The notes beneath the pieces were generated by a model. The model had not been told where the DNA came from, ran no database searches, and saw only the letters and a list, made by a program, of their open reading frames with translations. Shown here piece after piece: positions 1-64,000 of a DNA stretch of 64,000 bases. Position 1 is the stretch's first letter. Every line of letters begins with the position of its first letter. The translations under genes and the position numbers were made by a program. This DNA is from Chloroflexota bacterium (GTDB lineage Bacteria > Chloroflexota > Limnocylindria > QHBO01), in the NCBI GenBank assembly GCA_040902225.1, contig JBBDXT010000007.1, positions 124,001 through 188,000 of the forward strand, read 5' to 3'.

Positions 1-142
1 TCCGCTTGCGCACCGTCGGCTCGCTCACCCCCAGCGCACGGGCGATCCGCGCGTTCGGAACCCGGCCGTTTGCCTGCAACGCCTGGAGCAGGCTCAGGTC
101 AAGATCGTCGAGATCGTCGAGCGTGAGGTGATCGCGATCCAT
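1..142 (-). CDS. Lrp/AsnC family transcriptional regulator, N-terminal part (cut by window start)
   Basis: Reading leftward from ATG at 142, the frame gives an acidic N-terminus (MDRDHLTLDDLDDLDLSLLQ) and then a winged-helix start typical of Lrp/AsnC proteins: LLQALQANGRVPNARIARALGVSEPTVRKR. The GVSEPTVRKR stretch is the recognition helix. Only about 47 residues are in the window, so the ligand-binding RAM domain is not seen. It is divergent from the ureohydrolase/permease operon, with a palindrome at 168-182 between them. A local regulator of amino-acid or amine catabolism is therefore likely, which is inference from family and position. Confidence 0.82.
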   Translation of the reverse strand, partial: MDRDHLTLDDLDDLDLSLLQALQANGRVPNARIARALGVSEPTVRKR

Positions 143-167
143 ATTCGTTCTTCAGTGTGGACAATCG

Positions 168-182
168 TGACGGAATCCGTCA
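168..182. promoter_or_regulatory. 15-bp palindrome, candidate Lrp/AsnC operator
   Basis: TGACGGA-A-TCCGTCA is a perfect inverted repeat with 7-bp arms and one central base. It lies in the 96-bp divergent region between the Lrp-type gene (start 142) and the ureohydrolase gene. Lrp/AsnC proteins bind about 15-bp dyads, so it could control both directions. The assignment is by position only. Confidence 0.4.
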
Positions 183-238
183 ACATGCGCCCTATTCACG
201 TCCGACGGTGATATTCGGGGCTGCGGGTGGAGGCGGCG

Positions 239-1246
239 GTGACCGAGGCTGCTCTCGATCGGCCTGGAGCCGATCTCATCACCGGGGAGCGGGCGACCGT
301 GCTGCAGGCCGGCCGCCTCCCCTCGTTCCTCGGGGCGCCCTGGCTGGCGTGCCAGACCGAGGCGATCCGCTCACACGGCGCGAGCGCGGTCGTGCTGGGC
401 GTGCCATTCGACCAGGCCACCGTCTACCGATCGGGGTCGAGCCATGGTCCGCGAGGGCTGCGCCTGGCGTCGGAACAGTATCTTCCCTATCTCGGCGAGT
501 ACGACATCGACCTGTTCGAGACCTTCCGGCTGGCGGATTGCGGCGACGTCCCAATCGTGCCCGCCGACGCGGCACGGAGCCGGCAGCTGATCGCGGAGTA
601 CGTCGGTCGGATCCTCGACGCGGGAGCCTTTCCGATCCTGGTCGGTGGTGATCACTCGATACCCATTCCCGCCATGGATGCGGTGTCGGCTCGCGTCAAC
701 GGCAAGGTGGGCTACCTCCATTTCGACGCGCATCTCGACTGCCAGCCCGATGTCGCGGGGGAACGCTTCACCAACTGGTCCGGGGTTTCTCGAGCGGTGG
801 AGCGCGAGAACGTTGACGCGCGCAACGTGGCGCTGGTCGGAATCCGCGGCGCGCTCAACCCGCCGGAGCAGTATCGGTTCGTGCGCGAGCACGGGATCAC
901 CACGTTCACCATGCGCGAGATCACGCGGCGCGGGATCGAGGCGGTCGTGACCGATGCGCTCGACCGCGTCACCGACGGGACCGAAGCCTTCTACATCACC
1001 TGGGACACCGACGTCATCGACGCCTCGGCGATGCCCGGGACCGACGGTCCCGAACCGGGTGGCCTCACCAGCGCCGAGGCGCTGCGGGCCATCGAGATGG
1101 TCGGCGGCCGGAAGCCGATCGCAATGGATGTCGTCGAGCTCACCCCGGCATACGACCCGGCAGGCATCAGTACCCGGCTGGCCTGCTACCTGATCTTCAA
1201 CGTCCTCGGCGGATGGGCGACCGGAGGCGAGCCGAGGCGAGCCTGA
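239..1246 (+). CDS. Ureohydrolase (agmatinase/arginase family)
   Basis: Binuclear manganese amidinohydrolase that would split a guanidino or related compound with release of urea. Counting from an upstream GTG at 227, metal-binding motifs appear in family order: GGDHS at 140-144, DAHLD at 167-171 and WDTD at 259-262, followed by PGTDGPEPGG. Full family length (about 335 residues). I prefer GTG 239 because GGAGG sits at 229-233 with a 5-base gap; GTG 227 is the alternative. First gene of a run of seven on the plus strand. The substrate cannot be told from sequence: agmatine, guanidinobutyrate, guanidinopropionate and formiminoglutamate are all possible. Confidence 0.88.
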   Translation: MTEAALDRPGADLITGERATVLQAGRLPSFLGAPWLACQTEAIRSHGASAVVLGVPFDQATVYRSGSSHGPRGLRLASEQYLPYLGEYDIDLFETFRLADCGDVPIVPADAARSRQLIAEYVGRILDAGAFPILVGGDHSIPIPAMDAVSARVNGKVGYLHFDAHLDCQPDVAGERFTNWSGVSRAVERENVDARNVALVGIRGALNPPEQYRFVREHGITTFTMREITRRGIEAVVTDALDRVTDGTEAFYITWDTDVIDASAMPGTDGPEPGGLTSAEALRAIEMVGGRKPIAMDVVELTPAYDPAGISTRLACYLIFNVLGGWATGGEPRRA

Positions 1247-1289
1247 TCGAGGGCGGAACACGAGCCGGGGGGATCAGAGGAGGAGAGAT

Positions 1290-2891
1290 GTGACCGACAC
1301 CGGCGCCACGAAGGTCTTCACGCGCCAGGCAACCGGGCTGACAAAGGACCTGAGTGCTCTCGACACCTTCGTCTACAACGTCAACAACCAGAACATCGGG
1401 ATCGGCGTCGCCTTCATGCTCCTGTTCGTGCCCGGCTTCTATGTCGGCGCCGACATGTTCCAGGCGATGATCATCGCCCTCGCACTGGCCCTCCCGATGG
1501 CGTTCGTGTACGCGCTCTTCGCGGCAGCCATTCCCCGGTCCGGCGGGGACTACGTGTACATCAGCCGCACCCTGCACCCCCTCCTCGGCTTCGTCGCATC
1601 GTGGAACTGGGTCGCGTGGATGACGGTCTACATCGGGGTGCCGGCGGCCTACCTGGCGCAGTACGGCCTGTCTGGGTTCTTTCGGATCCTGGGCGTCGCC
1701 ACGGGAAACACCGGACTGATCGACGTCGGGAACTCGTTCGTCAATCCTGACGTGACGCTCATCGCCGGCACCGTCCTCATTGCCTTCTTTGCGGTGATCT
1801 TCGCCGCTGGCACGAAGATCTACTTCAGGCTCCAGAACGTCGTCTTCGCCATCGGCATGATCGGCGTCGCGGTCGCCATCGGCCTCGCATTCCTCGGTAG
1901 CTCCGCCGACTTCGCAGCCAGCTTCGACCGGTACGTGGCAGCCGCTGGCGGCGTAGCGAACGCGAGCAGCCTGGCCGTCGAGCCGGCGGCGTATTCCGCC
2001 GAACAGACGATCTTCGCCTCCACCCTGCCCCAGTTCATCGTGCTCTTCGCCATCACCTCGAGCTTCCTCGGCGGCGAGGTACGACGGGCCCGCCGCAGCC
2101 AGCTGCTCGGCATGCCGGGCGGCGTCGTCTTCGTCACCGTCTTCATGTTCCTGCTGACTGCCGCAGTCGTCCGCCTCGCCGGGCTGCCGCTCCTCGGCGG
2201 GATCAGCGCCAACTACTTCAGCCCCGACGCGCTGGGCCTGTCGTTCGTGCCCGCCTACAACGAGCTGGTCGCCCTAGCCTTCATCGACAACCTCCTGCTC
2301 GCCCTTCTTCTGGGCTTCACGTTTGTCTTCTGGACCTACGTCTGGCTGCCGATCAACTTCCTGGCATCTACCCGGGCGCTGCTCGCCTGGTCGCTCGACG
2401 GCCTGCTTCCTGCCCGTGTCAGCCAGGTCAACGAAAGCCGACACACTCCTACCATGGCGATCATCATCGTCGCCATCCTCGGCTGGCTTTCGCTCTTCCT
2501 CTACACGCGTGGGGTGATCAGCACGCTCTACGGGATCTTCGGCTGGATCCTCTCGTTCCTCCTGTGCTCGATCGCGGCGATCTTCTTCCCGTACCGGCAG
2601 CGAGCGGTCTTCGAATCGTCGCCGGTGAACTGGCGGCTGGGCGGCGTGCCGGTGATGTCGATCGTCGGCGTCATCGCCACCGCCGCGCTCCTCTACGTCG
2701 AGTGGATCTGGTGGGTCGATCCGGTCAATGGGCTGCAGGCTACCCCGGACGTCGTCGGCGATCACCGGATGTGGATCGCAACCGCCGGCGTGCTGATCTC
2801 GGGCGCCGTCTGGTACCTCGTCGCGCGAGCGCTCCAGGCTCGCCGCGGGATCCACGTCGAGCGGGCCTTCGCCGAGATCCCGCCGGAGTGA
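1290..2891 (+). CDS. APC superfamily amino acid/amine permease
   Basis: A 533-residue inner-membrane transporter with about 12 hydrophobic segments. The N-terminal part has the APC-like AAIPRSGGDYVYISRTLHP motif (around residues 82-100). GTG start at 1290 with AGAGGAGGAG just upstream. Its stop overlaps the GTG of the following SDR gene. A paralogue with the same length class and the same LEASFAEIP/VERAFAEIP-type ending lies at 5307-6980, so the operon carries two related permeases. Probable substrate: the amine or amino acid processed by the neighbouring enzymes (inference). Confidence 0.9.
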   Translation: MTDTGATKVFTRQATGLTKDLSALDTFVYNVNNQNIGIGVAFMLLFVPGFYVGADMFQAMIIALALALPMAFVYALFAAAIPRSGGDYVYISRTLHPLLGFVASWNWVAWMTVYIGVPAAYLAQYGLSGFFRILGVATGNTGLIDVGNSFVNPDVTLIAGTVLIAFFAVIFAAGTKIYFRLQNVVFAIGMIGVAVAIGLAFLGSSADFAASFDRYVAAAGGVANASSLAVEPAAYSAEQTIFASTLPQFIVLFAITSSFLGGEVRRARRSQLLGMPGGVVFVTVFMFLLTAAVVRLAGLPLLGGISANYFSPDALGLSFVPAYNELVALAFIDNLLLALLLGFTFVFWTYVWLPINFLASTRALLAWSLDGLLPARVSQVNESRHTPTMAIIIVAILGWLSLFLYTRGVISTLYGIFGWILSFLLCSIAAIFFPYRQRAVFESSPVNWRLGGVPVMSIVGVIATAALLYVEWIWWVDPVNGLQATPDVVGDHRMWIATAGVLISGAVWYLVARALQARRGIHVERAFAEIPPE

Positions 2892-3616
2892 TCTTCCGGA
2901 CGGAGCGGACCGCGCCGGTCGCGCTCGTGACCGGCGCCAGCTCCGGCATCGGCGCCGCCGCCGCCGAGCGCCTGGCACAGAGCGGCTATCTCGTGGCCGT
3001 CCACTACCGCTCCGGGCGCGATCGCGCCGAGCGCCTCGCCGGATCCATCGGCGGCGGCGCCTACCAGGCGGAGGTTGCCGAGCCCGAGGCGGTGGCGGTG
3101 ATGGTCGCACGCATCGAGGCCGAGCTCGGACCGATCGAGGTGGCCGTCTGCAACGCCGGCTTCTACGAGGAGCTGCCGCTGGCCGACGTGACCGATGCGG
3201 CCTGGCAGCGCACCCTCCGCGTCCTGCTCGGTGGCTGCTTCCACGTCTCCCGCGCGGTGGTGCCCGGCATGCGCCGCCGCGGCTCGGGCTCAATCGTCAC
3301 GGTGGCCTCCGAACTGGCATTGGTCGGCGGCGTCGGGATCGCTCCCTACGTGGCGGCCAAGGCGGCGGTGATCGGCTTCAGCCGTGCCCTCGCTCGCGAG
3401 TTGGCACCCGAGATCCGGGTCAACGTGGTGGCTCCCGGACCGGTCGATACGCCACTCCTGCCAGACCCCGATCGGCAGCCGGACTACGCCGCGACCATCC
3501 CGCTACGCCGGATCGGACGACCCGAGGAGATCGCCGAGGCAATCGTCCACCTGGTCCGCGCGACGTTCACCACCGGCCAGGTCTACTCCCCCAACGGCGG
3601 CACGGTCATACAGTGA
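2888..3616 (+). CDS. Short-chain dehydrogenase/reductase (SDR)
   Basis: NAD(P)-dependent oxidoreductase of the classical SDR family, 242 residues. It shows the cofactor loop TGASSGIG near residue 15, NAG near residue 92, and the active-site pair YVAAK after the serine in TVASE. Then come RVNVVAPGPVDTP and a C-terminal NGGTVIQ, typical of FabG-like enzymes. The GTG start overlaps the permease stop by 4 bp (GTGA); a long upstream extension of the frame is a shadow of the permease gene. Translationally coupled to the next SDR. Substrate unknown. Confidence 0.86.
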   Translation: MIFRTERTAPVALVTGASSGIGAAAAERLAQSGYLVAVHYRSGRDRAERLAGSIGGGAYQAEVAEPEAVAVMVARIEAELGPIEVAVCNAGFYEELPLADVTDAAWQRTLRVLLGGCFHVSRAVVPGMRRRGSGSIVTVASELALVGGVGIAPYVAAKAAVIGFSRALARELAPEIRVNVVAPGPVDTPLLPDPDRQPDYAATIPLRRIGRPEEIAEAIVHLVRATFTTGQVYSPNGGTVIQ

Positions 3617-4311
3617 GCCGCGTCGTGCTGGTCACCGGGTCGGCGGGCGGGATCGGGCGGTCGCTCGTCACGCGCTTCAGCGCTGATGGGTGCCAGGTCG
3701 CGGCGTCGACCCACCACGGCGGAGAGCTTGCCGCCGACCTGGCCGACCCCGGCGAGGCGGCGCGCCTGATCGATCGCGTGATCGAGCGGTTCGGCCGTCT
3801 CGACGCCCTGATCGTCAACCATGCCACCATGGCGATGGCCGCCATGGACGAGCATGACCCGAGCGACTGGTGGCGCATCGTTGACACAAACCTCTCCGGC
3901 GCCTTCTACCTGGCACGCGACGCCGCTCCCCACCTCCTAGCGACGGGGGGATCGATCGTCTTTATCTCGAGCGAATGGGGCGTCAGCGGCTGGCCGCGGG
4001 CAACTGCGTACGCGGCCAGCAAGGCGGGGCTGATCGGCCTCACGCGGGCTCTGGCCCGCGAGCTGGCGCCAACGGTGCGCGTCAACGCGGTGGCGCCCGG
4101 CGCGATCGACACGGCGCAGCTGGAGATCGACGCTCGCGACGCAAACCTCACGCTCGCCGAGATCCGGGCGCAGTATGCTCGGACCGCACCCTTGCAACGC
4201 ATCGGCACACCGGCGGAGGTGGCGGCGAGCGTTGCCTTCCTCGTCTCGGCCGACGCCGCCAACTACACCGGACAGGTGCTCCATCCGAACGCCGGTACGA
4301 CCACGCCCTGA
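3613..4311 (+). CDS. Short-chain dehydrogenase/reductase (SDR), second copy
   Basis: A 232-residue classical SDR: TGSAGGIG glycine loop near residue 9, NHATM in place of the usual NAG, ISSEWGVSGWPRATAYAASK carrying the catalytic Ser and YxxxK, then VRVNAVAPGAIDTA. GTG start overlaps the preceding stop (GTGA). It differs clearly from the upstream SDR, so the two are not a recent duplication. Two successive dehydrogenases suggest sequential oxidation/reduction steps, or different stereo-specificities, in one pathway (inference). Confidence 0.86.
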   Translation: MSRVVLVTGSAGGIGRSLVTRFSADGCQVAASTHHGGELAADLADPGEAARLIDRVIERFGRLDALIVNHATMAMAAMDEHDPSDWWRIVDTNLSGAFYLARDAAPHLLATGGSIVFISSEWGVSGWPRATAYAASKAGLIGLTRALARELAPTVRVNAVAPGAIDTAQLEIDARDANLTLAEIRAQYARTAPLQRIGTPAEVAASVAFLVSADAANYTGQVLHPNAGTTTP

Positions 4312-4323
4312 AACCCGATCCCG

Positions 4324-5280
4324 ATGACCAAACGACGACTCACTATCTTCTACGCGTCCGACATCCACGGCTCGGAGCGGGTCTTTCGCAAGTTTCTCAA
4401 CGCCGCGCCCTTTTACAAGGCCGACGCCGTCATCTTCGGTGGCGATATCACCGGCAAAGCCCTGATCCCGGTGGTCCAGACCTCGCCGGGTCGGTTCCGT
4501 GTCGAGCTGTTCGGGCAGGTCCATAAAGTTGAGGCCGGCACTGCTCTCGACGAGATCGAGGAGCGCATCCGGACCAACGGCTTCTACCCGTACCGCACCA
4601 CCCCCGACGAGCTGGCACGCATGCACCAGGACCCCGACCACCTGAAGGCAGCCTTCAGCCGGGTCATGGCCGAGACCGCCGAGCGCTGGGTCACGCTCGC
4701 CGACGAACGCCTCCGTGCCGCCGGGATCCCAGCCCTCATGATGCCCGGCAACGACGACGATCCGGCGCTCAAGCGCATCCTGGGCCAGGGAGACTGGATC
4801 ACCGACGCGGAGGGACGCTGCGTCGAGCTCGAGGGTTACCAGGTGATCAGCTTCGGCTATTCGACCACCACCCCCTGGCACAGCCCGCGTGAGATCACCG
4901 AGGAGGTGATGGCCACCACCATCGACGAGCTCGTTGCGCAGCTCGACCCGGCGCGGCCGGCGATCTTCAACTTCCATGACCCACCGCACGGATCGGGCCT
5001 TGACATGGCGCCCAAACTTACACCGGACCTCCGTGTCGAGAGCGGCGGTGGTCAGCCGCTGCTGGAGCCGGTCGGCAGCCGGTCGGTGCGCGCCGCGATC
5101 GAGCGCGTGCAGCCGGTGCTCTCGCTTCACGGACACATCCATGAGTCGCGCGCCGTGGCCCGCATCGGCCGCACCCTGACGATCAACCCGGGGAGCGTCT
5201 ATGGCGAGGGGACGCTGCAGGGGGCGCTCATCACCCTGGAGAATGGTCGAGTGGTGAGTCATCAACTCGTATCGGGCTGA
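4324..5280 (+). CDS. Calcineurin-like metallophosphoesterase
   Basis: 318-residue phosphoesterase with all metal-ligand blocks in order: SDIHGS (Asp13, His15), GGDITG (39-44), GNDDD (142-146), FNFHDPP (His218) and LHGHIHES (269-275). These are the D-x-H, GD, GN(H/D), H and GHxH motifs of binuclear phosphoesterases; the usual GNHD is GNDD here. The protein is predicted soluble and cytoplasmic. It sits 12 bp after an SDR gene inside the catabolic run, which is an unusual partner for a permease/SDR operon. Substrate unknown: a cyclic nucleotide, phosphodiester or phosphomonoester is possible. Confidence 0.85.
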   Translation: MTKRRLTIFYASDIHGSERVFRKFLNAAPFYKADAVIFGGDITGKALIPVVQTSPGRFRVELFGQVHKVEAGTALDEIEERIRTNGFYPYRTTPDELARMHQDPDHLKAAFSRVMAETAERWVTLADERLRAAGIPALMMPGNDDDPALKRILGQGDWITDAEGRCVELEGYQVISFGYSTTTPWHSPREITEEVMATTIDELVAQLDPARPAIFNFHDPPHGSGLDMAPKLTPDLRVESGGGQPLLEPVGSRSVRAAIERVQPVLSLHGHIHESRAVARIGRTLTINPGSVYGEGTLQGALITLENGRVVSHQLVSG

Positions 5281-5306
5281 AGCAGCCAAGGATTGAGGAG
5301 GCGACC

Positions 5307-6980
5307 ATGGCGACCACCGCAACCGGGGCAACCGGGAGTCACTTCCAGCGACAGGCGACGGGACTCGTGCGAGAGGCGGGTACCTGGAGCACGTTCATCT
5401 ACAACGTGAACTTCATCAGCATCGGCCTGATGATGATGTTCGTCCTCCAGCTGGAGCCGGCGTTTTATCCCGGCGGTAACATGATGGGGAGCTACGTGCT
5501 GGCTCTACTCATCGTGCTGCCGACCAGCCTCGTCTTTTCCATGCTGGCGGCGGCCCTTCCCCGCTCTGGCGGCGACTATATCTATGTCAGCCGCATCCTG
5601 GGACCGCGACTGGGGATGATGTCGTCGTGGATCAACACCATCTGGTGGTTCATCTACGGCGGCGTTCCGTCTGCGTTCTTCGCGCGCTTCGGCCTGGGGC
5701 CGCTCTTCCGCAGCGTCGGGGTGATCAGCGGCAACCAGGGCCTCGTCGATATCGGGAACTGGTTCATCACGCCCGTCGGCACGATCATCACCGGGGCCCT
5801 GTTGGTCGTCCTCCTGGTGACCGTCTTCAGCCTCGGGCTCAACGTCTATTTCCGGATCCAGAATGTCCTGTTCGGCATCGCCCTGGTCGCGTTGGGCCTG
5901 ATCGCGTTCGTGCTGATGACCACTCCGGCCAGCACGTTCGCGACGAACTTCAACGGGTTCTGGGGACCCATCACCGGCAACGCCGACGCGCGCCAGGCCG
6001 TCATCGACGCGGCGGTCGCAGGCGGCTTCGTCGAGGCGCCCACTGATTTCTACTGGAGCCTCATCCCGATCACGTGGATCTACCTCGAACTGGTGTTCAA
6101 CCAGTCATCGGCCTACATCGGCGGTGAGGTGAAGCGCGCGTCGCGCATCCAGCTGTGGTCGATGCCGATCGCGGCGGTCGTCTCGGTCAGCGTGGCGATA
6201 GGGCTCACCGCGCTCTTCCAGGCCACCATCGGCACCACCTTCATCGGCGCCCTGGGGTGGGACCCGTACCTCGCCGACGGAGCCGCCCTTGGCCTCCCGT
6301 ACGCGATGCCGTTCAGCGAGCTGGCCGCCTACTATGCGGGCGACATCGTCGTCGCGCTGCTGGTGGGAATCGGCTTCGTCTTCTGGAGCTATACCTGGCT
6401 TCCCGGCCAGATCCTCAACGCGTCGCGCAACCTCCTCGCCTATGGCATCGACGGCGTTCTCCCGGGGAGGTTCGGCAGCGTCAGCGACCGGTACCACACC
6501 CCGATCTTCTCGCTCGTGGTGGTCGGGGTGCTGAGCGTCGGCGCCCTGATCGTCTACGCCACCAACCCCGACTTCACGACGCTGGTGGGGATCATCGCGT
6601 TCATCGTCAGCTTCATGATTGTGTCGGTGGCGGCGATCGCGTTCCCCTATCGTCGGCGGGCGATCTGGGAGGCGTCGCCGGTCGCCTGGCGGCTCGCGGG
6701 CGTGCCGGTGATCACCATTGTCGGAGTGCTCAGCCTCGGCACGCTGCTCGTCGCCGAGTGGGCGTACCTCAACGACCCGCTCTCAGGAGTGAACATCCTG
6801 AACGGCCTGACGCCCGTCCTGACAGCGGAGGACGGTTCGCTCACCAAGGACACCGTCCGCTTCCTGATCGCGGCCGGGACGGTTATCTCGGGCCTGGTCG
6901 TGTACGAGATCTCGCGGATCGTGCGGGCACGGCGAGGCGTTCGGCTCGAGGCCAGCTTCGCGGAGATCCCGGTGGAGTGA
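5307..6980 (+). CDS. APC superfamily permease, second paralogue
   Basis: 557-residue integral membrane transporter related to the permease at 1290-2891. It shares FQRQATGLVREAGTWSTF-like N-terminal sequence, the AALPRSGGDYIYVSRILGP block and an almost identical ending (RLEASFAEIP). About 12 transmembrane segments. ATG start with GAGGAGG 7 bases upstream. Its stop overlaps the GTG of the deacetylase gene. Two paralogous permeases in one operon suggest uptake of substrate plus product or counter-substrate exchange (inference). Confidence 0.9.
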   Translation: MATTATGATGSHFQRQATGLVREAGTWSTFIYNVNFISIGLMMMFVLQLEPAFYPGGNMMGSYVLALLIVLPTSLVFSMLAAALPRSGGDYIYVSRILGPRLGMMSSWINTIWWFIYGGVPSAFFARFGLGPLFRSVGVISGNQGLVDIGNWFITPVGTIITGALLVVLLVTVFSLGLNVYFRIQNVLFGIALVALGLIAFVLMTTPASTFATNFNGFWGPITGNADARQAVIDAAVAGGFVEAPTDFYWSLIPITWIYLELVFNQSSAYIGGEVKRASRIQLWSMPIAAVVSVSVAIGLTALFQATIGTTFIGALGWDPYLADGAALGLPYAMPFSELAAYYAGDIVVALLVGIGFVFWSYTWLPGQILNASRNLLAYGIDGVLPGRFGSVSDRYHTPIFSLVVVGVLSVGALIVYATNPDFTTLVGIIAFIVSFMIVSVAAIAFPYRRRAIWEASPVAWRLAGVPVITIVGVLSLGTLLVAEWAYLNDPLSGVNILNGLTPVLTAEDGSLTKDTVRFLIAAGTVISGLVVYEISRIVRARRGVRLEASFAEIPVE

Positions 6981-7888
6981 ACGAGACCGATCCCGGCCCG
7001 GCCGACCCGGGGGCATCCATCGATGCCTTCGCGTGGCCGGCCGGCTACCGGGCGGCGGCGGCCTTCACATTCGACGTCGACGCCGAGAGTGCAGTGCTCG
7101 CCGATCGACCGGAGGCCGCCGAGCGGTTGAGCGTCATGTCGCACCAGGCCTACGGGCCCCGCGTTGGGGTGCCGCGGCTGCTGCGGGTCCTGGACCGCCA
7201 TGACGTCCGGGCCACCTTCTTCGTCCCGGGTTTCACGGCCGAGCTTCATCCCGAGGCGGTCATCGCCATTCGTGACGCTGGCCATGAGATCGGCCACCAC
7301 GGCTACCTGCACGAGCCGCCATACCGGGCCACGGCGGACGAGGAGGAGGGATACCTCGTGCGAGGGCTCGAGGCGCTCGATCGGATCGCCGGCGTCCGTC
7401 CGACCGGATACCGTGCGCCGTGGTGGGAGGCGACGTACCGCACTCCGGGACTGCTGGCGCGTCACGGATTTCGCTACGACTCCAGCCTGATGGATGCCGA
7501 TCGGCCATACCGCCTTGGGACGGGGCCTGACCCGGGAGCGCCGACCCTCGTGGAGATTCCGATCCAGTGGGCGCTGGATGACTGGGAGCAGTACGCGTTC
7601 CTGCCGGGCCTGACGGGCTCAGGAGTCATCGAGACCCCGGTTAAGGCCCTCGAGCTGTGGACCGCCGAGCTCGACGCTCTCGTCGCCGAAGGCGGTTGCT
7701 TCGTGCTCACCATGCACCCGTTTCTCTCCGGCCGCGCGTCGCGCGCCGACGCGCTGGACCGGCTCATCGCCCACGCACGGGACATCGACGGGCTGTGGAT
7801 CGCGAGCCTCGAAGAGATCGCGCGGCATGTGGAGACACTGCCCCTCGATCCGGTGGTCCACCACCCGCCACGCCTGCCAGGCCCCTGA
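6977..7888 (+). CDS. NodB-type polysaccharide deacetylase / cyclic imidase-like hydrolase
   Basis: 303-residue carbohydrate esterase family 4 fold: TFDVDAE near the N-terminus supplies the catalytic base Asp and metal Asp, HEIGHHGYLHE supplies the metal histidines, then RAPWWE and LTMHPFLSG. There is no signal peptide, and the HGYLHEPPY region resembles the cytoplasmic PuuE/HpPgdA-type branch. Members of that branch hydrolyse ring amides or imides such as allantoin rather than glycans. GTG start overlaps the permease stop (GTGA). The operon context with a ureohydrolase favours a role in nitrogen-ring or amide catabolism over cell-wall modification; this is inference. Confidence 0.82.
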   Translation: MNETDPGPADPGASIDAFAWPAGYRAAAAFTFDVDAESAVLADRPEAAERLSVMSHQAYGPRVGVPRLLRVLDRHDVRATFFVPGFTAELHPEAVIAIRDAGHEIGHHGYLHEPPYRATADEEEGYLVRGLEALDRIAGVRPTGYRAPWWEATYRTPGLLARHGFRYDSSLMDADRPYRLGTGPDPGAPTLVEIPIQWALDDWEQYAFLPGLTGSGVIETPVKALELWTAELDALVAEGGCFVLTMHPFLSGRASRADALDRLIAHARDIDGLWIASLEEIARHVETLPLDPVVHHPPRLPGP

Positions 7889-7957
7889 GCCGCCCATTGG
7901 GCTCCCGGCGAAGTGGCGACGTGAGGCACCGCGACCGACCGGGATATGCTTCCTGAC

Positions 7958-8029
7958 GGGCCGTTAGCTCAGTGGTAGAGCAGGGGACTTTTAATCCTCG
8001 TGTCGTGGGTTCGATCCCCACACGGCCCT
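7958..8029 (+). tRNA. tRNA-Lys (anticodon TTT)
   Basis: Cloverleaf can be folded by eye: acceptor stem GGGCCGT/ACGGCCC, D arm GCTC-AGTGGTA-GAGC, anticodon stem GGGGA/TCCTC around loop CTTTTAA (anticodon TTT), T arm GTGGG-TTCGATC-CCCAC. It is 72 nt to the discriminator base T; CCA is not encoded. Stand-alone gene between the catabolic operon and a small secreted-peptide gene. Confidence 0.97.
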
Positions 8030-8084
8030 CTCGGTTGCACCATTCCTCCAGAGGCGCTTCAATGGAGCGCTGGAGGTGACTCTC

Positions 8085-8405
8085 GTGAAACGAAGATTCC
8101 TCCGCATCGGGCTCATCGGCCTGTTCACGCTGGCGATTCCAACGCTGGCTGTGCTTGCCAATGGCCCGGTCGGGAACCACGGTGCCGACGTCTCGACGAT
8201 TGCGAAGGACAAGAGCACCACCGGCCGGGCGCACGGAGAAGCGGTCTCTGAGGCCGCCCGCGCCAACCATGGAGCCGATGTCTCAGCCGTGGCCACGGAC
8301 GACAGCACCACCGGTCGCGCACACGGCGAGGCTGTCTCCGTAGCCGCTGGAGCACACGGCGAGGCTGTCTCCGTAGCCGCTCGTGGAGACCACGGAAAGC
8401 CTTAG
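8085..8405 (+). CDS. Small exported repeat protein
   Basis: 106 residues. A basic start (MKRRFLRIG) and hydrophobic core ending AVLA-NG form a probable signal peptide. The mature part is made of degenerate repeats built from NHGADVS, DxSTTGRAHGEAVS and AHGEAVSVAA. It is rich in Ala, Gly, His and Ser with no Cys. The start chosen is GTG 8085 because GGAGGTGA lies at 8072-8079; an in-frame GTG at 8076 overlaps that ribosome site. A hairpin terminator follows at 8422. I recognise no function; histidine-rich repeats could bind metal, but this is speculation. Confidence 0.72.
   Translation: MKRRFLRIGLIGLFTLAIPTLAVLANGPVGNHGADVSTIAKDKSTTGRAHGEAVSEAARANHGADVSAVATDDSTTGRAHGEAVSVAAGAHGEAVSVAARGDHGKP
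8319..8381 (+). repeat. Tandem 33-bp repeat inside the small exported protein gene
   Basis: A 30-base block beginning GCACACGGCGAGGCTG occurs identically at 8319-8348 and 8352-8381, a 33-bp period that encodes AHGEAVSVAA twice. The exact identity indicates a recent in-frame duplication. Confidence 0.9.
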
Positions 8406-8421
8406 GGCCGCCGACATCGAG

Positions 8422-8458
8422 AACGCCCACATGGCACGACCATGCGGGCGTTTGGTTT
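8422..8458 (+). terminator. Hairpin terminator after the exported repeat protein
   Basis: AACGCCC-a-CATGG, loop CACGA, CCATG-c-GGGCGTT: a 12-bp stem with one A/C mismatch, followed by TGGTTT. It starts 17 bases after the stop codon. Confidence 0.65.
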
Positions 8459-8481
8459 ACTGGGTCATCCCCGGCGGACGT

Positions 8482-8670
8482 TCAGCCTTCGGGATCCCCT
8501 GTGGTGACCTGAATCTCCTCGTCGCACGCGGAACAGCGGAAGAGCCGCTGGCCCCGGAGGAGCTGACGCTCGGGATCGTGCTCGTCGGGAGAGTGAGCAT
8601 CAACCGGGTTCATCTCGACCCAGTCGTTCCCATGCCGGTGCATGATCCGGTTCGTCTCAAAGTTCAACAC
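8482..8670 (-). CDS. Hypothetical 62-residue protein with a CxxC motif
   Basis: Small soluble protein. The C-terminal half contains FRCSACDEEIQV, a single CxxC of zinc-ribbon type, and the N-terminal half has an RHGNDWVEM stretch. GTG start at 8670 is preceded by GGAGG about 9 bases upstream, which supports translation. An overlapping plus-strand frame lacks such support. A single CxxC would need dimerisation to form a four-Cys metal site. No function can be assigned. Confidence 0.5.
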   Translation of the reverse strand: MLNFETNRIMHRHGNDWVEMNPVDAHSPDEHDPERQLLRGQRLFRCSACDEEIQVTTGDPEG

Positions 8671-8765
8671 GCGCCCGATCCTCCACTCGCCTCGATGTAC
8701 GTTCGGTAGTGTCCCCGATCCGCTCGCCAGATGCTAGGCCCGCGTCAACGTTCGAGGCTCGATCA

Positions 8766-8802
8766 AGAAAGAGGACCGCCCTCCCAGGGCGGTCCTCTTT
8801 CT
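8766..8802. terminator. Strong hairpin terminator of the PhoX-like gene
   Basis: Perfect 17-bp inverted repeat (left arm 8766-8782, right arm 8786-8802) with a CCC loop. It lies 15 bases beyond the stop of the minus-strand gene 8818-10635. Both flanks are A/T-rich at the stem ends (AGAAAGAGG / CCTCTTTCT), so it can act in either direction. Confidence 0.85.
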
Positions 8803-8817
8803 AGGTCAGCTCTGGAA

Positions 8818-10635
8818 TCAGCCTCCCGGGATGCGCAGGAGGACGAGCTGCCCGCCCTCCCGCTTGTTGATCCAGTCGGGGTAGGTGTCCTGTCCATAAG
8901 ACCAGACGCCACCAGACCGGATGAGGTCGTCACCACCGTCCTGGCTCTGCACCCACAGGCTGTGGGACTGGATCGTCACCAGGAAGGAACCTGGACCGAA
9001 GACCGACGACACGTCGATGATGCCGCTGGCCTCCCAGAACCCGTGCGTGGCGGCCGCGGACACCGGATCGACATCAGTTGTACCCTCGTCCGCCGACTGA
9101 TCGACCACGGCGGCCACGACAAGTTCTCCGAAATTGTCCTCGTTGAGCCTGTACTGCCAGATGCGCGCGTTGGTCGCATCCGGGTTGAAGGTTCCCGAAC
9201 CGGGGAAGATCGAGCCGAACGCGAATTGCTGCTGGCTGCCGGGATCCTCGGTGATGTACAGGCCGTTCGGCGTCGACTCGATGTTGTCTGGCTGGTGGAT
9301 CCGGCCGGGGTGTCTGACCGGCTGGTCGTCGCCCTCGATCAGGATCCTGAGCGAATCGACCTGGGTGGGGTCACTCGGGTCGAGCACCATCTCCCAGATT
9401 CGACCATTGGTTGAGACGCCGGCGCCCGGCGTCGCGTTTGTTCCGCGGCCGGAGTCGACGAGGTAGACCACGTTCGACATGCCCGGTCGCTTGTCATAGG
9501 CGACGTCCTCAAGCCGCACAAAGTCGAACACGTCGTGGAGCTGGGACCACTTCTCGAGCACCCACTGCGGGCCGTCGATCCCCACCCCGTTGAATCGCTG
9601 CCATGCCGAAGAGTTAGGAGGCGGTGGATAGGGACCGCCGAGGGATGCAGGGACGTCGGCCGCCATCAGCTCGCTGCCATCAACCGGATCGCGACCTGTC
9701 GCTATCAGCTTCGGCACCTGAATGAAGTGGCCGGTGATCGAGTCTGTTTCCCCCGGCACGAAGTCTTCATAGGTGGTGATCGCCGAATCGTCTGATACGA
9801 ATGCCCACAGCTCGCCAGCGTCGTTCCATACCCCGTTCGCGTTGTCAGCGATGTACGAGTAGAGCTGCGATTGAGACGGGGTCGTGGTGAATGTGTCATC
9901 GGTTGTGAGGACGACCGGCTGCCCGTAGCCAGGGATCGCGACGCTGTTTTCGTGATTCAGTCGGCCCATGCCCCAGATCGGCTGATAAGTGCCCGCATTC
10001 ACGTCGTACGCGACGACCGTGCCGATCTGGCGCGCGCCGGCGTCACCCGGAAATGCGGGGAAAGCCGGAGCCGTCTTGCTGACCCAGTCGATCCCCTCCT
10101 CGTTGGTCAAGAGCAGGGGACGGTCGAAGCCGTGCTCCGACGTGGCCAGGAAGTTGGAGCAGAAGCGCTGGAAGAGGGCCGAGCTCGGGATGACGTATGA
10201 CGCCCCGGGCAGCACGCCCATGCTCTTCTGATCGAGCCGCAACCTGCTCACCTGTGAGTTGTCGAAGTCGTTCTGGCTGCCGTTGGTGTTGTTCGTCGGC
10301 ACGTAGTCGACGCCATTGTTTGCAAGTGGGAAGGGAACGGTGGAGGTCTCATGGTTCACATACAAGTCGACGCTCAGCTTGCCGTTCTTCACGAATGAGA
10401 TGCCGTCAGGAATGGATTCGAACCGATAGCTGCCAATCATGTCGCCGACGGTGATGATCGGCACAACCTTGCCGCCGGGGGAGGTCGCCGTCAGCATCGA
10501 TGCCTGGCTCGTCAGGAAGCCGACTTGCGCCGGCTTGCCGAGGACGGGCGTTGCGCCGGCCGCAACGATCAGCGCCGCTGTTGCAAGGACGCCCATGCGC
10601 ATCCGCGGTTTCCTTGAACTGGGTGCTGCAGCCAT
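8818..10635 (-). CDS. Exported PhoX/DUF839-like protein (probable phosphatase family)
   Basis: 605 residues starting at ATG 10635, preceded by AAAGGAGGAG. An N-terminal signal peptide (RMGVLATAALIVAAGATPVLG) directs export. The mature protein has blocks seen in DUF839/PhoX-type beta-propellers: DLYVNHETS, LLLTNEEG, GRLNHENS and IHQPDNIESTPNGLYITED, the last a propeller-like segment. PhoX enzymes are calcium/iron alkaline phosphatases. I cannot confirm the full PhoX metal ligand set here, so phosphatase activity is inferred from family and from lying next to DUF47-PiT and the pst operon. Ends at a strong terminator. Confidence 0.7.
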   Translation of the reverse strand: MAAAPSSRKPRMRMGVLATAALIVAAGATPVLGKPAQVGFLTSQASMLTATSPGGKVVPIITVGDMIGSYRFESIPDGISFVKNGKLSVDLYVNHETSTVPFPLANNGVDYVPTNNTNGSQNDFDNSQVSRLRLDQKSMGVLPGASYVIPSSALFQRFCSNFLATSEHGFDRPLLLTNEEGIDWVSKTAPAFPAFPGDAGARQIGTVVAYDVNAGTYQPIWGMGRLNHENSVAIPGYGQPVVLTTDDTFTTTPSQSQLYSYIADNANGVWNDAGELWAFVSDDSAITTYEDFVPGETDSITGHFIQVPKLIATGRDPVDGSELMAADVPASLGGPYPPPPNSSAWQRFNGVGIDGPQWVLEKWSQLHDVFDFVRLEDVAYDKRPGMSNVVYLVDSGRGTNATPGAGVSTNGRIWEMVLDPSDPTQVDSLRILIEGDDQPVRHPGRIHQPDNIESTPNGLYITEDPGSQQQFAFGSIFPGSGTFNPDATNARIWQYRLNEDNFGELVVAAVVDQSADEGTTDVDPVSAAATHGFWEASGIIDVSSVFGPGSFLVTIQSHSLWVQSQDGGDDLIRSGGVWSYGQDTYPDWINKREGGQLVLLRIPGG

Positions 10636-10883
10636 GAAGAGACTCCTCCTTTGCTGCTGGCGGACCATCCGGCTGTCCGCAAGAGGCGGGCGGTGGCCGC
10701 TCTGGGATAGGGTGACAGTCTGCGCCCATCTCGACGGTCGGGGCAAGCGACGGGGGGCCTTGACGGTGCAGCCGCGCACCACGCCAGCGTGCCGAGGCGC
10801 ACCACGCAATCAGCCCCGGAACCAGTACGCTGCGCGCGGACCGTGACACGTCCGATACGACGGTCAAGCCACGTGGAGACCGA

Positions 10884-11501
10884 ATGCGTTTCTCACTCAT
10901 CCCGCGCGAGACGAAGTTCTTCGACATGTTCGAGGAGGACGCCCGCAACGTGCTCGGGGCGGCCCGGCTCCTCGAGCAGTTCTTCCGCGACTACGACGAT
11001 CGGGAGCGGCTGGCGAGCCAGTTGCTCGATGTGGAGCATGCCGGTGACCAGATGAGCCACGAGATCGGGCGCAGGCTGGAATCGACGTTCGTCACGCCCT
11101 TCGACCGGGAGGACATCCACGCCCTGATCAGCCGGCTCGACGACATCCTCGACCTGATCGAGGAGGTCGCTGACACCTGCATCCTCTACAACATCGACGC
11201 CCCCACACCGGCCGCCATCCAACAGGCGGAGATCATCGTGCGCCAGTGCGAGCAGCTCGCCGACGGGCTCGCCAAGCTCCGTCATTTCAAGGGGGTGGAG
11301 CCGTTCTGGATCGAGATCCATCGGCTCGAGAACGAGGGCGATCGGATCGCTCGGCAAGCGGTCGCCGAGCTCTTCAAGCAAGGCCATGAGCCGATGGACG
11401 TCATCAAGTGGAAGGACGTCTACGCGCTGCTCGAGGAGGCGATCGACTCCGCCGAAGATGCTGCCAACGTGATCGAGCGGATCGTCGTCAAGCATGCCTG
11501 A
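10884..11501 (+). CDS. DUF47/PhoU-like PiT accessory protein
   Basis: 205-residue all-helical cytoplasmic protein of the DUF47 (PhoU-related) family. It has the repeated acidic helix signature: DVEHAGDQMSHEIGRRLESTF...PFDREDIHALISRLDDILDLIEE, then HRLENEGDRIARQAVAELF. Members regulate the adjacent PiT permease. ATG start with GTGGAG upstream; the stop overlaps the 5' end of the PiT frame. Divergent from the PhoX-like gene across a 248-bp region in which I see no certain operator. Confidence 0.9.
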   Translation: MRFSLIPRETKFFDMFEEDARNVLGAARLLEQFFRDYDDRERLASQLLDVEHAGDQMSHEIGRRLESTFVTPFDREDIHALISRLDDILDLIEEVADTCILYNIDAPTPAAIQQAEIIVRQCEQLADGLAKLRHFKGVEPFWIEIHRLENEGDRIARQAVAELFKQGHEPMDVIKWKDVYALLEEAIDSAEDAANVIERIVVKHA

Positions 11502-11524
11502 GGGCTTCACCGCTCCTGATCGCG

Positions 11525-12493
11525 GTGCTTGGCCTGGCAGTCTTGTTCGACTACATCAACGGCTTCCACGACACCGCCAACGCGATCGCTACCTCGGTCA
11601 GCACCCGCGCCCTGAGCCCGCGGCTGGCCATCGGTATGAGCGCCAGCGCCAACTTCGTCGGGGCGCTGACGGGGACCGCGGTGGCCAAGACGATCGGGGC
11701 CGGCCTGATTGCGCCACAGGCCGAGGGAGGGCTGGTGGTTGCGGCGGCCCTGGTGGGCGCTATCGTCTGGAACCTGCTGACGTGGCGATTGGGCATCCCG
11801 TCGTCCAGCAGCCATGCGCTGATCGGGGGCCTGCTGGGTGCCAGCGCCGCGGCAGTCGGGTTCGGCGCCTGGCAGATCGGGGGCATCTTGGGCAAGGTGA
11901 TCCTGCCGCTCGTCGGGTCACCGATCGTCGGCTTCGCCATCGGCTTCGGCCTGATGGTTGTCATCTTCAACCTGTTCAGACGCGCGCACCCCAAGTCCAT
12001 GAACGACCGGTTTCGACGAATGCAGGTTGTGTCGGCCGCCTTCATGGCGTTCAGCCATGGCAGCAACGATGCCCAGAAGACGATGGGGGTTATGACCCTG
12101 GCACTGGTGTCGGCGGGGGTCCTGACCGAGTTCAAGGTGCCCCTCTGGGTGATCATCCTGGCGGCAGGCGCCATCTCGCTGGGGACTGCGGCGGGAGGCT
12201 GGCGGATCATTCGCACCATGGGCACGAAGGTCGTGAAGCTCGACCCGGTGCACGGCTTCGCGGCGGAGACGACGGCAGCCACCATCATCCTCGGCGCTTC
12301 GACGCTCGGTATGCCGGTGAGCACCACGCACGTGATTTCGAGCGCCATCCTGGGGGTAGGGTCGTCAGACCGATTCCGCACCGTGCACTGGGGCGTGGCG
12401 CGTCGGATCGGGATCGCCTGGGTGCTCACCCTGCCGGCGTCCGGGCTGGTCGCCGCCCTCGCCTACTGGGTGCTGCACCCGATCCTTGGCTGA
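11525..12493 (+). CDS. pit: PiT family inorganic phosphate permease
   Basis: Integral membrane phosphate:cation symporter. Both halves carry the PiT signature: YINGFHDTANAIATSV near the N-terminus and FSHGSNDAQKTMGVM in the second half, plus VSTTHVISSAILG. Start is uncertain. The first conventional codon is GTG 11525, which leaves only nine residues before the motif. A CTG at 11498 inside the DUF47 stop region would add nine residues and give a fuller first helix. Low-affinity phosphate uptake, complementing the high-affinity Pst system downstream. Confidence 0.88.
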   Translation: MLGLAVLFDYINGFHDTANAIATSVSTRALSPRLAIGMSASANFVGALTGTAVAKTIGAGLIAPQAEGGLVVAAALVGAIVWNLLTWRLGIPSSSSHALIGGLLGASAAAVGFGAWQIGGILGKVILPLVGSPIVGFAIGFGLMVVIFNLFRRAHPKSMNDRFRRMQVVSAAFMAFSHGSNDAQKTMGVMTLALVSAGVLTEFKVPLWVIILAAGAISLGTAAGGWRIIRTMGTKVVKLDPVHGFAAETTAATIILGASTLGMPVSTTHVISSAILGVGSSDRFRTVHWGVARRIGIAWVLTLPASGLVAALAYWVLHPILG

Positions 12494-12503
12494 TCGAGCC
12501 GCG

Positions 12504-12878
12504 TCAGCTGAAGAAGATGAAGCGGATCCCCACGATCACCAGCAGTACCCCGAAGCCGCGCTGCACGACCTCCACCGGCAGCGAGATGCCGAGCCGCGCT
12601 CCGAGATAGGCACCCAGCAGCAGACCGACCGCCAGGACTGCTGCGAGGCCAAGGTCGACGAATCCGCCGCGCCAATACTCCAGCGCGCCGAGCGCACCGA
12701 CCGGGAGGAGCAGTGCGGCCAGCGAGGTTCCGGCCGCCTGAGTGGTGGTCAGCCCGACGACCAGGACCAGCAGCGGCACGATGACGATTCCACCGCCGAT
12801 TCCGAAGAGACCAGACAGGACACCAGCGAACAGGCCGATGCCGCCGACGACCAGCAGTTGAGCCAATCCAACCTCCAC
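12504..12878 (-). CDS. TSUP (TauE/SafE) family membrane protein, half-length
   Basis: 124 residues with about four hydrophobic helices. It contains the family motif GLFGIGGGIVIVPLL near the N-terminus, followed by AAGTSL and a GAYLGARL block. Typical TauE/SafE proteins are about 250 residues with the motif duplicated; this is one half, and may act as a dimer. GTG 12878 is the longest start; TTG 12866 has GGAGG at 5-6 bases and may be the true one. Convergent with the PiT gene. Substrate (sulfite, sulfonate or other anion) unknown. Confidence 0.8.
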   Translation of the reverse strand: MEVGLAQLLVVGGIGLFAGVLSGLFGIGGGIVIVPLLVLVVGLTTTQAAGTSLAALLLPVGALGALEYWRGGFVDLGLAAVLAVGLLLGAYLGARLGISLPVEVVQRGFGVLLVIVGIRFIFFS

Positions 12879-12961
12879 ATTTTCGTTTTCAGGCGCGCCC
12901 GGCGAGATTTTGAGTCTAGGCCTTGACCCACGCTTGATCTTCAGCGAGTAGGGTCACCGCC

Positions 12962-13420
12962 ATGGAGAAGCGACGGGTCATCTTCATGTGCACGCACAAC
13001 AGCGCTCGGTCACAGATGGCGGAGGCGATGCTGCGCGAGTTCGGCGGCGACACCTTCGAGGCGTTCAGCGCAGGCACCGAGGCCGCGGGCATCCGGCCGG
13101 AGACGATCCAGGTCATGAATGAGATCGGCATCGACATCAGCGGGCAGCGCTCGAAGACGATCGACGAGTTTCGCGGCCAGGGCTTCGAGTGGTTCATCAC
13201 CGTCTGCGACGACGCACAGAAGAACTGCCCCGTCCTCCCGGGCGTCCAGGAGGTCGCGCATTGGTCCATCGAGGATCCCTCGCTGGCCGAAGGGACGCCG
13301 GACGACCGGCTGGCAGCATTCCGGCGCGCACGCGATCTGATCAGGAATCGACTGCGCCTGTTCATCCTCGCGGGCGGGCGCCCCGAGCTCCCGGTGCCGC
13401 ACCCGACGGTGCTGCCCTAG
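12962..13420 (+). CDS. arsC: Thioredoxin-coupled arsenate reductase
   Basis: 152-residue low-molecular-weight phosphatase-fold protein that reduces arsenate to arsenite. The P-loop CTHNSARSQ starts at Cys10, and two more cysteines lie at 82 and 89 (VCDDAQKNC). These are the same three positions used in the staphylococcal-type thioredoxin-dependent ArsC disulfide cascade. This distinguishes it from plain LMW tyrosine phosphatases. It sits between PiT and PstS. That makes sense because arsenate enters by phosphate transporters; no arsenite efflux pump is seen here. Confidence 0.92.
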   Translation: MEKRRVIFMCTHNSARSQMAEAMLREFGGDTFEAFSAGTEAAGIRPETIQVMNEIGIDISGQRSKTIDEFRGQGFEWFITVCDDAQKNCPVLPGVQEVAHWSIEDPSLAEGTPDDRLAAFRRARDLIRNRLRLFILAGGRPELPVPHPTVLP

Positions 13421-13514
13421 ATTTCACATGGCCTTGATGTATCGATAAGGATCGGTTAAAGCCGACCCCGGATCCTCCAATCGAACCCATGTCCATTGAT
13501 TTGGAGGAATCCCG

Positions 13515-14582
13515 TTGACCCATCCCACACTAGTCCGGCCCGCCTTGGCTGGAATCCTGGCCGGAGCCGTCATCCTGGCGGCCTGCTCGAACACCGAATC
13601 GCCCGACGCCTCTGCCTCCACCCTGACCGGCTCTCTCTTCGTGTCTGGATCGTCAACGGTCGAGCCGATCTCGCTTGCGAACGCTGAGAAGTTCGCCGCC
13701 ACGCAGCCGAACGTTGACATCTCGGTCGAGGGGCCCGGCACGAGCGACGGCTTCGCGCTCTTCTGCGCAGGCGAAAGCGACGTGCAGGACGCGTCGCGCG
13801 CCATCAAGGAGGCGGAGATCGCAACCTGCACGGAGAACGGCATCGAGTTCATCGAGCTGTACATCGCCATCGACGGCCTCTCCGTCATCACGTCGGCACT
13901 CAACGACCAGGTGGAATGCCTGAGCTTCACCGATCTGTGGGCGCTCCTTGGGCCCGAGAACGAGGGCGAGAACGGCTCGCCTTGGTCTGACTACAACGAC
14001 CTGGCGCAGGCGACGGCGGATGCCACCGATGGCACCTTCGGGGATATCCACACTCCCTATCTCGATGCACCGCTCTTCGTGACGGCGCCGGGAGAGGAGT
14101 CGGGCACGTTCGACTCCTTCGTCGAGCTGGTGGTTGGTCCCGTGGGAGCAGCCCTCGGCATGGAGGACATCACTACCCGCATCGGCTACCAGTCCTCGGG
14201 TGATGACAACGCCATCATCCAGGGCGTGGCGGGCACGGCGGATTCGCCGACGACCCTGGGCTGGGTCGGCTTCGCCTACGTGGAGGAGAACCTCGATTCC
14301 GTGAAACCGCTTGCGATCGACGCGGGTGATGGCTGCATCGAGCCGACAATCGAGACGATCGCCTCCGGTGATTACCCAATCGCGCGCCCTCTCTTCATCT
14401 ACGTGAATGCCGCGGTCGCTGAGGAAAACGACGCACTCGCCGCGTTTGTCGACTTCTACCTGTCCGACGAGGGCCGGGCCTCGGTCAGCGAGGTCAGGTA
14501 CGTCGACATCCCCGATGAGGATTGGCAGGCGACCGTTGACACGTGGGAGGCGCGGACGACGGGCGCCCATTACGGCAGCTGA
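13515..14582 (+). CDS. pstS: Phosphate ABC transporter substrate-binding lipoprotein
   Basis: 355 residues. Signal peptide with lipobox LAAC (Cys24), so membrane-anchored outside the cell. The mature protein begins a PBP type II fold: SLFVSGSSTVEPIS and GPGTSDGFALFCAGESDVQDASR bind phosphate; ESGTFDSF follows, and YVNAAVAEENDALAAFVDFYL closes. TTG start at 13515 with GGAGG at 13503-13507. First gene of pstSCAB-phoU-phoB-phoR. A hairpin separates it from pstC. Confidence 0.95.
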   Translation: MTHPTLVRPALAGILAGAVILAACSNTESPDASASTLTGSLFVSGSSTVEPISLANAEKFAATQPNVDISVEGPGTSDGFALFCAGESDVQDASRAIKEAEIATCTENGIEFIELYIAIDGLSVITSALNDQVECLSFTDLWALLGPENEGENGSPWSDYNDLAQATADATDGTFGDIHTPYLDAPLFVTAPGEESGTFDSFVELVVGPVGAALGMEDITTRIGYQSSGDDNAIIQGVAGTADSPTTLGWVGFAYVEENLDSVKPLAIDAGDGCIEPTIETIASGDYPIARPLFIYVNAAVAEENDALAAFVDFYLSDEGRASVSEVRYVDIPDEDWQATVDTWEARTTGAHYGS

Positions 14583-14602
14583 ACAGGCGGCCGTCTCGTG
14601 AT

Positions 14603-14627
14603 GCCGGACGGGGTTCGCTCGTCCGGC
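14603..14627 (+). terminator. Intra-operon hairpin between pstS and pstC
   Basis: GCCGGACG - GGGTTCGCT - CGTCCGGC, an 8-bp G+C-rich stem in the 101-bp gap, without a T-run. It could attenuate transcription or protect the 3' end of pstS mRNA, giving more binding protein than permease. Confidence 0.5.
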
Positions 14628-14683
14628 TCACAAGCTCGAGGAACGGCATCCGCTCCCACGTTGACCGATAGACTCTGAATTCG

Positions 14684-15625
14684 ATGGCGTCACCCACCGC
14701 ACCCCCCCACCTGAGCATCGCGGATCTGCAGGGCTCACAGCGGCACCGACGAACCGAGGGTGCGATCCGACTGGTCTTCCTGGGGATGGCGGCGCTCTCC
14801 GTCGTTGTCACCGCCCTGATCTTCCTGGCGCTCATCGGAGAGGCATGGAACTTCATCAGCAAGGTGGAGCTGCCGGCCCTCTGGTCCGGCGGCTGGTTCC
14901 CACGGCGCGGGATGTACGACATCGGCACCATCCTTGCCGGGACGCTCGTGATCGCCGGCATCGGGATGGTGGTTGCCATTCCCCTTGGACTCGGTGCCGC
15001 CATCTACCTGGCCGAATACGCCGGCCATCGCGCCCGCGCCTACCTCAAGCCGGTCCTGGAGATGCTGGCCGCGGTCCCGAGCATCGTGCTCGGCTATTTC
15101 GCCCTCCAGTGGATCAGCCCGAACATCGTCCAGACGCTTTGCGTCAGCGGTGCCTCCGTCTTCAACATGGCGGCCGCTGGCCTTGCGGTGGGGATCCTGG
15201 TCACGCCACTCATCGCATCCATCGCCGAGGACGCGATGTATGCCGTGCCGCGGTCGCTCCGTGAGGCGTCGTACGGGCTCGGCGCCAGAAAGCGCACGAC
15301 GAGCCTTCGGATCGTCCTGCCGGCTGCGGTCTCCGGAATCGTGGCGGCGATAATCGTCGGCTTCAGCCGGGCCGTCGGGGAGACCATGATCGTCTCGATC
15401 GCCGCAGGCGGCACCGGTGGCTCGCTCTTCGGCCTCAATCCCTGCGGCCAGGGACAGACCATGACCGCCGCAATGACCGCGCTTGCAACCGGCTCCGATC
15501 AGGTCCGCGGCGCCGATCTTGCCTATCCGAGCCTCTTCTTCGTCGGCCTGCTCCTGTTCGGGATCACGCTGACGCTCAACGTGTTCAGTGAGCGCTTCGT
15601 GCGTCGTACGAGGTTGAGGTACTGA
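14684..15625 (+). CDS. pstC: Phosphate ABC transporter permease PstC
   Basis: 313-residue membrane protein with six predicted helices. The N-terminal cytoplasmic stretch is followed by a first helix (LVFLGMAALSVVVTALIFLAL). The BPD transport domain carries the EAA-loop region SLREASYGLGARKRTTSLRIVLPAA. The motif AVPSIVLGYFAL is typical of PstC/PstA. ATG start 101 bp after pstS; its TGA overlaps the ATG of pstA by one base. Forms the membrane channel with PstA. Confidence 0.94.
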   Translation: MASPTAPPHLSIADLQGSQRHRRTEGAIRLVFLGMAALSVVVTALIFLALIGEAWNFISKVELPALWSGGWFPRRGMYDIGTILAGTLVIAGIGMVVAIPLGLGAAIYLAEYAGHRARAYLKPVLEMLAAVPSIVLGYFALQWISPNIVQTLCVSGASVFNMAAAGLAVGILVTPLIASIAEDAMYAVPRSLREASYGLGARKRTTSLRIVLPAAVSGIVAAIIVGFSRAVGETMIVSIAAGGTGGSLFGLNPCGQGQTMTAAMTALATGSDQVRGADLAYPSLFFVGLLLFGITLTLNVFSERFVRRTRLRY

Positions 15626-16572
15626 TGTCGAACATCGCGACGGGCGCCCGAGTGAGCGCCGAGCTTGTCCGGCAACGCATCAGCGGCCGACGCTCGGATG
15701 TCGGCGGGCGCCTGTTCGAGGGCCTGCTGCTGCTGGCGCTCCTCGCCTCGCTCGCCGTGCTCCTGACGCTGCTCGTGGACGTCACGACCCGGGGCATCGG
15801 CGTCTACCTGGAGCGCGGCCTCGACTTCATCGGTTCACCGCTGTCACGAGATCCTGCGCAGGCGGGAGTCGGCCAAGGTCTGTTTGGATCACTCCTGCTC
15901 ATGCTCCTGGTGGCGGTGACGGCCTTTCCGATCGGCATTGGTGCGGCGATCTATCTCGAGGAGTACGCGCGCGACACGACCTTCACGAGGTTCGTCACCG
16001 CGAATATTCGGAACCTGGCCGGCGTCCCGTCGATCGTCTACGGGCTGCTGGGCCTCGCCGTCTTCGTGGTGGCGCTCCGCGGATTCGTGGGCCCCGATTC
16101 TCAGGGGCGCAGTGTGCTGGCAGGCGGTCTGACACTGGCCATCGTAGTCCTCCCGATCGTGATCATCACCACCTCCGAGGCGCTGCGAGCGGTCCCCTCC
16201 GGTATCCGCGAGGCGGCCTACGGCGTCGGCGCTACCCGTTGGCAGACGGTGCGCAGTCACGTGATCCCCTACGCGGCGCCGGGAATCCTGACCGGGACGA
16301 TCCTCTCCATGGCGCGGGCATTCGGGGAGACAGCACCATTGATCATGGTCGGTGGAGCGGTGAGCTTCCTGAGCACCGGCGACCAAGGGGTCATCGAGAC
16401 GCTGCAGGGCAAGTACACGACCGTACCAACCACGATCTACCAGTGGGTCCAGCGGCCGGAGCGCGAGTTCATCGAGCTGAGCGCGGCTGGAATCCTGGCG
16501 TTGCTAGTCACCATCCTGCTCGTCAACGGCTTGGCGATCATCCTGCGAAACCGATATGCCCGAAAGTGGTGA
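15625..16572 (+). CDS. pstA: Phosphate ABC transporter permease PstA
   Basis: 315 residues, six helices. It has [19 protein letters not shown] and the EAA loop [29 protein letters not shown], then [12 protein letters not shown], all characteristic of PstA. The start ATG overlaps the pstC stop (TGATG), indicating translational coupling. Partner of PstC in the inner membrane. Confidence 0.94.
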
Positions 16573-16594
16573 CGATGTGACAGTGGAGGCCAAA

Positions 16595-17497
16595 GTGACC
16601 GCTGTTCCGCCTCTTGACCAAGACGAGCGCGCAGGGCCGACAATACGTGTGATGCCAGGTCCTGAGGCAAAAGAGATCGAGCGGCTCTCAGCCGCCAGTT
16701 CCGGTACGGCTGCGACGCTCGAATTCGCGGCACAGGACGTCGTCTTCGACCTTCAGTCGCTCTCGTGTTTCTATGGCTCCTTCCGAGCGGTGCGCGAGAT
16801 CTCGCTGCAGGTGCCGAGGAACCAGATCACGGCCATCATCGGTCCGTCGGGTTGCGGCAAGAGCACCCTCTTGCGCAGTTTCAACCGCATGAACGACCTC
16901 GTCGACGGAGCCCGCGTCGAAGGCAGGGTTCTGTATCACGGCGTGGACCTGTACAGCGACGGGGTCGATCCGGTAGAGGTTCGGCGTCGGATCGGCATGG
17001 TCTTCCAGAAGCCGAACCCATTCCCAAAGTCGATCTACGATAACGTCGCCTTCGGTCCGCGCGTGGCCGGCTTCCGCGGCGATATGGCCGAGCTCGTCGA
17101 GCAGTCCCTGCGGCGGGCCGTTCTCTGGGACGAGGTCAAGGACAAGCTCCGCTCGCCGGGAACCGACCTCTCCGGTGGGCAGCAGCAGCGCCTGTGCATC
17201 GCCCGCGCGATCGCGGTAGAGCCCGATGTCATCCTGATGGACGAGCCGTGCTCCGCCCTCGACCCGGTGGCGACCCTGCGCATCGAGGAGCTCATGCATG
17301 AGCTCAAGCAGAATTACACGATTGTGATCGTGACCCATAACATGCAGCAGGCAGCCCGCGCCAGTGACGTCACCGCGTTCCTGACCATGGGGGACGATCG
17401 TGCGGGCTACCTGGTCGAGATGGACACCACCGACAAGATATTCACTCGACCTGAGCATCGGCTCACGGAGGACTACATCACCGGCCGGTTCGGCTAG
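16595..17497 (+). CDS. pstB: Phosphate ABC transporter ATP-binding protein PstB
   Basis: ABC ATPase with Walker [28 protein letters not shown] (PstB-specific Q-loop), signature LSGGQQQR, Walker B ILMDEP and switch [11 protein letters not shown] 16595 is preferred because GGAGG lies at 16585-16589. An in-frame ATG at 16556 would add 13 residues and overlap pstA by 17 bp. Even from 16595 it keeps a low-complexity N-terminal extension of roughly 45 residues before the nucleotide-binding domain, longer than usual PstB (about 250 residues). Confidence 0.94.
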
Positions 17498-17507
17498 GAG
17501 GCGCGTC

Positions 17508-18215
17508 ATGGAGCGAGGCAGCGGGCAGGCTGGGGTCAGCATCGGCCATGGACACGAGCACCTGCGGCCGACCTTCGAGCAGGCCCTCGCCGACCTGAAG
17601 GACAACGTGCTGCGGCTCGGCGCGCTGGTCGAGCGAGCCGTGGAGCGCGCCGCGCGTGCCCTCGTCGAGCGGGATGTGGATCTCGCGGACCAGGTGCGCT
17701 GGGAGGATGCCACCGTCAACGAACTGCAGCGCTCCATCAACCACGAGATCACGTCGCTGATCGCTCGGCAGGGCCCGGTGGCCCGCGACGTCCGAGAGCT
17801 GCTCGCGCTCTATCACGCGGCCGCAGAGCTGGAGCGGATGGGAGACTACGCGACCAGCATCGCCAAGCTCGCTCAGCAGCTGGCCTCGGAGCCGGAGGAG
17901 CCGATCTTCCGCCAGATCCCCGAGATGGAGCGCCTCTGCCGCTCCCAGCTGCGCGCCGCCATGCGCGCATTGGTTGACGTCAGCGAGGAGCAGGCGCGCG
18001 CGGTCTGCGCCGGCGACGACGAGCTCGATGCCCTGTACAAGAGCGTCTACGAGTCCTCCATCGCCCTCATGGAGAGATCTCCGGATCGCGCCCGGCAGGC
18101 GACCCACATGCTCTTCGCCGCCCATCACCTCGAGCGCCTTGGCGACCGAGTCACGAATATCGGCGAGGACGTCGTCTTCCTTGTGACCGGACAGATCGAG
18201 GACCTCAATCCCTGA
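17508..18215 (+). CDS. phoU: Phosphate-specific transport regulator PhoU
   Basis: 235 residues, two three-helix repeats. Family blocks: RPTFEQALADLKDNVLRLGALVERAVERA, then AAELERMGDYATSIAKLAQ in repeat 1 and AAHHLERLGDRVTNIGEDVVFLVTG in repeat 2, with the E-R-x-G-D metal-binding motif in each. ATG 17508 is preceded by GGAGG with a 6-base gap; longer upstream reading is a shadow of pstB. PhoU links Pst transport state to the PhoR kinase and represses the Pho response when phosphate is plentiful. Confidence 0.94.
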   Translation: MERGSGQAGVSIGHGHEHLRPTFEQALADLKDNVLRLGALVERAVERAARALVERDVDLADQVRWEDATVNELQRSINHEITSLIARQGPVARDVRELLALYHAAAELERMGDYATSIAKLAQQLASEPEEPIFRQIPEMERLCRSQLRAAMRALVDVSEEQARAVCAGDDELDALYKSVYESSIALMERSPDRARQATHMLFAAHHLERLGDRVTNIGEDVVFLVTGQIEDLNP

Positions 18216-18228
18216 GCGACTGGTTCCG

Positions 18229-18945
18229 TTGTCCGGCGTGAAGCGGCGCATCCTGGTAGTCGAGGACGATCGCACCCTGCGCCAGGCGCTCGTCTTCAAC
18301 CTCGAGCGCGAGGGGTACGAGGTCCACGGTGCGGTGGATGGCGAGCAGGCGCTTGCCGCGGCGCGCGACGGCGGCGTCGACCTGATGTTGCTCGACCTGA
18401 TGCTCCCCGGCATGAGCGGCCTGGAGGTGCTGCGCACGATGCGCGCCGAGGGGAACGACACGCCGGTCGTGATCCTGTCCGCCAAGGGAGGCGAGATCGA
18501 CCGGGTGGTTGGCCTGAAGGTCGGAGCCGATGACTACATCCCCAAGCCGTTCAGCCGCCCGGAGCTGCTCGCCCGGGTCGAGTCCGTGCTGCGCCGTCAG
18601 CGTCGGTCCGAGGCTGCGGCGGACGAGCGGCTGGCCGAGGTGCGCAGCGGGGCCTTGGTGATCGACCGGGGCCGGCACCTGGCGACATTCAACGGCGAGC
18701 CGCTTCGGCTGACGACCAAGGAGTTCGAGCTTCTTGCCCACCTGGCCGGGCATCCGGGTCGCATCTTCACCCGCGAGCAGCTTCTGACTCGCATCTGGCC
18801 CTTCGACTTCGGGGGCGACAGCCGGACCGTGGACGTGCACGTCAGCTGGCTGCGCTCGAAGCTGCGCGCGCTCGACGGGCACAACTACTTCCGGACCGTC
18901 CGCGGGGTCGGTTACGCCTTCGCACCCCGCCCAGATGTCCACTGA
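18229..18945 (+). CDS. phoB: Phosphate response regulator, PhoB/PhoP type
   Basis: 238-residue OmpR-family regulator. Receiver domain: acidic Asp13/Asp14, phospho-acceptor Asp56 in LLDLMLPG, Lys106 in DDYIPKPF. C-terminal winged helix: LTTKEFELLAHLAGHPGRIFTREQLL...SRTVDVHVSWLRSKL...RTVRGVGYAF. Start is TTG 18229 or GTG 18238. It follows phoU at 13 bp and overlaps phoR by 11 bp. Expected to activate the phosphate genes in this block. Confidence 0.93.
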   Translation: MSGVKRRILVVEDDRTLRQALVFNLEREGYEVHGAVDGEQALAAARDGGVDLMLLDLMLPGMSGLEVLRTMRAEGNDTPVVILSAKGGEIDRVVGLKVGADDYIPKPFSRPELLARVESVLRRQRRSEAAADERLAEVRSGALVIDRGRHLATFNGEPLRLTTKEFELLAHLAGHPGRIFTREQLLTRIWPFDFGGDSRTVDVHVSWLRSKLRALDGHNYFRTVRGVGYAFAPRPDVH

Positions 18946-20002
18946 TCCGCTGGCCGCGGCGGCCTTCGCGGCGCTCCTGGAGCGCACGGCAGGCGACATT
19001 CTGCTGATCGTCGATGACCAGCTGCGCATCACCCGGGTCGGGGCGGGTGCCGCGGCGCTTGCCGAGCGCGCGGTGAGGGAGCTGGTCGGGATGAGCCTGA
19101 TCGCCGCGTTCGGGTCAGCGCCGCTTGATGCGCTGGCGCGGCGTGCCGCAAGCGAGCGCTCCCCTTCGCTCGGCGAGGCAGACCTCGGGCCGCGCGGCGG
19201 GCGTGCATTCGCCGTCGACGCCGTCCCGCTCGCCGACGGAAACCTCGTCCTGGCGCTGCACGAGATCACGGCGCTCCGCCGTGCGGAACGCGTACGGCGC
19301 GACTTCGTCACCAACATCAGCCACGAGCTGCGCACGCCGCTGGCCTCCGTCAAGCTGCTGGCCGAGACGCTCTCTGCCGGCGCGGTCAAGGACGCGGCCA
19401 CCGCCGGCAAGTTCGCCGTTCAGATCGAGCGGGAGGTGGATCACCTGGCGCAGCTCGTGTCGGAGCTGCTGGACCTGTCCATGATCGAGTCGGGGGAGAG
19501 CACCCTGCGGCTGGAGCCGGTCGACCCGAGCGCCGTGATCGCTGACGTGGCCGAGCGAATCGGGCCGGTGGCCGCTCGTCGTGGCATCGCCGTTCGTCTG
19601 CGAGGCGAGACAGAGGGCGCGGAAGTCAAGGTCAACGCCGATGTGGGCCGCCTCGGCCAGGCGCTCCTGAACCTGGCACATAACGCGGTCAAGTACAACC
19701 GCCCGGGGGGCGAGCTGCGGCTGGGCTGGGAGCGGTCGGAGGGCGGCGTGCGGTTCACGGTCGCCGACGACGGGATCGGGATCTCCGAGGCCCACCAGCA
19801 GCGGATCTTCGAGCGCTTCTACAAGGTCGACCGCTCCCGGGCCCAGGAGTCCGATGACGCGACAGGCGGCGGCAGTGCCGGACTGGGGCTGGCCATCGTG
19901 CGGCACATCGCCGAGGCGCACGGCGGCTCGGCCGGCGTGCGGAGCGTCGAGGGCGATGGCTCGACCTTCTGGGTCGAGCTGCCCCGGGCCGAACCTGCCT
20001 GA
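18935..20002 (+). CDS. phoR: Sensor histidine kinase, PhoR-like, without membrane segments
   Basis: 355 residues: PAS-like domain (about 10-115), HisKA dimerisation domain with NISHELRTPLAS (His130 phospho-acceptor), and a HATPase domain with NLAHNAVKYN, ADDGIGIS and GGGSAGLGLAIVRHI. No transmembrane helix is visible, unlike most PhoR proteins, so it is probably cytoplasmic. It would get its signal from the Pst/PhoU complex or through the PAS domain. Start ATG lies inside the end of phoB. Confidence 0.92.
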   Translation: MSTDPLAAAAFAALLERTAGDILLIVDDQLRITRVGAGAAALAERAVRELVGMSLIAAFGSAPLDALARRAASERSPSLGEADLGPRGGRAFAVDAVPLADGNLVLALHEITALRRAERVRRDFVTNISHELRTPLASVKLLAETLSAGAVKDAATAGKFAVQIEREVDHLAQLVSELLDLSMIESGESTLRLEPVDPSAVIADVAERIGPVAARRGIAVRLRGETEGAEVKVNADVGRLGQALLNLAHNAVKYNRPGGELRLGWERSEGGVRFTVADDGIGISEAHQQRIFERFYKVDRSRAQESDDATGGGSAGLGLAIVRHIAEAHGGSAGVRSVEGDGSTFWVELPRAEPA

Positions 20003-20006
20003 TATA

Positions 20007-20020
20007 GTTGTCGGGTCAAC
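20007..20020. promoter_or_regulatory. Short dyad upstream of the MarR gene
   Basis: GTTG-TCGGGT-CAAC ends one base before the MarR-family start codon and overlaps the only space available for a promoter. Autoregulatory binding is plausible for this family, but the arms are only 4 bp. Confidence 0.25.
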
Positions 20021-20021
20021 C

Positions 20022-20480
20022 ATGAACACACAGAACACGATCCCCGGGCCACGCGACCCGCGCCTGGAGACCTGGCGCTCCTTCCTGGTCGCGCATGCCC
20101 AGATCCGACGCCAGCTGGAGCGAGAGCTGCAGGCCGAGCAGTCGCTTGGCCTTGGCGAGTACGAGGTGCTGCTCATCCTGGCGCGCGCCGCCAACCGGCA
20201 GCTGCGCATGAGCGAGCTGGCGGACCACCTGGTACTGTCGCGCAGCGGCGTGACACGCCTGGTCGATCGGCTCGAGGCGGATGCACTGGTCGAGCGCACC
20301 TCGTGCGCCACCGACCGACGTGGTTCGTGGGCGACCCTGACGGCTGCCGGCCACGCCCGCCTGCGACGGGCTGCGCCCACCCACCTGCGTGGCGTCGGCG
20401 AGCACTTCCTGGATCGCATCCCTCCCGCCGAGCTCGACGCCCTCCAGCGCACCCTCGACCGCGTCCTGGACGAGGCCTAG
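20022..20480 (+). CDS. MarR family transcriptional regulator
   Basis: 152 residues. Winged-helix core with LGEYEVLLILARA, LRMSELADHLVLSRSGVTRLVDRLEADALVERT and the beta-wing SCATDRRGSWATLTAAGHARL. ATG 20022 gives normal MarR length; longer reading is a shadow of phoR. Only 19 bp after phoR, and convergent with ccmI, overlapping it by 4 bp. Ligand and targets unknown; possibly self-regulated. Confidence 0.88.
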   Translation: MNTQNTIPGPRDPRLETWRSFLVAHAQIRRQLERELQAEQSLGLGEYEVLLILARAANRQLRMSELADHLVLSRSGVTRLVDRLEADALVERTSCATDRRGSWATLTAAGHARLRRAAPTHLRGVGEHFLDRIPPAELDALQRTLDRVLDEA

Positions 20481-21379
20481 CCTCCCGGCGCTCCGCTAGC
20501 TCCTGGCAGCTCCCCAGCCGCCTCTGCCCGAAGGCTGTTGACCATCGGTGCCCGACCGTCGTTCGGCGCCAGAGCAAGAAACCGATCGAACTCGCGCACC
20601 GCCGTCGGCGTGTCTCCGCGCCGGAACGCGATCACCCCGCGGTAGAAGGGGATATCCGGCTCATCGGGACCGGCGACAGTGGCGTACGTATCGGTCGTCG
20701 CCTGGGCATCGTCGTAGTGCGCCGTCGCCAGGTAGGCGTTGATGAGACGTCGATAGGCCGAGTGATTCTCCGGTTCCAGCGCGAGCAGGATCTGCAGCGC
20801 GACCGCCGCTCGCTGCAGGTCGTCCGGCGAGTCGCCCGCCAGGTAGGCATCCGCGAGGTCGGAAACGACCCGCGCATCGCGCGGGTTCGCCTCGAACAGG
20901 GCCAGCAGGCGCTGGATCTCGGCCTGGCGATCAGCCTCCCGCTCCATCGCATCGGCGAGCGGCTGGTTCACGACGGTGCGTTCGGCCAGGCCGAAGGATC
21001 CAGGAAGCGCGAAGCCGACCAGCAGGGCCAGCGCAACCACAGCCGCGAGCGCAGCGATCATGCCCCGCCCCTGCCGAGGCGGCGCCGCTCCTGGCGAGGC
21101 CTCGACCGCGGCCGGCGCAAGGGTCTCCGCCGCTCGCGACTCGGCCTCGGCGCGCTCACGCTCGTACGAAGCGTCGTCGAGCGAGCCGGCTCGACGATCC
21201 GCCTCAACGTCGAGCAGGGCGTCTAGCGCGACGCTGTGGCGCAGCGCCCTTGCCTCGGCCTCGGCCTGCGCGTCGAAGGTGACCGTCCCGGAGCCTGGAC
21301 GAAGCAGCGGCCACGCGATGGCAGCCGCCACCGCCAGTCCGATTGCCGCGAACAGGACCCACTGAAGGAGGTCAGGCAT
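20477..21379 (-). CDS. ccmI: Cytochrome c biogenesis TPR protein CcmI-like
   Basis: 300 residues. N-terminal membrane helix LLQWVLFAAIGLAVAAAIAWPLL, a charged region (ALLDVEADRRAGSLDDASYERER) typical of CcmI/CycH, a second helix around 105-125, then a periplasmic TPR region (LLALFEANPRDARVVSDLADAYLAG...ALEPENHSAYRRLINAYL...FYRGVIAFRRGDTPTAVREF). ATG 21379 overlaps the ccmH stop by 8 bp. CcmI delivers apocytochrome c to the heme-ligation complex. Last gene of ccmABCDEFGHI. Confidence 0.88.
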   Translation of the reverse strand: MPDLLQWVLFAAIGLAVAAAIAWPLLRPGSGTVTFDAQAEAEARALRHSVALDALLDVEADRRAGSLDDASYERERAEAESRAAETLAPAAVEASPGAAPPRQGRGMIAALAAVVALALLVGFALPGSFGLAERTVVNQPLADAMEREADRQAEIQRLLALFEANPRDARVVSDLADAYLAGDSPDDLQRAAVALQILLALEPENHSAYRRLINAYLATAHYDDAQATTDTYATVAGPDEPDIPFYRGVIAFRRGDTPTAVREFDRFLALAPNDGRAPMVNSLRAEAAGELPGASGAPGG

Positions 21380-21833
21380 CGAGCTGCTCGACCTCGTCGC
21401 GGATCTGTTCACGCAGCCCTGGACTCGGGGCCGGCATGACCGGCGCGACCGCTGCTCGGTCGCGTCGCAACCACCAGGCGAAGACGCCGATGCCTACGAC
21501 GACCGCCCCAGCCGGGATCCACCACGCGAAGGGCGACGGAGGCGCCAGCAGAATCCAGTCGCCAAAGCGGGCCACGAAATACCCGCGAATCTGCTCCGGC
21601 GTCTGACCGGCCGCCAGCTGTTCGGCGATCTGGCGCCTGATGGCGGCCGCCGCTGCCGTCTGCGACTCGGCCACCGACAGCGCCTGGCAATCAGGGCAAC
21701 GCAGCTCCGCCGCAATCTGCCGCGCCTGCTCGGCCTGGGTGGGCGGCGCGTCTGGGCGCACCAGCTCCAGCACGACCAGCCCGCCCAAAGCCAGGAGCGC
21801 GGCGACGGCCACCGGGAGCACCAGCCGCCTCAT
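21372..21833 (-). CDS. ccmH: Cytochrome c maturation protein CcmH
   Basis: 153 residues. Signal/anchor helix, then the CcmH/CycL motif LRCPDCQ (Cys46 and Cys49) that handles apocytochrome thiols. It continues with AESQTAAAAAIRRQIAEQLAAGQTPEQIRGYFVARFGDWILLAPP and a C-terminal membrane helix. Its ATG overlaps the ccmG stop. Works outside the membrane with CcmG, CcmF and CcmI. Confidence 0.93.
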   Translation of the reverse strand: MRRLVLPVAVAALLALGGLVVLELVRPDAPPTQAEQARQIAAELRCPDCQALSVAESQTAAAAAIRRQIAEQLAAGQTPEQIRGYFVARFGDWILLAPPSPFAWWIPAGAVVVGIGVFAWWLRRDRAAVAPVMPAPSPGLREQIRDEVEQLDA

Positions 21834-22363
21834 GGTGTGAGCCCGAGCGCGGCGAGTTGGGTGGCGACTACCTCGGTCGTCAGCGGTCCCCAGTGGCGGG
21901 CGACCACGATCCCGTGCGCGTCGACGAAGAAGGTCTCCGGCGGACCCGTTACGCCATAGGCGATGGTGATGCGGCCGTCGGAATTCAGCACATTCGGCCA
22001 GCTGACCTCTCCGTAGCGAGCCAGGAAGCCGCGGGCGTCATCGGGCGTGTCGTTGACGAGCACCCCGACCATCTGCAGCTCTCCGCGGTAGCGCGCCGCA
22101 AGGTCCAGCAGGACCGGGTGCTCGTCGACGCACGCGGGGATGCAGGAGCTGGCCCAGAAGTTGACGACCGCCGGCTTGCCCGCCAGATCGGCGGAGGAGA
22201 AGTGGTCGCCTTCGAGGGTGCTCCCCGCGAAGGCTGGCATGGGCTTGCCGACCAGCGGCGAGGGGATCAGCCGCGGGTCGCGCCCGAGCCCCGTGAAGAG
22301 GAGCCATGCGAGGGGCAGCACCACCAGTGGCACGAACAGCAAGCGAAGCCAGGGGAGGCGCAT
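21830..22363 (-). CDS. ccmG: Thioredoxin-like protein CcmG/DsbE with a CxxxC variant
   Basis: 177 residues: N-terminal anchor helix, then a TlpA/DsbE thioredoxin fold with FAGSTLEGDHFSSADLAGKPAVVNFWASS, EHPVLLDLA and GVTGPPETFFVD (cis-Pro loop). The active site reads SCIPACVDEHP, so the cysteines are 74 and 78, spaced CxxxC instead of the normal WCxxC; the Trp before the first Cys is Ser. Expected to reduce apocytochrome c for heme attachment. Three bases separate it from ccmF. Confidence 0.9.
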   Translation of the reverse strand: MRLPWLRLLFVPLVVLPLAWLLFTGLGRDPRLIPSPLVGKPMPAFAGSTLEGDHFSSADLAGKPAVVNFWASSCIPACVDEHPVLLDLAARYRGELQMVGVLVNDTPDDARGFLARYGEVSWPNVLNSDGRITIAYGVTGPPETFFVDAHGIVVARHWGPLTTEVVATQLAALGLTP

Positions 22364-22366
22364 CGG

Positions 22367-24345
<1,979 letters not shown>

Positions 24346-24349
<4 letters not shown>

Positions 24350-24807
24350 GAGCCGGGGTCGAAGGCCTGCGTCGGCAGCCCGCCCGCGGACGGGGCGACG
24401 TAGTTCTCGTCGTGCTTGACGATCACCTGGGTTGCCTCGAACACACCATCGGCCCGCAGCTCGCCCTCGACCACGGCGCCGATCCCCTCGCGGAACGATC
24501 GGGTCGGAGCAGCGGCCGCGTGGACCGAGATCTCCGTGATCCCATCAGTCAGGATGAAGCTCAGGTCCGGCGCCTCACCGGAGATGCTCCCCACCTTGAC
24601 CAGGCCGCCGAGCCGCTCAGTCTTGCCTACCTCCGCCGGGCCGCGGGCCAGCAGCTCGGTCGGGGTCAGGTAATAGACCAGGGCGTTGCCGACGCTGCTG
24701 AAGGCCAGGTAGCCGATCACGCCGACCACCACGGCCACGCCGGCCAACAGGCCCCATCGGCGGCCACGCGGCGGCAGGGGCGGCAGGACCGGGCGAGCCA
24801 GGGTCAT
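24346..24807 (-). CDS. ccmE: Heme chaperone CcmE
   Basis: 153 residues: one N-terminal membrane anchor (WGLLAGVAVVVGVIGYLAF) and an OB-fold periplasmic domain. The heme-binding segment KHDENYVAP places the covalent His at 132 and the axial Tyr at 136 (HxxxY). It overlaps ccmD by 4 bp and ccmF by 4 bp. Carries heme from CcmC to CcmF. Confidence 0.95.
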
Positions 24808-24944
24808 CTGGGAGCGTCGACGTCGTCGGTGCGCCGCATTGCGTCGCGGGCGATGCGCAGCCGGCGGGCAAGGAGGGCGGCGTACAGGGCGATCCCACCC
24901 AGGATCACGCCGTAGGCGGCGATCACGAAGCCGGCGTCGGTCAT
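24804..24944 (-). CDS. ccmD: Small membrane protein CcmD
   Basis: 46 residues: MTDAGFVIAAYGVILGGIAL begins a single helix, followed by a basic tail (ARRLRIARDAMRR). This matches CcmD, which helps release holo-CcmE from CcmC. ATG 24944 with GGAG upstream; overlaps ccmC by 4 bp and ccmE by 4 bp. Short length and position, rather than sequence, carry most of the call. Confidence 0.88.
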   Translation of the reverse strand: MTDAGFVIAAYGVILGGIALYAALLARRLRIARDAMRRTDDVDAPR

Positions 24945-25678
24945 CTCGCGGGCTCCTCGACGGCTATCGTGCCAGGGGCCGTCTGGCGTGCAGCGAGGAC
25001 CAGGCCGCGGCGGACATCCTCCTCGATCTGCCAATCGAGCCGCGCGAGCTGGTAGCGGCGGATGAGGAGATAGGCCCAGACCAGCGTGAACGCAGCGAGC
25101 ATGGCCAGCAGAGCCGTCACGAACAGGAGCGGGGCGCTGGGATTCAGGATCTTTGACGGGTCGCCGATGGTCGGGCCCTGGTGCAGGCCGCGCCACCAGA
25201 TGACGCTGAAGTGGACGATCGGGATGTCCACCGCCGCAATGAGTCCCACCACCGCGGCGCGCGCCGCACGGCGAGCAGGGTCATCGGTCAGGCGGCGCAG
25301 GAGGAGGTAGCCCACGTAGAGCGCCAGCAGGAGCGCGGTCGTCGTCAGCCGCGGATCCTCCCACTGCCAGAAGACGCCCCACACCGGCCGGCCCCACATC
25401 ATCCCGCCCCAGATGGCGAATGCCGTGAACATGACCCCCACCTCGGCACCGGCCAGCGCCAGGGCGTCGAGTCGCATGTCGCGCCAGATGAGGTAGCCAA
25501 GGCCGGCCAGCGCGGTGACGCCGAACGAGGCGTACGCCAGCCAGGCCGATGCGACGTGCACGTACATGATCCGCTGGGCATCCCCCTGGTTGAGATCGGC
25601 GGGCACGATGAAGAGGCCGTTGATGGCTGCCCCGATGACGGCGGCCAGCGCCACGAACCCCACGATGCGAGTCTTCAT
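24941..25678 (-). CDS. ccmC: Heme exporter/heme-loading protein CcmC
   Basis: 245 residues, six helices. The tryptophan-rich motif WGVFWQWEDPRLT spans about 100-112. Flanking heme-ligand histidines are His41 (MYVHVASAW) and the one in DIPIVHFSVIWWRGLHQGP. CcmC loads heme on CcmE. The start overlaps the ccmB stop by one base. Confidence 0.94.
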   Translation of the reverse strand: MKTRIVGFVALAAVIGAAINGLFIVPADLNQGDAQRIMYVHVASAWLAYASFGVTALAGLGYLIWRDMRLDALALAGAEVGVMFTAFAIWGGMMWGRPVWGVFWQWEDPRLTTTALLLALYVGYLLLRRLTDDPARRAARAAVVGLIAAVDIPIVHFSVIWWRGLHQGPTIGDPSKILNPSAPLLFVTALLAMLAAFTLVWAYLLIRRYQLARLDWQIEEDVRRGLVLAARQTAPGTIAVEEPAR

Positions 25679-26367
25679 CAGTCCTCCAGCAGGAAGCCGT
25701 AGGTGCCGGCTCCGACCACCAGCATGATGACGTCGAACGCAACGAGCAGCTGGAGCCAGGATCCCAGCTCCCCCAACGGGTCGCCGCCCAGCGAGGCCGC
25801 CGTCGCCTTGACGGCGGCCAGGAGGAGCGGTGCCACGACCGGCAGCATCAGGAGGGGCAGCATCACCTCCCGGGCGCGCATGCGAACCGTCAGTCCGGCG
25901 TAGGCGGTGCCGATCGCCGCGAAGCCGATGGCGCCCAGCACCACGGCAACGAGGAGCGGGAGCCAGGCCGCACCGATCGGGATGGCATACAGGATCGCCA
26001 CCACCGGCAGCAGGAGGCCTCCGAGCACGAGCATGGCCGCCGCCCCGGCCAGGGCCTTGCCGGCGTAGATCGCACGGCGGTCGACCGGGTACAGGGCGAG
26101 CTGCTCGAAGGCGCCGTCATCGGCCTCGAGCTGGTGCAGGCGCGCCATGGTGAGCAGCCCGCCGAAGACGATCGCCAGCCACAGGAGGCCGGGCGCCGCA
26201 TCGGCCAGGCGCTTCGAGTCCGGCCCCAGCGCAAAGCCGAACAGCAGCAGGACGAGCGCTGCAAAGAAGAGGGTCGAGCCGGCCGCCTGGCGGCCGCGCA
26301 GCTCGGAGATCGCATCCTTGCGGGCGATCGCCACCGCCACCGCCAGGCCCCGCCGCAGGTCGTTCAT
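25678..26367 (-). CDS. ccmB: Heme exporter membrane subunit CcmB
   Basis: 229 residues with six hydrophobic helices. N-terminal cytoplasmic AIARKDAISELRGRQAAGSTLFFA and LEADDGAFEQLALYPVDRRAIYAGKA are characteristic of CcmB. It pairs with the CcmA ATPase to release heme-loaded CcmE. The start overlaps the ccmA stop by 4 bp. Confidence 0.93.
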   Translation of the reverse strand: MNDLRRGLAVAVAIARKDAISELRGRQAAGSTLFFAALVLLLFGFALGPDSKRLADAAPGLLWLAIVFGGLLTMARLHQLEADDGAFEQLALYPVDRRAIYAGKALAGAAAMLVLGGLLLPVVAILYAIPIGAAWLPLLVAVVLGAIGFAAIGTAYAGLTVRMRAREVMLPLLMLPVVAPLLLAAVKATAASLGGDPLGELGSWLQLLVAFDVIMLVVGAGTYGFLLED

Positions 26368-27143
26368 CGGTCCATCCCGACGACGGCCATCCGCGGCCGA
26401 GGCGAGCCACCCACCGGTCCTGCAGTGACGCCTGCGCCGCTCACCTCAGCCAGCAGCCCGCCCTCGAGTCGCACCGTCGCGTCGGCCAGGCTGGCCACGC
26501 GATCTGCCTGGTGCGAGGCGACCATCACCGTCACCCCGGCCTCCTTCCACAGGCCGACGAGCTGATCGACGAGCGCCATCCCTGCACCGTCCAGGGCGGC
26601 GTGCGGCTCATCCAGCAGGAGCAGCGAGGGCCGCGCGACAAGGATCCTCGCCAGAGCGAGGCGCTTGCGCATGCCGGCCGAGAAGGTCCGCACGCGTTGC
26701 GCGGCAACCGCCTCCAGGCCGACCGTTGCCAGGGCCTCGCCGGCGACTCCGTGACCCTCCCGCTCCCCCCAGCCGAACATGGTGGCCGCGAAGCGGAGAT
26801 TCTCCTCGGCGGTCAGGTCGTCGTAATGAGCGGTGGCGTGCGACAGGTACACGACGCGGGCACGCACCTGCTCGGCGTCACGCAGGGCATCGATACCGTC
26901 GATGGCGAGCGTTCCGTACGAGGGGTGGATGGCCGTGGCCAGGATCCGCAGCAGGGTGGTCTTGCCCGCCCCGTTCGGTCCGAGCACGGCGACGGTTCGG
27001 CCCATCTCGACCGTCAGCGAAACGCCGGCGAGCGCGGCGCTGCGACCAAAGAGGCGCGCAAGCTCGACGGTTGCGACCGCCGGGGGAATGGTCCCGAGCG
27101 TCCCGGCGAGCCGGGGCGCGACGTAGATGGTGGTCTGCGGCAT
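26364..27143 (-). CDS. ccmA: ABC transporter ATPase CcmA
   Basis: 259 residues with Walker A GPNGAGKTT (55-63), signature FSAGMRKRLALARI, Walker B LLLLDEP and switch SHQAD. The ABC partner of CcmB and the first gene of the nine-gene ccm operon. It has an N-terminal extension of about 25 residues before the ATPase domain and a Gly/Pro-rich C-terminal tail of about 25 residues. A 100-bp divergent region separates it from the redox lipoprotein gene at 27244; I see no clear promoter there. Confidence 0.93.
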   Translation of the reverse strand: MPQTTIYVAPRLAGTLGTIPPAVATVELARLFGRSAALAGVSLTVEMGRTVAVLGPNGAGKTTLLRILATAIHPSYGTLAIDGIDALRDAEQVRARVVYLSHATAHYDDLTAEENLRFAATMFGWGEREGHGVAGEALATVGLEAVAAQRVRTFSAGMRKRLALARILVARPSLLLLDEPHAALDGAGMALVDQLVGLWKEAGVTVMVASHQADRVASLADATVRLEGGLLAEVSGAGVTAGPVGGSPRPRMAVVGMDR

Positions 27144-27243
27144 GCTCGACGGCGCGGGGCGGATGATGGACGGAGGCTGAGTGTGCGGCCCGGCCCTGAT
27201 GCCGTCAACTCAGGCGACAGACCGAAATCGGCGATCATGAGGC

Positions 27244-28239
27244 ATGCTTCGCCAATCAACCGCCAACGACGTCGACCAAGGGTCGCTGAAGCCAACCCGC
27301 GGTCGCGGGTGGGCAGCTCTCGCCGCCATCGGTCTCGCGCTGGTGGCCTGCTCAGGCCCGGCAGCGAGCGTCGCGCCATTCGCGGCGGGGCAATACCCGG
27401 GCTGGCCGGGCAGCGGCACGATCGTCGGCAACAGCGACTTCATCCCGGTCGTCGTTTCGGAAGAGGTGGGGACTGGCCACAGTCGGGTGTTGATCACGCT
27501 GCTGGATAAGGCAGGCCGCACCCTCGCGGCCCCGTCGGTTACGGTCGACCAGCGCTTCTATGACCTGGCTGCCAGCACGGAAGCGCCCGTCAGCGAGACG
27601 ACGGGCATCTTCCGCTGGCTGATCCCCGATGCGAAGGCGATCTACTCGTCCTACGCCGATTTTGCCCGCGCCGGGGATTGGGGCATGGAGGTGACCGCAC
27701 ACGAATCGGGGAGGCCGGATCGCACGGCTCGCGTGATCTTCTCGGTGCGGGAGTCAACGGCGACGCCTGCCGTGGGGGCAGACGCGCCGCCCTCCGACAC
27801 GCTGACCGCGACGGATCCGGCGGCGCTCATCGCCATCTCCACCGACGAGGATCCAGACCCACGCCTCTACACGCTGTCGGTCGAGGATGCGATCGCCGCC
27901 GGCACGCCATTCGTGCTCACCTTTGCCACGCCGCTCTTCTGCACGAGCGGCACCTGCGGTCCGGCGCTCGACCTCGTCAAGCAGGTGATGCCCGATTACA
28001 TCGGGCGGGTGAATTTCCTCCACGTCGAGCCGTATCTGCTGGAGCTGATCGATGGGCGACCGCAGCCGGCGCTCGACGTGACCGGTCAACTACAAGCGGT
28101 CCGGGCGGCGGTGGAGTGGGGCCTTCCCACCGAGCCGTACGTGTTCGTGGTGGATTCCGAAGGCAAGGTCGCCGCCAAGTTCGAGGGGATGGCATACCCC
28201 GATGAGCTGAGCGCCGCCCTGGACGCGATCCTCCACTGA
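27244..28239 (+). CDS. Exported lipoprotein with thioredoxin-like domain (Cx4C)
   Basis: 331 residues. A basic N-terminus and hydrophobic stretch end in LALVAC, a lipobox with Cys36. Residues about 60-170 form a beta-rich domain (VVSEEVGTGHSRVLITLLD..., ending ARVIFSVRES). Residues about 205-331 look like a thioredoxin fold: TPFVLTFATPLFCTSGTCGPALDLVKQV, with Cys233 and Cys238 (Cx4C), and YVFVVDSEGKVAAKFEGM. Divergent from ccmA, so a role in thiol or copper/heme redox chemistry outside the cell is plausible. No exact family name is recognised. Confidence 0.75.
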   Translation: MLRQSTANDVDQGSLKPTRGRGWAALAAIGLALVACSGPAASVAPFAAGQYPGWPGSGTIVGNSDFIPVVVSEEVGTGHSRVLITLLDKAGRTLAAPSVTVDQRFYDLAASTEAPVSETTGIFRWLIPDAKAIYSSYADFARAGDWGMEVTAHESGRPDRTARVIFSVRESTATPAVGADAPPSDTLTATDPAALIAISTDEDPDPRLYTLSVEDAIAAGTPFVLTFATPLFCTSGTCGPALDLVKQVMPDYIGRVNFLHVEPYLLELIDGRPQPALDVTGQLQAVRAAVEWGLPTEPYVFVVDSEGKVAAKFEGMAYPDELSAALDAILH

Positions 28240-28251
28240 CGCGCCGACTCG

Positions 28252-28283
28252 AGTAGCACGTTGCTACTGCAAAAGGTTGCAGT
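28252..28283. promoter_or_regulatory. Two overlapping dyads upstream of the nickel/cobalt permease
   Basis: AGTAGCA-CGT-TGCTACT (28252-28268) and ACTGCAA-AAGG-TTGCAGT (28266-28283) are both perfect inverted repeats sharing three bases. The second resembles the TTGCAA-type half-sites reported for the nickel regulator Nur of Streptomyces, but with a 4-base rather than 5-base spacer. It covers the likely -35 box. Candidate metal-dependent operator. Confidence 0.5.
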
Positions 28284-28306
28284 AAGCCTCTGACGCCGCC
28301 TAGAAT
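28277..28306 (+). promoter_or_regulatory. Candidate promoter of the nickel/cobalt permease
   Basis: TTGCAG (28277-28282), 18-base spacer, TAGAAT (28301-28306). The start codon is 17 bases after the -10, leaving a very short leader with GGAGG at 28313-28317. The -35 hexamer is the right arm of the dyad. Confidence 0.45.
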
Positions 28307-28322
28307 CGGCGCGGAGGAACCG

Positions 28323-29384
28323 ATGGTCGACAGCGCGCTGCGTCTCCTGCGGACGGCCGGCCCGGTCCGGAACCGAATCGTCCGGATGTACGCGTTCCTC
28401 ATCGCCTTCAATGTCGCTGCCTGGGCCGTGGCCCTGTACGCCTCAATCTCCTACCCGATCCTGCTCCCCACGGCGTTCCTCGCCTACACCTTCGGCCTGC
28501 GCCACGCGGTCGACGCGGACCACATCGCGGCCATCGACAACACCACCCGCAAGCTGATGCAGGACGGTCAGCGGCCGGTGGCGGTGGGCTTCTTCTTCTC
28601 GCTCGGGCACTCGACCGTGGTGGTGGCGCTGGTGGTGGTGATCGCCCTCTTCGCGTCGGTGATCATCGACATCCCCGCCCTGCAGGAGATCGGCAGCCTG
28701 ATCGGCACGAGCGTGTCGGCGGCGTTCCTCCTGCTCATCGGCATCATCAACCTGGTCGTCCTGATCGACATCTACCGCATGTTCCGGCGCGTGGCGCGCG
28801 GTGGCGCCTACAACGAGGCCACCCTCGAGGAGTTCCTCAACGAGCGCGGCCTGCTGGCGCGGCTCTTCCGACCGATGCTGCGCGTGATTCGCAAGAGCTG
28901 GCACATGTACCCGCTGGGGGTGCTCTTCGGCCTCGGCTTCGACACCGCGTCCGAGGTGGCGCTGCTGGGCCTGGCGGCAACCTCCGGCGCCAGCCATGTG
29001 CCGATCGGCTTCATCCTGGTCCTGCCCGCCCTCTTCGCGGCCGGCATGTCGCTGGTCGACGCAACCGACGGGGTCATGATGCTGGGGGCCTACGGCTGGG
29101 CCTACGTGAAGCCGATCCGCAAGCTCTACTACAACCTGAACATCACCCTGGTGTCGGTGCTGATCGCCTTCGCCATCGGCGGGATCCAGGTCATGTCGAT
29201 CGTGGCGGAGCGATTCGAGCTGCACGGTGGCCTCTGGGATTTCGCGCGCGACCTTGATTTCGGGATCATCGGCTTCGGGATCGTCGCCATCTTCGTGGTC
29301 AGCTGGACCGCCTCCAGCCTGATCTACCGCTGGAAGCGATACGACTCCCTGCCGATCACGACCACACCGGGGAGCGACGCCTAG
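28323..29384 (+). CDS. NiCoT family nickel/cobalt permease
   Basis: 353-residue inner-membrane protein with about eight helices. The signature HAVDADHIAAIDNTTRK begins at residue 61 (H-x4-D-H metal-selectivity motif in helix II). LGHSTVVVAL and LFGLGFDTASEVALLG, also diagnostic, follow. ATG 28323 with GGAGGAACCG upstream. Imports Ni2+ or Co2+; which ion cannot be told. No nickel enzyme is in the window, though the ureohydrolase operon produces urea, which a nickel urease could use elsewhere. Confidence 0.94.
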   Translation: MVDSALRLLRTAGPVRNRIVRMYAFLIAFNVAAWAVALYASISYPILLPTAFLAYTFGLRHAVDADHIAAIDNTTRKLMQDGQRPVAVGFFFSLGHSTVVVALVVVIALFASVIIDIPALQEIGSLIGTSVSAAFLLLIGIINLVVLIDIYRMFRRVARGGAYNEATLEEFLNERGLLARLFRPMLRVIRKSWHMYPLGVLFGLGFDTASEVALLGLAATSGASHVPIGFILVLPALFAAGMSLVDATDGVMMLGAYGWAYVKPIRKLYYNLNITLVSVLIAFAIGGIQVMSIVAERFELHGGLWDFARDLDFGIIGFGIVAIFVVSWTASSLIYRWKRYDSLPITTTPGSDA

Positions 29385-29418
29385 CCTCGAAGGTGGGTCC
29401 TACCCCTATCGGAAGCTG

Positions 29419-30420
29419 GTGCCGCGCCACTATGCTCCGGACGTGCCCATCACCAGCCGCCCGCTGGCGTCGATCGTTGGAACTGCCGCCCTGGCGACTG
29501 CCGTGTTGTTCGGCAGCCTGGCGACAAGCCCGCCCTGGACTGCAGCGGCCGGCGCGACCCTCCCGGCCTGCGCCTACAAGGATGTGCTGACGCCGCTGCG
29601 CTCCTACACCGTATGGCGGACCACGCTCCTGGACACGACCTACATGCTCCCCTCCACGTACTACCCCGGCGACCTGGTGAGCACCAGTGGCGCGGGACTC
29701 AACAGCGGCTACGGCGTCCGCAGCCTGGTGATCACGGACCTCAAGGCGATGGCCACCGCGGCCAAAGGCGCTGGAGCCCCCCTCGCGGTGCAGAGCGCAT
29801 TCCGCTCATACGCCACCCAGGCCTCCACGTTTTCCTACTGGGTGAGCGTCGCAGGCTACTCGCAAGCCCTCCTCACCAGCGCCAGGGCCGGGCATTCGGA
29901 GCACCAGCTCGGGACCTCGATCGACTTCCGATCCTCAGGCGGCTCCGCGCCGTGGAACTACACCGACTGGGCTACCACCGCCACCGGCAAGTGGCTGGCC
30001 GCCAACGGCTGGCGATACGGATTCGTCATGAGCTACCCCAAGGGGAAGCAGGCGCTTTCTTGTTACGCGTACGAGCCGTGGCACTACCGGTACGTCGGTC
30101 GCGTTCAGGCCAAGCAGATCCACGACTCAGGGCTGACCAGTCGCGAGTGGCTGTGGAGGTCCGGTACCGCGGCGGCATTGGTGGTAACGAACACCTACTC
30201 GCCGGCCCACAAGGTGCTCTTCGCGGCCGGCACCTACACTGGTGTGAAGTTCGACGGGCTCGGTGCGGTGGTCGCCTCGCAGAAGGTCGCGCTCGCCACC
30301 GGTTCGTCGGCATATGCCAGCAAGCGCGTGACCGTCTACGGCACTCCATACCTGTTCATGAGCACCGGCGCCTGGGCCGGCTACTACATCCGGCAGTCAA
30401 CGGGCGTCACCCTGACCTAG
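29419..30420 (+). CDS. Exported D-alanyl-D-alanine carboxypeptidase, VanY/M15B type
   Basis: 333 residues. A hydrophobic N-terminus (ASIVGTAALATAVLFGSLA) acts as signal peptide. The peptidase domain has SAFRSYATQ, the zinc motif GHSEHQLGTSIDF (SxHxxGxxxD), and EPWHYRYVG with the third zinc His and the catalytic Glu. A C-terminal extension of about 90 residues after the catalytic domain is rich in Thr, Val and Gly (AALVVTNTYSPAHKVLFAAGTYTGVKFD...) and may bind wall polymers. GTG 29419 is used; GTG 29443 is an alternative. Trims peptidoglycan stem peptides. Confidence 0.88.
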   Translation: MPRHYAPDVPITSRPLASIVGTAALATAVLFGSLATSPPWTAAAGATLPACAYKDVLTPLRSYTVWRTTLLDTTYMLPSTYYPGDLVSTSGAGLNSGYGVRSLVITDLKAMATAAKGAGAPLAVQSAFRSYATQASTFSYWVSVAGYSQALLTSARAGHSEHQLGTSIDFRSSGGSAPWNYTDWATTATGKWLAANGWRYGFVMSYPKGKQALSCYAYEPWHYRYVGRVQAKQIHDSGLTSREWLWRSGTAAALVVTNTYSPAHKVLFAAGTYTGVKFDGLGAVVASQKVALATGSSAYASKRVTVYGTPYLFMSTGAWAGYYIRQSTGVTLT

Positions 30421-30426
30421 CCTCGA

Positions 30427-30455
30427 TTGACCCTCCACGGGGGCGGTGCTATCGT
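30427..30455 (+). promoter_or_regulatory. Candidate promoter of the HxlR gene
   Basis: TTGACC (30427-30432), 17-base spacer, TATCGT (30450-30455). Transcription would begin about 30462, only a few bases before ATG 30466, giving a nearly leaderless mRNA. This helps choose the start. Confidence 0.4.
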
Positions 30456-30465
30456 CCGCCGCCTG

Positions 30466-30861
30466 ATGATGGACCCCGCCCCGCACGCTTCGCTGCACGC
30501 GTCGTCGCCCCGGGCGCCCCATCGCTCGCGCGCCGAGCGCCGCGCAGCTGCCCTGCGCAGCGAAGGCGCCGCGACCGCCGCCCTCAACGTCCTCGGCCAG
30601 AAATGGGTAATGCGCATCGTGCGGGTCCTCGGGGAGCGAACGCAGCGCTTCTGCGAGCTGCAGGACGCACTCGGCGGTGCCAACTCTGCGACCCTTTCAC
30701 AGCGCCTCAAGCTGCTCGAGGACGAGGGCCTGGTGGACCGCACCATGGTCTCCGAGGTGCCGCCGTGGGTCGAGTACTCCCTCACCACCAAGGGATCGGA
30801 CCTGCGTCGCGCGATCGTGGGGATCGACCGCTGGGCCGATCGCTGGGCAGCGAGCCAATGA
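30466..30861 (+). CDS. HxlR family transcriptional regulator
   Basis: 131 residues from ATG 30466. A basic, Ala-rich lead is followed by the HxlR winged helix: ALNVLGQKWVMRIVRVLGERTQRFCELQDALGGANSATLSQRLKLLEDEGLVDRT, then VEYSLTTKGSDLRRAI. One Cys sits in the motif RFCELQ, a possible redox switch in this family. Its stop overlaps the start of the GAF-domain gene by 4 bp (ATGA), so the two are co-translated; oxidative-stress sensing is a reasonable inference. Confidence 0.86.
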   Translation: MMDPAPHASLHASSPRAPHRSRAERRAAALRSEGAATAALNVLGQKWVMRIVRVLGERTQRFCELQDALGGANSATLSQRLKLLEDEGLVDRTMVSEVPPWVEYSLTTKGSDLRRAIVGIDRWADRWAASQ

Positions 30862-31355
30862 GCCATCCGGTCGCCGAGGAGCGACCCGCCGAGCACGGTG
30901 ACGCCCTCAACCTGATCCGCAGCGCGATCGCCGAGGCCCCGGGCACCGAGGCCGCCGCACAGCGGGCGGTGGAGCTGCTCCACGACCGCTTCGCGCATTA
31001 CGACTGGGTCGGCATCTATTGGCTCGACCCCAACGGCACCGAACTGGTGCTGGGGCCGTGGATCGGTCCTGAGGCGACCGAGCACACCCGCATCCCGATC
31101 GGTGTCGGGATCTGCGGAGCCGCCGCGGCATCGGGCCAGACGGTGATCGTCGACGACGTGGATGCCGATCCGCGCTATCTCGCCTGCTTCAGCACCACGC
31201 GAAGCGAGATCGTGGTCCCCATCTTTGCCGACGGGCAGGTGGTCGGTGAGATCGACATCGACGGCGATGACCTGGGCGCCTACGACCAGACCGATGCCAT
31301 CTTCCTGGAGGAGATCGCCGCGCTCCTGGCTCCCCTTCGACCGAGGGACGCCTAG
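30858..31355 (+). CDS. GAF-domain protein, free methionine-(R)-sulfoxide reductase-like
   Basis: 165 residues, a single GAF domain matching the fRMsr type: HYDWVGIYWLDPNGTELVLGPW, TRIPIGVGICGAAAASGQTVIVDDV, and RYLACFSTTRSEIVVPIF. Cys86 and Cys110 correspond to two of the three catalytic-site cysteines of the E. coli enzyme (84 and 118); the third (Cys94) is absent. It would reduce free methionine R-sulfoxide with thioredoxin. Translationally coupled to the HxlR regulator. Confidence 0.82.
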   Translation: MSHPVAEERPAEHGDALNLIRSAIAEAPGTEAAAQRAVELLHDRFAHYDWVGIYWLDPNGTELVLGPWIGPEATEHTRIPIGVGICGAAAASGQTVIVDDVDADPRYLACFSTTRSEIVVPIFADGQVVGEIDIDGDDLGAYDQTDAIFLEEIAALLAPLRPRDA

Positions 31356-31384
31356 CCGCGTAACCCGCGGCGTATCGGAGATGA

Positions 31385-31918
31385 ATGGCCACCCCTGACC
31401 AGAAGCCCGATCCTCGCACCCGCTTCGAGGCGATCTACGACGAGAACGTCACCCCCATCCACCGGTTCATCTACGCGCGGGTGGGCAACCGTCCGGATGC
31501 CGAGGACCTGACCGGGCAGGTGTTCATGCGCGCCGTCGAGCAGCTCGACGTCGACCGGCCGACGCCCCAGATCTCCGCCTGGCTGTATCGCGTCGCGCAG
31601 AACGCCGTGGCCGACTACTGGCGCGCGTTCTACCGCCTCCCGCAGATCGGTGTCGAGCAGGTTGCCGGCGCCTGGGAACCGGTCACGCCCCAGCCGAACC
31701 CGCATGCCGACGCCGATGCCGACCGCGCGGAGACGGCGGTGCGACGCCTCTTGAATCGGCTCCCCGACCAGTACGCGCGGGTCCTCGAGCTGCGCTTCCT
31801 GCATCGCCTGTCGGTGGCCGAGACCGCCGGCCGGATGGGGATCAGCCACGGCAACGCCAAGGTCCTGCAGTACCGCGCCCTGCGCAAGGCGGCGCTCCTG
31901 GTGGAGACCGATGGCTGA
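31385..31918 (+). CDS. ECF-type RNA polymerase sigma factor
   Basis: 177 residues. Region 2: RFEAIYDENVTPIHRFIYARVGNRPDAEDLTGQVFMRAVEQL with the -10 recognition helix. Region 4: LNRLPDQYARVLELRFLHRLSVAETAGRMGISHGNAKVLQYRALRKAA. ATG 31385 with GGAG at 31377-31380. It overlaps the following Rieske-domain gene by 8 bp, the arrangement normally used by an ECF sigma factor and its anti-sigma factor. Target promoters unknown. Confidence 0.92.
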   Translation: MATPDQKPDPRTRFEAIYDENVTPIHRFIYARVGNRPDAEDLTGQVFMRAVEQLDVDRPTPQISAWLYRVAQNAVADYWRAFYRLPQIGVEQVAGAWEPVTPQPNPHADADADRAETAVRRLLNRLPDQYARVLELRFLHRLSVAETAGRMGISHGNAKVLQYRALRKAALLVETDG

Positions 31919-32684
31919 GGAAAGCAACGAGGCGCCCGCGGCGCTCGATCGCTTCATCGACACCCTGCTCGAGGGTGGGCGCCCCGCACCTGATGGCGCC
32001 GTCGGCGACGAGGCGCCGATGGCCCGCCTGGCCGCCGAGCTGGCCGCCGCGGGCGACCCCACCCGTGGCGTGCCCGATCCCGCGTTCGTCGAGCAGCTGC
32101 GGCTGCGAATGCGCGACGCGGACGCCGGGATCACCTCGGTCCAGGGCTGGGCGCTGCCCGCTGGCGCTGCGCTTCATCGGATCCAGCTGACGCGGCGCGA
32201 CGTGCTGCGAGTTGGGCTCGGAGCGGCCGCCGGCCTGGCGGCTGGCGCTGGCGTCATCACAGTCCTGCGACCCTCCGGCCCCGCGCCGCTGACGGGCAAC
32301 GGCCGTCCGCTGGTGCGCGACGGGCAGTGGGTCGCTGTGGCCACACTGGCCGACCTGCCGGAGGGTGCCGCGGTCCGATTCAGCACCGCCGCCTTCGACG
32401 GGTATATCGTCAATGACGCAGGAACCATCCGCGCGCTCAGCTCGGTCTGCACCCACATGGGGTGCACCCTCGCCTATCGGCCGGAGTGGCAGGACCTGCG
32501 CTGCCCCTGCCACGGCGCCAGCTTCAACCTGGCCGGACAACTCGCCAACGGCGCCGACGGCTGGTCGTCCGGCCGCGGCTACCGGGGTGACGCGCAGGCC
32601 TACCCGATCGACCTGCCGCCGCTGGTGCGCCCGAAGGTCAAGGTCTCCGGCGAGACCGTCCTCGTCTGGACGGTAAAGGCCTAG
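31911..32684 (+). CDS. Membrane-anchored Rieske [2Fe-2S] protein paired with ECF sigma factor
   Basis: 257 residues. The cytoplasmic N-terminal domain (about 1-92) is acidic/helical with LDRFIDTLLEGGRP and PDPAFVEQLRLRMRDAD, the look of anti-sigma-like domains found after ECF genes. Next, RRDVLRVGLGAAAGLAAGAGVI (about 95-117) is a Tat-like signal anchor. The exterior Rieske domain has CTHMGC (Cys180, His182, Cys185) and CPCHG (Cys198, Cys200, His201). Ligands are Cys180, His182, Cys198 and His201; Cys185/Cys200 can form the disulfide. It overlaps the sigma gene by 8 bp. It could be a redox-sensing anti-sigma factor (inference) or an electron carrier. Confidence 0.85.
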   Translation: MAEESNEAPAALDRFIDTLLEGGRPAPDGAVGDEAPMARLAAELAAAGDPTRGVPDPAFVEQLRLRMRDADAGITSVQGWALPAGAALHRIQLTRRDVLRVGLGAAAGLAAGAGVITVLRPSGPAPLTGNGRPLVRDGQWVAVATLADLPEGAAVRFSTAAFDGYIVNDAGTIRALSSVCTHMGCTLAYRPEWQDLRCPCHGASFNLAGQLANGADGWSSGRGYRGDAQAYPIDLPPLVRPKVKVSGETVLVWTVKA

Positions 32685-32887
32685 CCGGTCACCAGCTGGA
32701 GCAGGTAGCCGATGATGTACGGCACCGCCAGCGCCACCACCACCGTGGTCAGCGCCAGCCCCACGTAGAGCAGGTACCGGAGGTTCGGCGGGGCAGGGCG
32801 CGCAGGTGGGGGCGTCATGCGATGCGCCAGGTGCGTCGGCCGCCGCGGCCGCTGGTGCTCGTATGCGTGCGGATGGGTCTCGCTCAT
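32681..32887 (-). CDS. Small single-helix membrane protein
   Basis: 68 residues. The N-terminal 35 residues are His/Pro/Arg-rich (HPHAYEHQRPRRPTHLAHR) and the C-terminal half is one long hydrophobic helix (LRYLLYVGLALTTVVVALAVPYIIGYLLQLV). It converges with the Rieske gene, the stops overlapping by 4 bp, and lies 8 bp downstream of the transketolase-like stop region on the other side. ATG 32887 has no clear ribosome site. No family recognised. Confidence 0.5.
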   Translation of the reverse strand: MSETHPHAYEHQRPRRPTHLAHRMTPPPARPAPPNLRYLLYVGLALTTVVVALAVPYIIGYLLQLVTG

Positions 32888-32895
32888 GTCGCGTT

Positions 32896-35265
32896 TCAGC
32901 CTAGCCGTTCCACACCTGCCACGATCTCACGAAGTCGCGCATGGCGCGCTTCACGATCCGCTGCGTATCGCTCGATCGCCGCGAGGATATGACCCGGCCC
33001 CAGGTGCGCCTCGTCCATCACCTCGTCCACCGTGCCGCCGGTGCGCCAGCGGTTGTCCCAGTCCGACGAGAGGGAGTAGTCCTTGGCGATCGGCCCTTCG
33101 ACGAAATCGGTCATCAGCTTGAAGGCGCGGTTGGTGATGGCCATCCCGCTCCACTTGTCTGAGTCCGAGCGGATGCTCGCCTGGTAGGCCGCCTCCTGAC
33201 GACGGAAGAGCTGTGGAGAGATGCAAGCGACGATGCGCACGTTGATGCCCCGCTTGTCGAGCTCGGGCAGCGTCTTCACCACGTTGGCTGTGGTGACCGT
33301 GCCCTGTACGTAGACGGTGCCGGCAGACGGCGTGCCAGCAGCCACGTCGCGGAGCAGGTACGCCCCGCGCGCCGCTTCGAAGTGCGACGCCATGCCAAGC
33401 GCCGCGCGGTCCGGAATGTCCACCGTCGGACGCGTCAGGTGCAGAGCGACGATCGGCACATCGGTCGCCAGCGCAGCGGCCAGGACGACCGGCACCTCGT
33501 TGTATTCCCAGGGGTGCAGATCGATGACGTGCCCCTCCGGGAAGAGCTGCGTGACCCCGGTCTCGTAGATGCCGAAGTGCGTCCGCGAGTCCTCGGCAGT
33601 CTCCGGTCCGGAGTGCCCGGCCACCCAGATCACCCTGCCGACCTTCAGCTCGCAGTCCTGGGCGAGCTGGGAGAAGAGTCGCATCGGCCCGTACTTGAGG
33701 TAAGAGAAGGAGCCGTAGGTCGAGCAGGCGGCCCAGAATCCGTTGAAGGAGGACATCGGGTCATCCGCCAGGTTGACGGTGGCGATCCCGACCGTCACGC
33801 CGGAGTTCGTGAACTCGGTGATCTGCTGTGGCAGCAGCGCGCCGCGCGGATTGGTGTCGCGCTGGTACCAGCCCCAGCCGGGCATCTCGCCGAAGTCCTT
33901 GGCGAAGCCGGCGATGTTGGTCGACTCGGCCAGGTCCGCCGAACAGACGATGAAAAGCGGCCGGCCATATTTCGCCCTGGCGTAGGCGTTGACCCACGAG
34001 CCCCAGGTGGCCAGTGCGGACCGGTTCGCGGCCTTCTCGCCCGGTGGCTTCCACATCTCCGCTGGGTATGCCTGCGCGTCCGTCAGGCGCGGGTCGGCGA
34101 AGATCTCGGCGCCGCGGCCGCCCAGGTTGAAGCCGTCGACGTGATCGGGAACCAGCCCGGCGACCTCGACCAGCCGGTCGCTGATCGCGTCAACCAGCGC
34201 TGTGTTTGAGCGCAGGACGCCCATCGCCACCCCGAAGTTGTGACGGGCCTGAGCCTGCTGCTCTTTCGCGTCGGTGGGGGCAGGCTCGTCCACTCCTGCG
34301 TACTCGACTCCGTGACGGGCCATGAACTCCTTGCGCACGGCCCAGAACTCGGGCGAGTTCATGAGGTGCGGCGTGCCGTGGCTCTTGTTGTCGTACTTGC
34401 CGTAGCCGCGCCCCTTGCGGGTCTTGAACCAGGCGACCGATGGGACCCGATCCGGGTTTTCGCCCCGCGCCGCCTCCAGCACCGCGCGCGTCACAGGTCC
34501 CCACTCCGAGCCTTCCGTGGTCCCGGTCACGCGCCAGGAGTAGGCGTTGAACCAGGTCTCGGGGGTGCCGGGGACCACGCTCGAGATGGCCGGGTCGTCG
34601 ATCCCGTAGTCGTTCCAGTCGAGCAGGAAGACGAGATTGTTGAGCCCCAGCCCCCAGGCCGAGTTTCGCGTCTCGTGGCTGGCGCCGGGAGTCAGGCCAC
34701 CCTCGCCTTCGACTGTGAAGACCTTGACCTCCTCCGCGCCCGCCAGCTTCAGGGCGATGGCCTCTCCGGCGGACGGCGGCTGGCCGTGACCGGAGGGCCC
34801 GGTGTTGAACTTGATGAAGAGGGTCTTGCCCTCCATCTCGGCGTGGCCGGGGAGCCCGCCCCGGCGGCGCAGCTTGAGCAGGTCCTCCCAGGTGAGCGCC
34901 CAGCGGCCGTCATCGGGGAAGGCGAAGGATGGGTCCGGATCGCGTTCGGCCCGGGCGCGCAGCACCTCGTTGAGCACGGCCAGCGTCGCGTACACCAGCG
35001 GCACGGTGTGGCCGGCCGACAGGACGAACCGATCCGCGAACGGGAGCCAGGGCCTGCGGATGTCCCAACGCATCGCGCCCGAAAGGAGCAGCGACAGGAA
35101 CATGTGGACCTTCGATCGCGAGCCGCCGGGATGCCCACTCTGGCGGTAGTTGAGCGCCAGGTCGATCGCCTCGTCGATGATCTCCCTGACCGCGTCCCAC
35201 TGCTCGAACGAGGGGACCGCCTCGTCGTAGAGGCGATCTGCCGTCCGCTGCTGGATGGTGGTCAT
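32896..35265 (-). CDS. Transketolase-like thiamine-diphosphate enzyme
   Basis: 789 residues from ATG 35265. The N-terminal TPP domain has YRQSGHPGGSRSK, RFVLSAGHTVPLVYA, TGPSGHGQP and VEGEGGLTPGASHETRNSAWGLGLNNLVFLLDWNDYGID, equivalent to the transketolase GDG...N Mg-TPP motif with EGEGG in place of GDG. The middle Pyr domain has FIVCSADLAESTN. Typical transketolases have about 660-700 residues, so this is a longer, divergent member. The upstream neighbour, 8 bp away, is an aminotransferase. It probably transfers two-carbon units; exact substrates are unknown. Confidence 0.82.
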   Translation of the reverse strand: MTTIQQRTADRLYDEAVPSFEQWDAVREIIDEAIDLALNYRQSGHPGGSRSKVHMFLSLLLSGAMRWDIRRPWLPFADRFVLSAGHTVPLVYATLAVLNEVLRARAERDPDPSFAFPDDGRWALTWEDLLKLRRRGGLPGHAEMEGKTLFIKFNTGPSGHGQPPSAGEAIALKLAGAEEVKVFTVEGEGGLTPGASHETRNSAWGLGLNNLVFLLDWNDYGIDDPAISSVVPGTPETWFNAYSWRVTGTTEGSEWGPVTRAVLEAARGENPDRVPSVAWFKTRKGRGYGKYDNKSHGTPHLMNSPEFWAVRKEFMARHGVEYAGVDEPAPTDAKEQQAQARHNFGVAMGVLRSNTALVDAISDRLVEVAGLVPDHVDGFNLGGRGAEIFADPRLTDAQAYPAEMWKPPGEKAANRSALATWGSWVNAYARAKYGRPLFIVCSADLAESTNIAGFAKDFGEMPGWGWYQRDTNPRGALLPQQITEFTNSGVTVGIATVNLADDPMSSFNGFWAACSTYGSFSYLKYGPMRLFSQLAQDCELKVGRVIWVAGHSGPETAEDSRTHFGIYETGVTQLFPEGHVIDLHPWEYNEVPVVLAAALATDVPIVALHLTRPTVDIPDRAALGMASHFEAARGAYLLRDVAAGTPSAGTVYVQGTVTTANVVKTLPELDKRGINVRIVACISPQLFRRQEAAYQASIRSDSDKWSGMAITNRAFKLMTDFVEGPIAKDYSLSSDWDNRWRTGGTVDEVMDEAHLGPGHILAAIERYAADREARHARLREIVAGVERLG

Positions 35266-35273
35266 TGGTCTGG

Positions 35274-36473
35274 CTAGGCCGATGCGCCGACGAGCTCGCC
35301 GGTCCGCTCCAGCTTGACCAGCGACTCGCCGACCCGCTCCAGCGCGGCCGTGATCTTCTCGCGCGAATTGGCGTAGCTGAAGCGCAGGTAGCCCTCGCCG
35401 AATTTGCCGAAGGAGGTCCCGGAGAGGCCGCACACCCCCGCGTCGTAGAGCAGGTGGTCTGCGATCTCGTTGCTGCTGCGACCGAACGAGCTCAAGTTCG
35501 GGAAGGCGTAGAAGGCACCGTGGGGCATGACGCAGCTGACGCCGGGGATGGCGTTGAAGCCGTCGATGATCAGCGAGCGCCGGGCGTTGAACTCGGCGCG
35601 CATCGCATCGGCCTCATCCTGCGGCCCCGTGAGTGCGGCGACTGCGCCGGCCTGCGCAAAGGCGTTGGTGCAGCTGACGCTGTTGATCACGAGGCGGCTG
35701 AACGATGGCAGGAGCCAGTCGGGCACGATCCCGTAGCCGAGCCGCCAGCCGGTCATGGCGAAGGTCTTGGAGAAGCCATCCAGCGTGATCGTTCGCTCCG
35801 CCATGCCGGGGAGCGTCGCAATCGAAAGCGGCTCGCCCTCGTACTGGAGTCGGCCGTAGATCTCATCGGCCAGGACGACCAGGTCGTGCTCGACCGCGAT
35901 TCGCGCGATCTCGCGCACGTCCTCCTGGGTGAGGATCGAGCCGGTCGGGTTGTGGGGCGAGTTGGTGACGATCATCCGGGTTCGATCGGTCACCAGGGAT
36001 GCCACCTCGGCGACGTCCATCCGGAAGTCGTTCGACTCGCGCAGCGGCGCCGGCACGGCCACCCCGCCCACGTACCTGGCCATGCTCTCGTAGATCGGGA
36101 AGCCGGGGTTGGGGTAGATGACCTCGTCGCCCTCGTTGATAAGGGCGAGCATGGCGTAGAACATGATCGGCTTGGCGCCGGGGGTGACCACCACCTGGTC
36201 GGCCGTCGCTTCGATCCCCTTCCAGCGCTTGACGTCGGCGGCGATCGCCGCTCGCAGCGGCGCGATCCCGGTCGCCGCGGTGTAGTGGGTCATCTTCTCG
36301 TCGAGGAGGGCGTGGCTCGCGGCCTCGCTGACGTGGCGCGGGGTGTCGAAGTCCGGCTCGCCGATCTCCAGGTGGATCACGTCCCGTCCGGTCGCCTCCA
36401 GCGCCCGGGCGCGCGCAGCAGCCTCGAAGGCGGTCTCGGTCCCGATCCGCTCCATGCGGCTGGCAAGCTTCAC
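35274..36473 (-). CDS. Class I/II PLP-dependent aminotransferase (aspartate aminotransferase type)
   Basis: 399 residues. Markers: LEIGEPDFDTP, YTAATGIAPLRAAIA, NPGFPIYES, VTNSPHNPTGSIL, LADEIYGRL, PLP lysine in DGFSKTFAMTGWRLGYG, and the substrate Arg in EGYLRFSYAN. GTG 36473 gives the usual N-terminus (MKLASRMERIG); ATG at 36455 is an alternative. It is followed at 8 bp by the transketolase-like gene, so the two are probably co-transcribed. Divergent from the HTH/Clp-N genes. Confidence 0.9.
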   Translation of the reverse strand: MKLASRMERIGTETAFEAAARARALEATGRDVIHLEIGEPDFDTPRHVSEAASHALLDEKMTHYTAATGIAPLRAAIAADVKRWKGIEATADQVVVTPGAKPIMFYAMLALINEGDEVIYPNPGFPIYESMARYVGGVAVPAPLRESNDFRMDVAEVASLVTDRTRMIVTNSPHNPTGSILTQEDVREIARIAVEHDLVVLADEIYGRLQYEGEPLSIATLPGMAERTITLDGFSKTFAMTGWRLGYGIVPDWLLPSFSRLVINSVSCTNAFAQAGAVAALTGPQDEADAMRAEFNARRSLIIDGFNAIPGVSCVMPHGAFYAFPNLSSFGRSSNEIADHLLYDAGVCGLSGTSFGKFGEGYLRFSYANSREKITAALERVGESLVKLERTGELVGASA

Positions 36474-36540
36474 GCGTCATGCCTCGTTGCGAGGTGGGAG
36501 ATGAGTGTACTTATGCGGTCGCGGGCGCGAGGGTTGCGCC

Positions 36541-36558
36541 TGTCAACCGGGGTTGACA
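36541..36558. promoter_or_regulatory. Perfect 18-bp palindrome, operator 1 of the HTH/Clp-N genes
   Basis: TGTCAACCGGGGTTGACA is fully self-complementary. It lies 30 bp before the GTG of the HTH gene and 67 bp before the divergent aminotransferase start. It contains GTTGACA, so it can also supply a -35 element. Matches operator 2 in both half-sites except one base. Confidence 0.75.
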
Positions 36559-36569
36559 GATCGTGGTGC

Positions 36570-36587
36570 TGTCAACGAAGGTTGACG
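36570..36587. promoter_or_regulatory. Second palindrome, operator 2 of the HTH/Clp-N genes
   Basis: TGTCAAC-GAAG-GTTGACG repeats the half-sites of operator 1 with one terminal mismatch. Its centre is 29 bp from that of operator 1, close to three helical turns, and it ends one base before the HTH start codon. A protein bound here would block transcription and translation start. Confidence 0.72.
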
Positions 36588-36588
36588 C

Positions 36589-36804
36589 GTGAACGACGTG
36601 CTGAAGATTCCCTCAGCCGACGACCCCGCCGAGGCACTCGCGGCCGTGGTCTCCCTCCGCCGCCTCGCCGAGCAGCTGGAGCGCGCCGCCGTGGCGCGCG
36701 CCGTGGAGCAGTGGTGGACCTGGGCGCAGATCGCCGAGGCCCTCGGGGTCACACGACAAGCAGCGCACAAGCGCCACGCTCGCCCACGCCGCGGGCCGGG
36801 CTGA
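36589..36804 (+). CDS. Small helix-turn-helix protein
   Basis: 71 residues. LRRLAEQLERAAVARAVEQWWTWAQIAEALGVTRQAAHKRHA is a compact helix-turn-helix with WTWAQIAEALGVTRQAAHKRH as the DNA-reading unit, and a basic tail. GTG start lies directly after operator 2. The gene is followed 11 bp later by a Clp N-domain gene. The two are probably one operon, and this protein is the likely binder of the two palindromes (inference). Confidence 0.78.
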   Translation: MNDVLKIPSADDPAEALAAVVSLRRLAEQLERAAVARAVEQWWTWAQIAEALGVTRQAAHKRHARPRRGPG

Positions 36805-36815
36805 AAGGAGACAAC

Positions 36816-37319
36816 ATGCCGGTTGGCAGACTCATGAACGAGTTTCAGACCATTCGACAGCTGCTCGAGGGAGCCGAGCGCCTGGCCAACGAGTCAGGCG
36901 AAGCACTGCCCGGGCCGGAGCATCTCCTGCTCTCCGCTCTGGCCCTGCCCGATGGCACCGCTCGTCAAGCGTTTGAGCGCCTGGGTGCTGACCCCGATGG
37001 ACTGGAGGCAGCGATTGCAGGCCAGCATGCCGACGCGCTGCGTGCCGTCGGGATCCAGGTGGACGGGGACGGGCCCGTAGTGCCCGCGCCCGAGCCGCGG
37101 GGCGTCTTCCATTCGATGCCATCCGCACAGGCGGCGTTCCGCCGAGCCGTCGAACTGAGCAAGGCCTCGAAGCCAAGGCGCCTCCTGGGAGCACACGTCG
37201 TGCTCGCCATCACGGAGACCGGGCGCGGGACGATGGTCAGAGCGTTGGATCGGATGGGAGTGAATCGCGAGGAGCTCGCGGCGGCAGCACGTGAGGAACT
37301 GGCACCGGCAGTGGGGTGA
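36816..37319 (+). CDS. Stand-alone Clp N-terminal (ClpC N-domain) protein
   Basis: 167 residues with both Clp-N repeats: FQTIRQLLEGAERLANESGEALPGPEHLLLSALAL and PSAQAAFRRAVELSKASKPRRLLGAHVVLAITE. No ATPase domain follows. ATG 36816 has AAAGGAG at 36804-36810; ATG 36834 is an alternative. Free Clp-N proteins of mycobacteria (ClpC2) bind ClpC1-targeting cyclic peptides and control their own promoter. Here the DNA-binding part is a separate upstream gene. A role as adaptor, decoy or sensor for ClpC ligands is inferred. Confidence 0.88.
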   Translation: MPVGRLMNEFQTIRQLLEGAERLANESGEALPGPEHLLLSALALPDGTARQAFERLGADPDGLEAAIAGQHADALRAVGIQVDGDGPVVPAPEPRGVFHSMPSAQAAFRRAVELSKASKPRRLLGAHVVLAITETGRGTMVRALDRMGVNREELAAAAREELAPAVG

Positions 37320-37434
37320 CGCGACCCTCCCCCGATCGGGCCATTGCGGTCATGACAGGCACCGCTGCTATACTTTCGAAGCGAACTTTCCGAGCGACGC
37401 GGCGCACACCGCGCCAGAGGAGAAGACCGATCCC

Positions 37435-37866
37435 ATGACAATGACCGAATCGACGCCGCAGACAGCACCATCGGCTCCGCCGGCCGCCCCCGCACAAGCC
37501 GTTGAGCTGCTGGTCAGCATGACCGACGCCGCCGCCGTCAAGGTGCAGGAGCTGCGATCACGCGAAGGCAAGGCCGATGCGGCTCTGCGCCTCTTCGTGA
37601 AGAGCGGCGGATGCTCGGGCTTCAGCTACGGCCTGGCCTTCGACGACAAGATCGCCGAGGACGATCGGGTCGAGGACCACGCCGGCGTGCCGATCGTGAT
37701 CGACGCCTTCAGCGCCCAGCACGTGGCCGGCGCGGAGATCGACTATGTCGACTCGCTGATGGGCTCCGGATTCGCGATCAACAACCCAAACGCGGTGAGC
37801 AGCTGCTCGTGCGGGCAGTCCTTCAACACCGATGGCTCCCCCGCCAAGGCAGGCGGCTGCCACTAG
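37435..37866 (+). CDS. A-type iron-sulfur carrier (HesB/IscA/ErpA family)
   Basis: 143 residues. The core has VSMTDAAAVKVQELRS, LRLFVKSGGCSGFSYGLAFDD (Cys60), and the C-terminal SSCSCGQSF (Cys124, Cys126), the three conserved cysteines that hold an Fe-S cluster. Unusual additions: a Pro/Ala-rich N-terminal lead of about 24 residues and a C-terminal tail with an extra Cys (GGCH). ATG 37435 with GAGGAG upstream. Monocistronic, with a hairpin terminator 24 bases after the stop. It could supply clusters to the Rieske and ferredoxin-type proteins nearby. Confidence 0.92.
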   Translation: MTMTESTPQTAPSAPPAAPAQAVELLVSMTDAAAVKVQELRSREGKADAALRLFVKSGGCSGFSYGLAFDDKIAEDDRVEDHAGVPIVIDAFSAQHVAGAEIDYVDSLMGSGFAINNPNAVSSCSCGQSFNTDGSPAKAGGCH

Positions 37867-37890
37867 TCCTCTCTCCTCTCTCGCGCCCAA

Positions 37891-37916
37891 AAGCCCCGGC
37901 CCAAAAGCCGGGGCTT
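37891..37916 (+). terminator. Terminator of the A-type carrier gene
   Basis: AAGCCCCGGC - CCAAAA - GCCGGGGCTT, a perfect 10-bp stem, followed by CTTCGTG. The T-run is weak. Confidence 0.75.
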
Positions 37917-37933
37917 CTTCGTGCCGTGGATGG

Positions 37934-38137
37934 TTACTACTCATAAGTGGTAATGGACGCTGGGGCTTTTTCGTTGCCCGCGTTTCATACCAACTCCATT
38001 GGTACATCGGCGCGTCAATCCGGATGCCGCGCCTCTGAACCGGCTCTGAGCCTGCCGGATGCACGCGCGCACCAGTCACATTGGTAACGCGACGCATGGA
38101 CCCCTGCAAAAGCGCGGATGTACCGGTGTCATTGGTA
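37934..38137. repeat. Cluster of four imperfect dyads, consensus TACCA-N7-TGGTA
   Basis: Copies: 37934-37953 TTACTACTCATAAGTGGTAA (8-base spacer form), 37988-38004 TACCAACTCCATTGGTA (perfect 6-bp arms), 38070-38086 CACCAGTCACATTGGTA, 38121-38137 TACCGGTGTCATTGGTA. The right half-site TGGTA is invariant. The last three copies share CAT or a close match before it. They lie in the 292-bp gap between two convergent genes, so they are not at an obvious promoter. No open frame in the gap looks coding. Meaning unknown. Confidence 0.7.
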
Positions 38138-38158
38138 AGTGGCGCCAGGTAGCCCTCG

Positions 38159-39013
38159 TTAGCTTGAGGCGAGCGCCCAGACCTGGCGCGCGCCGGTGAC
38201 GCCCTTCAGCTCGTGAGTCCCGCGATCGTCGAACCGCAGGTCTGAGTCCGCCACCAGCTCGTGCGTGGTGCCCGAAACCAGCACCTCGCCCGGGGCGGCG
38301 AGCGCCATGACCCGGGTTACGATGTGAACGGCCACCCCGCGAACGTTGTCGGGGATGAGCTCCACCTCGCCGGTGTGCACCCCGCAGCGCAACCGCAACC
38401 CCAACTGAGCGGCCAGCTCGCTGGTCGCCGCCCCGCAGCGGACCGCGCGCTCGGCACCGTCGAAGAGGGCGATCAGCCCGTCGCCGGTATTGGCAACCAC
38501 CTTGCCGCGGAACTTGTCGATCTGGCGTCGGCTATCGGCGTTCAGCTCGGCCAGCGTCGTGCGCCAGGCAGCCGGACCGACGCGCTCGGCGGTCGCCGTG
38601 GAGTCGACGATGTCGGTGGCGACCAGCGTGCCCAGGATCCGCTCGCTGCGTCCCGCCGCAGGCAGGGCAAACGTGCGCATCCCGGCGAAGTCGTATTGAA
38701 TCACCGGCTCGTCACCCACAACCCAGGCGTCGTGGCCGGGCAGGATCTCGAACAGCATCCCCGGGCTGACCTCCATCTCCAACCCTTCGGGGGTGATGTA
38801 GTGCAGCGTCCCCTCGATGATCAGGCCGAGGTGGTGGTATTCGCACCACTCGGTCTGGGCAATCGGCCTGACGTCCTTCGACCATCGCCAGCCGGGCTCA
38901 AAGGTGATGCGCCCGACCACGAAGTCGCCCAGGTTCCAGATATCCGTTCGACCGTTGGGAATCGTCCGCGTTTCGTCGGGCATGTCCAGGGACTTGCGCT
39001 GCATGCTGCCCAT
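38159..39013 (-). CDS. Cupin - class III nucleotidyl cyclase-like fusion protein
   Basis: 284 residues. Residues about 20-115 form a cupin (FEPGWRWSKDVRPIAQTEWCEYHHLGLIIEGTLHYITPEGLEMEVSPGMLFEILPGHDAWVVGDEP). Residues about 125-284 form a cyclase homology domain: LGTLVATDIVDSTATAERVG (first metal Asp), NTGDGLIALFDG (second), GVHTGEVE, and GVAVHIVTRVMALAAPGEVLVS. In this last block the canonical transition-state Asn is His and the Arg is kept. Predicted soluble. ATG 39013 with GGGGAG upstream, 4 bp after the aldolase stop. Catalytic activity is uncertain because of the Asn-to-His change; it may be a ligand-binding signalling protein. Confidence 0.82.
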   Translation of the reverse strand: MGSMQRKSLDMPDETRTIPNGRTDIWNLGDFVVGRITFEPGWRWSKDVRPIAQTEWCEYHHLGLIIEGTLHYITPEGLEMEVSPGMLFEILPGHDAWVVGDEPVIQYDFAGMRTFALPAAGRSERILGTLVATDIVDSTATAERVGPAAWRTTLAELNADSRRQIDKFRGKVVANTGDGLIALFDGAERAVRCGAATSELAAQLGLRLRCGVHTGEVELIPDNVRGVAVHIVTRVMALAAPGEVLVSGTTHELVADSDLRFDDRGTHELKGVTGARQVWALASS

Positions 39014-39017
39014 CGGC

Positions 39018-40472
39018 CTACTCCCCGGAACCGTCGTCTTCGAAGACCGATGCCCCGGCGACCACGGCCCGCTCCTGGCCACCGCCCAGCGCCGACGGCA
39101 GGGGGCGCGGCAGATCGGGGATCGGGACGAAGCGGTCGACCAGTGAGCGGGTGCCGGCAATCCCGAGCTTGTCGAAGAGGAGCCCGAACTTGGCGCGAAG
39201 ATTCGCGCCGATCTGCTCCTGCGCATCGGCCGGCAGCGACCACAGCGCCCGCTTGAACGGCCCGATCGCCTTCTTGCGCGTCTTGTACAGGAACTGCTCA
39301 TCGGTCTCGCCGGGCTTGCGCTCGTCGTCACAGTTGGCGAGGCACCAGGCCATCATCTCGGCGCGGAGTGCATGGGGCAGTCCGTCGCCGTCGTACAGGA
39401 TGTTCTGGAAGCCGGTCGCCAGGTGGATCTCGGCCGTGCCGTTGGCCGGGAAGTGGTGAAACGCGTCCTCGGGCAGGGTGCTCGCCCCGTGCTGGACGGC
39501 GCCGGCCAGACCGTACTCGTCGCGAGCTACGGTGGAGAGGCGCTTCATGGTGTCGAAGTCGATCTTGACCTGTGCCACGCTGCCGTCGGGCAGAACCACG
39601 CCGCCGTGGCTGGTCCCGGTCTGGATGCTCACCTTGCTGATCCCGGCCAGACCCGAGCCGTGCAGCATCCCGAAATAGCCGTCCAGGTATGCGCGCAGCT
39701 CCTCTTCAGTCGAGTTGGCCTTCCCGACCTCACCGATCTCGCCGCCGATGCTGATGGTCATGCCCTCTGGCTCGATTGCGCGAACCAGCGCGGTCAGCTC
39801 GACCGTGTTGGCCACGTTCACGAGCTGCTCAGCGGAAGCGGTCGGCTGGGAGAGGTCGACAAGCGTGCTGCTGTCGATGTCGATGTTGCAGAAGCCGGCC
39901 GCCACCGCCTCGCTGGTGACCTGCTTGAGGCCGGACATCTCCGTTCCCGGGTCGGCCGCCCACTTGGTGGCGTTGAACTGGAAGTGGTCGCCCTGGAGGA
40001 ACACGGGGCCGATCCAGCCCGACCGGATGGCGGCGGCGAGGATGACCGCGGTGTACTCGGCGGGGCGCTGGTCGGTATAGGCCATCTCGGACTTGGCGAT
40101 TTCGAAGATGACCGCACCCGCGTCACGCTCCAGCGCGACCGCGAAGGCCTGACGTGCGGTCAGGTACGCGGCGGCTCGAACGTTGATTGCCGGCACTGTG
40201 AACTTGGTGGCGGGGAACTCGCCGCGCCCGCGGGCCATGTACAGCTCGTGGATGCTGGCCGACCCGCAGCCGAGCGACTGCGACGCGCTCCAGATGAGCC
40301 AGCGCGCAGAGTCGCGGACCGCCTCATCCGGGTTGAAGACGGCATCCTCGACGAGCCCGTCGATCGACTCGCCCCGGAAGCGCGTGTCGTCGTCAACGAG
40401 GAGGCGGGTTCCCTGGACACGGGCGATGCCGTCCAGGCCGCCAAGCAGGTCGTGCGCGCTGGCCACGCTCAT
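39018..40472 (-). CDS. Class II (zinc) aldolase family protein, extended form
   Basis: 484 residues. Aldolase motifs: KFTVPAINVR, FLQGDHFQFN (zinc His), SIGGEIGEVGKANSTEEELRAYL, KVSIQTGTSHGG, and AVQHGASTLPEDAFHHFPANGTAEIHLATGFQN with further metal/phosphate ligands. Usual class II fructose-bisphosphate aldolases have 280-350 residues; this one has an N-terminal extension of about 90 residues and a long helical C-terminal region (about 110). Fructose-bisphosphate, tagatose-bisphosphate or a related ketose phosphate are possible substrates. Downstream of the bc-complex genes with short gaps, so probably part of that transcript. Confidence 0.82.
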   Translation of the reverse strand: MSVASAHDLLGGLDGIARVQGTRLLVDDDTRFRGESIDGLVEDAVFNPDEAVRDSARWLIWSASQSLGCGSASIHELYMARGRGEFPATKFTVPAINVRAAAYLTARQAFAVALERDAGAVIFEIAKSEMAYTDQRPAEYTAVILAAAIRSGWIGPVFLQGDHFQFNATKWAADPGTEMSGLKQVTSEAVAAGFCNIDIDSSTLVDLSQPTASAEQLVNVANTVELTALVRAIEPEGMTISIGGEIGEVGKANSTEEELRAYLDGYFGMLHGSGLAGISKVSIQTGTSHGGVVLPDGSVAQVKIDFDTMKRLSTVARDEYGLAGAVQHGASTLPEDAFHHFPANGTAEIHLATGFQNILYDGDGLPHALRAEMMAWCLANCDDERKPGETDEQFLYKTRKKAIGPFKRALWSLPADAQEQIGANLRAKFGLLFDKLGIAGTRSLVDRFVPIPDLPRPLPSALGGGQERAVVAGASVFEDDGSGE

Positions 40473-40481
40473 GCGGCCATG

Positions 40482-40886
40482 CTAGCGGAGCGCCGAGACG
40501 ATGGTGAAGGCGAGGAGGGGCGCGATTGGCAAGCCCACCGCGACGGCCAGCAGGTACCAGTCTCGAGCGGCGGTCGCGTCGGCCACGCCGCGTCGCGCGA
40601 GGCCCGTCACCCAGGCCAGGACCGCCGTCAGGCCACCGACGTACAGGGCGGCGCCGAGCCCCAGCACGCCAAGCGTGAAAGGCCGGAGCGTGACGCAGTC
40701 GCCCAGCGCAAGCGGTCCTCCGGGTGGGCAGGGCGATGCCAGCTCAATGCCGATGAGCGCACCCGCGCCGACCGCGATGACCAGCGACCAGGCGAGATGG
40801 GCGAGCAGCAGCCTCGGGATGGCGGTGGGCGGACTAGCCGCCGGATCTCCAGGCGGCTGCGGCTGCCGCTGCAGCCTGGGCCTCAC
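40482..40886 (-). CDS. Hypothetical membrane protein (three helices)
   Basis: About 134 residues. Three hydrophobic segments: LLLAHLAWSLVIAVGAGALIGI, LGVLGLGAALYVGGLTAVLAWVTGL and YLLAVAVGLPIAPLLAFTIV. A loop with two cysteines (ASPCPPGGPLALGDCVTL) lies outside. Start is uncertain: GTG 40886 overlaps the previous gene by 53 bp, and no closer standard start exists. It sits between a bc-complex-linked membrane protein and the aldolase gene, spaced 9 bp from the latter. No family recognised. Confidence 0.62.
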   Translation of the reverse strand: MRPRLQRQPQPPGDPAASPPTAIPRLLLAHLAWSLVIAVGAGALIGIELASPCPPGGPLALGDCVTLRPFTLGVLGLGAALYVGGLTAVLAWVTGLARRGVADATAARDWYLLAVAVGLPIAPLLAFTIVSALR

Positions 40887-41415
40887 GTCGCGTGATGCGG
40901 CGGTACTCGAAATAGAGGTAGGCCAGCCCCATCGCCCCTCCGCCGGCGGCGATGGCACCCAGCGCCAGCGCCTGGAGGTTGAACGCTAGAGGGATCAGGC
41001 TGCCGCCGGCGAGGTTGAAGAGCATGAACGGAATGATCAGGAGCACCAGCGCCACGTACTGCAGGAAGTCCAGGAAGCGGATCAGCGACCAGGCGAAGCC
41101 GCGACGGCCGCGAGCGGCCTGGGTCCACAGGGCGAGGATGAGGAGCAGGGTGAAGGTCGGCCCGCCGATCAGCACCACCGCCACCAGGAAGCCGACGTCC
41201 GGGTCGAAGCCCAGGTACAGGGTGGTGATGGTGTTGGCGTAGTTGGGGATGTAGCCGAGCACGAAGTAGATGAACAGGAAGAGCGGCACGCCCTTGAGCA
41301 GCGCCACCAGCCAGGTCTCGCTGCCGTAGAGCATCCAGCTCATGAAGTCATCGATGTCGCGCGCAACGCGGGAAATCAGGTCGCGCCGCGGCGGGACGCT
41401 GTACGCGCTGCTCAC
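40834..41415 (-). CDS. Hypothetical polytopic membrane protein of the bc-complex operon
   Basis: 193 residues with four hydrophobic helices: LVALLKGVPLFLFIYFVLGYIP, VGFLVAVVLIGGPTFTLLLILALW, FLDFLQYVALVLLIIPFMLFNLAG, and LALGAIAAGGGAMGLAYLYF, ending in a poly-Ala/basic tail. An amphipathic N-terminus precedes them (RDLISRVARDIDDFMSWMLYG). GTG start, 7 bp after the diheme cytochrome c stop. Conserved placement suggests an accessory subunit of the quinol:cytochrome c complex (inference); no family recognised. Confidence 0.7.
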   Translation of the reverse strand: MSSAYSVPPRRDLISRVARDIDDFMSWMLYGSETWLVALLKGVPLFLFIYFVLGYIPNYANTITTLYLGFDPDVGFLVAVVLIGGPTFTLLLILALWTQAARGRRGFAWSLIRFLDFLQYVALVLLIIPFMLFNLAGGSLIPLAFNLQALALGAIAAGGGAMGLAYLYFEYRRITRREAQAAAAAAAAWRSGG

Positions 41416-41422
41416 GAACGGC

Positions 41423-42265
41423 TCACTGCTTCTGGCTCAGCAGGAAGGTGATCAGCGCCTGCATGGCCGATGCGCTGATTCTCCCCTCCGGATGCACCGG
41501 CATGCCGGTGGCGATGCCGTCGTTGTAGTTCACCGCGGAGTCACGAATCCAGCGCTCCAGGAAGTTCGTGGGATCGGCGAGATAGTCCGCCTCCAGCTGG
41601 TCGAGGTGGCTGATCGGCGTTGGCAGGTCGGTGACCGGCTCGTTGCCGATGTTGAGCAGGCTCGGCCCGACCCCGCCCGACAGGTCCGCAGCGTGGCAGC
41701 TTCCGCAGCCGGCGTCGACGTAGACCTTCTGGCCCGCTTCGACCGTGTTCGGGATCTCTTCGTCCGGCTGAGACCCGGCCTCCAGCGCCCACGTCTCGAC
41801 CAGCGCGGTGAGCGCGTCGATCTGGTTGACGGTCAGCGCCCCGCCGACCTCCGTGCTCCAGGCAGGCATCGGCGAGTTGACGTCACCGGACACGACCACC
41901 CCGCCGAAGCGGATCACCAGGTTGACGTAGTCGGGCGGGTCGCCGGGCTTGCGAATCTCGGTGAATGATCCGCCGGCCTGGGCCTTGAGCTTCTCGTAGA
42001 TGCTCTTCGAATGGAGGTTGGGGGCAAGCCGCCCGGTCGTTCCGACCTCACCGCCCGTCCCGTCCGGCCCGTGGCAGGCGGCGCAGTCGGCCGTATGGTC
42101 GTTCTCCGGCGTGACGGGCCCGAACATCTCCTCCCCGTACGCGACGAGCTCCTCGTTCTGGGTCTGGTACTCGTCTTCGCGACGGGCGGTATCGGTCAGC
42201 CAGTAGAAGGCGGTGAACAGCGACAGGGCGCTGATCAGGACGATCCCCAGGGTCTTGATGCGCAT
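41423..42265 (-). CDS. Diheme cytochrome c subunit of the bc-type complex
   Basis: 280 residues. An uncleaved or signal-type N-terminal helix (TLGIVLISALSLFTAFYWL) is followed by two class I cytochrome c domains. Heme sites are CAACH (Cys61, Cys64, His65) and CGSCH (Cys187, Cys190, His191). Probable Met ligands are in NSPMPAW and ATGMPVHP. Three bases after the Rieske gene. It replaces cytochrome c1/f as the electron acceptor from Rieske. Its maturation would need the Ccm proteins encoded at 20.5-27.1 kb. Confidence 0.93.
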   Translation of the reverse strand: MRIKTLGIVLISALSLFTAFYWLTDTARREDEYQTQNEELVAYGEEMFGPVTPENDHTADCAACHGPDGTGGEVGTTGRLAPNLHSKSIYEKLKAQAGGSFTEIRKPGDPPDYVNLVIRFGGVVVSGDVNSPMPAWSTEVGGALTVNQIDALTALVETWALEAGSQPDEEIPNTVEAGQKVYVDAGCGSCHAADLSGGVGPSLLNIGNEPVTDLPTPISHLDQLEADYLADPTNFLERWIRDSAVNYNDGIATGMPVHPEGRISASAMQALITFLLSQKQ

Positions 42266-42268
42266 CGA

Positions 42269-42883
42269 TCAGGCCGCGCAGTGCGGGATATTGTCGGTGT
42301 TGCGGTTGTCGAAGGTAGCGGTGCCGATCGGCGGTCCGGCCACGATCGCGCTGGTGTCGACCTCGTAGACGCCCGCGGTCAAGGTCACTTCGAAGCGATC
42401 CATCCCGCGCGGCGCCGGTCCCGCGCGCTTCTCGCCAATGATGTTGTACTTGCTGCCGTGGCACAGGCACTCGAACCAGAGGCTCTGATCGCACAGCGGC
42501 GGAATGTTGCAGCCCAGGTGCGGGCACTTCCGGTACAGGGCCAGCACATTGTCTCCGGGGTCCGCGACCGTCTCGTTGGTGCCGCTGACCATGGACTCCG
42601 ACGCCGGCACGTTGATGAAGAAGATGCGAGCCTTGCTGAAGCCGAACGGCTGTCCGCTGGCCCAGGTCGGCTGCGTGCCGGCGATGTCGGCCGCGGAGCC
42701 GATCGTGAACTTGCCGCCCAGCCCGCTGCGCACGTTCGGCCACAGGAAGTTGACGCTGCCGGCCAGGAACTCGATCGACAGGATGCCGGTTCCCACCCAG
42801 AGGATGCGGCGCATGAAGCTGCGCCGGCTCATCTCCCCGACCGGAGCCGCCGGGACCTCGCCGTAGGTAGGAAGGTGGCTCAT
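42269..42883 (-). CDS. Rieske iron-sulfur subunit of the bc-type complex
   Basis: 204 residues. N-terminal Tat-like anchor MSRRSFMRRILWVGTGILSIEFLAGSV, then a Rieske domain with CPHLGC (Cys120, His122, Cys125) and CLCHGS (Cys139, Cys141, His142). Ligands are Cys120, His122, Cys139 and His142; Cys125/Cys141 give the disulfide. ATG 42883 overlaps the cytochrome b C-terminal-half gene by 4 bp. Transfers electrons from quinol at cytochrome b to the diheme cytochrome c. Confidence 0.93.
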   Translation of the reverse strand: MSHLPTYGEVPAAPVGEMSRRSFMRRILWVGTGILSIEFLAGSVNFLWPNVRSGLGGKFTIGSAADIAGTQPTWASGQPFGFSKARIFFINVPASESMVSGTNETVADPGDNVLALYRKCPHLGCNIPPLCDQSLWFECLCHGSKYNIIGEKRAGPAPRGMDRFEVTLTAGVYEVDTSAIVAGPPIGTATFDNRNTDNIPHCAA

Positions 42884-43494
42884 AGGGTGAAGTAGAGCCC
42901 ATCCCACGGCCAGACCCAGTTCCAGCCGGGGCCGCGGAAGAAGGAGCCGATGAGCGTGATCAGCAGGCCGCCGACCATGAGCGACAGGAAGAAGACCCAG
43001 GCCGTCTTGCGGTCGCGAGCTGCTTTGTAGGGCGAGCGGTCGATGTACGGAATGACGGCCAGCCCGACCAGGTACAGGGTCGGCAGCAGGACGCCGCCGA
43101 CGGTGGCATTGAAGTACGAGAGCAGCTCCTGCAGGCCGAGGAAGTACCACGGGGCCTTGGCGACGTGCGGGGTGACGCCGGCGTTCGCCATCTCCTCCAG
43201 CGGCGCGTGGATGAAGACCGAGGCCACGACGAGCAGAACGCTGATCAGCAGCGCCATCAGGAACTCAGCGCGCAGCAGGTGCGGCCAGGTCAGGACGGTC
43301 TCATCGGGCCTCTTGTCGACGCGAACCATCGACTCCTGCTTGACGTAGGCCAGCAGGCGGAAGCGCTCGGTACCCGGCACGCCGGGCGGGCCGGGGAGCT
43401 TGGGCCCACGGTCGCGCTCGACCGCCGGGAGGCGCGGCGCCTGGGTGGGGGCGGTCTTGTCAGCGGTGGCGTTCGGCCGCTTCTCGATCGTCAT
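42880..43494 (-). CDS. Cytochrome b C-terminal half (subunit IV-like)
   Basis: 204 residues. An N-terminal extension of about 70 polar residues (Pro/Arg-rich), then three helices: FLMALLISVLLVVASVFIHAPL, AKAPWYFLGLQELLSYFNATVGGVLLPTLYLVGLAVIPYID, and AWVFFLSLMVGGLLITLIGSFF. The quinol-site PEWY motif of cytochrome b reads APWY here, with Glu replaced. Encoded 16 bp after the N-terminal half, so cytochrome b is split as in b6f complexes. Confidence 0.88.
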   Translation of the reverse strand: MTIEKRPNATADKTAPTQAPRLPAVERDRGPKLPGPPGVPGTERFRLLAYVKQESMVRVDKRPDETVLTWPHLLRAEFLMALLISVLLVVASVFIHAPLEEMANAGVTPHVAKAPWYFLGLQELLSYFNATVGGVLLPTLYLVGLAVIPYIDRSPYKAARDRKTAWVFFLSLMVGGLLITLIGSFFRGPGWNWVWPWDGLYFTL

Positions 43495-43510
43495 CGGTTC
43501 ACTGCGCCTT

Positions 43511-44245
43511 TCAGACGGGGCCCGAGACGCCGCCGTCCTTCCGGATCCTCCAGAAGTGGACGACCAGGAGGATGGCGACGATCAGCGGGAAGGCGATGAC
43601 GTGCATGACGTAGAACCGGATCAGCGTCCCCTGACCGACCTCCACGCCTCCGAGCAGGATGAAGCTCGACTCCTGGCTGAGCAGTGGCGCGTAGGTCGCC
43701 ATCTGGGTGCCGACCGTGATCGCCCAGAACGCGATCTGGTCCCAGGGCAGGAGGTAGCCGGTGAAACTGAGCCACAGGGTGCAGAAGAGGAGGACGACGC
43801 CGATCACCCAGTTGAACTCGCGTGGTGGCTTGTAGGCACCGTGGTAGAAGACCCGGATCATGTGCAGGAAGACGGTCAGCACCATGAGGTGTGCGCCCCA
43901 GCGATGCATGTTGCGCACGAACGTGCCGAAGGCGACCGAGTTCTCGATCGAGAGGATGTCCTGGTAGGCGCGGGTCACCGACGGCACGTAGAAGAACATC
44001 AGGTACACGCCCGTCACGGTCAGCACCAAGAAGAGGAAGAAGCTGACCCCGCCGAGGCAGAAGGTGTAGGTGTAGCGCACCGCATGCTTCTTGACCCGAA
44101 CCGGGTGGAGGTGCAGGAAGACGTTGTTCATGACCGCCAGGGCGCGAGTGCGGCTGGTGGTGGGATACGGCTGGCGGAAGAGGCTGCGCCACACCGACGA
44201 CTCCCTGACGACCCGCATGAGGTCGCCGGGGCCGGGGAAGGTCAT
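43511..44245 (-). CDS. Cytochrome b N-terminal half (b6-like)
   Basis: 244 residues, four helices. Heme b ligands: His114 and His128 in [24 protein letters not shown], and His215 and His230 in [23 protein letters not shown]. The second pair is spaced 15 apart, as in b6. [16 protein letters not shown] is the conserved Qo-side segment. The N-terminus has an amphipathic extension of about 55 residues. ATG overlaps the FAD/Fe-S gene stop by 4 bp. Core of a menaquinol or plastoquinol-like:cytochrome c oxidoreductase. Confidence 0.93.
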
Positions 44246-46269
44246 CGCTGGACCGCCATGCCGGCCTCCTGGCCGATCTGACCCAGCACGTTGTCCTTGT
44301 AGCTCTCCAAGAGCACCTTCCCGTCAGGCGTGAGCCGCTCGAGCTCGAGTCGGTCCATCGTGATGCAGTTGGTCGGACACCGCTCGACGCAGAGGTTGCA
44401 ACGGATGCAGCGCTCCTCGTCGATGATCATGGCAATCCCGCGCGGCCACGACTGGAAGAGGTCGATCTCCGGGTCGTCGCCGCCGACCTGCGCCTTGTCG
44501 ATCATGTAGATCACGCCCTCGGGGCAGACATCGGCGCAGAGCCCGCACAGGATACAGCGGGGCCCATCGATGTTGATGTTGTGGTTGCACTGCAGGCAGC
44601 GCTGCCCCTCGGCGATGGCGCTCCGCGTGTCATAGCCGACCTCCACCAGGCTGGTGAAGTCGCGTCGCAGCTCCGGCGGCGCCATCGGGATGTGCTGGCG
44701 CTGGATCGCCTCGTACTTGTCCGGCATGTCGTGCTCGAGCACCTGGGTCACCACCGCGCGGTTGATCACCGGCAGCTCGACCAGCTCCTCGCCGCGTACG
44801 CCGAGGAGCCAGCGGTCGACCGCTCGCGCCGTGCGGCGGCCACGCCCCGCCGCCTCGATGATGGTGGCGGGGCCGGTCACGAAGTCGCCGCAGGCGAAGA
44901 TCCCCTCGACATTGGTCTGGAAGGTGTCCGGCTCGGCCACCACGTTGCCGCGGCTGAGCTCGAACTGGAGGGCGTTGTATTTCTTGCCATCGGGGCCCAC
45001 CGGCGTGGTCCCGTTCAGCGGCGGAGTCCGCCACGACGAGACCGATCCGCCCGGCACGAACTCGCGCGTGTCGGTCACTCCCAGGTGCCGGTTCAGCTTG
45101 GCGCCGTACTCGCCCAGCACGTTGTTGTCGGACGCCTGGCTGGTGCACGGGATGACCATGTCGCAGGGGATCGTGAACTCGCTGCCGGGGATCGGCTCCG
45201 GGCTGCGCCGGCCGCTGGCATCCGGTGGGCCGAGGCGCGTCCGCTGGAAGGTGATCCCGGCCACCTTGCCGTCCTTCTCGACGATCTCGACCGGCGACGA
45301 GAAGAACTCAAAGCGGACCCCTTCGAAGCGGGTCTCGTGCTGCTCCTCCTCGTCGACCACCATCTCCTCCGGGCCGCGGCGGTAGACGATGGTGCTGGTC
45401 TTGGCGCCGATTCGCAGCGCGGTGCGCGAGGAGTCCATGGCGGTATAGCCGCCACCCACCACCACGACGTGCTCGCCGACCCACTGCTCCTCGCCCAGGT
45501 TGGCGCGCTTCAGGAAGTCGACGCCGTAGATCACGCCGTCGATCTCCTCGCCGGGGACGTTCATGGCGACGGGGTACATGCACCCGGCCGACACCACCAC
45601 CGCATCGTGCCGCTCCCGCAGCTGGTCGAGGGTGATGTCGCGGCCGACCTCGACGTTGTAGTGGAAGTCCACGCCGTGCTTGGCGACCCAGCTGACGTCC
45701 AGCTCGATCACGTCCCTTGGAAGCCGGAACGCCGGCACGCCGATGAGGCAGGTTCCGCCACCCGACGGCAGCGCCTCGTAGATGTCGACCTTGTGGCCGT
45801 AGCTGGCCAGCTCCTTGGCAACGGTCAGCCCGGCCGGGCCGGCGCCGATGACGCCCACGGTCTTGCCGGTCGGGGAGGCGGTCACGATGTTGTCCGGCAT
45901 GTTGTTGCTGTAGTGCCAGTCGACCAGGAAGCGCTTCATGGCGCGGATCGAGAGCGGCTTGTCGATGTCAGCCCGTCGACAGGCCTTCTCGCAGGGCGCG
46001 CTGCACACGTAGCCGCAGATGGCGGCGACCGGGTTCGGGTCGCGCGCCAGGATGTAGCCCTCCTCGAAGCGCCCCTCGGCGGCAAGCATCAGGTAGCCAC
46101 GGCAATTCGTGTTGACCGGGCAACCTTCCTGGCATTCGATGTTGCACTGAAGCCAGTCGACGCCGACTTCGGCGGTCTGGAACCTCAGTGGAATGGCGTT
46201 GGCGGAGATCACTGGCACCGTCGTAGAGCGGGTTCCACCACGAGTTGCCGAGGCGAGTGAGCGGCGCAC
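44242..46269 (-). CDS. GltD-like FAD/NAD(P) oxidoreductase with Fe-S clusters, first gene of the bc operon
   Basis: 675 residues. An N-terminal cysteine-rich [4Fe-4S] domain (Cys42, 46, 50, 56; Cys85, 89, 93, 97) like the glutamate synthase small subunit. Two nucleotide-binding folds follow: FAD motif [15 protein letters not shown] at about 140, NAD(P) motif [18 protein letters not shown]. Then come [20 protein letters not shown] and a C-terminal two-cluster ferredoxin domain ([24 protein letters not shown]). No transmembrane helix. GTG 46269 is the longest start; GTG near 46218 is possible. It overlaps cytochrome b by 4 bp, so it probably feeds electrons from NAD(P)H, or a ferredoxin, into the complex. 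Confidence 0.9.
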
Positions 46270-46326
46270 CGATGGTATCCGTCGCGGAGAGTAGGTGTCA
46301 AAGCAACGGGAGGGAGCGGGATACGT

Positions 46327-46548
46327 TCAGCGAGGCTGCCGGCGTGCGCTGCGCAAAAGGCTGATCAGTCCGGCACCGGCCAAGAGCGGTGCCATGAGAA
46401 AGACAAGGAGCATTGATGCGATGTACGCGGCCGCCGGCAGCGGACTTTCCGGCCCTGACGTCCAGGCGAGCGGAGCCGTCAGCATCAACATGGCGACGCT
46501 GCCCAGGTATGCACCAACCGCGAGCGCCAGCCAGGTCCACCACTTCAT
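46327..46548 (-). CDS. Small two-helix membrane protein
   Basis: 73 residues from ATG 46548: MKWWTWLALAVGAYLGSVAMLMLTAPLAW, a short outer loop (TSGPESPLP), a second helix (AAAYIASMLLVFLMAPLLAGAGLISLL) and a basic tail RSARRQPR. Topology follows the positive-inside rule. No ribosome site is seen and no family is recognised. It is upstream of, and in the same direction as, the bc operon. Confidence 0.42.
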   Translation of the reverse strand: MKWWTWLALAVGAYLGSVAMLMLTAPLAWTSGPESPLPAAAYIASMLLVFLMAPLLAGAGLISLLRSARRQPR

Positions 46549-46665
46549 GCGCAGATGGTAACCGCCGGTGACGCCCACTGTGCGGTGCGGCTCCGGACGG
46601 TCAGGGCAGGCCGGCGGCCGGCGCAGGCTGTTGCGAGGCCAGCCAAGCCGGTCGTCGGACTGACC

Positions 46666-48615
46666 TCACGGTCCGTAGAAGTACGTGGACATCACGCGCC
46701 GGACGAGTGGGGCGGCATCAGTGCCGCCTGTCGCCAGCCTGACGTGGACCAGCACGGTGGCGGCGGCGATCTCGGCGTTGCTCGCCGGCGCGTACGCGGG
46801 GAACCACGCATCTGGCCTGGGCGTGCCGGTCTCGGCGGTTCCACTCTTGCCGGCAGCCGGGATAGGGAATCCGGCAAAGGCGCGGTGAGCAGTGCCGTAG
46901 GGAAGCGTGATCACCGCGCGCAGCGTCTTCGTCAAATAGGCGAAGCTCTCGGGCTTTACGTTCACCTGGCGCGCCGCGCGGGGCTCGTTGCGCTCGAGGA
47001 CCACTCCATCGGGTCGCGTGACGAGCGTCACTAGGCGCGGTACCCACAGCGTGCCTCCATTCCCGAACGCCGCGTAGGCGTTGGCCAGCTGGAGGGGAGT
47101 GCCAAGGAAGCTGCCCTGTCCGATGGCGAGCTGGATCTGGTCGAAGGGCCCGTACGGGCTGATCTGGCCGCCGCCCCGAGGGGTCAGGGAGAAGTAGCTT
47201 GCATTCGGGAGGATGCCGGGGTTGTCCGCAAGGTGGAGGATGCCGGTCGAGACGCCGAACCCGAACTCGGCGACCAGGTCGGGGAGCGCCGTCTGGTCTG
47301 CGTCCCAGACCCTGATCGAAAGCGGCATGTAGGTGGTGTTGCAGCTGAAGGCCATCGCCTCCTCGAGCGACACGCTCCCGCCCAGGGTGTGATCCAGATA
47401 GTTGTGGAAGGTGAATCCGCTGTAGGTCCAGGTGCCGAAGCAGGACATGCGGGTCGTAGGCGTCGCCACCCCGGTCTCCAGCGCGGCCAGCAGGGTGAAG
47501 GGCTTGAATGACGAGCCGGCCGGGTAGGCGGCGAGCGTCGCCTTGTTCAATGACGCGCCTTCGATGGGAGTTGGCAGAGGCTGACCGGCGAGGGTTGTGC
47601 CCAGGGTCATCGCGTTCGGGTTGAAGGCAGGCGCCGATGCGAGTGCCCAGACGTCGCCGGACTTCGGATCGAGCACGGCAGTGGCCGCGTCAGCGTACGG
47701 GGCCAGGGCGGCCTGGGCCGTGGCCTGAAGGTCCGGACGGATGGTGATCGTCACGTCGGCGCCAGGAACCATTGACCGTGTCAGAAGGGGTACCGGGTCC
47801 CCGGTGCGTGGCACAGCCGCCAGGGCAACTCCCGGCCTTCCCCGCAACAGCCGCTGCGCCCCCTGCTCGAGGCCGCTGCGTCCCATCGCCTCCCCCACCT
47901 GGTAGTCCCCCGTTGGTGGCAGTGTTGCCAGCTCAGCGGCAGTCACCGGAGTTACGTAGCCGACCGTCTGCCCAGCGAGCCACTCCTGCGGATACACGCG
48001 CGCCCCGTCCTCACGGTTTTCCGCCCAGATCGTGCCGGCGACGCCGACGATGCGGCCGCGCGGCGCGGCGGTGCGCTGCAGCGCCAGGGCGTCTCCGTCA
48101 CCGAGGGCCGGGAAGAGGAGCGACGGGCTCCAGCGCGCCTCCCATCCCTGCGGCCCCCGGGTGAGCAGCAGCCGTGTGCGAATGGCCACCGTGCCAAATC
48201 GGTCCGTCTGGAAGGTGAGGCTCAAATGGACCGCGAAAGCGGGGACCGGGCCTTCGGCCGGGACGTCCGGGTGAGCGCTGCTGCGGATCGGGGGACCGGT
48301 CTCCCCAACCATGCTGGTCACACCGGCCAGCTCGTCGAATTGGCGGAGCAGGCGAATGATGACCGCGGGGATGTACCGCTTGCGGTCCTGCACGGCAACA
48401 AGATCGATCAGCTGTTCGTAGCGCCGTTCGCTCCATTCGGCCACGAACTGACGCGCAACGAGGCCGGCGGCGTCGGCTTCCGGGTCGCGTGGGGCTGCTG
48501 TAGCCGATGGCCCGGCGCTCGGGCTCGGCTCGGGCGGCGTTGGTGCGCATCCCGCCAGGACTGTCGCGGTGAGCAGGAGCATGGCGAGGCGCATCGTGAC
48601 GCGCGAGCGGATCAT
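46666..48615 (-). CDS. Lipoprotein class B penicillin-binding protein (MecA/PBP-like transpeptidase)
   Basis: 649 residues. Signal peptide with lipobox LAGC (Cys23), then a MecA_N/NTF2-like domain (about 50-170), a short dimerisation region (about 180-275), and a transpeptidase domain. The latter has active-site SSFK (Ser368-Lys371, in PAGSSFKPF), SCN (424-426) and KSGT (590-593). It would cross-link peptidoglycan outside the membrane. Anchoring by lipid rather than a transmembrane helix is less usual for class B PBPs. Overlaps the upstream LmbE-type gene by 4 bp. Confidence 0.92.
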   Translation of the reverse strand: MIRSRVTMRLAMLLLTATVLAGCAPTPPEPSPSAGPSATAAPRDPEADAAGLVARQFVAEWSERRYEQLIDLVAVQDRKRYIPAVIIRLLRQFDELAGVTSMVGETGPPIRSSAHPDVPAEGPVPAFAVHLSLTFQTDRFGTVAIRTRLLLTRGPQGWEARWSPSLLFPALGDGDALALQRTAAPRGRIVGVAGTIWAENREDGARVYPQEWLAGQTVGYVTPVTAAELATLPPTGDYQVGEAMGRSGLEQGAQRLLRGRPGVALAAVPRTGDPVPLLTRSMVPGADVTITIRPDLQATAQAALAPYADAATAVLDPKSGDVWALASAPAFNPNAMTLGTTLAGQPLPTPIEGASLNKATLAAYPAGSSFKPFTLLAALETGVATPTTRMSCFGTWTYSGFTFHNYLDHTLGGSVSLEEAMAFSCNTTYMPLSIRVWDADQTALPDLVAEFGFGVSTGILHLADNPGILPNASYFSLTPRGGGQISPYGPFDQIQLAIGQGSFLGTPLQLANAYAAFGNGGTLWVPRLVTLVTRPDGVVLERNEPRAARQVNVKPESFAYLTKTLRAVITLPYGTAHRAFAGFPIPAAGKSGTAETGTPRPDAWFPAYAPASNAEIAAATVLVHVRLATGGTDAAPLVRRVMSTYFYGP

Positions 48616-49331
48616 CGGGCGAGCATCACCCGGCGAAAGCCCTCCGCCGCGGGGTAGCCGGCCCGCTCACCCAGCTCCTCGGCTCCCCGGCGCAGCCATC
48701 GAGCGGTCTCGCCAAAGTCGCGGAACTGGCTGGCGTGATGCGCCAGGGCCGCGATCTTGCGTTCAAGCGTGTCTCCGATATCCACCAGCTGGTTTGCCTC
48801 GTTGGTGCTCCACAGGAAGAGCTCGGCCACCTTCCAGGCAGCGAGGCCTGCGGCGAGGTGCTCCGGGAAGTTGAGCGGGTCGCGCGCGGTCGGGAAGACG
48901 GCGTCCACCACCACCGTCCCGACCGCCCGATGGTCGGGATGGTTGATCCACTCGTTGTTCACGAACAGGACGGTCGGGTCGTGGCTCATTACGATCTCGG
49001 GCTGAAAGGCTCGGATCGCGCGGGTGACCCGCTCGCGGAGCCGCAGGCTGGGCTCCACCTGGCCGTCCGGCTCGCCCAGGAACTCGACGTCGGTGACGCC
49101 GATCTCGGCGGCCGCGGCCCGCTGCTCTCCCTCTCGCAGGCTGGCCAGCGCGACCGGGTCCGTGGCCGCGTTGTCACTCCCCTTGTCGCCGCGCGTCATC
49201 AGCAGGTACTGCAACCTGGCCCCCTCGTCGATCCAGCGTGCGACCGTCCCCGCCGCGCCGAACTCGATGTCGTCTGGATGCGCGGCGACGACCAGGACGC
49301 GTTCGGGTGTCGGGAGCCGGTCGTTGGGCAT
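48612..49331 (-). CDS. PIG-L/LmbE family zinc deacetylase
   Basis: 239 residues. Zinc/base motif AHPDDIEFGAAGTVARW (His18, Asp20, Asp21), MTRGDKGSDN, MSHDPTVLF, and the second metal-site motif NHPDHRAVG. No signal peptide. Family members remove N-acetyl groups from GlcNAc-linked small molecules such as the mycothiol or bacillithiol precursors and GlcNAc-inositol. The stop overlaps the PBP gene start, so both are on one mRNA. Substrate unknown. Confidence 0.9.
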   Translation of the reverse strand: MPNDRLPTPERVLVVAAHPDDIEFGAAGTVARWIDEGARLQYLLMTRGDKGSDNAATDPVALASLREGEQRAAAAEIGVTDVEFLGEPDGQVEPSLRLRERVTRAIRAFQPEIVMSHDPTVLFVNNEWINHPDHRAVGTVVVDAVFPTARDPLNFPEHLAAGLAAWKVAELFLWSTNEANQLVDIGDTLERKIAALAHHASQFRDFGETARWLRRGAEELGERAGYPAAEGFRRVMLAR

Positions 49332-49389
49332 CGGTCACTGGTGCGGGGCCGGATGAAGGTGGGCCGAATCCTACCAGTCGAGCGCCGGA

Positions 49390-51894
49390 TCAGCGGTTAG
49401 CGGCCTCAGCCAGTGGAGTCGTGGCCGGAGCCACCAGCCGGACAAGCCTGTCCCGCGGCTCGGCAAGGGATGAGCTGGCCCAGTCCACGACCTCCGCATC
49501 GTGGCTGAAGAGGATCACCTGCCGGTCGGCGCTCAGCGCGTGGAGCACTTCCAGGATCCTGCGCTTGCGCTCCGGGTCGGACTGGGTCGTCACCTCATCG
49601 AGGAGGAGCGGAGCCCGCTCGTCGGTGGTGACCAGGTGCTCGGCCATCGCCACCCGCAGCAGCAGGTAGATCTGCTCACGGGTCCCCTCCGACAGCAAGC
49701 GAGCGTCGCGCCACTGGCCGGTGCGGGCCTCCCTGACGTCGACGGAGAGGTCCCGCGGGTTCATCCCCACCTCCACGTAGGCGCCGCCGGTGATCGCCGA
49801 CAGGTGGCGCTGGACGGACTCGGTGAGGATCGGCGCGAGGTCGCGGTGGACCCGCCGTTCGGCGGCCTCGAGGAGGGCGAGCGTCTCGTCGATCACCGCA
49901 GCCAGCTCCTGGACACGCGCCAGCTCGGTGCGCGCCGCGTCCGAGCGCTCCTCCGCCTCGGCCACGTCAGGCAGCGTGGTGGCCAGCAGGCGAAGCTCCC
50001 CGGTGAGCGCGTCAACGGCCTCCTTGGCCCGCGACGCGTCGGAACGGGCAGATGCGACCGCAGCACTCGAGTCCGCCTTCGCGGGGAGAGATACCTGCTC
50101 GCCGGCCACGGCGAGCAGCCCGGTTGCCGCTTCATCGCGCCGAGCGGACTCTTCCTGGAGATCAACCAGGCTCCTGCCCGCCAGGAGTCCCTGCAATTCC
50201 TGCCATTCCCGGATCGCGACCTCGCTGGCACGGGCGATCTCGACCCGCTGTCCCTGCCACGCGGCGAGGCCGGCAGCCAGTGAGTCGGGCGCCCCTTCAC
50301 TCTGCTCGCCGATGAGCCGCGCGGCCTCGCGAAGCGCGCTTTCGATTGCGGCGGCCGCCGCGACGGCGCGCTCCGCGCCCTCTTCGGCAGTCAGGCGCGC
50401 CTCGATCGCGCGCTGGAGGCCCTCCGACCCCGCCGATGCGCGAGCGAGATCGTCACGCTCGGCGCAGGCAGTCTCGTAGGCCGCGGTGGCCGCGCGCAGC
50501 TCACCGTCAGCAGCCGCTCCGCGGGCTGCCAGTGTCGCGCGCAATTGGCCCTCGCCCAGGCGAATCGCCTCTCGCAGGCGATCCGATCTGGCCTCTTGGT
50601 CAGCGGCCACGCCCGGATTCGATCCAGGGTCAGCGGCGGTTCGGCGGCTCGACCAGGCCCACGTCGCGATCACGAGCGCAACCGCGGCCAGTGCGATGCC
50701 CGGAAGGGCCTGGCCGAGGGTGATGAGGACCAGCCCCGCAACGCCGACGCCGGCCGCGACGAGGAGCGAAGGCCATGGCAAGGCTCCAGGTGTCGAGGGC
50801 CTGGACGACGGTGCTGGGATCTCCGTCGGTTCGACGTGGAGACGGAGCGCCTCTTCGGCGAGGTCGAGCGCCCGGGCGGCGTCGATGACAGATCGGTCCG
50901 GCCGGCGATCTCCGTCGGGTACGGTCGGCAGTGCGGCGAGCCGGGCCTGCAGCGCCGCGGCGGACGGTCCGGTGAGCGTGACCGGTGCAGGACGTCGACG
51001 CCACGCCTCGAGCGCAGCCGCCACCTCGTCGGCCAGCTCGTCGCGGCTCGCCAGAGCGGCCGGTGGCTCAGGGTGTGCCGCCGCCAGGACCGTCGCCCGC
51101 GCTGCCCGCGCCGCGAGGTCATCGGCTTCGCGCCGGGCCAGTCCCGCTTCAGCTGCAGCCAGCTGGCGACACGCGGCGAGGTGAGCACGCGAGGCATCTT
51201 CGAGCCTCGCCTCCCGGTCGAGGTAGTCGGCATGGATGCGGCGCGCCTCGGCCAACGCCGATTCAGCTGCCTCCTGCTCGCGCATGGCAGCCCACATCGG
51301 CCCGGTGGCTCCGACACGGACCGCTCCGACGGCCTCGCGGCGGAAAACCTTGAGCCGCTCGATCGCCTCGGCCGCGGTCGCATCGGTTCCATGGGTGGCG
51401 GCGGCGCGCTGCATATGGTCCTGCAGGGAGCCTGCGCTATCGGCCACGGCCATGATCTGGGCTTGGCTGACGGCGGCGACCGATGCGAACGACTCGCGAT
51501 CGAGGCCGAGCCAGCGGGTCGCGTCCGGCGTCCCCTCGTTGATGATCTCCATCGAGACGTTGTCGCCCAATACCACGTCGCGCGCACGGGACTGGATCCG
51601 TCCGGCAAGGTCCTGGTTGATGTCGACGGTGCGGCCGTCGGCCAGGTGCAGGCGAGCCTCCACCTCCCAGCGCTCGGGCGAATCCCAGGGGCGGTGGCGC
51701 TCGATGACCGCCGCCGTCTCCTTCGTGCGTCCCGGCCCGCGGCGAACCCCGGTCAAAGCCAGCCGCGTGGCGGCGTGCCAGCTCGTCTTGCCGGCCTCGT
51801 TCGGGCCGCCGATGACAGTCATCCCCTCGCCCAGCTCGAGGGTCTCGTCGGTGAGGGGGCCGAAGGCGCGGGCGATCACCCGCTCGATCCACAT
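49390..51894 (-). CDS. SMC/Rad50-like ATPase (YhaN family)
   Basis: 834 residues. The N-terminal ABC half has VIGGPNEAGKTSWHAA (Walker A, 29-38), followed by long Ala/Glu/Arg-rich coiled-coil arms. A hydrophobic pair near the middle (SLLVAAGVGVAGLVLITLGQALPGIALAAVALVIATW) marks the YhaN type rather than SbcC. The C-terminal half has LLSEGTREQIYLLLRVAMAEHL (signature) and PLLLDEV (Walker B). Two bases after the YhaO-like nuclease; together they form a repair nuclease complex. Confidence 0.88.
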   Translation of the reverse strand: MWIERVIARAFGPLTDETLELGEGMTVIGGPNEAGKTSWHAATRLALTGVRRGPGRTKETAAVIERHRPWDSPERWEVEARLHLADGRTVDINQDLAGRIQSRARDVVLGDNVSMEIINEGTPDATRWLGLDRESFASVAAVSQAQIMAVADSAGSLQDHMQRAAATHGTDATAAEAIERLKVFRREAVGAVRVGATGPMWAAMREQEAAESALAEARRIHADYLDREARLEDASRAHLAACRQLAAAEAGLARREADDLAARAARATVLAAAHPEPPAALASRDELADEVAAALEAWRRRPAPVTLTGPSAAALQARLAALPTVPDGDRRPDRSVIDAARALDLAEEALRLHVEPTEIPAPSSRPSTPGALPWPSLLVAAGVGVAGLVLITLGQALPGIALAAVALVIATWAWSSRRTAADPGSNPGVAADQEARSDRLREAIRLGEGQLRATLAARGAAADGELRAATAAYETACAERDDLARASAGSEGLQRAIEARLTAEEGAERAVAAAAAIESALREAARLIGEQSEGAPDSLAAGLAAWQGQRVEIARASEVAIREWQELQGLLAGRSLVDLQEESARRDEAATGLLAVAGEQVSLPAKADSSAAVASARSDASRAKEAVDALTGELRLLATTLPDVAEAEERSDAARTELARVQELAAVIDETLALLEAAERRVHRDLAPILTESVQRHLSAITGGAYVEVGMNPRDLSVDVREARTGQWRDARLLSEGTREQIYLLLRVAMAEHLVTTDERAPLLLDEVTTQSDPERKRRILEVLHALSADRQVILFSHDAEVVDWASSSLAEPRDRLVRLVAPATTPLAEAANR

Positions 51895-51896
51895 GC

Positions 51897-52988
51897 TCAG
51901 GCCACTTCGAGGTCCGCGCGACCCTCAAGGGCGCGCAAGCCGGTGATCAGCACCTTGCGGCGACGGTCGTCATCGGTGATCGCGAGGGTGTCGCGCGCGA
52001 ACTGGCCGCGCACCGTCGCCTCGGCGTGAATCGCCTCCAGGTCGTAGGAGGGCAGGAGGGCGGCGCTTCGCACGACGAAGCCGTCGAGGTGCTCGCCGAG
52101 CTCGGTCAGCGCTCGCGGATCCACCGGCAGCTCGGGTGGCACCTCGCCGCTGAGCATCACGCGCACCGAGCCGGCGAGCGGGGCGATCGTCATCGCGATC
52201 CGCTGGCGGACGTCATCGAGGTGGTGGCAGCCGTCCAGGGTGACCGTCAGGTCATGCACCTGGCTGACGGCGACCGATCGACGCTCGCGCGTCACCGTGC
52301 CGTCATCGGCGACGGTTGCCAGCACCACGCTCCGCCCATCCGACTCGCCGAACTCCAGGGGATCCGGGTTGCCTGGATACGTGTAGCGCTCGCGATCGCG
52401 CGCCACGTGGTAATGCCCCAGGAATGCGTGGGCGATGCCGGCCGCCTCGAGCTCGGCAGCGTCGAAGGGCGAATGCGGCTCCTTCCCCGATTCCTGGAAC
52501 GGCAGGGCGCTGCGCTCCGAGGCATGGGCCAGGGCGAGGTGCACGCCCCCCCGATCGGCCCGGAAGTCGGCAAAGAAGGGACCCGTTCCGGCTGGGGCCT
52601 GATGGGCGGCGCCCCACAGCGTCAGGCCGTCAGCGAGCTCAACCGGGGTCAGCTGCGACTCCGTGAAGAGATGGACGTTCGGGCTCCAATCGACCAGCGC
52701 ATACGGGCTGCGCGGCGAGTACCAGTCGTGGTTGCCCGGCGCGAGGTAGATCGGGAGACTCGTCCGGCCGAAGCTCTCGCGCAGGAAGGCGACAGTGTCG
52801 GGAGTAAAGCGATCGTGCTCGAACAGGTCGCCGGCACACAGGATGGCGTCGACGCCTTCGTCATCGGCAAGCTGGAGGATGCGGGTCATGGTCTCGCGGC
52901 GGTTCCGTCGCCGCAGCCGTGCGATCTCGGGACGCGCCCAGGCGAACGGCGCATCGAGGTGCAGGTCGGCGAAATGCAGGATCCGCAT
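51897..52988 (-). CDS. DNA repair exonuclease (YhaO/SbcD/Mre11-type metallophosphoesterase)
   Basis: 363 residues from ATG 52988. Mre11-type ligand blocks: FADLHLDAPF (Asp8, His10), GDLFEHDRF, GNHDWYSP, HASE and FLGHYHVARD. A capping domain of about 130 residues follows. An in-frame extension to 53018 has no ribosome site. Immediately upstream of the YhaN-like ATPase (2-bp gap), the usual partner gene. Acts as a Mn-dependent nuclease on DNA ends. Confidence 0.92.
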   Translation of the reverse strand: MRILHFADLHLDAPFAWARPEIARLRRRNRRETMTRILQLADDEGVDAILCAGDLFEHDRFTPDTVAFLRESFGRTSLPIYLAPGNHDWYSPRSPYALVDWSPNVHLFTESQLTPVELADGLTLWGAAHQAPAGTGPFFADFRADRGGVHLALAHASERSALPFQESGKEPHSPFDAAELEAAGIAHAFLGHYHVARDRERYTYPGNPDPLEFGESDGRSVVLATVADDGTVTRERRSVAVSQVHDLTVTLDGCHHLDDVRQRIAMTIAPLAGSVRVMLSGEVPPELPVDPRALTELGEHLDGFVVRSAALLPSYDLEAIHAEATVRGQFARDTLAITDDDRRRKVLITGLRALEGRADLEVA

Positions 52989-53052
52989 GATCGCCAAGCC
53001 TAGCCCCCTTCGCGACACCTAGGCCGTCGCGTTCGGACAGCCGAGACGGGGA

Positions 53053-53223
53053 CTAGCTCGAGCGCTCCGAGATCAGCTGGTACCCGAAGACCGCGATCCC
53101 CGCCAGCAGGAAGAGGTGCAGCAGGCCACCGAGGCTGAAGCCGCCGATCAGGAGCAGGAACCAGGCGAGGACCAGGACGACCGGCAGCGACCGCCAGGCC
53201 AGGTGTTGCCAGGCGGGGCTCAC
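53053..53223 (-). CDS. Tiny two-helix membrane protein (lmo0937-like)
   Basis: 56 residues: MSPAWQHLAWRSLPVVLVLAW, then FLLLIGGFSLGGLLHLFLLAGIAVFGYQLISERSS. The LGGLLHLFLLAGIAV segment resembles lmo0937/DUF5670-type small membrane proteins. GTG start overlaps the stop of the preceding 48-residue gene (GTGA). It is the last gene of the thiN-to-peroxiredoxin run. Confidence 0.68.
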   Translation of the reverse strand: MSPAWQHLAWRSLPVVLVLAWFLLLIGGFSLGGLLHLFLLAGIAVFGYQLISERSS

Positions 53224-53366
53224 GGCTCTTCCTGCCGCTCGTTGATGACCTGGACCACCAGCAGCACCGCCGCCACGACCAGCAGCAGGTTGACCAGCGG
53301 CCCCAGCCGCAGCAGAAGCCCGATGAACCAGGCCACCAGTGTCACGGCGATCCCGGTCCAGATCAT
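53220..53366 (-). CDS. Tiny two-helix membrane protein
   Basis: 48 residues: MIWTGIAVTLVAWFIGLLL, a short turn (RLGPLV), NLLLVVAAVLLVVQVI and a charged tail NERQEEP. Layout matches lmo0937/DUF5670-type peptides. ATG 53366 overlaps the peroxiredoxin stop (ATGA) and its stop overlaps the next small gene, so translation is coupled through all three. Envelope-stress association is known for the family type but not shown here. Confidence 0.68.
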   Translation of the reverse strand: MIWTGIAVTLVAWFIGLLLRLGPLVNLLLVVAAVLLVVQVINERQEEP

Positions 53367-53827
53367 GCCGCCAGCCGCTCCATCAGCAGGTCCACATGCT
53401 CGCCCGCCTTGACGCGCGGCAGGACATGCTCGATCCGGCCGTCCGGTCCGATGATGAAGGAGGTGCGCTCGATGCCCATGTACGTCTTCCCGGCGAACTT
53501 CTTCTCGACCCAGGTGCCGAACGCATCGGCCACCCCGTGCCCCTCGTCGGAGAGGAGCCGGAAGGGGAGGTCGTACTTGTCGCGGAACTTGACGTGGCGC
53601 TCGATCGAGTCGGGCGAGACGCCAAAGACCTCGACCCCGGTGGCGGTCACGCGCGCGAAATTGTCCCGCAGGCCGCATGCCTGCCTGGTGCAGCCGGGCG
53701 TGTCGTCCGCGGGGTAGAAGTAGATGACGTAGCGGTGTCCCACGAGGCTCTGGGTCGAGACCGTCGAGCCGTCGTCGGCGTGCATCTCGAAGGGCGGTAC
53801 AGGGTCTCCCACCAGGGGCTGGGTCAT
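53363..53827 (-). CDS. bcp: Thioredoxin-dependent peroxiredoxin, Bcp/PrxQ type
   Basis: 154 residues from ATG 53827. YFYPADDTPGCTRQACGLRDNF gives the peroxidatic Cys46 and resolving Cys51 (five apart, as in E. coli Bcp). Then VFGVSPDSIERHVKFRDKYDLPFRLLSDEGHGVADAFGTWVEK and RTSFIIGPDGRI. Six upstream in-frame residues to 53845 are unlikely to be used. Detoxifies hydroperoxides in the cytoplasm. Fourteen bases after the alpha/beta-hydrolase gene. Confidence 0.93.
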   Translation of the reverse strand: MTQPLVGDPVPPFEMHADDGSTVSTQSLVGHRYVIYFYPADDTPGCTRQACGLRDNFARVTATGVEVFGVSPDSIERHVKFRDKYDLPFRLLSDEGHGVADAFGTWVEKKFAGKTYMGIERTSFIIGPDGRIEHVLPRVKAGEHVDLLMERLAA

Positions 53828-53841
53828 GGTCGAATCGTACC

Positions 53842-54819
53842 TCACCCCATCTCCTCGATCGCCAGGAGGACCGGGGGCAGGTCGCGCGGAAGGAGGCGGT
53901 TGGCCAGGTCTGCCGCGACCTCGCCGATGAGCTCGTCACTCGCCTCAACCAGATCGTGACCTGCCCCCGGAACGAGCCGCGTCCCCGGTTCGTTGCCGGC
54001 GTCCGACAGGGCGGCCGCCAGGAGCGCCAATTCGTCTGGATCGGACCAGCTGTCGGCCTCGCCGTGAACGAGCGCAACGGACCGATGCAGCATGGTTGCC
54101 AGCGCCAGCGGCGGCGTGTGGATCGCCTGCTCGTACGGTGCCAGGGCCAGCGTCACGGTCCCGGCTCCGTGAAGCGGCAGGGTGAGGTTCGGCTCACGTC
54201 GCTCGGCATGCTCGATCAGCTCCTCGCTCCAGCGGTCGATGGCGACGACGATCGGGTGCTCGTGGTCCGTGCCCTCGCGGCCACGCGTTGCGGCGGCACG
54301 GCGCAGCGTCTCGCGCCACGACCGAGCCGAGGCCCCGATCAGGGTCAGGGCCGAGACGGCTGGATCACCGATCGCGACCGCCAGCGCGATCCCGGCCCCC
54401 TCGCCGTGCCCCACGATCCCGGATCGGCGCAGGTCGAGCTCCGAGCGGCCGCGCATGGCGGCGAGCAGGTCGCGGGCATCGTCGATCTTGGCGAAGAGGG
54501 TGACCTCTTCCCAGAGGCCCTCGGAAGCGCCGCACCCGCGCGGGTCGGCGCGCAGGGAGGCCACGCCGCGGCTGGCGAGCGCCTCGGCAAGGCGGGCAAG
54601 GAGGCCGGGCTGAGTCCCCGACGGGAGCGCCGCGAACCAGCCGGGATGGCCGATCCGATCGTAGGCGCCATCACGGTCGCGCGGCAGCCACGAGGGGAGC
54701 AGCAGGACATTCGGGTAGCGGCCGCTTCCGCCGTCGGGCGCCGGGCCGTCCGGCAGCAACAGGGTCGCCGCCAGGCCGGCGTCGCCGGCCCGGACGCGGA
54801 GCTCCTCCGAGCGGGGCAT
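53842..54819 (-). CDS. Alpha/beta-hydrolase fold protein lacking the usual nucleophile serine
   Basis: 325 residues from ATG 54819. Fold markers: NVLLLPSWLPRDRDG, SLRADPRGCGASEG, DARDLLAAM, the nucleophile-elbow region SGIVGHGEGAGIALAVAIGD, VHGEADSW (acid) and GAGHDL (His). The elbow reads GHGEG where active enzymes have GxSxG, so the serine is replaced by glycine. It may be inactive, use another residue, or bind ligand only. Twenty bases downstream of ykoC and in the same direction. Confidence 0.8.
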   Translation of the reverse strand: MPRSEELRVRAGDAGLAATLLLPDGPAPDGGSGRYPNVLLLPSWLPRDRDGAYDRIGHPGWFAALPSGTQPGLLARLAEALASRGVASLRADPRGCGASEGLWEEVTLFAKIDDARDLLAAMRGRSELDLRRSGIVGHGEGAGIALAVAIGDPAVSALTLIGASARSWRETLRRAAATRGREGTDHEHPIVVAIDRWSEELIEHAERREPNLTLPLHGAGTVTLALAPYEQAIHTPPLALATMLHRSVALVHGEADSWSDPDELALLAAALSDAGNEPGTRLVPGAGHDLVEASDELIGEVAADLANRLLPRDLPPVLLAIEEMG

Positions 54820-54839
54820 GCCACGAGGGTACACGCGCC

Positions 54840-55589
54840 TCAGACCCGGAGCGCAGAGCCGATCCCGAGCGCCGCTGCGCCGAGTGCGACCGCGGCGAGC
54901 AGCAGGCCCCAGTCGGCGATCCGCATGCGCTGCGGTCGGGCGATCGTGCGGCAGGGTGCCGCCCCAAAGCCGCGCGCCTCCATCGCCAGCGCCAGGCGCG
55001 TTGCGCGCCGCACCGCTCCGACCAGCAGCGCCAGCAGCTTTCCGAATGCGAGTCGCGCGGCGAGGAGGGGCGACCAGCCGGCGCTGACGCCGCGCGCCCG
55101 GCGCGCCATGCCCAGCAGCTGCCACTCGGCCGCGAGGATGGGCAGCATGCGGATCGCTGCCATCGCCCCGACTGCCAGGCGCGGTGAGAGGCGACCCTGC
55201 TGCTGCAGCGAATCGGCCAGGTCGGTCGGGTCGGTGGTGGCCAGCGCAATCACCCCGGAGAGCGCGATCCCCAGCAGCCGCAGCCCGAGCGCCAGGCCGG
55301 TCACGATGTCCGGGCCGCCGCGCGAGCCTGGAGCAAGCAGCACGTTCAGCACCCCCACCATGAGGGCGACGACGAGCAGCGGCCAGGTGCGGACAAGCAG
55401 CGTGCGCACCCCAAGGCCGGCGATCGGCAGGCTGGCCAGGATCCCCGCGAGCACGAGCGCGGGGGTGACCGGCCCCGACGCCAGGAACAGCACGGCCATC
55501 AGGATCGCGGCCGCACCCAGCTTGGCGACCGGGTTGGCCCCGGCCAGCGGGGCACGCGGGTCGGGTCGGAGAGGCGTGAAGCGCTTCAT
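54840..55589 (-). CDS. ykoC: ECF transporter T component (YkoC-like)
   Basis: 249 residues, five to six helices. The coupling motifs of EcfT proteins are present in AEWQLLGMARRARGVSAG and ALAMEARGFGAAP. The N-terminal PRAPLAGANPVAKLGAAAILM is also typical. ATG overlaps the ATPase stop by 4 bp. Links the paired ATPase to the YkoE substrate-binding membrane subunit for uptake of a thiamine precursor. Confidence 0.9.
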   Translation of the reverse strand: MKRFTPLRPDPRAPLAGANPVAKLGAAAILMAVLFLASGPVTPALVLAGILASLPIAGLGVRTLLVRTWPLLVVALMVGVLNVLLAPGSRGGPDIVTGLALGLRLLGIALSGVIALATTDPTDLADSLQQQGRLSPRLAVGAMAAIRMLPILAAEWQLLGMARRARGVSAGWSPLLAARLAFGKLLALLVGAVRRATRLALAMEARGFGAAPCRTIARPQRMRIADWGLLLAAVALGAAALGIGSALRV

Positions 55590-57007
55590 CTGGCCAACTC
55601 CAGCGTGCGGTCGGCGAGGGCATCGGCGAAGGGGAGGTCGTGCGTGACGAAGCAGATCGCCCGGCCCACGTCGCGTTGCCGGGAGAGCAGGTCGAGGAGC
55701 TCGACCGCCGTCCGCCGATCCTGGCCGAAGGTCGGCTCGTCGAGGACCAGGACCCTCGGCTCACCGACCATGGCGGTGGCGACCGAGAGGCGCCGCTTCT
55801 CGCCGCCGGAGAGGGTGAAGGGATTGGCCTCGGCCAGCGCACTGAGGTGGAGCCGCTCCATCAGCTCCGCCGCCTTCCGCGACGCCTCGACCGGGGAGGC
55901 GCGGTTCCGCAACGGGGCGAGGGTCAGCTCATCGCGGACGCTCCCCGCCAGGAACTGGTGCTCGGGATCCTGGAAGACGGAGCCGATGAATCGCGCCAGC
56001 CGATGCGCCGGCAGCCGCCAGATCGGCTGCCGATCGGGATCGGTCACCGATCCCGTTGTCGGGCGAAGGAGACCGCCCAGGAGGAGGGCCAGCGTGGACT
56101 TGCCCGACCCGTTCGGTCCCACGATGGCCAGAGCCTCCGAGGAGCGCACCGCCACATCGATTGGCCCCACCGCCAGCGACCTCTCCCCTGGGAAGCGGTA
56201 GCCAACCTGCTCCGCCACCAGCACCACCTCGGTCTCGGGGCGTTGGCGCCGGCCCGGTATCGGCAACGGGTGGTTCGACACCCAGATCCCCGCCGCCACC
56301 AGCTCATCGCCGCGGGTTGCGAACACCTCGGCCGGTGGCCCATCGGCTCGCACGCCGCCACCCGCCTCGAGGACGATGACGCGGTCGACCAGGTCGGCCG
56401 ACTCGGCCACGCGATGCTCGACCAGCAGCATCGTCACCTCGCCGCCGCCGGGAAGCAGCCGGCGGATGGCGTCTCGCACCAGCGCGGCACCGTCCGGGTC
56501 CAGGTTCGCGGTGGGCTCGTCGAGGAGCAGCAACCGGGGGCGCAGCGCCAGGGCCGCAGCCAGCGCCAGCCGCTGCTGCTCGCCGCCGGAGAGAGCGTCG
56601 GTGGGGCGCTCCCGGCCGTACGGGAAGCCGACCATCTCGAGCGCCTCGTCGACCCGCGGCCAGATCTCGTTCGACGGGACGCATCGGTTCTCCAGGCCAA
56701 ACGCGACCTCGTCGCCTGCACGCCCCATTACCAGGCTCGACTCGGGATCCTGGAACACGATCCCGGTCCGGTCGCGCGTGTTTCGAGGATCGAGCCCGTC
56801 GACGCGCAGCTCGCCCTCGGATTCACCGCCGCCGAGCAGGCCCGCCAGGCCGGCGAGGAGGGTCGACTTCCCCGAGCCCGATGCGCCGAGCAGCATCACC
56901 CGTTCCCCGGCCTCGATGCGCATGTCCAGGCCGCGCAGCGCCCAGGCACGACGACCGGCGTGCCGCCAGCCCCAGCCGCGCGCCTCGATCGCGACGGGCG
57001 CGCTCAG
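55586..57007 (-). CDS. ykoD: ECF transporter double ATPase (YkoD-like)
   Basis: Two fused ABC ATPases. Counting from ATG 56923: Walker A GASGSGKST at 13-21, signature LSGGEQQR, Walker B LLLLDEP; second Walker A GPNGSGKST at 269-277, LSGGEKRR, VLVLDEP. Starting at ATG 56923 would cut off the first strand of domain 1. The frame stays open upstream with a good NBD N-terminus (APVAIEARGWGWRHAGRRAWALRGLDM). A CTG at 57007 preceded by GGAGG is the best candidate start. Overlaps ykoC by 4 bp. Confidence 0.9.
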   Translation of the reverse strand: MSAPVAIEARGWGWRHAGRRAWALRGLDMRIEAGERVMLLGASGSGKSTLLAGLAGLLGGGESEGELRVDGLDPRNTRDRTGIVFQDPESSLVMGRAGDEVAFGLENRCVPSNEIWPRVDEALEMVGFPYGRERPTDALSGGEQQRLALAAALALRPRLLLLDEPTANLDPDGAALVRDAIRRLLPGGGEVTMLLVEHRVAESADLVDRVIVLEAGGGVRADGPPAEVFATRGDELVAAGIWVSNHPLPIPGRRQRPETEVVLVAEQVGYRFPGERSLAVGPIDVAVRSSEALAIVGPNGSGKSTLALLLGGLLRPTTGSVTDPDRQPIWRLPAHRLARFIGSVFQDPEHQFLAGSVRDELTLAPLRNRASPVEASRKAAELMERLHLSALAEANPFTLSGGEKRRLSVATAMVGEPRVLVLDEPTFGQDRRTAVELLDLLSRQRDVGRAICFVTHDLPFADALADRTLELAR

Positions 57008-57011
57008 CGGC

Positions 57012-57587
57012 TCAGACCTCCGGCTGCTCGCGCGCTGCCGGGAAGGCGCTCAGCACGCCGGTGCGGACCAGTGCCCGCACCAGGAGCCAGCCACCGAGGC
57101 CGGCAACGACAGCCGCGCTCGGGATGACCAGTGCGGCGTAGAGAACCTGGAAATCGGCGGCCCAGTTCGGGTAGTAGATGACCAGGTCCAGCAACACCGC
57201 GGCTGCGCCCGCCGCTGCACCGGCGAGGAGCGAGATCGAAAGTCCCCAGCGCCGATACAGCCCCATCGCGAAGACGAGCTCGGCCGCGCCTCCCTGCATC
57301 AGACCGTAGACGATCGTCAGCAGGCCCCATGGCGCGCCGAAGAGCGCGGATGCAACGGCCGCCACCCCCTCTCCCAGCAGGGCGGCACCGGGTCGCCGGA
57401 TCACGAGCGGAACCAGCACTGCCGGAAGCAGCCAGACGCCATACATGAAGCCCTGCAACGGCGGCACGGCGACAAAGGCCGGTGACGCGGCGGTCCACAG
57501 CAGGTTCCAGGCCTGGAAGACCGCCCCAAAGGCGACCGCCAATGCGGCGCCCAGCACGATGTCAACCGTCCTCCACTGCGCAGTCAT
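57012..57587 (-). CDS. ykoE: ECF transporter S component YkoE (thiamine precursor binding)
   Basis: 191 residues with five to six helices. WRTVDIVLGAALAVAFGAVFQAWNLLW and PLQGFMYGVWLLPAVLVPLVIRRPGAALLGEGVAAVASALFG closely match YkoE, the hydroxymethylpyrimidine/thiamine-type substrate-capture subunit. ATG overlaps the thiN stop (ATGA) and is preceded by AAAGGAG. Position under the TPP riboswitch confirms a thiamine link. Confidence 0.92.
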   Translation of the reverse strand: MTAQWRTVDIVLGAALAVAFGAVFQAWNLLWTAASPAFVAVPPLQGFMYGVWLLPAVLVPLVIRRPGAALLGEGVAAVASALFGAPWGLLTIVYGLMQGGAAELVFAMGLYRRWGLSISLLAGAAAGAAAVLLDLVIYYPNWAADFQVLYAALVIPSAAVVAGLGGWLLVRALVRTGVLSAFPAAREQPEV

Positions 57588-58234
57588 ACGCTCGGCTCCT
57601 TTCGCGTCTCGATGATCAGCAGCGTCCCGCGCTCGAGCGAGACCGATGCGGGTGCGCGCTCAACCTCGTTGGAGAGACCCCTGGAGCGACCGGATTGAAG
57701 CGTCTCCCCGGCGAGCGGGTAGCGCAGGCCGGCGGTTCGCACCCCCGCTGCGTCACCGTTCAGGGGGAGCAGGGTGACGAGGTCACCCGCGATCCCCGCC
57801 AGCTCGCGGCGGCTGCCACCCTGGAGGGCCTGCACGGTCGTGCCACCGCGGGTCATGCGAAGCTCGATGCCTTCCCACCGGGGGTCGACCAGCAGGAGCA
57901 GATTTGCCAGCTCATGATCCAGCCGCTCCCCGCCGAGCCCTCCGAGGATCACGACCTCGTCGGCGCCGCCGGCCACGGCCCGAGAAAGGGCGAGCTCGAC
58001 ATCCGAGGCATCCTTTTCGGCGGGATGCTTCTCGACCTCGACCCCCAGCGTCGCCAGGCGCTCAAGCAGGGCGGGGCCGATCGAGTCCATGTCACCGATC
58101 ACCAGGTCTGGCAGCACCCCACAGCTGTCCAGCCACCCAGCACCGGAGTCGGCGGCGATCACCATCTCTGCGCCGGGCAGGTGGGTAGCGTCTTCCGAAG
58201 CGGCATCGCCGCCGGCGACCACGATTGCTTTCAC
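57584..58234 (-). CDS. thiN: Thiamine diphosphokinase
   Basis: 216 residues from GTG 58234, converting thiamine to thiamine diphosphate with ATP. Markers: VVAGGDAAS, MVIAADSGAGWL, LPDLVIGDMDSIGP, HPAEKDASDVELAL, ILGGLGGERLDHELAN. The start codon lies three bases after the TPP riboswitch, and its ribosome site AGGGAG is within the riboswitch 3' strand. Frame extension beyond is the riboswitch itself. First gene of the thiN-ykoEDC operon; TPP excess would shut off translation. Confidence 0.93.
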   Translation of the reverse strand: MKAIVVAGGDAASEDATHLPGAEMVIAADSGAGWLDSCGVLPDLVIGDMDSIGPALLERLATLGVEVEKHPAEKDASDVELALSRAVAGGADEVVILGGLGGERLDHELANLLLLVDPRWEGIELRMTRGGTTVQALQGGSRRELAGIAGDLVTLLPLNGDAAGVRTAGLRYPLAGETLQSGRSRGLSNEVERAPASVSLERGTLLIIETRKEPSV

Positions 58235-58236
58235 TC

Positions 58237-58320
58237 CGACTCCCTTCGCTGGCATGACCCAGATCAGGTTCGAGGGTCTGCGGCCTTCCGCACTCTCAGC
58301 GCTTGCGCGCTCCCCTGTCG
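58237..58320 (-). promoter_or_regulatory. TPP (thiamine pyrophosphate) riboswitch
   Basis: On the minus strand the leader contains, in order, CGACAGGGGAGC, GCGCAAGCGCTGAGAGTGC (the CUGAGA pyrimidine-sensor element), GACCCTCGAACCTGATCTGG and GTCATGCCAGCGAAGGGAG. All of these are conserved TPP-riboswitch blocks. CGAC at 58320-58317 pairs with GTCG at 58240-58237 to close P1. The ribosome site AGGGAG of thiN lies in the closing region, so control at translation initiation is likely. Confidence 0.96.
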
Positions 58321-58364
58321 CTCTTGGGGTTGTCGTCGATGAGGGTAGCACGCACGCGATCCGA

Positions 58365-58390
58365 CGCATTGACCGGGCGCATTGACCGGG
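58365..58390 (+). repeat. Tandem 13-bp direct repeat
   Basis: CGCATTGACCGGG occurs twice in a row (58365-58377 and 58378-58390). Each copy contains TTGACC, so the duplication doubles the -35-like element of the flavoprotein gene. Confidence 0.85.
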
Positions 58391-58410
58391 GCGAGACGGC
58401 CGGGTACGGT
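58382..58410 (+). promoter_or_regulatory. Candidate promoter of the BBE-type flavoprotein gene
   Basis: TTGACC (58382-58387), 17-base spacer, TACGGT (58405-58410), 36 bases before ATG 58447. The repeat places a second TTGACC 13 bp upstream. Confidence 0.4.
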
Positions 58411-58446
58411 CTGCCGGAGAACCTCCAGGAAGGAATCGCTGGGCCG

Positions 58447-59880
58447 ATGAGTGCGCCGACGCTGAACCGCGACATTGATGCAGGGGCGATCGGCGAGCTG
58501 CGCCAGAAGCTGCGCGGGGACCTGATCACCCCCTCCGATGCGGCCTACGACCAGGCGCGGCAGGCCTGGAACGGGATGGTCGACAAGCACCCGGCACTGA
58601 TCGTGCAATGCGCCGATGCGCCGGACGTGGCAACCGTGATCGAATTCGGTCGGAGCCAGGGATTGGAGCTCGGGGTGAAGTGCGGCGGGCACAGCGTCCT
58701 CGGCATGTCGATCCCCGACGGCGGTCTGATGATCGACCTCTCGCGCATGAACGAGGTCAGGATCGAGCCGGAGGCGCGGCTCGCCCACGTGGGTGGCGGG
58801 GCCCTGCTGGGCGACCTCGATCGAGCCAGCATGGAGCACGGACTCGCCACCACCGCCGGTAACGTCTCGCACACCGGCGTCGGGGGATTGACGCTGGGTG
58901 GCGGCATGGGCTGGCTGGCACGCCAGTTCGGGATGGCGTGTGACAACGTCGTCGAGTACGAGATTGTCACGGCCTCAGGAGAAACCCTGGCCGCATCGGC
59001 CGATGAGAACGCCGACCTGTTCTGGGGGCTGCGCGGCGGCGGCGGAAACTTTGGCGTGGTGACGAAGTTTACCTTCCGGCTGCACCCCATCGACGGGCAG
59101 GCGCTGGTGGTCGATTTCTTCTACCCGATCGAGCGTGCGAGAGACGTGCTGCGCTTCTTCCGCGAATTCGCGGCTGAGGCGCCGGCGCAGGCGACGCCGA
59201 CGGCCTGGATCGGGACGACCCGTGAGTGGCCGTTCCTCCCGCCCGAGCTGTATTTCCAGGACCTGGTGAATGCCGGCTTCGTGTGGGTCGGCGATCCGGA
59301 GGAGGGGCGGGCCTTGCTTCCCCCCTTCCGAGCGGTTGCAGAGCCAGTCTCCGAGACTGTTGACGAGATGACCTACGTGGATCTCCAGTCGAGCAACGAC
59401 GAGCCGATGGGCAACCAGCGAGGGCGCCGGTACATGAAGGGCCATTACCTTCGCGAGCTCAGCGACGAGGTGATCGAGGCCTTCATCGGCCGCGGCGGTG
59501 CAGGCGATCTGCTGCCAAACGCATCGCTGCAGGGTTACGGCGGCGCGATCAATCGGGTCGGGATCGACGCGAGCGCCTTCAGCCATCGGCATGCCAAGTT
59601 CGAGTTCCTCACCTTTGGGAGCTGGGACGACCCGGCCGAGGATGGCGCGCGGATGGCAGCCTCTCGCCGCTTCGGAGCGGCCATGGAGCCGTTCTCATCC
59701 GGCGTCTACGTCAACGTCCTGTCCGACGAAGGCGAGGCCGGAGTTCGGCACGCCTACCAGGCGGAGAGCCTGGCCCGCCTCACCGCGCTGAAAGACCGTT
59801 ACGACCCCGACAACGTCTTTCACCTGAACCACAACATCACGCCATCCCACGGTAACCGCCTCAGGGCCGATCAACTCTGA
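58447..59880 (+). CDS. FAD-linked oxidase of the berberine-bridge-enzyme (BBE) family
   Basis: 477 residues from ATG 58447. The FAD-binding PCMH-type domain has LGVKCGGHSVLGMSIPDGGLMIDLSRMN, with His82 the probable 8-alpha-histidyl FAD link, and HTGVGGLTLGGGMGWLARQFGMACDNV, WGLRGGGGNFGVVTKFTF. The C-terminal BBE motif is RLTALKDRYDPDNVFHLNHNI. The region where bicovalent members carry Cys reads NVSHTGVGG, so flavin attachment is probably single. Such enzymes oxidise alcohols, amines or sugars with O2. No signal peptide. Converges with and overlaps the next gene by 20 bp. Confidence 0.9.
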   Translation: MSAPTLNRDIDAGAIGELRQKLRGDLITPSDAAYDQARQAWNGMVDKHPALIVQCADAPDVATVIEFGRSQGLELGVKCGGHSVLGMSIPDGGLMIDLSRMNEVRIEPEARLAHVGGGALLGDLDRASMEHGLATTAGNVSHTGVGGLTLGGGMGWLARQFGMACDNVVEYEIVTASGETLAASADENADLFWGLRGGGGNFGVVTKFTFRLHPIDGQALVVDFFYPIERARDVLRFFREFAAEAPAQATPTAWIGTTREWPFLPPELYFQDLVNAGFVWVGDPEEGRALLPPFRAVAEPVSETVDEMTYVDLQSSNDEPMGNQRGRRYMKGHYLRELSDEVIEAFIGRGGAGDLLPNASLQGYGGAINRVGIDASAFSHRHAKFEFLTFGSWDDPAEDGARMAASRRFGAAMEPFSSGVYVNVLSDEGEAGVRHAYQAESLARLTALKDRYDPDNVFHLNHNITPSHGNRLRADQL

Positions 59881-60310
59881 TCTCGATCGCCACGCGCCCG
59901 TCCTCCGTGCTGCGCGCCACCATCTGCCAGACCTCCCCCTCTGGCACCAGGAAGCGGATCACGGCGAAATCACCCCCCGGGTAGAGACCGACGAGGGGAT
60001 ACCCCGCGGCCGGTAGCGCCACGACATAGAAGTCGTATGCCGCAGCCCCAAGCCGGTCGCTCTCCCAGCGGGCGATGAGTCCTGGATCATCCTGCGACAG
60101 TGGCACCGACACCGCGCCGGGCATGACCGGGAAGGCGTCTGGCAGTTGCCTCCGCACCTCAGCCGAGCGGGACGTGCCGGCCGAGGTGGACGGGGAAGAC
60201 CCGCGGGCCGGTGCGCCCGCGGACGGGGAGCCGGTCGCGGTCATCGAGCATCCCGCGGCCACGATGGCCAGCAGTACCAGGCCAGGGATGGTTGAGTGGC
60301 GCACGGTCAT
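59861..60310 (-). CDS. Small exported lipoprotein
   Basis: 149 residues. Signal peptide LVLLAIVAAGC with lipobox Cys21, a Ser/Gly/Pro/Thr-rich linker (about 22-50), then a compact domain (LPDAFPVMPGAVSVPLSQDDPGLIARWESDRLGAAAYDFYVVALPAAGYPLVG...). This looks like a small alpha/beta module seen in many secreted proteins of unknown role. Start abuts the M23 peptidase stop without a gap. Function unknown. Confidence 0.75.
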   Translation of the reverse strand: MTVRHSTIPGLVLLAIVAAGCSMTATGSPSAGAPARGSSPSTSAGTSRSAEVRRQLPDAFPVMPGAVSVPLSQDDPGLIARWESDRLGAAAYDFYVVALPAAGYPLVGLYPGGDFAVIRFLVPEGEVWQMVARSTEDGRVAIEIRVDRP

Positions 60311-61306
60311 TCAGTTCGTCACCTTGATCGGAATGTAAAAGCCACCAAGTCGTTGGTGATCGAACCAGCGGATGCCATACGACTGCAGGTTGAAGGTCTC
60401 GGAGTAACTGCCCGGCGCGGGCGATCCCTTCAGGCCGAACGTGAACCGGCCGACTCCGTTCGGCCCCACGCTGGCGGCATCCACGAACGTCGGCATCCAG
60501 GTGTACGGCCAGTCGCTGGCCCGGAACACGGAAGCGTGGGCGGCGGGGTCCCACGTCGTCAGGTTGGTCCGCCCAACCGTTCCGCTGCTCCGCCACGTGC
60601 GACCGCCGGTATTGCGGAACTCGACCCAATGCGTAACGGTCAGCCCCTGGCGGATGATCTCGGTCCCGGCGTTGCTCTCGCGAACGTAGGCGGCGTCGAA
60701 CGGGACACGACCGGGCCAGGTCGTCCAGCGCCGCTCCGCGAGCGGGTCCGTGGGCTTGTAGGCCTTGGCCGTGGAGTTCCAGACCAACAGCTCGAAATGC
60801 AGGTGCGCGCCGTGGCAGATGCCGCTGCACCCCGATCGCCCGATCCGATGGCCGGCAGGTACGGCCTGCCCGACCCAGACCGCCGTCCCTCCATCGGTTG
60901 TGCTGGCCAGGTGGTAGTAGAGGGTCTGCCGTCCATCGGCGTGCTTGAGCCTCACAAAGTTACCGAACGACCCGAACTGCGTGGTCCCGTAGCCCCCCTC
61001 GAAGTCCACGACGGTCCCGTCCTTGGCGGCCGCAATCTCGGTGCGGACAGCCATCGGGTAGTCGACTCCCGTGTGCTGGTCGTAGACCCGTCCCCAATGC
61101 GGCTGTCCGTCATTCCAGACCTGCCCGGTCCAGTCAAGCTGACGATTCAGCGTTCGATCGCGGTCGACCCCGTAGCTCATGGTCACGGTCGGGTCGTAGA
61201 ACGGAAGCGTGTAGTCGTCTGCGGCGAGAACCGAGCCGCTGCTGATTGCGATGATCGCGATTTGAAGGAGGACCGATGCCGCCGCGCGGCATAACAGGCG
61301 GGTCAT
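60311..61306 (-). CDS. Exported M23 metallopeptidase with C-terminal Ig-like (NBR1-type) domain
   Basis: 331 residues from ATG 61306. Signal peptide ending SGSVLA-AD. The peptidase domain has HTGVDYPMAV (zinc His and Asp), YYHLAS, and HGAHLHFELLVWN (catalytic/zinc HxH), the LytM/M23B set. From about 215 on, HWVEFRNTGGRTWRSSGTVGRTNLTTW...GPNGVGRFTFGLKGSPAPGSYSETFNLQ resembles an NBR1-like Ig domain, seen in bacteria as a surface or wall adhesion module. The ATG overlaps the propeller gene stop (ATGA). Cleaves peptidoglycan cross-links or activates other hydrolases. Confidence 0.9.
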   Translation of the reverse strand: MTRLLCRAAASVLLQIAIIAISSGSVLAADDYTLPFYDPTVTMSYGVDRDRTLNRQLDWTGQVWNDGQPHWGRVYDQHTGVDYPMAVRTEIAAAKDGTVVDFEGGYGTTQFGSFGNFVRLKHADGRQTLYYHLASTTDGGTAVWVGQAVPAGHRIGRSGCSGICHGAHLHFELLVWNSTAKAYKPTDPLAERRWTTWPGRVPFDAAYVRESNAGTEIIRQGLTVTHWVEFRNTGGRTWRSSGTVGRTNLTTWDPAAHASVFRASDWPYTWMPTFVDAASVGPNGVGRFTFGLKGSPAPGSYSETFNLQSYGIRWFDHQRLGGFYIPIKVTN

Positions 61307-62307
61307 GGCAGGCACCACGCCGAAGCGGCAAAGCCGGCTGGCTCGTCGGCCACGACCAGCACCGACCCGTCAACGTCGAGTGCCAGCGATTGATCCCCGC
61401 GCCGTATCAGGAGCGCAGATCCATCCGGACTGAAGCACGGGCGCGATCCGGCGGCGACACGGCGCGGGCCGGGACCCGCCGGGTCACGGACGTAGATCCC
61501 CCCGCCGCTGCGCTCGAACGCGATACGGCCGTTCCCTGCCACGGCAACATTGACGGCGCCGACGCCGAGGTCGACCAGCAAACTCTCCCCCGCGCTGGTG
61601 AGCCGATGAACCTCGGTGCCGGCCGGGTCGTGCGCCACGACCGCCAGGTCGCCGTCGTCGAGCGGAAAGACTGCGTACACCAGCTCCTGCGCGGAGATAA
61701 GGGTGACGGAACCAGCGGCCGGCGTGACGCGCACGAGCCGCGACTCGTATGGAGCCTCAACCGACGGGACCGCGATCACCAGGAGCGATCCATCGCCATC
61801 GATGAGCGGAGAGCCGATGAAGGGACCCTCGGCCAGGAGCGCAGTGTGGCCGGAGGTGGCATCGACCCGCCACAGGGCGCCGCGACCGTCGATCACCGCC
61901 AGCCACGTGCCGTCGGTGGCGAACGACGCCGCCAGCAGGCCGGTCATCCCGATGCGGAGCTGCTCACCGTCGGAATCCGCCAGCGTGAGGGATCCGGACG
62001 CCTCGCCAAGCTGGTCGGCAAGCGCGACCTTGCCACCGTCCGCCGAGACGGCAAGCAGGCTCATGCCGGTCGTCGATGACTCAACCTCGACAAGGGTTGA
62101 GCCACCGACGGGCCGCTGGATCAGGTGAATCGCCGATCCCGTCCGCTCGGCGTCCGCGGCGCTCACGCGCGCGACGCCGGCCGGCAGCTCGGCTGACGCG
62201 ACGCCCATCGCCAGCAGGCCGAGGATGAGGGGAGCGGCAAGGTAGGCGGCAATGCGCGGATTGCCGGCCGGGTAGCGGCGCGCGATGGCGCCTTGGGACG
62301 GGGACAT
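61303..62307 (-). CDS. Exported beta-propeller-like protein
   Basis: 334 residues. N-terminal basic region and one helix (IAAYLAAPLILGLLAMGVASA), probable signal peptide or anchor. The rest is repeating WD40/TolB-like blades: MSLLAVSADGGKVALAD, LLAASFATDGTWLAVID, SPLIDGDGSLLVIAV, VNVAVAGNGRIAFERSGGGIYVRDP, RPCFSPDGSALLIRRG. ATG 62307 with GGAGGT 5 bases upstream. First gene of a three-gene run with the M23 peptidase and a lipoprotein. A scaffold or sensor role at the envelope is inferred. Confidence 0.8.
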   Translation of the reverse strand: MSPSQGAIARRYPAGNPRIAAYLAAPLILGLLAMGVASAELPAGVARVSAADAERTGSAIHLIQRPVGGSTLVEVESSTTGMSLLAVSADGGKVALADQLGEASGSLTLADSDGEQLRIGMTGLLAASFATDGTWLAVIDGRGALWRVDATSGHTALLAEGPFIGSPLIDGDGSLLVIAVPSVEAPYESRLVRVTPAAGSVTLISAQELVYAVFPLDDGDLAVVAHDPAGTEVHRLTSAGESLLVDLGVGAVNVAVAGNGRIAFERSGGGIYVRDPAGPGPRRVAAGSRPCFSPDGSALLIRRGDQSLALDVDGSVLVVADEPAGFAASAWCLP

Positions 62308-62448
62308 GGAGACCTCCGTAAGCGTTGAGGAACGACCGCTGACGACAAACGCTCCGGTGGCGACTGACCTCCATGAGTGGGACGACGACGGCTGCGAGCC
62401 TAGCCACCGCCCCTTACCGCAGACTTATCGGGACATGACTGGTCCCAG

Positions 62449-63210
62449 ATGCCCCCCCCGCTGATGCTTCCCGGCTGGCTCGCGCTCGGCGGCGTCCTGC
62501 TGCTGGGACTCGGGCTTGTCCTCATCCGCCGCTCCGGGGCTCGACCGGCGATCGGCCGGCGGCTGGCCGGTGCCCGTCAGCTCCGCGTTGGGCAGCTGCT
62601 CGACCTCGCGCCAGGGGATCCGTTGCCCCAACGCCCGGTGCGGGTCCTCGGCCGCATCAGGTGTGCCGAACCGATCGTCACCTCGCAGCACGACAGGCTG
62701 GTCGCCTTCCATCGGGACGTGGAGGTGGCGGCGCCGCGTGGCGGGTGGAGGAGCATCGAACGGCTGCGCGAGACCCGCTCCTTCGAGCTGTGGGACCAGG
62801 ACGGATCGCTCCAGGTCGATCCCGCCCAGGCGGCCGAGCCGCTGGTCGTGCTGCCGCACGTGTGGGCAGGGTCGGCCGCGGAGCTGGACGAGTCCTACGC
62901 GGGTGCGCTGGAGCGCGTCGCGGCTGAGCAGGGTCGCCCTCTCCATGCGCGAGCCACGACCCGGATGGTCAGCGTCGTCGACCGGCTGCTGCTGCTGGCG
63001 GCGGTCACGCGCGATACGGATGGCCGCGTGGCCCTGGCTGCGCCACCCGGCGGATACGTCATGAGCGCGCTGGAGCTCGACGATGCGATGCGGCTGCTGG
63101 GCGGCCCGCACCCGCGGCTGATGCTGACCGGGACCGCGGCCGTGGCGCTGTCGGGGGTGCTGCTGATCGCCGCAGCGCTCCTGCTGGTCGGCGGGCTCGT
63201 CGCCTCCTGA
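62449..63210 (+). CDS. Membrane protein with GIDE-like domain
   Basis: 253 residues with one N-terminal helix (LPGWLALGGVLLLGLGLVLI) and one or two C-terminal helices (PRLMLTGTAAVALSGVLLIAAALLLVGGLVA). The central part, PVRVLGRIRCAEPIVTSQHDRLVAFHRDVEVAAPRGGWRSIERLRETRSFELWDQDGSLQVDPAQAAEPL, follows the pattern of GIDE domains (small beta-barrel with D-x-x-G-x-x-x-V-D-P). Function in bacteria is not known. Start ATG 62449 has no clear ribosome site; ATG 62464 is possible. Confidence 0.72.
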   Translation: MPPPLMLPGWLALGGVLLLGLGLVLIRRSGARPAIGRRLAGARQLRVGQLLDLAPGDPLPQRPVRVLGRIRCAEPIVTSQHDRLVAFHRDVEVAAPRGGWRSIERLRETRSFELWDQDGSLQVDPAQAAEPLVVLPHVWAGSAAELDESYAGALERVAAEQGRPLHARATTRMVSVVDRLLLLAAVTRDTDGRVALAAPPGGYVMSALELDDAMRLLGGPHPRLMLTGTAAVALSGVLLIAAALLLVGGLVAS

Positions 63211-63317
63211 CCGCCTCGCGCCCGGCGGGTACGGGGGCGATGGGGTACGAACGGGGTATCGAGCCGAGAGCTACCCAATTCTACCATCCGCTGCACGGGA
63301 CTTACCAGAAGTTCCAA

Positions 63318-64000
63318 ATGACTGCAGAGCAGGAGCGAAGAGTGGCGCACGCAGCGCGCGACCGCGCAGAGGGCCAGGAGGCCCTGGTCAGCGTTGCCCA
63401 GGCTGCCGCGCTGCTGGGCGTGCATCCCAACACGGTCCGCTCCTGGAGCGACGCCGGCAGGCTGCCCGCGTACCGGATCAATGCGCGCGGGGACCGGCGC
63501 TATCGCAGCGGCGACGTTCAGCGGCTCCTGGCGGAGGGCACCGCATCGGATTCGCCGCCGCCCGTGGAACGCCGGACCGACGCCGAGCTCGCGGTCCTGG
63601 CCCGGCTGACCGGACCCGGTGCCTCGGCCAATGCCACCGCCGTCTGCCGGACCGCCGTCGAGGCGCTCCGTTCACACCTACGCATCGCACGGGTCGCCGC
63701 CTACCTCACCCGGGAAGGTGGCGACGGCCAGCTTCAGCTCGAGACCCACGCGGGATACCAGGTCTCCCCTGCGGAGACCCTCGATCCCGCCGGCGCCGAT
63801 CTGGCGGAGGAAGGCAGCCCGTTAGCCGACATCGTGGTCGGGCCGCTCCGTCGCCAGCTCGCGCTGCGGGCGGGCGGTGACATCATCGGGACGCTCATCC
63901 TCGAGGACGACCCGGATGGCCCCCTGGCGGGCGTGGCGCTCGCCTTCCTGCGAACCGTCGCGACGGCCGTGGCTGCCAATGTCCTCACTGCGCGCGCACT
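63318..64000 (+). CDS. MerR-type HTH plus GAF-domain protein (cut by window end)
   Basis: At least 227 residues, open to the window edge. Residues about 22-75 form a MerR/excisionase-type helix-turn-helix: SVAQAAALLGVHPNTVRSWSDAGRLPAYRINARGDRRYRSGDVQRLL. Residues about 90-227 look like a GAF domain: LARLTGPGASANATAVCRTAVEALRSHLRIARVAAYLTREGGDGQLQLETHAGYQ...LALRAGGDIIGTLILEDDP. Start is ATG 63318 or GTG 63342, the latter with AGGAG 6 bases upstream. Such fusions often continue into a kinase or cyclase output domain, which cannot be seen here. Confidence 0.8.
   Translation, partial: MTAEQERRVAHAARDRAEGQEALVSVAQAAALLGVHPNTVRSWSDAGRLPAYRINARGDRRYRSGDVQRLLAEGTASDSPPPVERRTDAELAVLARLTGPGASANATAVCRTAVEALRSHLRIARVAAYLTREGGDGQLQLETHAGYQVSPAETLDPAGADLAEEGSPLADIVVGPLRRQLALRAGGDIIGTLILEDDPDGPLAGVALAFLRTVATAVAANVLTARA

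Follow-up and report, generated by a model that had tools for sequence, protein, structure and literature searches.

Why does the gene of a membrane-anchored Rieske protein overlap that of an ECF sigma factor in a Chloroflexota bacterium? An initial annotation of this DNA had proposed that the Rieske protein is a redox-sensing anti-sigma factor. The proposal was followed up computationally in the window, which is the whole stretch of 64,000 nucleotides that was analysed, in its source genome (Chloroflexota, 2.28 Mb, 99% complete) and in other genomes. Its anti-sigma part survived the tests that were run, binding of the sigma factor being suggested by context, and redox sensing by the cluster appears plausible. 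We regard it as probable (about 70%) that the two proteins form a switch of a sigma factor and a membrane anti-sigma factor with an exported Rieske sensor, which exerts feedback on copper and redox proteins.

The sigma factor gene and its Rieske partner

The sigma factor gene (31385..31918, + strand) encodes a protein of 177 aa with matches to regions 2 and 4 only (Pfam Sigma70_r2, residues 18-81, E 3.8e-11; Sigma70_r4_2, residues 118-168, E 1.2e-11). Its TIGR02937 score exceeds the cut-off, placing it in the ECF class. The top family match is the BldN family (TIGR02952) with 111.8 bits, below the curated cut-off of 206.45, so that the protein is not assigned to this family; BldN is nevertheless the nearest solved relative (PDB 6dxo_A, E 2.6e-20). 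The ORF coordinates confirm the overlap of 8 bp between the sigma stop and the start of the Rieske gene (ATGGCTGA, 31911..31918, + strand) that had been read from the sequence.

Directly upstream of the sigma gene lies a gene for a GAF-domain protein (30858..31355, + strand; PF01590, E 8.2e-17), which is kept in all 12 of 12 family loci and is preceded by a gene for an HxlR-family regulator (30427..30861, + strand; PF01638, E 8.4e-24), kept in 11 of the 12. The HxlR regulator gene is likely to be in one operon with the sigma-Rieske pair. By its motifs the GAF-domain protein may resemble free methionine-R-sulfoxide reductase, and the two upstream genes would then fit an oxidant-related setting in the family of the window. 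On the other side a gene for a 68-aa membrane protein without a Pfam family (32681-32887, − strand) converges on the Rieske gene, the two ends overlapping by 4 bp.

The Rieske gene (31911..32684, + strand) encodes 257 aa with a PF00355 match (E 2.2e-13), and both the cluster ligands and the fold identify the product as a Rieske protein. An AlphaFold2 model places helices at residues 8-20, 32-47 and 57-78, and a further one at 95-110. The first three make up an N-terminal domain (residues 9-78; 31935..32144, + strand), delimited by conservation and the model, which is predicted to be cytoplasmic and is proposed to bind the sigma factor. The only hydrophobic segment comprises residues 101-119 (19 aa, mean hydropathy 1.93) and is directly preceded by Arg95-Arg96. 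This twin-arginine (Tat) arrangement, which the initial annotation had not mentioned, forms together with the anchor a stretch starting at Thr94 (residues 94-119; 32190..32267, + strand). The genome encodes tatC (TatC, E 5e-61), and the protein thus has the features expected of a Tat substrate. It would therefore be natural to read the arrangement as export of the folded domain with its cluster, the N-domain staying inside.

The predicted extracytoplasmic Rieske [2Fe-2S] domain (residues 138-257; 32322..32681, + strand) was modelled with confidence (pLDDT 94-98 over most of 140-210), and the best full-length Foldseek matches are Rieske proteins without exception. It carries the ligands C180, H182, C198 and H201 and the disulfide pair C185-C200. 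The single membrane segment and the complete Rieske domain described earlier are borne out. Across 72 sigma-linked proteins R95 (100%), R96 (94%), C180 and C185 (100% each), C198, C200 and H201 (99% each) and H182 (94%) are conserved. The disulfide had been called redox-active, for which we found no support: with 99-100% conservation of its cysteines it matches the structural disulfide that bc-type Rieske domains normally have. In four of the 72 homologues an Asp replaces the ligand His182 (CTDxGC), which suggests that cluster binding is altered or lost in these proteins.

Conservation of the pair and of the N-terminal domain

In the family of the window the sigma orthologue and the Rieske protein co-occur in 15 of 22 genomes and are adjacent every time, while the remaining seven genomes, some of them incomplete assemblies, contain neither gene. 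The sigma orthologues score at least 293 bits, the next best sigma factors of the class 96 bits. A whole-protein profile of the Rieske partner matched in 88 of 400 genomes of the phylum. Sixty-four loci from 14 family-level groups elsewhere in Chloroflexota were opened, and in 60 of them an ECF sigma gene lies directly upstream on the same strand; start codons were picked nearest to the sigma stop in this survey, by which the exact gene gaps are biased. At two of the other four loci the sigma gene is farther away or broken, and two are weak Rieske-only matches without a sigma gene. In a tree of 127 sigma factors, the 72 Rieske-linked ones lie on one side of a branch with a support of 100/100, the 55 non-Rieske sigma factors being drawn from a single class. 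The sigma-Rieske arrangement thus recurs beyond chance and is not a local accident.

The arrangement also extends to an actinobacterial plasmid. In Mycobacteroides abscessus subsp. bolletii (NC_021278.1, 107501-109302) genes for an ECF sigma factor, a Rieske protein and a cupredoxin stand in a row, the first two overlapping by 4 bp. The Rieske protein shares the N-domain with the Chloroflexota proteins (probability 97.9), and the DNA element discussed below occurs as GTAACCCGCCGCCGTA in the interval that separates the Rieske gene from the cupredoxin gene. This locus is an actinobacterial copy of the sigma-Rieske system. With this copy, the 15 of 15 family genomes that hold the genes and the 60 of 64 loci, the pair shows the conserved, translationally coupled pairing expected of a membrane anti-sigma factor. 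A plasmid of Rubrobacter marinus (NZ_CP045122.1) encodes a short Rieske protein without a sigma factor, next to DoxX, metal-transporter and multicopper-oxidase genes, which hints at a tie between stand-alone Rieske domains and metals.

The N-domain is retained in homologues that keep the pairing, with A41, F59, P55 and L63 conserved at 86-97% in the 72 proteins and L19 conserved as well. It also recurs after other ECF sigma factors without a Rieske domain. A second ECF sigma factor of the family is followed, at eight loci, by a small protein that consists of the N-domain and a membrane segment and has no exported domain; profile-profile comparison (hhalign) of this N-domain with that of the Rieske partner gave a probability of 96.5 (E 7e-10). 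Furthermore, the N-terminal segments partly resemble the start of FecR-type proteins that follow ECF sigma factors elsewhere in the class. Matches to the N-domain in the class outside the family are mostly unrelated proteins and are meaningful only beside an ECF gene (L076/L087, and L086 of genome G098). Since the N-domain stays with ECF sigma factors while the exported domain changes, it looks like an anti-sigma domain, and it behaves as an exchangeable anti-sigma module would.

The layout agrees with a membrane anti-sigma factor, as the model and the hydropathy profile place a putative sigma-binding N-domain, one membrane segment and an exported domain in succession. Pfam, NCBIfam and PDB searches returned no named anti-sigma domain in the N-terminus (Pfam in 57 members), Foldseek returned no match for the N-domain alone, and comparison with RsbN gave no match in sequence or fold, three helices being predicted. 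Residues 1-100 contain no cysteine and hence no HxxxCxxC motif of the zinc anti-sigma (ZAS, class I) proteins. As a consequence the protein is not formally placed in any named anti-sigma family. Because no library model matches and the model of the lone N-domain is of modest confidence (pLDDT 74, pTM 0.46, AlphaFold2), the anti-sigma reading draws on context. A mirror-tree style correlation of distances with the sigma factor was not discriminating (partial r 0.28 for the N-domain and 0.29 for the Rieske domain).

The conserved element upstream of the sigma gene and its predicted targets

A promoter-like element recognized by conservation, GTAACC-CGCGG-CGTA (31360..31374, + strand), precedes the sigma gene and ends with its CGTA box 10 bp before the ATG. 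Its general form is GTAACC-N5/6-CGTA. Counted across loci as GTAAC-N6/7-[C/T/G]GTA, it was present upstream of the sigma gene in 54 of 74 sigma-Rieske loci, some loci thus being without it, compared with a mean of 0.14 and a maximum of 1 in shuffles; upstream of other ECF sigma factors of the same class it was found in 0 of 55 cases.

Three GTAACN6,7CGTA sites are present in the genome of the window. They precede the sigma gene, a PF03640 lipoprotein gene (Pfam E 4e-26) and a gene for a 98-aa secreted protein. Other sites in the family lie in front of genes for cupredoxins (two loci), CHRD proteins (two loci), a PF03640 protein (one locus) and small secreted proteins (two loci). In distant families the element stands before cupredoxin-like genes (five loci, twice at L202) and PF03640-like genes (four loci), both assignments being confirmed by Pfam for L202 only, as well as before genes for Tat-signal proteins of one family (four loci). 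A small secreted family ending in '...QYDVACFQ/YQ...' was seen behind the element at five loci in two distant families, including the two loci with small secreted proteins mentioned above; among the genomes concerned are two incomplete assemblies (G013, G015) that yielded no sigma orthologue.

Across several families 82 distinct sites were collected, 20 of them preceding a sigma gene. Signal-peptide-like proteins are encoded downstream of 37 of the 62 non-sigma sites versus 6.6% of random positions; about a quarter of the set look unrelated, and some loci were picked for their neighbourhoods. Independently of the element, genes of the PF03640, cupredoxin and YtkA types recur in the neighbourhood of the sigma-Rieske pair. 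The predicted regulon, made up of cupredoxins, PF03640 and CHRD proteins and further exported proteins, points to copper and redox carriers outside the membrane. Quinone or oxygen status, which had been suggested as the signal, found no specific support in these data.

Taken together, we infer a switch in which the N-domain binds and inhibits the sigma factor. As gene pairing and domain swapping suggest, it would hold the ECF sigma factor against the cytoplasmic face of the membrane, while the Tat pathway would export the folded Rieske domain and one helix would anchor it, consistent with the RR motif, the membrane segment and a tatC gene in the genome. The [2Fe-2S] cluster may change its state, either as extracytoplasmic electron carriers shift its redox poise or through damage by copper or oxidants. 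Such a change would pass through the single helix and release the sigma factor, and the freed sigma factor would then transcribe the operon that encodes it, along with exported-protein genes, from GTAACC-N5/6-CGTA promoters. Cupredoxins, PF03640 lipoproteins and CHRD proteins would be the main exported targets. This would close a feedback loop, the Rieske sensor reading the compartment whose copper and redox proteins the sigma factor supplies. As the signal we favour the redox state, or the integrity, of the extracytoplasmic compartment.

The strongest competing signal is copper damage to the cluster. With the same anti-sigma architecture, copper or another metal would destroy or displace the cluster, the domain would unfold and the released sigma factor would induce copper-binding proteins. 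Genes for cupredoxins, YtkA-like and DUF326 proteins do occur among targets and neighbours, and in the Mycobacteroides copy the pair is followed by the cupredoxin gene with the element in front. However, PF03640, CHRD and other exported proteins of the set are not known as copper-stress proteins, the targets inspected revealed no copper exporter, and the cupredoxins could equally be electron carriers. We therefore consider copper as the signal rather unlikely, even if it comes closest among the alternatives.

A second alternative concerns the element itself, whose boxes (GTAAC to CGTA) are 6-7 nt apart. The usual spacer of ECF promoters is about 16, and boxes that are like ECF -35 and -10 elements would here be too close by about one helical turn, a distance so far from the usual one that the element may instead serve another conserved regulator as its operator, with the sigma factor using a different promoter. 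One control ECF group of the class indeed shows CTAAC-N17-CGTT. Against the operator stand the boxes themselves, which we take to resemble the known ECF -35 (TGTAAC/CGTAAC) and -10 (CGTA) elements, the position of CGTA, which in most cases in the family is 9-13 bp ahead of the sigma start, and the sigma and Rieske proteins being the only regulators common to all loci. An operator is hence somewhat less likely still than the copper signal, and recognition of the element by the sigma factor stays our preferred reading.

The electron-transfer question and known systems

The Rieske protein might instead be an electron-transfer partner, e.g. a cupredoxin donor, that is merely co-expressed with the sigma factor, the N-domain serving as an anchor or assembly domain. 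All cluster ligands are retained, cupredoxin genes are near in several loci, and transfer from a Rieske protein to a cupredoxin would be chemically ordinary. The window has its own bc-type operon (41423-46269, − strand), recognized by eye from motifs and comprising genes for a c-type cytochrome (41423-42265, − strand), a bc-type Rieske protein with CHGSKY and GPAP (42269-43150, − strand) and cytochrome b (43511-44245, − strand). A gene for a large FAD/iron-sulfur protein also lies within this operon. A second bc-type Rieske protein of the genome, encoded on another contig, has CHGSTY. The sigma-linked protein of the window has CHGASF at the site of CHGSxY; in the sigma-linked group the bc1-type Ser and Tyr were each found in one of 71 sequences and the GPAP motif in two of 72. 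Inspection by eye of the listed neighbours of the pair showed no genes for cytochrome b or c.

The protein therefore lacks the neighbouring cytochrome b, the Ser/Tyr pair and the GPAP motif of a bc1/b6f Rieske subunit, and it lies outside the bc-type operon. These differences, together with the N-domain being common to ECF-linked proteins without a Rieske domain and the anti-sigma gene position in 60 of 64 loci, led us to set the electron-transfer reading aside as unlikely, clearly more so than an operator function of the element. That the N-domain binds the sigma factor as a recruiting co-activator, so that the sigma factor would be active only when membrane-bound, is very improbable, as established ECF partners with such a layout are inhibitors and the sigma overlap with the element upstream of the whole operon fits an autoregulated sigma/anti-sigma pair, even though the sequence data do not separate the two roles.

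Removal of the Ser and Tyr equivalents in yeast lowers the potential of the Rieske cluster by about 130 and 65 mV, respectively (PMC12954380). As the pair raises the cluster potential and is lost in the sigma-linked group, a lowered potential is predicted for these proteins. It is a tentative and rather doubtful extension that a phylum-wide family of Rieske anti-sigma factors uses such a lower-potential cluster to read the redox poise of copper carriers, and that its sigma factors read promoter boxes 6-7 nt apart, a distance that none of the other ECF factors examined showed.

Known inputs of anti-sigma factors are envelope damage, ligands and the intracellular thiol or zinc redox state. If the proposed switch is true, an exported Rieske cluster would add a new chemistry of sensing to transmembrane signalling, and Chloroflexota genes that now carry the annotation 'Rieske protein' or that of a bc1/b6f subunit would be reassigned. 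The conserved element gives a predictable regulon in uncultured bacteria, and its odd box spacing bears on how ECF holoenzymes read promoters. Searches of the open-access literature for a Rieske protein combined with an anti-sigma factor (in Chloroflexi, in Ktedonobacter and in general) returned none, and the 2021 ECF reclassification may hold a prior mention; the conserved DNA element with exported-protein targets is new here.

With the bc1/b6f Rieske subunits and with AioB of arsenite oxidase, the sigma-linked protein shares the fold, the CxH...CxxH ligands, the disulfide and a Tat-type N-terminus. It differs from them by its extra N-domain, its place outside a cytochrome or oxidase operon and the near-complete loss of Ser, Tyr and GPAP in its group. 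The FecR- and DUF5667-like proteins of Chloroflexota (named by eye) likewise follow an ECF gene and have a cytoplasmic N-terminal part, one membrane segment and an exported domain, but this domain is another one and their sigma factors belong to other clades. RsbN, the membrane anti-sigma factor of the ECF sigma factor BldN, represents the ASDIII class (PDB 6dxo; PMC7406223). The two systems are alike in the sigma factor, for which BldN is the nearest solved one, and in a membrane partner with a three-helix cytoplasmic domain; they are unlike in that the N-domain described here has no detectable sequence similarity to RsbN, the sensor would be a Rieske [2Fe-2S] domain, and the boxes of the putative promoter are separated by 6-7 nt where about 16 is usual. 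The element has the -35-like box CGTAAC that is presumably also that of BldN promoters. Redox-linked control by an anti-sigma factor is known from RsrA and other ZAS proteins and from RskA-SigK, which use zinc or cysteines inside the cell. In contrast, the N-domain of the Rieske partner is free of cysteine, and the redox centre would be an iron-sulfur cluster exported to the other side of the membrane.
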